This document shows positions 1 through 12,898 of a DNA stretch of 12,898 nt, one piece after another. Source of the DNA: Patescibacteria group bacterium (GTDB taxonomy: Bacteria > Patescibacteriota > Minisyncoccia > Phycocordibacterales > XYD1-FULL-46-19). The notes below the pieces were generated by a model. The model ran no database searches, was not told the origin of the DNA, and worked only from the letters and a program-made list of their open reading frames with translations. A program made the translations under genes and the position numbers. The stretch's first letter is position 1, and every line of letters starts with the position of its first letter. The DNA lies in the NCBI GenBank assembly GCA_030916795.1, contig JAUPVZ010000033.1:1-12898 (forward strand), given 5' to 3'.

Positions 1-788
1 ACTACTTGCTGATGGAATCGGTTTATGGTGACCGTAACCATGAGAGAAAAGAAGAAAGGACTGAAATAATGAAGGGGATTATAAAAGACACGATGAACGC
101 TGGGGGCACCCTGATGATTCCCGCTTTCTCGGTGGAACGGACCCAAGAACTTTTGTTTGAAATTGAGAATATGATGGAAAATTCGGAGATACCAATCGTA
201 CCAGTATTTGTTGATTCGCCGCTGGCGATCGAGGTGACCGAAGTTTATAAAAAATATGATAAATATTTCAAAAAAGATGTAGCGCAGATTGTCCGCCAGA
301 GTGACGATGGTACTATATTCAAATTTCCTCAATTACAATTTACCAAGACCACCGAACAGTCCAAGGCCATCACTCATTTTGGGAAAAGAAAGATCGTAAT
401 AGCTGGTAGCGGTATGTCCAATGGCGGTCGGATTTTACACCATGAAAAGGCCAACTTGCCAGACCCGAACAGCACCTTGCTACTAGCGGGGTACCAAGCG
501 GTAGGCACCCTAGGACGGATTATCCAAGATGGGGCAAAGCATGTTCGGATAATGGGCGAAAATGTGCCCGTACGGGCCAAAATTGCCACTGTAACAGGAT
601 ATTCTGGTCACAAAGACTCTGATCACTTGGTAGAATTTGTTGAAGATACGGCCGACACTGTCAAAAAGGTATTTGTTACCATGGGGGAGACGAAATCTTC
701 CTTGTTTCTGGTCCAGCGTTTGCGGGACTATCTCGGGGTGGATGCGGTTGCCCCAGGACCACAGGAGAAGATTGAGATTGAATTATAA
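1..788 (+). CDS. beta-CASP metallo-beta-lactamase family RNase (3' part)
   Basis: Open at the left edge: the frame is already reading through base 3, so only about the last 262 residues are present and the N-terminal Zn-binding HxHxDH motif lies outside. The visible part starts at the family signature ESVYGDR (motif A, the acidic residue, in the usual E-S/T-x-Y-G-D-R context), runs through the beta-CASP insert, then shows GSGMSNGGRILHH (motif B His) and TGYSGHKDSDHLVEF (motif C His). This is the CPSF73/RNase J-like fold, whose members cleave RNA endo- and/or exonucleolytically in the cytoplasm. The tail EKIEIEL ends two bases into the terminator stem. It converges on rplT. Superfamily is confident; whether it is an RNase J, a Ysh1-like exonuclease or another branch cannot be told without the N-terminus. 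Confidence 0.9.
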   Translation, partial: YLLMESVYGDRNHERKEERTEIMKGIIKDTMNAGGTLMIPAFSVERTQELLFEIENMMENSEIPIVPVFVDSPLAIEVTEVYKKYDKYFKKDVAQIVRQSDDGTIFKFPQLQFTKTTEQSKAITHFGKRKIVIAGSGMSNGGRILHHEKANLPDPNSTLLLAGYQAVGTLGRIIQDGAKHVRIMGENVPVRAKIATVTGYSGHKDSDHLVEFVEDTADTVKKVFVTMGETKSSLFLVQRLRDYLGVDAVAPGPQEKIEIEL

Positions 789-829
789 TAATACCCCCCG
801 TCTGCCTTCGGCAGACGGGGGGTATTATT
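787..829. terminator. bidirectional intrinsic terminator, 20-bp stem
   Basis: A perfect 20-bp inverted repeat (787-806 with 810-829, loop TTC) has a core CCCCCCGTCTGCC/GGCAGACGGGGGG and A/T outer pairs. It sits between the convergent RNase gene and rplT and has A/T-rich flanks on both sides, so it can end transcription from either direction. Its core resembles the hairpin at 12491-12534. Confidence 0.85.
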
Positions 830-834
830 GTTCT

Positions 835-1179
835 CTATTTTACAAACTCTACAACTTGCTTAAATGTTTCTGGGTTGTTCTCGGCGAGGTCGGCTAATAT
901 TTTGCGGTCTAGCTCAACATTTTTTACCTTTAGGAGGTTGATAAGCTTGCTGTAGGAAACACCTAGGGCTTTGGCGGCGGCCCCAATCTTGATATTAAAT
1001 AGGCGACGGAAGTCGTTCTTCTTGTCTTTGCGGTGGGCAAAGGCGTGGGCGCCAGCATGGAGGAAGGCGGTCTTGGCTTCGCGTTTTTTGGTACCGCGTC
1101 CAAAACGAAACCCTTTGACTCGGGCTAGCAGATTTTTGCGTCGTTTAAGCGTTGTTTTTCCTCCTTTAACTCTAGGCAT
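835..1179 (-). CDS. rplT: 50S ribosomal protein L20
   Basis: 114 residues, normal length for bacterial L20. It begins MPRVKGG, has the basic N-terminal helix region (KTTLKRRKNLLARVKGFRFGRG), and the conserved AFAHRKDKKNDFRRLF and INLLKVKNVELDRKILADLA segments. L20 binds 23S rRNA early in large-subunit assembly. It is the last gene of infC-rpmI-rplT, 17 nt after rpmI, and is followed by the 787-829 hairpin. No SD lies before the ATG (upstream reads AAAGATACTAAT), so initiation probably relies on coupling or an unstructured start. In many bacteria L20 represses this operon through a structured leader; no room for such a leader is seen here. Confidence 0.97.
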   Translation of the reverse strand: MPRVKGGKTTLKRRKNLLARVKGFRFGRGTKKREAKTAFLHAGAHAFAHRKDKKNDFRRLFNIKIGAAAKALGVSYSKLINLLKVKNVELDRKILADLAENNPETFKQVVEFVK

Positions 1180-1196
1180 ATTAGTATCTTTAAATA

Positions 1197-1394
1197 TTAA
1201 TTACTCGTCTTGCGACCAGGGAACATCCGGCTGGATGTCTTGGCAACCACATTAATAGTCTGGCTACGTTTGCCGGCTAGTTGGGATGACCGGCTTTCCT
1301 TGGCATTGAAATGGTTCTTGCCAGGTTTTCTGGCTACCAGCTTGCCGGTTTTAGTCAGTTTTATTCTCTTGGAATATGATTTATTGGTTTTCAT
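1197..1394 (-). CDS. rpmI: 50S ribosomal protein L35
   Basis: 65 residues, the normal length. It begins MKTNKSYSKRIKLTKTGKLVARKPGKNHF, matching the L35 pattern of a short basic protein with a K-T/S-x-K-S-x-x-K-R start, and is rich in Lys and Arg throughout. It is a structural protein of the large subunit. It lies 36 nt after infC and 17 nt before rplT on the same strand, the classic bacterial order. No SD is visible before the ATG. Nothing is truncated. Confidence 0.96.
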   Translation of the reverse strand: MKTNKSYSKRIKLTKTGKLVARKPGKNHFNAKESRSSQLAGKRSQTINVVAKTSSRMFPGRKTSN

Positions 1395-1430
1395 GTTTGA
1401 TTTGTTATGAGCGAAGCGAGTTTCAAATCT

Positions 1431-2018
1431 TCACCGAGCACCAGCTGAGTCATTGGTGCTTGGTTGATTGTCCTCAACTTTTTTCGCCACCTTGTTCCTT
1501 TCTACTACCAGATATGGACCTTTGGGTCCTTTTTTTACCGGCTCAGCCACTTTGTAGTCTTCAGGAATTAGGCGGAGAATCCGATCTAGACGTTCTTCGA
1601 GAAACTTGGGGTCAAAGTACTTGGCCCGGCCCGAGACGAACAACTCGATTTTTACGCGGTGACCTTCGGACAACCACTCGCCAGCTTTTCTGGCCTTTAA
1701 TTCTAAATCGTGATCACCAGTCCCAATCTTTACCTGTAGGGACTTGGTCTCGGTGGCTTTGGAGCCGGCCTTGGCGGCTTTGGCTTTACGATTTTCTTCG
1801 TATTGCCATTTGCCATAGTCCATAATCTTGGCCACGGGGGGGTTGGCATTGGGTGATATCTCTATTAGGTCGAGCCCCGCCTCCTCGGCTTGCTTTAGGG
1901 CTTCGGCTTTAGAAATAACACCAAGCGCCTGCCCCTCCTCGTCGATAACGCGGAGTTCAGTGGCGGTGATTTGGTGATTTAGTCGAACGAATTTAGTCAA
2001 AAATCGGTTTAAATTAAT
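1431..2018 (-). CDS. infC: translation initiation factor IF-3 (probable AUU start)
   Basis: Two IF3 domains are clear: the N domain (RLNHQITATELRVIDEEGQALGVISKAEAL...DLIEISPNANPPVAKIMDYGKWQYEENRKAKAAK) and, after a basic linker, the C domain (KSLQVKIGTGDHDLELKARKAGEWLSEGHRVKIELFVSGR). IF3 binds the 30S subunit and checks the initiation codon. The frame is open to a GTG at 2087, but a good promoter (2047-2075) lies inside that stretch, so translation must begin later. The best candidate is an ATT codon at 2018 with AGGA five bases upstream; AUU is the well-known self-regulated infC start in other bacteria. A TTG at 2000 is the alternative. From 2018 it encodes 195 residues. The last 11 codons (QPSTNDSAGAR) and part of the stop lie in a repeat that also occurs after the amidase gene. 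Confidence 0.95.
   Translation of the reverse strand: MNLNRFLTKFVRLNHQITATELRVIDEEGQALGVISKAEALKQAEEAGLDLIEISPNANPPVAKIMDYGKWQYEENRKAKAAKAGSKATETKSLQVKIGTGDHDLELKARKAGEWLSEGHRVKIELFVSGRAKYFDPKFLEERLDRILRLIPEDYKVAEPVKKGPKGPYLVVERNKVAKKVEDNQPSTNDSAGAR
1433..1465 (-). repeat. 33-bp repeat copy 1 (3' end of infC)
   Basis: Matches 2182-2214 at 32 of 33 bases in the same orientation; the only difference is T1450 versus C2199. On the minus strand it contains AGCACCA and TGGTGCT arms that form a 7-bp hairpin. It supplies the C-terminal codons of infC and the T of its TGA stop. Confidence 0.9.
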
Positions 2019-2046
2019 ACCGGTCCTGGTGACCGTTACGGGGGTA

Positions 2047-2075
2047 ATAGTAAAGGAAAATGCGGAGAAAGTCAA
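2047..2075 (-). promoter_or_regulatory. sigma-70 type promoter of infC-rpmI-rplT
   Basis: On the minus strand TTGACT (2075-2070) and TACTAT (2052-2047) are separated by exactly 17 bases. The expected transcript start is near 2040, giving a leader of only about 22 nt before the ATT at 2018. That leader carries a short CGGT/ACCG pairing and the AGGA element, too short for an L20-binding leader. Confidence 0.7.
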
Positions 2076-2076
2076 C

Positions 2077-2179
2077 CGGAGCACCACTTCAGAACACCTA
2101 GTTTAGGATACCACTAAAGTATGGCGGCTCGACCACTTTTTTACAGGCATATCTCTAGCCGTCTGAAGTGGTGCTCGGT
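2077..2179. repeat. inverted-repeat-bounded segment, about 103 bp
   Basis: The left arm 2077-2095 (ACCGGAGCACCACTTCAGA) is the near-perfect reverse complement of 2161-2179; the arms differ by one internal base. About 65 bp lie between. The right arm is also half of a second palindrome, GGTGCTCGGT-CA-ACCGAGCACC (2170-2191), which runs into repeat copy 2. The segment holds no gene and abuts the infC promoter. It looks like a small non-autonomous palindromic element, but no target duplication was found. Confidence 0.65.
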
Positions 2180-2181
2180 CA

Positions 2182-2214
2182 ACCGAGCACCAGCTGAGCC
2201 ATTGGTGCTTGGTT
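2182..2214 (-). repeat. 33-bp repeat copy 2 (3' end of amidase gene)
   Basis: This is the second copy of the 1433-1465 repeat. It begins within the TAA stop codon (2213-2215) of the amidase gene, so the same sequence sits at the same place and orientation relative to two consecutive genes. The AGCACCA/TGGTGCT hairpin may act as a 3' UTR structure, but no U-tract follows. Confidence 0.9.
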
Positions 2215-3133
2215 AGTCCCTAAAAAAGTTCGTTACCCCATAGGCGGTGAGGGCGGCGAGGCGCTTTAAATTTTCGCTCCGGACAGCCGGGGTGGCAGGG
2301 GCATAGGTCGGTTCGTAAATATAGCCATATTCGACTAGGACTGAGGCGCCGTCGAGGGTGTTAAAAGAGCCGATAGCAATTAGTTCTTGGTCGGGGATTA
2401 AAACGGCGCTTTCTTGTGGGTGGTTGCTGGGGGCAAATTCGGTCGCCAAGCTTTTGGCAATATCACGCCCAATATCCCAGCTGGCCTTCGAGTTGGAGTA
2501 TTGCTGCTCTGGTAGATATAGGGCATAGCCGGCATATTTAGGAATACTATCTTGTCGGCGCCCAGGGTAGTCGTTGAAGTGGATATGAATGACTAAGTCA
2601 ATTTTGTTTTCATTGGCCCAATGGTTTAGACCATATAGCTTCAAAGCCGTGTCATTGGAGGCGGAGATATGGTCCACTACCACCTTGCGATTTATTTTTC
2701 CTTCGCCAATAAGGGCGTCCATAATCGCTGCTTTTTGTTCTTTAAATTGCCAAATCAAACCTTTTTCTTGTTCAAAATATTCGGCTAACTCGGGCCGAAA
2801 ACCATCTTCGGTTTGAGCGAGGATCACTTCAAATTTGTCGTTTCTTTTTAAACGTTCTGCCAAGTAGCGCCCCAGCTCTAGGTTTAGGTCGAGTTCGCGG
2901 ACATTACCGTCAATCGTGCCATAAGATGTTTGGTCATGACCTGGTACAACTAAAATTTTGATTGGCTTTTTATTGTCGTATTTTTCGCGTAAGTCTTTGG
3001 AAGTGATGCTGTCAATAAAAAAGACACTGGCGGTTTGGTTTAATATTTTGGCGACGAGATGGGTGGGGAAGAAAAAGAAAATTGAAATTATGATAACTAA
3101 TAGGACTAAGACGAGGGCAATATATTTTTTCAT
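2213..3133 (-). CDS. N-acetylmuramoyl-L-alanine amidase (Amidase_3 type), membrane-anchored
   Basis: 306 residues. Residues 4-22 form an uncleaved-looking hydrophobic N-terminal segment, so the enzyme is probably tethered outside the membrane. The Amidase_3 zinc site is visible in order: H66 (VVPGHD), E80 (GNVRELDLN), H183 or H185 (IHIHFND), and the late catalytic Glu, probably E268 (VLVEYGYIYEP). Residues 100-175 form a longer helical insertion than in a minimal amidase. Such enzymes cut the bond between MurNAc and the stem peptide during wall remodelling and division. It stands alone, upstream of infC on the same strand, with a TATAAT box 7 bases before its ATG and no SD. Family assignment is firm; the specific role (AmiC-like, sporulation-like or other) is unknown. 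Confidence 0.88.
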   Translation of the reverse strand: MKKYIALVLVLLVIIISIFFFFPTHLVAKILNQTASVFFIDSITSKDLREKYDNKKPIKILVVPGHDQTSYGTIDGNVRELDLNLELGRYLAERLKRNDKFEVILAQTEDGFRPELAEYFEQEKGLIWQFKEQKAAIMDALIGEGKINRKVVVDHISASNDTALKLYGLNHWANENKIDLVIHIHFNDYPGRRQDSIPKYAGYALYLPEQQYSNSKASWDIGRDIAKSLATEFAPSNHPQESAVLIPDQELIAIGSFNTLDGASVLVEYGYIYEPTYAPATPAVRSENLKRLAALTAYGVTNFFRD

Positions 3134-3140
3134 TGGTAGT

Positions 3141-3146
3141 ATTATA
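3141..3146 (-). promoter_or_regulatory. -10 box of amidase gene; start at or next to the ATG
   Basis: Minus-strand TATAAT lies 7 nt before the ATG (3133), so a normal start point falls on or next to the start codon. No SD is present and no good -35 was seen at 16-18 bp. This fits a leaderless mRNA. Confidence 0.55.
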
Positions 3147-3165
3147 ACCGACCAAATATTTTAAG

Positions 3166-3224
3166 GATATAAAAAAGAAAAAGAAAAGCCCCGACTCGAA
3201 AGAGCGGGGCTCTTTGGTCGGGGC
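3166..3224 (-). terminator. intrinsic terminator, cassette A
   Basis: Nested hairpin: outer arms GCCCCGAC (3188-3195) and GTCGGGGC (3217-3224), inner arms AAAGAGC/GCTCTTT. On the minus strand it is followed by a long run of T broken by single C residues (3187-3168). It closely resembles the terminator at 3772-3820 and ends the small gene 3233-3616. Confidence 0.85.
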
Positions 3225-3232
3225 GGGGACGA

Positions 3233-3616
3233 TCAAGTTAGTCTCGTGGAGAATTCCTCCATCTGTTCCTGAAGTTCCATTTCAATCCTTGAGGCCAACT
3301 TTTTCGTAAGCTGGACGATACCTGCACTTACCGTTTTTCGGATGTCTTCACTGTCCAGGTGCACAATGAAGCTTTCGCTTTTCTTATCGCCGTGCCACCC
3401 TACGATGACGTCGATGACGATTTGTCCGCTCGATATTCCCCCTTGGTTTGGGTAGATTCGAACGACTTCAACCAGGTCGACCAGCTTTCTGAATCGGGGC
3501 TTTTCCAGCCCTAAGTCTTTAAAAGCGTCAACACAGCCTTGAAAAAATTTGGACGACTTGTCGATGGGGATCTTATTGTGATCATCCCCAAAATTCATAC
3601 TTAATTTTGCCGCCAT
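3233..3616 (-). CDS. hypothetical small soluble protein (cassette A)
   Basis: 127 residues from the preferred ATG at 3616, which has GAGG 6 bases upstream; an in-frame GTG at 3646 would add 10 residues. Product unrecognised. It is soluble, mixed alpha/beta by appearance, with a middle stretch VVRIYPNQGGISSGQIVIDVIVGWHGDKKSESFIVHLDSEDI that looks like consecutive beta strands, and a charged C-terminal helix (LTKKLASRIEMELQEQMEEF). No signal peptide, membrane segment or catalytic motif is evident. It has its own promoter (3686-3713), a leader of about 60 nt containing the palindrome GGTGCTAAGCACC (3635-3647), and its own terminator, so it is an independent unit. The ORF and its signals are convincing; no function is proposed. 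Confidence 0.75.
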   Translation of the reverse strand: MAAKLSMNFGDDHNKIPIDKSSKFFQGCVDAFKDLGLEKPRFRKLVDLVEVVRIYPNQGGISSGQIVIDVIVGWHGDKKSESFIVHLDSEDIRKTVSAGIVQLTKKLASRIEMELQEQMEEFSTRLT

Positions 3617-3685
3617 AATAGACCTCGACTTTCTGGTGCTAAGCACCGTAATGTCTGCTCCTGATAGGGAACAGCTCTAGGCGGT

Positions 3686-3713
3686 ATATTACTCCTTAGT
3701 GTTTAATTGGCAA
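3686..3713 (-). promoter_or_regulatory. promoter of cassette A gene
   Basis: Minus-strand TTGCCA (3713-3708), 16-bp spacer, TAATAT (3691-3686). It predicts a leader of about 60 nt to the ATG at 3616. That leader contains the perfect palindrome GGTGCTAAGCACC (3635-3647), a possible hairpin or operator. Confidence 0.55.
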
Positions 3714-3771
3714 GGTAAATAGGGTCAGCCAGCATTTACACAAAATACCGAGAGTTGAGCGAGAGGAATTT

Positions 3772-3820
3772 TAGACAAAAGAAAAGCCCCGACCAGAAGA
3801 AGGGGCTCTTCGGTCGGGGC
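3772..3820 (-). terminator. intrinsic terminator, cassette B
   Basis: Outer arms GCCCCGACC (3786-3794) and GGTCGGGGC (3812-3820), inner arms GAAGA/TCTTC. On the minus strand it reads into CTTTTCTTTTG. It shares the GAAAAGCCCCGAC start and the GGTCGGGGCGGGG end with the terminator of cassette A, 598 bp away. Confidence 0.85.
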
Positions 3821-3861
3821 GGGGTAAGTGGACGATTGCCTTAGTCGGCTTCGGCTTTAGC

Positions 3862-4278
3862 TCATCCTCTGACAGCGGAGGGTGAAGCCGGACACGATTT
3901 GAAGCAACGGGTGATGAAATCAACAGTAACGTAGTACTTGTCGTCATCACCTTTGATAATCCATCCGCCGCCTTTCGGCACGAGAGGGTCATGGTGGCCA
4001 GCAAAGGCCCTGGCGAGACTTGGCGGAACCATCTCAGCTTCTACGAGCCGATTGAACCTGAATCCATGTTGGAATGTTCGGGAGTAAAGGTTGTTGATCT
4101 CCTCATGGGTGAAAGGGTTCCAGCCCTGGTCGCGAGACTGCAGGAAACGAATGATCCATCCTGCGGAAATCTCGGTTTCCATATTGTCGAAGGCCTCGAA
4201 CATATGACCTGAGGCATTAATATCATGCGGCTGGATTGGAAAGTCCTCATCGGCAGTAACAATTCGATTTTCGGCCAT
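3862..4278 (-). CDS. hypothetical small soluble protein (cassette B)
   Basis: 138 residues from the ATG at 4278, chosen because a near-perfect SD (AAGGAGGT, 4291-4284) lies about 6 bases upstream; a TTG two codons earlier overlaps this SD and is rejected. Product unrecognised. Visible features: acidic N-terminus (VTADEDFPIQPHDINASGHMFEAFDNMETEI), a central Trp/aromatic-rich part (WIIRFLQSRDQGWNPFTHEEINNLYSRTFQHGFRFNRL), a Gly turn followed by likely strands (PKGGGWIIKGDDDKYYVTVDFI), and two Cys near the end (TRCFKSC). No membrane segment or signal peptide. It has the strongest promoter and SD in the window, unlike its neighbours, which suggests a different origin or high expression. Real gene very likely; function unknown. 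Confidence 0.8.
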   Translation of the reverse strand: MAENRIVTADEDFPIQPHDINASGHMFEAFDNMETEISAGWIIRFLQSRDQGWNPFTHEEINNLYSRTFQHGFRFNRLVEAEMVPPSLARAFAGHHDPLVPKGGGWIIKGDDDKYYVTVDFITRCFKSCPASPSAVRG

Positions 4279-4321
4279 TTTCAACCTCCTTCTTGGGTGA
4301 AAGTGAGTTCTACCTACGCTT

Positions 4322-4350
4322 ATAGTATCATGACTTATACTTTATGTCAA
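4322..4350 (-). promoter_or_regulatory. strong promoter of cassette B gene
   Basis: Minus-strand TTGACA (4350-4345), spacer of exactly 17, TACTAT (4327-4322), with TGA directly before the -10 as an extended -10 element. The leader is about 37 nt and carries the SD at 4291-4284. This is the closest match to the bacterial consensus in the window. Confidence 0.8.
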
Positions 4351-4405
4351 ATAGTAGAAAACCTATTTATTTAGGGCAGAACTAGAACGAAAGCAGAGCT
4401 TCGTA

Positions 4406-4422
4406 TGGTGGAGATGGGCGGA
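4406..4422. repeat. 17-bp direct repeat of the ssrA 3' end (left copy)
   Basis: TGGTGGAGATGGGCGGA here is identical to 4656-4672, the 3' terminus of ssrA including its encoded CCA. The two copies are exactly 250 bp apart in the same orientation. Duplicated tRNA/tmRNA 3' ends are the usual footprint of site-specific integration (att-like). No integrase gene is in the window. Confidence 0.75.
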
Positions 4423-4605
4423 CGCTTCGCTATCTCACACCTGGGAAACCCAAAAGGAGGAATCGCCCCAGACTCTCGTCGCTCCGTCGAGCTCCTCGGT
4501 CCCAGGGCCCGCCCTCGTCTGTTTTGTCTGGTGACAAAACATGCCTCCGGGCTTCGATTCCGCACGCAAGCAAAGCAGTTTGCTTGCTCCATCTCCATCT
4601 AAATT
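4423..4605. other. GC-rich, hairpin-rich segment between the ssrA end repeats
   Basis: This stretch has open frames on both strands but no start signal or recognisable protein. It contains two perfect 9-bp hairpins: TGTTTTGTC-TGGT-GACAAAACA (4520-4541) and GCAAGCAAA-GCAG-TTTGCTTGC (4566-4587). Its right end (GATGGAGATGG on the minus strand, from 4599) can pair with the CCATCTCC of the left ssrA-end copy, which would form a tmRNA-like acceptor stem. It is richer in G+C than its surroundings. It may be a remnant of an integrated element or a structured RNA. Confidence 0.45.
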
Positions 4606-4615
4606 TGAGCAAAAC

Positions 4616-4645
4616 AAAAATCCAGGAAAATATTCCTGGATTTTT
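4616..4645 (-). terminator. intrinsic terminator of ssrA
   Basis: Perfect 13-bp stem AAAAATCCAGGAA (4616-4628) with TTCCTGGATTTTT (4633-4645), loop AATA. It lies 10 nt past the mature tmRNA end; on the minus strand the stem runs into TTTTTGTTTTG. The symmetric A/T flanks could also stop plus-strand transcripts. Confidence 0.85.
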
Positions 4646-4655
4646 GTGTCAAATT

Positions 4656-5035
4656 TGGTGGAGATGGGCGGAATCGAACCGCCGTGCAATAGGGAAGCTT
4701 AGGTGTATCTACGTTCATAGAGCGCTTAAAGTTGGTCGGTGGTATGAGTATAAAGCGAACAAAATCTCATATCACCCAAGCTTCTATGTCTCAAGTAACA
4801 AACGAAGCGGTAAGTTACTCCAGTCTGACGGTTATGATACTTCGTCTACTTAGTCAGGCAGAAAGTAGGGAAGCACCGGCCATTACGCTAAAGCGAAAGC
4901 CGGAGTGAAGTACGGTGAAGCCACCGCACCTGTGCTGTTTTTTGCACTTGTGTTTTGTTTGCGTGATTTACGAGGCAACAAACATCCTCGGAACGCACAG
5001 CTAAACAGCGTCTACTGTCTAGGCCGATCATCCCC
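4656..5035 (-). ncRNA. ssrA: transfer-messenger RNA (tmRNA)
   Basis: 380 nt. The 5' end GGGGATG (5035-5029) pairs with CATCTCC before A-CCA at the 3' end (4656), so CCA is encoded. The T arm is canonical: GGCGG-TTCGATT-CCGCC. Pseudoknot 1 can be traced: CGAGG/CCTCG helix interlocked with TGTTTG/CAAACA. About 10 nt downstream is a resume codon GCA (4945-4943) opening the tag AKNSTGAVASPYFTPAFALA, then TAA. tmRNA with SmpB frees stalled ribosomes and marks the nascent chain for proteolysis. Downstream helices exist but were not assigned. The D-arm analogue (GGCCTAGACAG) departs from the common GGATTCGAC. It lies 46 nt after smpB. Confidence 0.95.
4883..4945 (-). CDS. tmRNA-encoded proteolysis tag, 20 residues
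   Basis: Reads from GCA (4945-4943) to TAA (4885-4883): AKNSTGAVASPYFTPAFALA. The frame was chosen because it ends in the hydrophobic A-L-A typical of degradation tags and because the resume codon falls about 10 nt after pseudoknot 1, as in E. coli. The competing GCA in CACGCAAACAAA, nearer the pseudoknot, falls inside the CAAACA helix strand and gives a non-tag-like Arg-rich end. The tag is about twice the usual length of roughly 10 residues. It is translated only after ribosome transfer and has no start codon of its own. Confidence 0.8.
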   Translation of the reverse strand, partial: AKNSTGAVASPYFTPAFALA

Positions 5036-5067
5036 TCTGATTTTTTAAATCAATTTCAAAAATCAGA
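5036..5067 (-). other. hairpin abutting the tmRNA 5' end
   Basis: TCTGATTTTT (5036-5045) and AAAAATCAGA (5058-5067) form a perfect 10-bp stem whose base touches the mature 5' G of tmRNA. No clear promoter was found in the 46-nt smpB-ssrA gap. A processing stem in a joint smpB-ssrA transcript is therefore more likely than a terminator, since no U-tract follows. Confidence 0.5.
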
Positions 5068-5081
5068 CCGAATGACCGGGC

Positions 5082-5528
5082 TTATTTTTTAGTTTTCAAA
5101 GTACGACGGATATCGATATCGGTTTCGCGTTTTTTGATACTTTCGCGCTTGTCGAATTTTTTCTTACCGCGCCCAATGGCAATATCTACTTTTACATATC
5201 TACCCTTATTATACATCGATAGTGGCACTATTGTCAAGCCAGCAGTTTGGCCGGCTTTGGCCAACTCTTTCAGCTCTTTTTTCTGCAACAACAGGCGACG
5301 GACGCGCAACGGGTCATAGCCCTCGGGGGTGTTACCTGGCTGATAGGGGGGGATAGTGGCCCCGGTTAAAAACGCTTCGTTTCCTCGGATAATAACATAG
5401 GCACCCTCGAGTGAGCCGTGGCCATTTTTAACCGATTTTACCTCGTACCCCAAAAGCTCTACACCGGCGGTGTATTTTTCGGTAATTTCGTAATCAAAAA
5501 AAGCTTTTTTGTTCTTTATCCCGTCCAT
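5082..5528 (-). CDS. smpB: SsrA-binding protein SmpB
   Basis: 148 residues, typical length. SmpB signatures are present: NKKAFFDYEITEKYTAGVELLGYEVKSVKNGHGSLEGAYV at the N-terminus, the GCN-type loop region (IRGNEAFLTGATIPPYQ), RRLLLQKKEL, the LSMYNKGRYVKVDIAIGRGKKKFDKRE block, and a basic C-terminal tail ending in KTKK that would enter the mRNA channel. It binds the tRNA-like domain of tmRNA and delivers it to stalled ribosomes. The gene sits directly upstream of ssrA on the same strand. No SD is present, and a TAATAT box lies 6 nt before the ATG, so the message may be leaderless. Confidence 0.97.
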   Translation of the reverse strand: MDGIKNKKAFFDYEITEKYTAGVELLGYEVKSVKNGHGSLEGAYVIIRGNEAFLTGATIPPYQPGNTPEGYDPLRVRRLLLQKKELKELAKAGQTAGLTIVPLSMYNKGRYVKVDIAIGRGKKKFDKRESIKKRETDIDIRRTLKTKK

Positions 5529-5534
5529 AGAGAT

Positions 5535-5540
5535 ATATTA
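5535..5540 (-). promoter_or_regulatory. -10 box of smpB, possible leaderless start
   Basis: Minus-strand TAATAT ends 6 nt before the ATG at 5528, placing the expected transcript start at the start codon. The -35 is weak. No SD lies in the short gap (ATCTCT). Confidence 0.45.
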
Positions 5541-5611
5541 CAACGAATCGTCCTAGTTGGGTATTGGGCTTGCTTTTCTCTTGGGAGAGGTATTGAATAT
5601 ATCCTAGCAAT

Positions 5612-5632
5612 CGTCAGTATGTGATACTGACG
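5612..5632. promoter_or_regulatory. perfect 9-bp palindrome, possible operator or hairpin
   Basis: CGTCAGTAT (5612-5620), GTG, ATACTGACG (5624-5632). It lies between the divergent smpB and DoxX genes with no U-tract. It could be a regulator-binding site or a hairpin of the candidate small RNA. Confidence 0.4.
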
Positions 5633-5705
5633 GTGTGGTGCGGAAGCGGAGGGTAGAGTTATGTGGAAATGATTTTTTTAGAACCGCTCCTCAACCCCAA
5701 GTTGT

Positions 5706-5749
5706 CCGGGGCAAATGTGTCTCCCCACATTTGCCCCGGCTTTTTCTTT
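5706..5749 (+). terminator. orphan intrinsic terminator before the DoxX gene
   Basis: 14-bp perfect stem CCGGGGCAAATGTG (5706-5719)/CACATTTGCCCCGG (5726-5739), then CTTTTTCTTT. Only the plus orientation has the T-tract. It ends just where the DoxX -35 begins. Confidence 0.85.
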
Positions 5750-5775
5750 GGTAAAAATATTTATCTTGTTAGAAT
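5748..5775 (+). promoter_or_regulatory. promoter of DoxX/L,D-transpeptidase pair
   Basis: TTGGTA (5748-5753), 16-bp spacer, TAGAAT (5770-5775) with TGT before it as an extended -10. Only 6 nt separate the -10 from the ATG at 5782, so the mRNA is expected to begin at or very near the start codon. Confidence 0.6.
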
Positions 5776-5781
5776 ATATTT

Positions 5782-6321
5782 ATGTCAAAATATATTTCTA
5801 TTGCCGAATCGCCCCTGTCGCGATTTTTATTTTCTAATACGGTTATGGCCCCACTGTGGTTAGCGGTGCGACTGTATATTGGTTCCACTTGGCTCGTGGC
5901 TGGGTTGGGCAAAGTAATAAATCCCAAGTGGGCGGGTGACGAAGCGGGTACCGCCCTCGCGGGGTTTATAAAAGGGGCTTTGGCCAAAACTGCTGGCGAA
6001 CATCCCGATGTGGCCGGTTGGTATGCGGATTTTCTTCAAAACATGGTTCTGCCACAGGTTGCGGCTTGGTCTAATTTTGTAGTGTGGGGTGAAATATTGG
6101 TGGGGGCGGCGCTACTTGTTGGTTTATTTACAGGGTTGTCGGCATTTCTGGGTTTGTTTATGAATATAAATTTTATGTTGGCTGGGGCGCTGAGCGTGAA
6201 CCCAATTTTATTTACCCTTAGTATTTTGTTGATGCTCGCTTGGCGGGTGGCGGGGTATTGGGGGATAGACTATTGGTTATTGCCAAAACTAGGTGTCCCT
6301 TGGCGGGCTAAAAATGGTTGA
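5782..6321 (+). CDS. DoxX/DoxD family membrane protein
   Basis: 179 residues. Four hydrophobic segments are seen near residues 20-42, 90-116, 120-138 and 140-160. The first carries the DoxX-like motif RLYIGSTWLVAGLGKVINPKW (long, amphipathic, G-K-x-x-N/D-P). Between the first two segments a roughly 50-residue loop (GFIKGALAKTAGEHPDVAGWYADFLQNMVLPQVA) resembles the loop in DoxD/TQO-type members. Relatives include the small subunit of thiosulfate:quinone oxidoreductase and DoxX proteins linked to redox stress; the substrate here is unknown. It is preceded by a promoter with the -10 only 6 nt from the ATG, and its TGA overlaps the ATG of the next gene by 8 nt, so the two are likely coupled. Confidence 0.8.
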   Translation: MSKYISIAESPLSRFLFSNTVMAPLWLAVRLYIGSTWLVAGLGKVINPKWAGDEAGTALAGFIKGALAKTAGEHPDVAGWYADFLQNMVLPQVAAWSNFVVWGEILVGAALLVGLFTGLSAFLGLFMNINFMLAGALSVNPILFTLSILLMLAWRVAGYWGIDYWLLPKLGVPWRAKNG

Positions 6322-6826
6322 TAATATATTTGTTAAAAAAAGGGGTGGCCAATATTTTGTCTGTTTTTTGGGTAAAGAATATCCGGTAACTGTTGGCCAA
6401 AATGGTTTGTCTACCAATCGGGCGGAGGGAGATATGTCTACTCCCGCCGGATGTTTTTCTCTAAAGGAAGTTTATTATCGGGCTGATCGGTTATCTATAC
6501 CCAAAACAGGTTTGCCTACTAGGGCGATTGAGCAAAATATGGGTTGGTGCACCATGTCTACTTGTGCAGATTATAATACTAGGGTTTTGTTGCCCCATGA
6601 TGGTGACCATGAAAACTTGTGGCGCGATGATCATATTTATGACTTATTGGTTGTTCTGGACTATAACAATAATCCGGTTGTACCTGGTCGGGGTAGCGCA
6701 ATATTTCTCCACCTAGCGCGACCAGACTTTTTGCCGACAGCGGGGTGCGTGGCTTTTCTTTATGATGATTTGGTCCAGATTTTAGCCGAGGCTAGTTTGA
6801 AAACCAAGATTTGTATCGAGGGATAG
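6314..6826 (+). CDS. L,D-transpeptidase-like (YkuD family, COG3786-type) protein
   Basis: 170 residues from the ATG at 6314, which overlaps the DoxX stop as ATGGTTGA; an in-frame GTG at 6293 is possible but less attractive. The catalytic signature of the branch is clear: SAIFLHLARPDFLPTAGCVAF, with H133 and C145. Upstream TPAGCFSL matches the substrate-binding strand, and NMGWCTMSTCADYNTRVLLPH is typical of this subgroup. Classical members cross-link 3-3 peptides in peptidoglycan or attach proteins to it. This protein has no signal peptide or membrane segment, so either it is exported another way, acts inside the cell, or relies on its DoxX partner's membrane location. Family confident, substrate inferred. 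Confidence 0.85.
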   Translation: MVDNIFVKKRGGQYFVCFLGKEYPVTVGQNGLSTNRAEGDMSTPAGCFSLKEVYYRADRLSIPKTGLPTRAIEQNMGWCTMSTCADYNTRVLLPHDGDHENLWRDDHIYDLLVVLDYNNNPVVPGRGSAIFLHLARPDFLPTAGCVAFLYDDLVQILAEASLKTKICIEG

Positions 6827-6842
6827 TAACCGAGGCCCAGGC

Positions 6843-6871
6843 TTGACTTATTATTTAATATATGTGAATAT
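6843..6871 (+). promoter_or_regulatory. promoter upstream of candidate small RNA
   Basis: TTGACT (6843-6848), exactly 17 bp, GAATAT (6866-6871) preceded by TGT as an extended -10. A second option is the extended -10 TGC-TATAGA (6871-6879). No protein start follows before the terminator at 6913. Confidence 0.6.
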
Positions 6872-6877
6872 GCTATA

Positions 6878-6952
6878 GACGACTGCTCATCGCTGTCGTT
6901 TCTCCTTCCGCGGAGGTAGTAGGCCCCCAAGCCTGCTACCTCTTATTTTTTT
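6878..6952 (+). ncRNA. candidate small RNA, about 75 nt
   Basis: Lies between a promoter (6843-6871) and an intrinsic terminator (6913-6952), with no ORF. It can form ACGAC/GTCGT, then CTCC-TTCCGC-GGAG, then the 12-bp terminator stem. The 5' end is approximate. The alternative is that the hairpin only ends the upstream L,D-transpeptidase message, about 90 nt away; the well-spaced promoter in between argues for an independent RNA. No known family was recognised. Confidence 0.45.
6913..6952 (+). terminator. intrinsic terminator
   Basis: GAGGTAGTAGGC (6913-6924), loop CCCCAA, GCCTGCTACCTC (6931-6942): 12 pairs with one G-U, then TTATTTTTTT. Confidence 0.9.
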
Positions 6953-6984
6953 ACAGCAATATGCTATCCTTTGGGGTAGATTTA

Positions 6985-6990
6985 TATAAT
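6985..6990 (+). promoter_or_regulatory. -10 box for the small membrane protein gene
   Basis: TATAAT 14 nt before the ATG at 7005. The -35 at 17 bp (TGCTAT) is poor. An AGGGA SD-like element (6998-7002) sits 2 nt before the ATG, closer than usual. Confidence 0.5.
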
Positions 6991-7004
6991 AATTTTTAGG
7001 GATT

Positions 7005-7250
7005 ATGGAAACTAAATTTTTAGGAGACGGGGATTATAGTGCCGGGGTGGTGATCGGGGTGGTGATAGCGGTGTTTGTAGCGATTATTGTTTTTAGTCTC
7101 GGCTTACCGCAGGTAGCCAGCGATAACAAATTGTTCCACGATGATTATGTCGGCCCCGAAGGATTTTCTACTACGACCGATGAACTAGTAGACAATGATT
7201 ATACCCCGACGGGAGATGTGCCGACCTCAACTGTGCCTGAGCTACAATAA
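7005..7250 (+). CDS. small single-pass membrane protein, unknown
   Basis: 81 residues; not recognised as a named family. Residues 1-12 are short and acidic (METKFLGDGDYS), residues 13-34 form one hydrophobic segment (AGVVIGVVIAVFVAIIVFSLGL), and residues 40-81 are an acidic Thr/Asp/Pro-rich tail (TTTDELVDNDYTPTGDVPTSTVPELQ) with no Cys. The tail is probably outside the membrane and flexible. The ORF has its own TATAAT box and is followed by a terminator-like hairpin overlapping the ftsH promoter, so it is a separate unit before ftsH. Similar small acidic-tailed membrane proteins are common in this kind of genome, but no function can be read from sequence. Confidence 0.6.
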   Translation: METKFLGDGDYSAGVVIGVVIAVFVAIIVFSLGLPQVASDNKLFHDDYVGPEGFSTTTDELVDNDYTPTGDVPTSTVPELQ

Positions 7251-7266
7251 TTTACCGTTTTTTAGT

Positions 7267-7300
7267 AAAGCCAAGCCCTTGTTTCTATGGCTTGGCTTTT
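7267..7300 (+). terminator. terminator after the small membrane protein gene
   Basis: AAAGCCAAGCC (7267-7277)/GGCTTGGCTTT (7289-7299), 11-bp stem, 11-nt loop, with a short TTTT. The right arm also contains the ftsH -35 (TTGGCT). Confidence 0.7.
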
Positions 7301-7319
7301 GTGTTACTTTGGTTATAAT
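7292..7319 (+). promoter_or_regulatory. ftsH promoter
   Basis: TTGGCT (7292-7297), 16-bp spacer, TATAAT (7314-7319). The ATG at 7331 is 11 nt past the -10, so the leader is only about 5 nt and has no SD. The -35 is embedded in the terminator stem of the preceding gene. Confidence 0.65.
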
Positions 7320-7330
7320 AAACGAGCTTT

Positions 7331-9262
7331 ATGAAGAACAAGAGCCAAAAACCCAAAAAAGAGGGCAAAAATCGGCTACGGTGGGGTGCCTCGGGCCAGT
7401 TTGCAAGCCAAATCGTCTTGGCGCTATTTGTTTTAGTGATTTTGGTGATGGGATATTCTGCTTTGGTAGAAAAGAGAGAAAAGTCTGTCGAGATCCCGTT
7501 TTCTGAACTAGCTAACAAAATCGAGGTTGGCGAGGTAGAAAGTGTGACCGTTATTGGTGACAAGCTAGATGTTGCCTTGAAAGACAAGACAATCGTCAAA
7601 TCAAAAAAAGAGAGCGAGAGTTCGCTGTCTTCAGCCTTGCTTGATTATGGGGTAAAAAGTGACAAAATCTCGGCGGTAAAAATCGAGATTGGTAACAATA
7701 CCGGTTGGGGTTATTGGACCCTCACTTTGTTGCCATTTTTAATTCCCGTTTTATTCTTGGTTTTGTTTTTATGGATGATCTCGCGCCAGATGAAGGGGGC
7801 GTCGATGCAAGCTTTTACTTTTGGCCAGTCGCGAGCGCGGATTATTGATCCCAATGATAATAATCAAAAAGTTTTGTTTAAAGATGTAGCGGGCAACCGC
7901 GAAGCCAAAGAGGAACTTTTAGAAATTGTTGATTTTTTGAAAAATCCAAAAAAGTTTTTAGACATCGGAGCCCGAATCCCTAAAGGGGTACTCTTGATGG
8001 GTGCACCAGGTACAGGTAAAACTTTGCTCGCGCGGGCGGTGGCCGGCGAAGCCCATGTGCCATTTTTTTATCTTTCGGGGTCGGAATTTGTGGAGATGTT
8101 TGTGGGGGTAGGGGCATCACGAGTACGAGATTTGTTTAAACTTGCCAAAAATGCCGCGCCGGCCATTATTTTTATTGATGAAATAGATGCGATTGGCCGC
8201 CACCGCGGGTCGGGGATGGGTGGTGGCAATGATGAACGGGAACAAACTCTGAACCAAATTTTGGTTGAGATGGATGGTTTTGAACCTAATGAAAAACTTA
8301 TTGTGATGGCGGCTACCAACCGGCCCGATGTTCTAGACAAAGCACTGCTTCGCCCGGGGCGTTTTGACCGACGCGTCTTGCTCGATGCCCCAGATATCAA
8401 TGATCGAGAGGCCATCTTGAAAATCCATGCCACCAAAAAGCCGTTGGCCGAAGATGTAAATATGCGAGTCATTGCCCAACGTACCCCTGGTTTTTCGGGG
8501 GCTGATTTGGCCAACCTGATGAACGAAGCCGCTATCTTGGCGGCCCGCGAGGACCGCAAAACTATTGCTCAGTATGACTTAATCCGTAGTGTCGAAAAGG
8601 TGATGCTGGGGCCCGAGCGAAAGAGTCATATTTTGTCAGAGAAAGAAAAAGAAATAACGGCCTATCATGAAATTGGTCATGCACTTATTTCCTCGGTTTT
8701 GCCTCATGCTGATCCGGTGCATAAAGTGTCAATTATTTCTCGGGGGCATGCTGCTGGTTATACTTTGAAGCTGCCGATTGAAGACAAAAAACTTAATTCA
8801 AAAAATGAATTTCTCGATGATATTGCCGTTTCTTTGGGTGGCTATGCGGTTGAGGAAATGATTTTTGGTGATATTACCACTGGCGCGTCGAATGATATTC
8901 AGGTGGCGACTTCGCTCGCTCGGGCCATGGTGACTCGCTATGGTATGAGTGACAAAGTTGGTCCAATCGACTTTGGCACCAGCACCGTGTCCCATATTGG
9001 CGAGATGGCTTTATCAGAAAAGAATGCTTCCGAAGCCACCTGGGCAGTAATAGATGAAGAAGTATCGATAATTATGAAAAAAGCTTTAGAGCGTGCCCGT
9101 GAAGTTTTGACTACTCACCGTATGGCCCTCGACACTTTGTCTAAAGAGCTGATGCGCACCGAGACCCTAGAGCGAGCCGAATTTGAGGTTTTACTAAAGG
9201 CGAGCGGTATTGAACCCAAGGTGGACAAACGGATCGCGGAGGAGGTGCTAGTTGGAAAATAA
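7331..9262 (+). CDS. ftsH: ATP-dependent zinc metalloprotease FtsH
   Basis: 643 residues, standard length. Basic cytoplasmic N-terminus, TM1 at about 26-46, a periplasm-side domain (about 47-128), TM2 at about 130-150. AAA+ domain: Walker A GAPGTGKT (224-231), pore loop MFVGVGA (256-262), Walker B IIFIDE (279-284), second region of homology around [21 protein letters not shown] (328-348). Peptidase: HEIGH (446-450) and the third Zn ligand D522 in TTGASNDIQ. FtsH is a membrane hexamer that degrades misfolded membrane proteins and tagged substrates, including SsrA-tagged ones in other bacteria. The common motif is HEAGH; here Ala is Ile, with all metal ligands kept. The C-terminal tail after the peptidase domain (about 580-643) is charged and helical. 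It is followed by a terminator and truB. Confidence 0.98.
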
Positions 9263-9271
9263 TTTTGCTCC

Positions 9272-9308
9272 ACCCCGCAAGTAGTTTTTAAAACTACTTG
9301 CGGGGTTT
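9272..9308 (+). terminator. hairpin between ftsH and truB
   Basis: Perfect 17-bp stem ACCCCGCAAGTAGTTTT (9272-9288)/AAAACTACTTGCGGGGT (9290-9306) around a single T. Only TTT follows before CG, so termination may be partial. Confidence 0.7.
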
Positions 9309-9312
9309 CGCT

Positions 9313-9318
9313 TATAAT
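9313..9318 (+). promoter_or_regulatory. -10-like TATAAT immediately before truB
   Basis: TATAAT is only 2 nt from the ATG at 9321, so a normal start point would fall after the start codon. Either transcription begins unusually close, or truB is read from ftsH through the weak hairpin. Confidence 0.35.
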
Positions 9319-9320
9319 TT

Positions 9321-10121
9321 ATGGGCATCTTCAATATTTACAAAACTGCCGGGCTCACTCCGCTTGAGGCGCTGGAAAAGTTGCGGGTAATAAAACCGGA
9401 ATTAATAGCGACTAAAGCCGTCGATGACGGCTCGCCCCTAAGCGCCAAAGCGCCGGGCGAGCCATTAATAGCTTTAGCCGGCGCCGCCACGGCGCTTAGG
9501 GAAAAAATGACTTATGCGGGGCGGCTAGACCCGCTGGCGGAAGGGGTGATGCTCATTTTAAGCGGGGAGGATATCGGGCGGAAAGATGAGTTTTTGAATT
9601 TGTCTAAAACCTATGAAGTCGAGGTTTTGTTTGGAGCAGGTACCGATACTGGTGATGTTCTGGGGTTGGTGACCGAGCTTGGGCCGGCGGACTTGAATAT
9701 TGAAGAAATAAAAACAGCTAGCGCCCGCCTGGTGGGCCGACAATTGCAAACTGCCCCGCGCTACTCGGCGCCCGGCATCGATGGTAAAGAATTTGCCAAA
9801 GAAGTAGAAGTTTACACGGTTGAAGTTGGTGATCTAACCAAAATTTTAGCCTACGATTTACTGGTTGGTATTGAAAAAAGAGTAGGGGAGATAAACGGTG
9901 ATTTTCGCCAAGCGAAAATCACCGACTGTTGGCAAAAGTATTTAGCCAATAGTAACCAAACTTTTTCAGTTATTAAACTCACAATCTCGGCTTCATCTGG
10001 TACTTATATGCGGGTCTTGGCCGAAGAACTAGGTCGGGTCTTACGTGTGCCAGCGCTGGCTTACAAAATTAAGCGTACAAAAGTGGGAGAGTATACAATT
10101 GCAGATTCGCTTGTCTTGTAA
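9321..10121 (+). CDS. truB: tRNA pseudouridine(55) synthase TruB, with two insertions
   Basis: 266 residues. The start is fixed by the family opening MGIFNIYKTAGLT. The catalytic Asp is in TYAGRLDPLAEGVM (D70). KTYEVEVLFGAGTDTGDVLG, TAPRYSAPGIDGKEFAKE, SGTYMRVLAEELG and a final VGEYTIADSL follow in family order. TruB makes pseudouridine 55 in the T loop of tRNAs. Compared with E. coli TruB it has about 25 extra residues between the first helix and the catalytic motif (about 29-56), and a second extra loop (about 190-215, KRVGEINGDFRQAKITDCWQ) before the SSGTYMR strand. Both extra segments coincide with DNA inverted repeats (9401-9501 and 9896-9924). The catalytic core looks intact. No SD is seen. 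Confidence 0.93.
   Translation: MGIFNIYKTAGLTPLEALEKLRVIKPELIATKAVDDGSPLSAKAPGEPLIALAGAATALREKMTYAGRLDPLAEGVMLILSGEDIGRKDEFLNLSKTYEVEVLFGAGTDTGDVLGLVTELGPADLNIEEIKTASARLVGRQLQTAPRYSAPGIDGKEFAKEVEVYTVEVGDLTKILAYDLLVGIEKRVGEINGDFRQAKITDCWQKYLANSNQTFSVIKLTISASSGTYMRVLAEELGRVLRVPALAYKIKRTKVGEYTIADSLVL
9401..9501. repeat. nested inverted repeats inside truB, flanked by a 9-bp direct repeat
   Basis: ATTAATAGC occurs at 9401-9409 and 9464-9472, exactly 63 nt (21 codons) apart. Between and just beyond are GCCGTC-GAT-GACGGC (9417-9431), GGCTCGCCC (9429-9437)/GGGCGAGCC (9455-9463), CCCTAAGCGCC (9436-9446)/GGCGCTTAGGG (9491-9501), and GCGCCG-CCA-CGGCGC (9481-9495). The whole stays in frame. Confidence 0.75.
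9896..9924. repeat. 13-bp perfect palindrome inside truB
   Basis: CGGTGATTTTCGC (9896-9908), loop CAA, GCGAAAATCACCG (9912-9924), encoding NGDFRQAKIT. It falls in the second extra loop of TruB relative to E. coli. Confidence 0.8.
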
Positions 10122-10144
10122 CTCGGCCCACTTTCTCTTATAGT
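10116..10144 (+). promoter_or_regulatory. promoter aimed at the disrupted tRNA copy
   Basis: TTGTAA (10116-10121, overlapping the truB stop), 17-bp spacer, TATAGT (10139-10144). The expected start is near 10151, about 6 nt before the tRNA-like sequence at 10157. Confidence 0.55.
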
Positions 10145-10156
10145 ATCAATGTGTTT

Positions 10157-10235
10157 CCGCCCTTAGCTCCCTAGGCCGACCGGGCTAGGCAGTTGGTTAC
10201 CTGCCCACCGGCAGGCGGGGAGCACAGAGCTTGTA
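10157..10235 (+). pseudogene. tRNA-Ile-like 5' part split by two palindromic insertions
   Basis: Bases 10157-10169 equal positions 1-13 of the intact tRNA at 10285 (CCGCCCTTAGCTC). Then comes CCTAGGCCGACCGGGCTAGG plus C, then the D loop AGTTGGTTA (10191-10199), then CCTGCCCACCGGCAGGCGGG (10200-10219), then GAGCACAGAGCTT (10220-10232), identical to the intact tRNA. After GTA the similarity stops, so the anticodon stem 3' strand, T arm and acceptor 3' strand are missing. Both inserts are palindromic and sit exactly at the junctions between D stem and D loop. A non-functional copy is most likely, though it lies just behind a good promoter. Confidence 0.75.
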
Positions 10236-10253
10236 GCAGGCAGTGAGGGGGTG

Positions 10254-10384
10254 AGTAAATAAATATCTTTGAAAATCCTAGGGTCCGCCCTTAGCTCAGT
10301 TGGTTAGAGCACAGAGCTTATACCTCTGGGGTCCTTGGTTCAAATCCAAGAGGGCGGACCGTGGGATTTTCTTATTTATTTACT
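10254..10384. repeat. long leader/trailer inverted repeat around tRNA-Ile
   Basis: AGTAAATAAATA (10254-10265) pairs with 10373-10384, GAAAATCC (10271-10278) with GGATTTTC (10364-10371), and GGT (10282-10284) extends the acceptor stem with ACC (10358-10360). The precursor could form one long rod with the tRNA at its tip, which could serve processing or termination. Confidence 0.65.
10285..10358 (+). tRNA. tRNA-Ile (anticodon UAU)
   Basis: 74 nt, complete cloverleaf. Acceptor CCGCCCT/AGGGCGG (7 perfect pairs), D stem GCTC/GAGC, anticodon stem CAGAG/CTCTG with loop CTTATAC, variable loop GGGTC, T stem CTTGG/CCAAG with loop TTCAAAT, discriminator A. The anticodon TAT (10319-10321) reads AUA. CCA is not encoded (CCG follows). 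Most bacteria read AUA with a CAU tRNA modified by TilS, so UAU is a minority solution. The Ile identity features A73, C4-G69 and U12-A23 are present; C1-G72 and C38 are atypical for Ile. It lies 50 nt after the disrupted copy and points toward the surface-protein genes. Confidence 0.88.
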
Positions 10385-10490
10385 TATCCCGCGAGCAAAC
10401 CTGTTATATCTATGCATCGCCTTATTTTTCTTTTATACTGCAGTTTAGATTAATCTTAGTTTTATTTAATTTTTTTAGTTTATTTTAATT

Positions 10491-12470
10491 ATGAAAAAAA
10501 TAATCATATCGATGATGATGGTGGCGTTGGTTCTAACGCCTGTTTTGGTTTTGCCCGGTAAGGTACAAGCGGTTAGTATGGAGGCACTTCAGGCCCAAAT
10601 TGAGGCTCTGTTAAAGCAGGTGGCAGATCTTCAAGCCCAACTTAACAATCAGGATAGTTCTAGTACTCAATCGATTGTGTGCAGATTAACCAGGGATATA
10701 GTTACAACTGGTCCACTTGATGCGGCTGATACCGAGCAGGTCGTTATTTTACAACGATATTTAATAAGGATTGGTTATATCGACCAGAGTGTAGAAACAG
10801 GCCATTGGTCACCGGCTTTGCGGCAAGCTCTAGCCCGCTATCAGGTCGCTAGTGGTATTGTTCCAGCGAGCGGCTACCTGGGCCCGATCACCCGTGCCCA
10901 TATCAATGCCCGATTGATTCCGGCTGATTGTGGACAGACAACTGAAACAGAAGCTCCAGTTATAAAAGGTATTAGTGGCCCAACATCAATAGATGTTGGT
11001 AAAAAAGGCACGTGGAAAATCAAAGCCACCGACGATGACGATGAGATTTTGTCTTATGCTGTAAACTGGGGAGATGAAGGAATTTGCCCAACCGGCAAGG
11101 TTTGTGCCCAATTTATAAACCCAGTTGATTTTGTCCAGACTGCGACCTTTACCCATACTTACTCTCAAGCGGGGGTTTATAAGATAATAGTCATGGTTAA
11201 AAATAGCTCAGGGGCTACCGCCGAGGCGGGGATTAATGTGAGGGTGGGAGAGGATGAAGAAAATCCAAACCCCGTAATTACGATTGATAATGCAACGCCA
11301 AAATCTGGGACGGTGATTATTCGTCGACCAGATAGTCCGGCTAATGTGTTTGGCGTTCAAGCAACAATTAGGGGATTAACTAAAAATCAGAAAGTGTTAG
11401 TCGATCTATATCTAATTAAGGGAGGTGAAGATGGTGTACAACTTGGTAAACTAAAACAATCACCTATTAGAATAACTAATACAACCAATAATAATTGGCA
11501 CCCAGTTGTATTTTTCTGGCGACCAGGGAGTTATTACTCCAATGGTGGACAATACCTAGAAGCACCAAATGGCGATGATTATGTAATTGGTTATGTTGTT
11601 AAGGATGAGCAAGGAAAGACCTTGACGGATTCAGTAAGTGGATTATTTACGTTAAAAGATTCTGCTAGCGAAGAAGATCCAGCTATTTCTTCGGTTGCAA
11701 TCCAAAATAATCAGCCACAATGGATCAATCAACAAACCCAAAAAACTATCACTTGGAATTATGATGGCGTGCCACTGAATCGTAGTAACCCGCTTAAGTT
11801 TAAGGTGGGTCTCTATACTGACTCAAATGGTGGAATGTGGGGAAACAGTGTTTACCGTTCCGTCGGTGTCGGTGCTTCTGCTGGGGATACATTCGCAGAT
11901 ATTGTTCCTAATATTACCTCTGCTTATTTCAACAAGGATTATTATATTTTGGTTCGTCTAGTAAACGCCAACGGGACAGATTATATAGTTGGGGGTAAGA
12001 GGGTTGAGACAAGATCCACTGAAACATTTCAGGTGGTAGAAAGAGAAACATCTAGTCCTAGGATTAGCTATGTCCAGACCTATTTATTGAAAGATGGTAT
12101 CCGTGAGATTCGTCGGGGGGTTGTCTTACAAAAAGTTACATGGAGGACAGCGGGGCTTATTCCTCGCGTAAACATTTATTTCTGTTCAGTCCCCGGTGGA
12201 GGTGATAACGAATGTGATGGCGATTACTATAAGACAATAAATAATAACTTTACCAATGTTAACATTATTGAAAATGTTGCCATCCCTCTTGATATGCCGC
12301 TTGGCCAAATGGTGATAAGAGTTGATAGCACGACTGATAGTAAAAATATATCGGCGGAGACTATATCGTTTGAAGTGTTGCCAGCTTTGGGTATAATAAG
12401 TCAATCACAGTCACAAATGGCCAACACCTTGTCGGCAATGGAAGAGATTTTGCGGGGGATGATGAAGTAA
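10491..12470 (+). CDS. secreted surface protein: coiled coil, peptidoglycan-binding, PKD and Ig-like domains
   Basis: 659 residues. Signal peptide 1-27 (KKIIISMMMVALVLTPVLVL, cut after VQA). Residues 29-53 are a short coiled coil (SMEALQAQIEALLKQVADLQAQL). Residues about 80-142 are a PG_binding_1 domain (VVILQRYLIRIGYI...WSPALRQALARYQVASGI...GYLGPITRAHI), which binds cell wall. Residues about 155-253 are a PKD domain (GPTSIDVGKKGTWKIKATD...VNWGDEG...FTHTYSQAGVYKI). About 260-630 are repeated beta-rich segments of Ig-like character (IQNNQPQWINQQTQKTITWNYDG, TETFQVVE). The end is a Met-rich helix without LPXTG. It is likely a wall-bound adhesin or structural protein; the ligand is unknown. A TATACT box (10434-10439) may drive it; no SD is seen. 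The next gene carries a related PKD domain. Confidence 0.85.
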   Translation: MKKIIISMMMVALVLTPVLVLPGKVQAVSMEALQAQIEALLKQVADLQAQLNNQDSSSTQSIVCRLTRDIVTTGPLDAADTEQVVILQRYLIRIGYIDQSVETGHWSPALRQALARYQVASGIVPASGYLGPITRAHINARLIPADCGQTTETEAPVIKGISGPTSIDVGKKGTWKIKATDDDDEILSYAVNWGDEGICPTGKVCAQFINPVDFVQTATFTHTYSQAGVYKIIVMVKNSSGATAEAGINVRVGEDEENPNPVITIDNATPKSGTVIIRRPDSPANVFGVQATIRGLTKNQKVLVDLYLIKGGEDGVQLGKLKQSPIRITNTTNNNWHPVVFFWRPGSYYSNGGQYLEAPNGDDYVIGYVVKDEQGKTLTDSVSGLFTLKDSASEEDPAISSVAIQNNQPQWINQQTQKTITWNYDGVPLNRSNPLKFKVGLYTDSNGGMWGNSVYRSVGVGASAGDTFADIVPNITSAYFNKDYYILVRLVNANGTDYIVGGKRVETRSTETFQVVERETSSPRISYVQTYLLKDGIREIRRGVVLQKVTWRTAGLIPRVNIYFCSVPGGGDNECDGDYYKTINNNFTNVNIIENVAIPLDMPLGQMVIRVDSTTDSKNISAETISFEVLPALGIISQSQSQMANTLSAMEEILRGMMK

Positions 12471-12490
12471 AAAATAATAAATAAGAAACA

Positions 12491-12534
12491 ACACAACACC
12501 CCCGTTTGCCCTAGGGCAAACGGGGGTGTTGTGT
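12491..12534. terminator. 21-bp perfect palindrome after the surface-protein gene
   Basis: Arms 12491-12511 and 12514-12534 are perfect reverse complements with loop TA. The core CCCCCGTTTGCCC/GGGCAAACGGGGG resembles the 787-829 hairpin core. ATAAGCTTTTT follows, a weak T-tract. Confidence 0.75.
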
Positions 12535-12543
12535 ATAAGCTTT

Positions 12544-12572
12544 TTGAATCTGAAACAGCTCAGGAGTATAAT
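12544..12572 (+). promoter_or_regulatory. promoter of the second PKD surface-protein gene
   Basis: TTGAAT (12544-12549), 17-bp spacer, TATAAT (12567-12572). It gives an A/T-rich leader of about 48 nt to the ATG at 12627, without an SD. Confidence 0.75.
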
Positions 12573-12626
12573 TCGGGCAGATTTGTCTTAATTATAAATG
12601 GTTTTTATTATTACTAGTTTTATAAA

Positions 12627-12898
12627 ATGAAATATATTTTACGGTTTTTGATTTTGGCTGTTTTGGTCGTGGCCCCAGGTTATGCTTTGGCGGCACCGTC
12701 TATTCGTGTAGTGACTGGTCCCAATAATGTTACAGTGGGACAGTCCTCAACCTGGTCTTTTACTTATAATTCTACGGCTCCTGCGGGGGAAGCGCCAATT
12801 TTTGGTTTTAATCCGGGTGATGGTACAGGTAATAAGTCGGCTGTATCACCATCCTCACCAACCTTTAATTATGCTTTCAACCTAGCTGGAACTTATAC
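12627..12898 (+). CDS. secreted PKD-domain protein, N-terminal part
   Basis: Cut by the right window edge; 90 codons visible. Signal peptide 1-22 (KYILRFLILAVLVVAPGYALA, cut before AAPS). The mature part starts a PKD-like domain, GPNNVTVGQSSTWSF, then FGFNPGDGTGNKSA (the WGDG-type turn, with P for W/D) and FNYAFNLAGTY (the F-x-H-x-Y-x-x-x-G-x-Y signature, His replaced by Ala). The GPxxxxVGxxxTW opening matches the PKD domain of the preceding gene (GPTSIDVGKKGTW), so the two are probably paralogous surface proteins. It has its own promoter, separated from the upstream gene by a hairpin. Domain content beyond residue 90 is unknown. Confidence 0.75.
   Translation, partial: MKYILRFLILAVLVVAPGYALAAPSIRVVTGPNNVTVGQSSTWSFTYNSTAPAGEAPIFGFNPGDGTGNKSAVSPSSPTFNYAFNLAGTY

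Follow-up and report, generated by a model that had tools for sequence, protein, structure and literature searches.

Hairpin-broken copy of a tRNA-Ile(UAU) gene

How does an intact tRNA gene come to lie directly behind the front half of a second copy, itself interrupted by hairpins at both borders of its D-loop? The question is raised by one whole contig of 12,898 nt (hereafter the window) from a genome of 461,735 bases in 59 contigs (80 % complete). The answer that we favour, with a probability of roughly 0.6, is that the locus belongs, as a form without an ORF, to a family of tRNA-gene elements that leave the old half-gene stranded and provide a whole tRNA. The features of the window on which the argument draws are as follows.

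4656–5035, reverse strand: tmRNA gene (ARAGORN, Rfam)
9321–10121, forward strand: putative truB-like ORF (from reading the ORF), the upstream neighbour that anchors the empty-site comparison
10116–10144, forward strand: promoter-like site TTGTAA-17-TATAGT (motif scan), conserved in the same-genus genome G001 before its intact tRNA
10157–10169, forward strand: stub piece 1, CCGCCCTTAGCTC, 13 nt exact; tRNA nt 1–13, 5′ strands of acceptor and D-stem
10170–10190, forward strand: hairpin insert 1, 20 nt plus C, an imperfect hairpin
10191–10199, forward strand: stub piece 2, AGTTGGTTA, 9 nt exact; D-loop
10200–10219, forward strand: hairpin insert 2, 16 nt forming a 6-bp hairpin and then CGGG; belongs to the dispersed CCTGCC palindrome family
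10220–10235, forward strand: stub piece 3, GAGCACAGAGCTT, 13 nt exact (10220–10232), continuing to 10235 with one mismatch; tRNA nt 23–38, D-stem 3′ strand into the anticodon loop
10236–10284, forward strand: left spacer of 49 nt between stub and tRNA, with inverted-repeat arm
10285–10360, forward strand: intact tRNA-Ile(UAU) (ARAGORN, Rfam)
10361–10408, forward strand: right spacer with inverted-repeat arm, ending TTATA
10256–10291/10351–10386 and 10248–10265/10373–10390: inverted-repeat arms around the intact tRNA

Measured against the intact tRNA-Ile(UAU), the stretch 10157–10235 corresponds to tRNA nt 1–38, and the three exact pieces of 13, 9 and 13 nt given in a preliminary description were recovered, as were the positions of the inserts at both D-stem/D-loop borders, the first between GCTC and AGTTGGTTA and the second between AGTTGGTTA and GAGC. 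That description had called the inserts two different 20-nt palindromes; both are hairpins, the lengths and symmetry requiring correction as listed above, and each folds alone in a moderately unusual way (z −2.2 and −1.7). The stub alignment scored 51.2 against a best of 2.6 among 30 shuffles, so the copy is more than chance; nor is it the product of random decay, an origin that the preliminary description had also dismissed. An uninterrupted state exists in G001. Stubs built in the same way are present in other genomes, and this speaks against an artefact of assembly.

Within the window, Rfam at gathering scores recognized tRNA and tmRNA only. There was no intron family at gathering score, such as a group I or II core that would make the insert a self-splicing tRNA intron, and no match to a T-box or other tRNA-sensing leader. 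The ORF list contained no frame in the 49-nt gap that separates stub from tRNA. The outer-half scan recognized no outer 3′ half beyond the right spacer. Integration at a tRNA 3′ end was considered and rejected, as the piece stranded in the window is a 5′ half, although 3′ duplications do exist at other loci. Further upstream, a perfect 17-bp inverted repeat with a 1-nt loop (9272–9306) follows a large ORF (7331–9262) and is probably a terminator.

The empty site in a related genome

In G001, truB and the same promoter region are followed by an uninterrupted tRNA-Ile(UAU), so that empty (G001) and filled (window) alleles are seen at one site. Window positions 9841–10169 are 83.6 % identical to G001 over 330 nt, and since this identity runs up to the end of stub piece 1, the stub represents the front part of the ancestral gene. 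The promoter motif is weak alone (2 found against 1.1 expected); over 10111–10169, however, the window is 97 % identical to the G001 sequence that leads up to its intact tRNA and enters it, and 10116–10144 is probably the original tRNA-Ile promoter. It ends 12 nt before the copy, not the 6 nt first reported.

On the favoured reading, the stub is what remains of the host's own gene, a dead 5′ half that has kept its original promoter, and the element joined this gene at the anticodon. The whole tRNA-Ile(UAU) that now sits at the tip of an inverted repeat would have come in with the element or been rebuilt by it, and is probably transcribed from the old promoter through the stub. The T-arm of G001's own tRNA differs from that of the intact tRNA in the window, which we count against a homing reading as regards the origin of the 3′ half.

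The intact tRNA is identical at 74 of 76 positions to the inner tRNA of a nested locus in another family (G055), and with short flanks it is 87 % identical over 111 nt to the nested locus L080, also of another family; the tRNA of G001 was absent from its best 15 matches. Transfer from elsewhere is suggested, not proven, because the window tRNA is equally close (74/76) to that of the non-nested L133. A single exact pattern, searched against viral contigs as a possible carrier, gave 0 matches.

Nested tRNA-Ile(UAU) loci in relatives

Relatives of this genome carry an intact tRNA-Ile(UAU) inside an outer tRNA-Ile that is split at the anticodon. An outer half was found on at least one side in 16 of 118 loci, a set that includes 80 loci chosen from among the matches listed, and in 14 of 116 when L038 and L077, noticed as double matches before fetching, are left out. 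A 5′ half ending in the anticodon lay upstream in 13/118 loci and a 3′ half starting there lay downstream in 11/115, compared with 2/2360 and 0/2300 for shuffled flanks and none in either direction for swapped reverse-complement flanks. At a further locus (L009) a 3′ half is also visible by eye. A pattern scan of named genomes gave five nested matches, in two Ca. Nomurabacteria (GW2011_GWC2_42_20 and RIFCSPLOWO2_01_FULL_42_20), two Paceibacterota and one bacterium MAG; loci L171–L175, found via the nesting pattern, stand outside the 118. In the first of these genomes (L171, about 1921–2375), three tRNA-Ile copies appear by eye to be nested in one another, with a palindrome in the T-loop of the outermost 3′ half.

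A rival origin would be a tandem duplication in which the upstream copy decayed and was entered by chance by selfish palindromes of the REP or Rickettsia type, no homing element being involved. The nearly identical outer and inner tRNAs of L033, L034 and L063 would suit such a history, whereas a single tandem duplication would not leave outer halves on both sides, as seen in 8 loci.

When the 11 loci with both outer halves were read by hand, the halves paired in 64/77 acceptor, 43/44 D, 53/55 anticodon and 55/55 T positions; halves exchanged between genomes paired worse (acceptor 60 %, anticodon 69 %). In 3 of the 9 loci where this was compared, however, the inner 3′ strand was the better partner for the outer 5′ acceptor strand. 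That the outer tRNA still works was rejected, since despite the pairing of most stems this last result, the inserts and the lost halves speak against it; the middle tRNA of L171 and L033 are excepted.

In the clear nested cases the anticodon-loop TATA flanks the insert on both sides and the spacers are inverted repeats. These features would also fit two separate systems, in which a MITE-like hairpin element carrying a whole tRNA enters the TATA of the tRNA-Ile(UAU) anticodon loop, as in the window, and is distinct from the GIY-YIG elements described below. Palindromic units without a tRNA, with similar ends, occur elsewhere in 4/12 genomes searched, and the nested spacers measured, at most 191 nt, are too short for a GIY-YIG gene. 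Against this, no mover is known for a MITE-like kind: Y1 (RAYT) transposase (PF01797) occurs in 41/61 genomes, none being found in the 80 % complete source genome (G000), and it is an unlikely mover, its presence in 6/9 nested and 35/52 other genomes revealing no link.

Two further observations concern tRNAs and tRNA-linked inserts. The inner tRNAs of L038 and L118 encode CCA, most others seen doing without, and may have a foreign source. A second kind of tRNA-linked insert, in which the T-arm and acceptor 3′ end are repeated 100–300 nt downstream of an intact tRNA with a reverse T-arm between, was seen in L012, L014, L025, L030, L044, L046, L052 and others, and in the source genome near tRNA-Tyr (L007).

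GIY-YIG genes between stubs and intact tRNAs

At four loci (L258, L220, L211 and L242) the space between stub and intact tRNA holds an ORF of about 80 codons, and Pfam assigned all four to GIY-YIG. A protein search that disregarded palindromes found GIY-YIG in 50/61 genomes. Of 30 such loci fetched in the order, 13 had an intact tRNA within 300 nt, and in 12 of these 13 a 5′ tRNA stub broken by a hairpin-like insert could be read, L292 being the locus with no stub found. The stub alignment exceeded the best of 30 shuffles in 10 of the 11 GIY-YIG loci tested, with L289 failing. Hairpin-broken stubs were also present at L275 and L281, where no intact tRNA was called. At the other 15 of the 30, about half, no stub was seen and no intact tRNA lay within 300 nt, which weighs against the favoured explanation. 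Many of these stub-less, tRNA-less genes lie between inverted repeats, either of the CCCGTTAGAG..CTCTAACGGG type at gene starts or terminator-like; by eye, the gene sits in a hairpin loop at the tRNA-less loci L270, L273, L278, L279, L286 and L293 and at L274, L283, L288 and L295.

The association extends to a sample from other orders of the phylum, in which an intact tRNA started ≤200 nt downstream of 18/29 GIY-YIG loci, compared with 7/1276 control points. Of these 18 loci, 13 had a stub that scored higher than any of 50 shuffles; the insert can be read as one or two hairpins in 10 of the 13, and at L314, L320 and L326 one is visible by eye at the anticodon, T-loop or D-stem. Five loci did not rise above shuffles (L300, L303, L317, L321 and L322), the first two being stub-like by eye. 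This frequency of GIY-YIG genes between stub and tRNA, far above control, and the presence of unrelated hairpins in the stubs of many isotypes are hard to reconcile with the tandem duplication set out above.

Across these stubs the insert sequences differ while form and place are common (acceptor/D border, D-arm, anticodon loop or T-loop). Hairpin-broken stubs thus mark both kinds of locus, and L269, a GIY-YIG locus at tRNA-Asn, repeats the double insert of the window, with two different inserts around the D-loop; by eye, L298 and L300 join a GIY-YIG gene with a 3′ half downstream. These findings weigh against two separate systems, an explanation that we regard as rather unlikely.

A GIY-YIG unit also occurs in the source genome itself, at tRNA-Ser(UGA), where the anticodon loop of the stub contains a hairpin; this unit is shared with G001, so the two do not count as independent. 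The window holds no GIY-YIG gene, although related loci encode one, and since there is no ORF between its stub and tRNA it can be at most an ORF-less derivative.

The full form of the proposed family of tRNA-gene elements would accordingly be a small GIY-YIG gene between a hairpin-broken 5′ stub and an intact tRNA, in other orders as well. The endonuclease presumably cuts tRNA genes that are free of the element, and repair of the break would copy the element in (homing), the tRNA sequence that it carries sparing the host. We infer the cutting and homing, the mobility and expression of the element, and the riding of ORF-less forms with help in trans, from this anatomy and from known homing endonucleases.

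Hairpin inserts and the CCTGCC palindrome

D-arm inserts in outer 5′ halves were found in the window (two), in G053, G055 and G059 and at L175, and such hairpins are a recurrent mark of these stubs; the insert of G059 (L047) is not a strong hairpin, and the L175 stub alignment is barely above shuffles. A search for D-arm inserts in other AGCTCARTTGGTTA tRNAs was unproductive, the 5 matches in 197 genomes all being ordinary tRNAs by their matched strings.

The preliminary description had suggested searching the genome for the two palindromes. Insert 1 has no second copy in its own genome at up to 3 mismatches; the CCTGCC palindrome of insert 2 occurs there in four places, the window and three others. 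One of these (L006) is the D-arm of a tRNA-Cys stub, where the junction test is positive; the anticodon loop of this stub holds a further hairpin insert, of 36 nt, and the stub lies ~30 nt upstream of the intact tRNA-Cys. Another (L007) is, by eye, a T-arm-like repeat near tRNA-Tyr with a negative junction test, and the third (L005) is unrelated to tRNA. At ≤1 mismatch the palindrome is present in 50/197 genomes of the order, with up to 29 copies, the reversed pattern giving 0.

A target preference shared by palindromic elements, one of the two explanations first offered, is borne out. Sites at which the flanks read across the junction as tRNA numbered 14 of the 73 sampled in the order, or 13 without an artefact (L207, where the library tRNA itself contains the palindrome), compared with 1/2800 random 20-nt omissions. 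Two of the sites in tRNAs (L200 and L222) are 13-nt matches only (E 0.009), sites lying 25 nt or less from the end of a locus were excluded, and four listed places lie outside the 73-site set, one in a tRNA stub and three not. The isotypes concerned include Ser, Cys, Leu, Ala, Asn and Ile(GAU). A fixed target GGTTA was rejected, being exact only in the source genome, G053 and a non-tRNA site of G030.

The dispersal of the palindrome, mostly outside tRNAs (59/73 sites), is what a tandem duplication followed by chance insertion would lead one to expect. Selfish insertion may explain the CCTGCC family, but it does not account well for so many unrelated hairpins at shared positions, and on the evidence as a whole we judge the duplication unlikely.

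The palindrome also leaves traces in sequence data. At L220 and L211 it is in frame and gives PACRQAG/LPAGRQAG-like peptides that start longer GIY-YIG ORFs, which may distort protein predictions in such genomes. Two contigs of one genome (L230 and L231; G165:C8 and C9) end exactly at the palindrome, and the repeat seems to break assemblies.

The second explanation first offered was a deliberate structured RNA, and stub and hairpins could in principle be a selected decoy, leader or insulator for the downstream tRNA. The region has a stable fold (z −7.7), to which the inverted repeat flanking the intact tRNA contributes much, and the hairpins keep their form and place although their sequences vary. 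A decoy is not supported, given that the copy is the promoter-proximal half of the ancestral gene and that the window shows no Rfam family besides tRNA and tmRNA. What survives of the leader idea is that transcription from the old promoter would need to pass through the stub; in the folding test, native inserts compared with shuffled and absent ones at 15 loci gave no consistent benefit to the intact tRNA, L269 alone gaining clearly. The same result led us to reject an insulator that stops the stub mispairing with the intact tRNA, and selection for such an RNA appears very improbable.

For tRNA-gene elements, the hairpins may spoil the stub as a cutting target, may break up a direct repeat and so hinder recombinational deletion of the element, or may be selfish palindromes tolerated in stubs.

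Comparison with known systems

In fungal mitochondria, homing endonuclease genes form elements that carry a replacement gene part and strand the old part. The loci described here are alike in both respects and differ in that the known fungal cases concern protein genes and their 3′ ends and are not known to have stub hairpins. The nearest described case is T4 SegB, a free-standing GIY-YIG homing endonuclease gene between tRNA-Arg and tRNA-Ile; in the available part of the source (PMC2988022), in which several free-standing GIY-YIG genes are described as hairpin-regulated, it is similarly a GIY-YIG gene among tRNA genes, but appears without a hairpin-broken stub and whole tRNA copy, whereas the element of the window is ORF-less and cutting here is inferred. 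Insertions in CPR rRNA genes involve the same bacteria and likewise include GIY-YIG genes in inserts matching neither group I nor group II introns, mostly at the top or base of stem-loops (PMC11270868); their target is rRNA, and in the accessible portion of that article the word tRNA is absent and no stub with a whole copy is described. REPs and Rickettsia palindromic elements are also short dispersed palindromes that can sit inside genes, according to the excerpts available (PMC3733652, PMC3767692), whereas here many unrelated hairpins share places in tRNA stubs. A further article, as far as its available text extends, names GIY-YIG once, as a transferred gene (PMC12455944). Our literature search, which had most subscription journals outside its scope, returned no article that describes GIY-YIG genes together with tRNA stubs in bacteria.

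More broadly, and at a little under even odds, such elements may exist throughout the Patescibacteria. The loops of essential tRNA genes would be invaded by a GIY-YIG nuclease, or by a derivative that has no nuclease and relies on it in trans; the invader would supply a whole tRNA and leave stubs in whose loops hairpins block re-cutting or loss, and repeated invasion would build tRNA-in-tRNA-in-tRNA nests, with essential tRNA genes replaced over time.

In summary, our study points to tRNA genes as a target for many of the small GIY-YIG genes, which these bacteria commonly have (50/61 genomes). If the proposal is true, it shows how essential single-copy RNA genes can house a selfish element that does not splice, the element bringing with it the gene that it breaks. 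For annotators, hairpin-bearing tRNA stubs would be predictable leftovers, and tRNA genes in these bacteria may be replaced by incoming copies.
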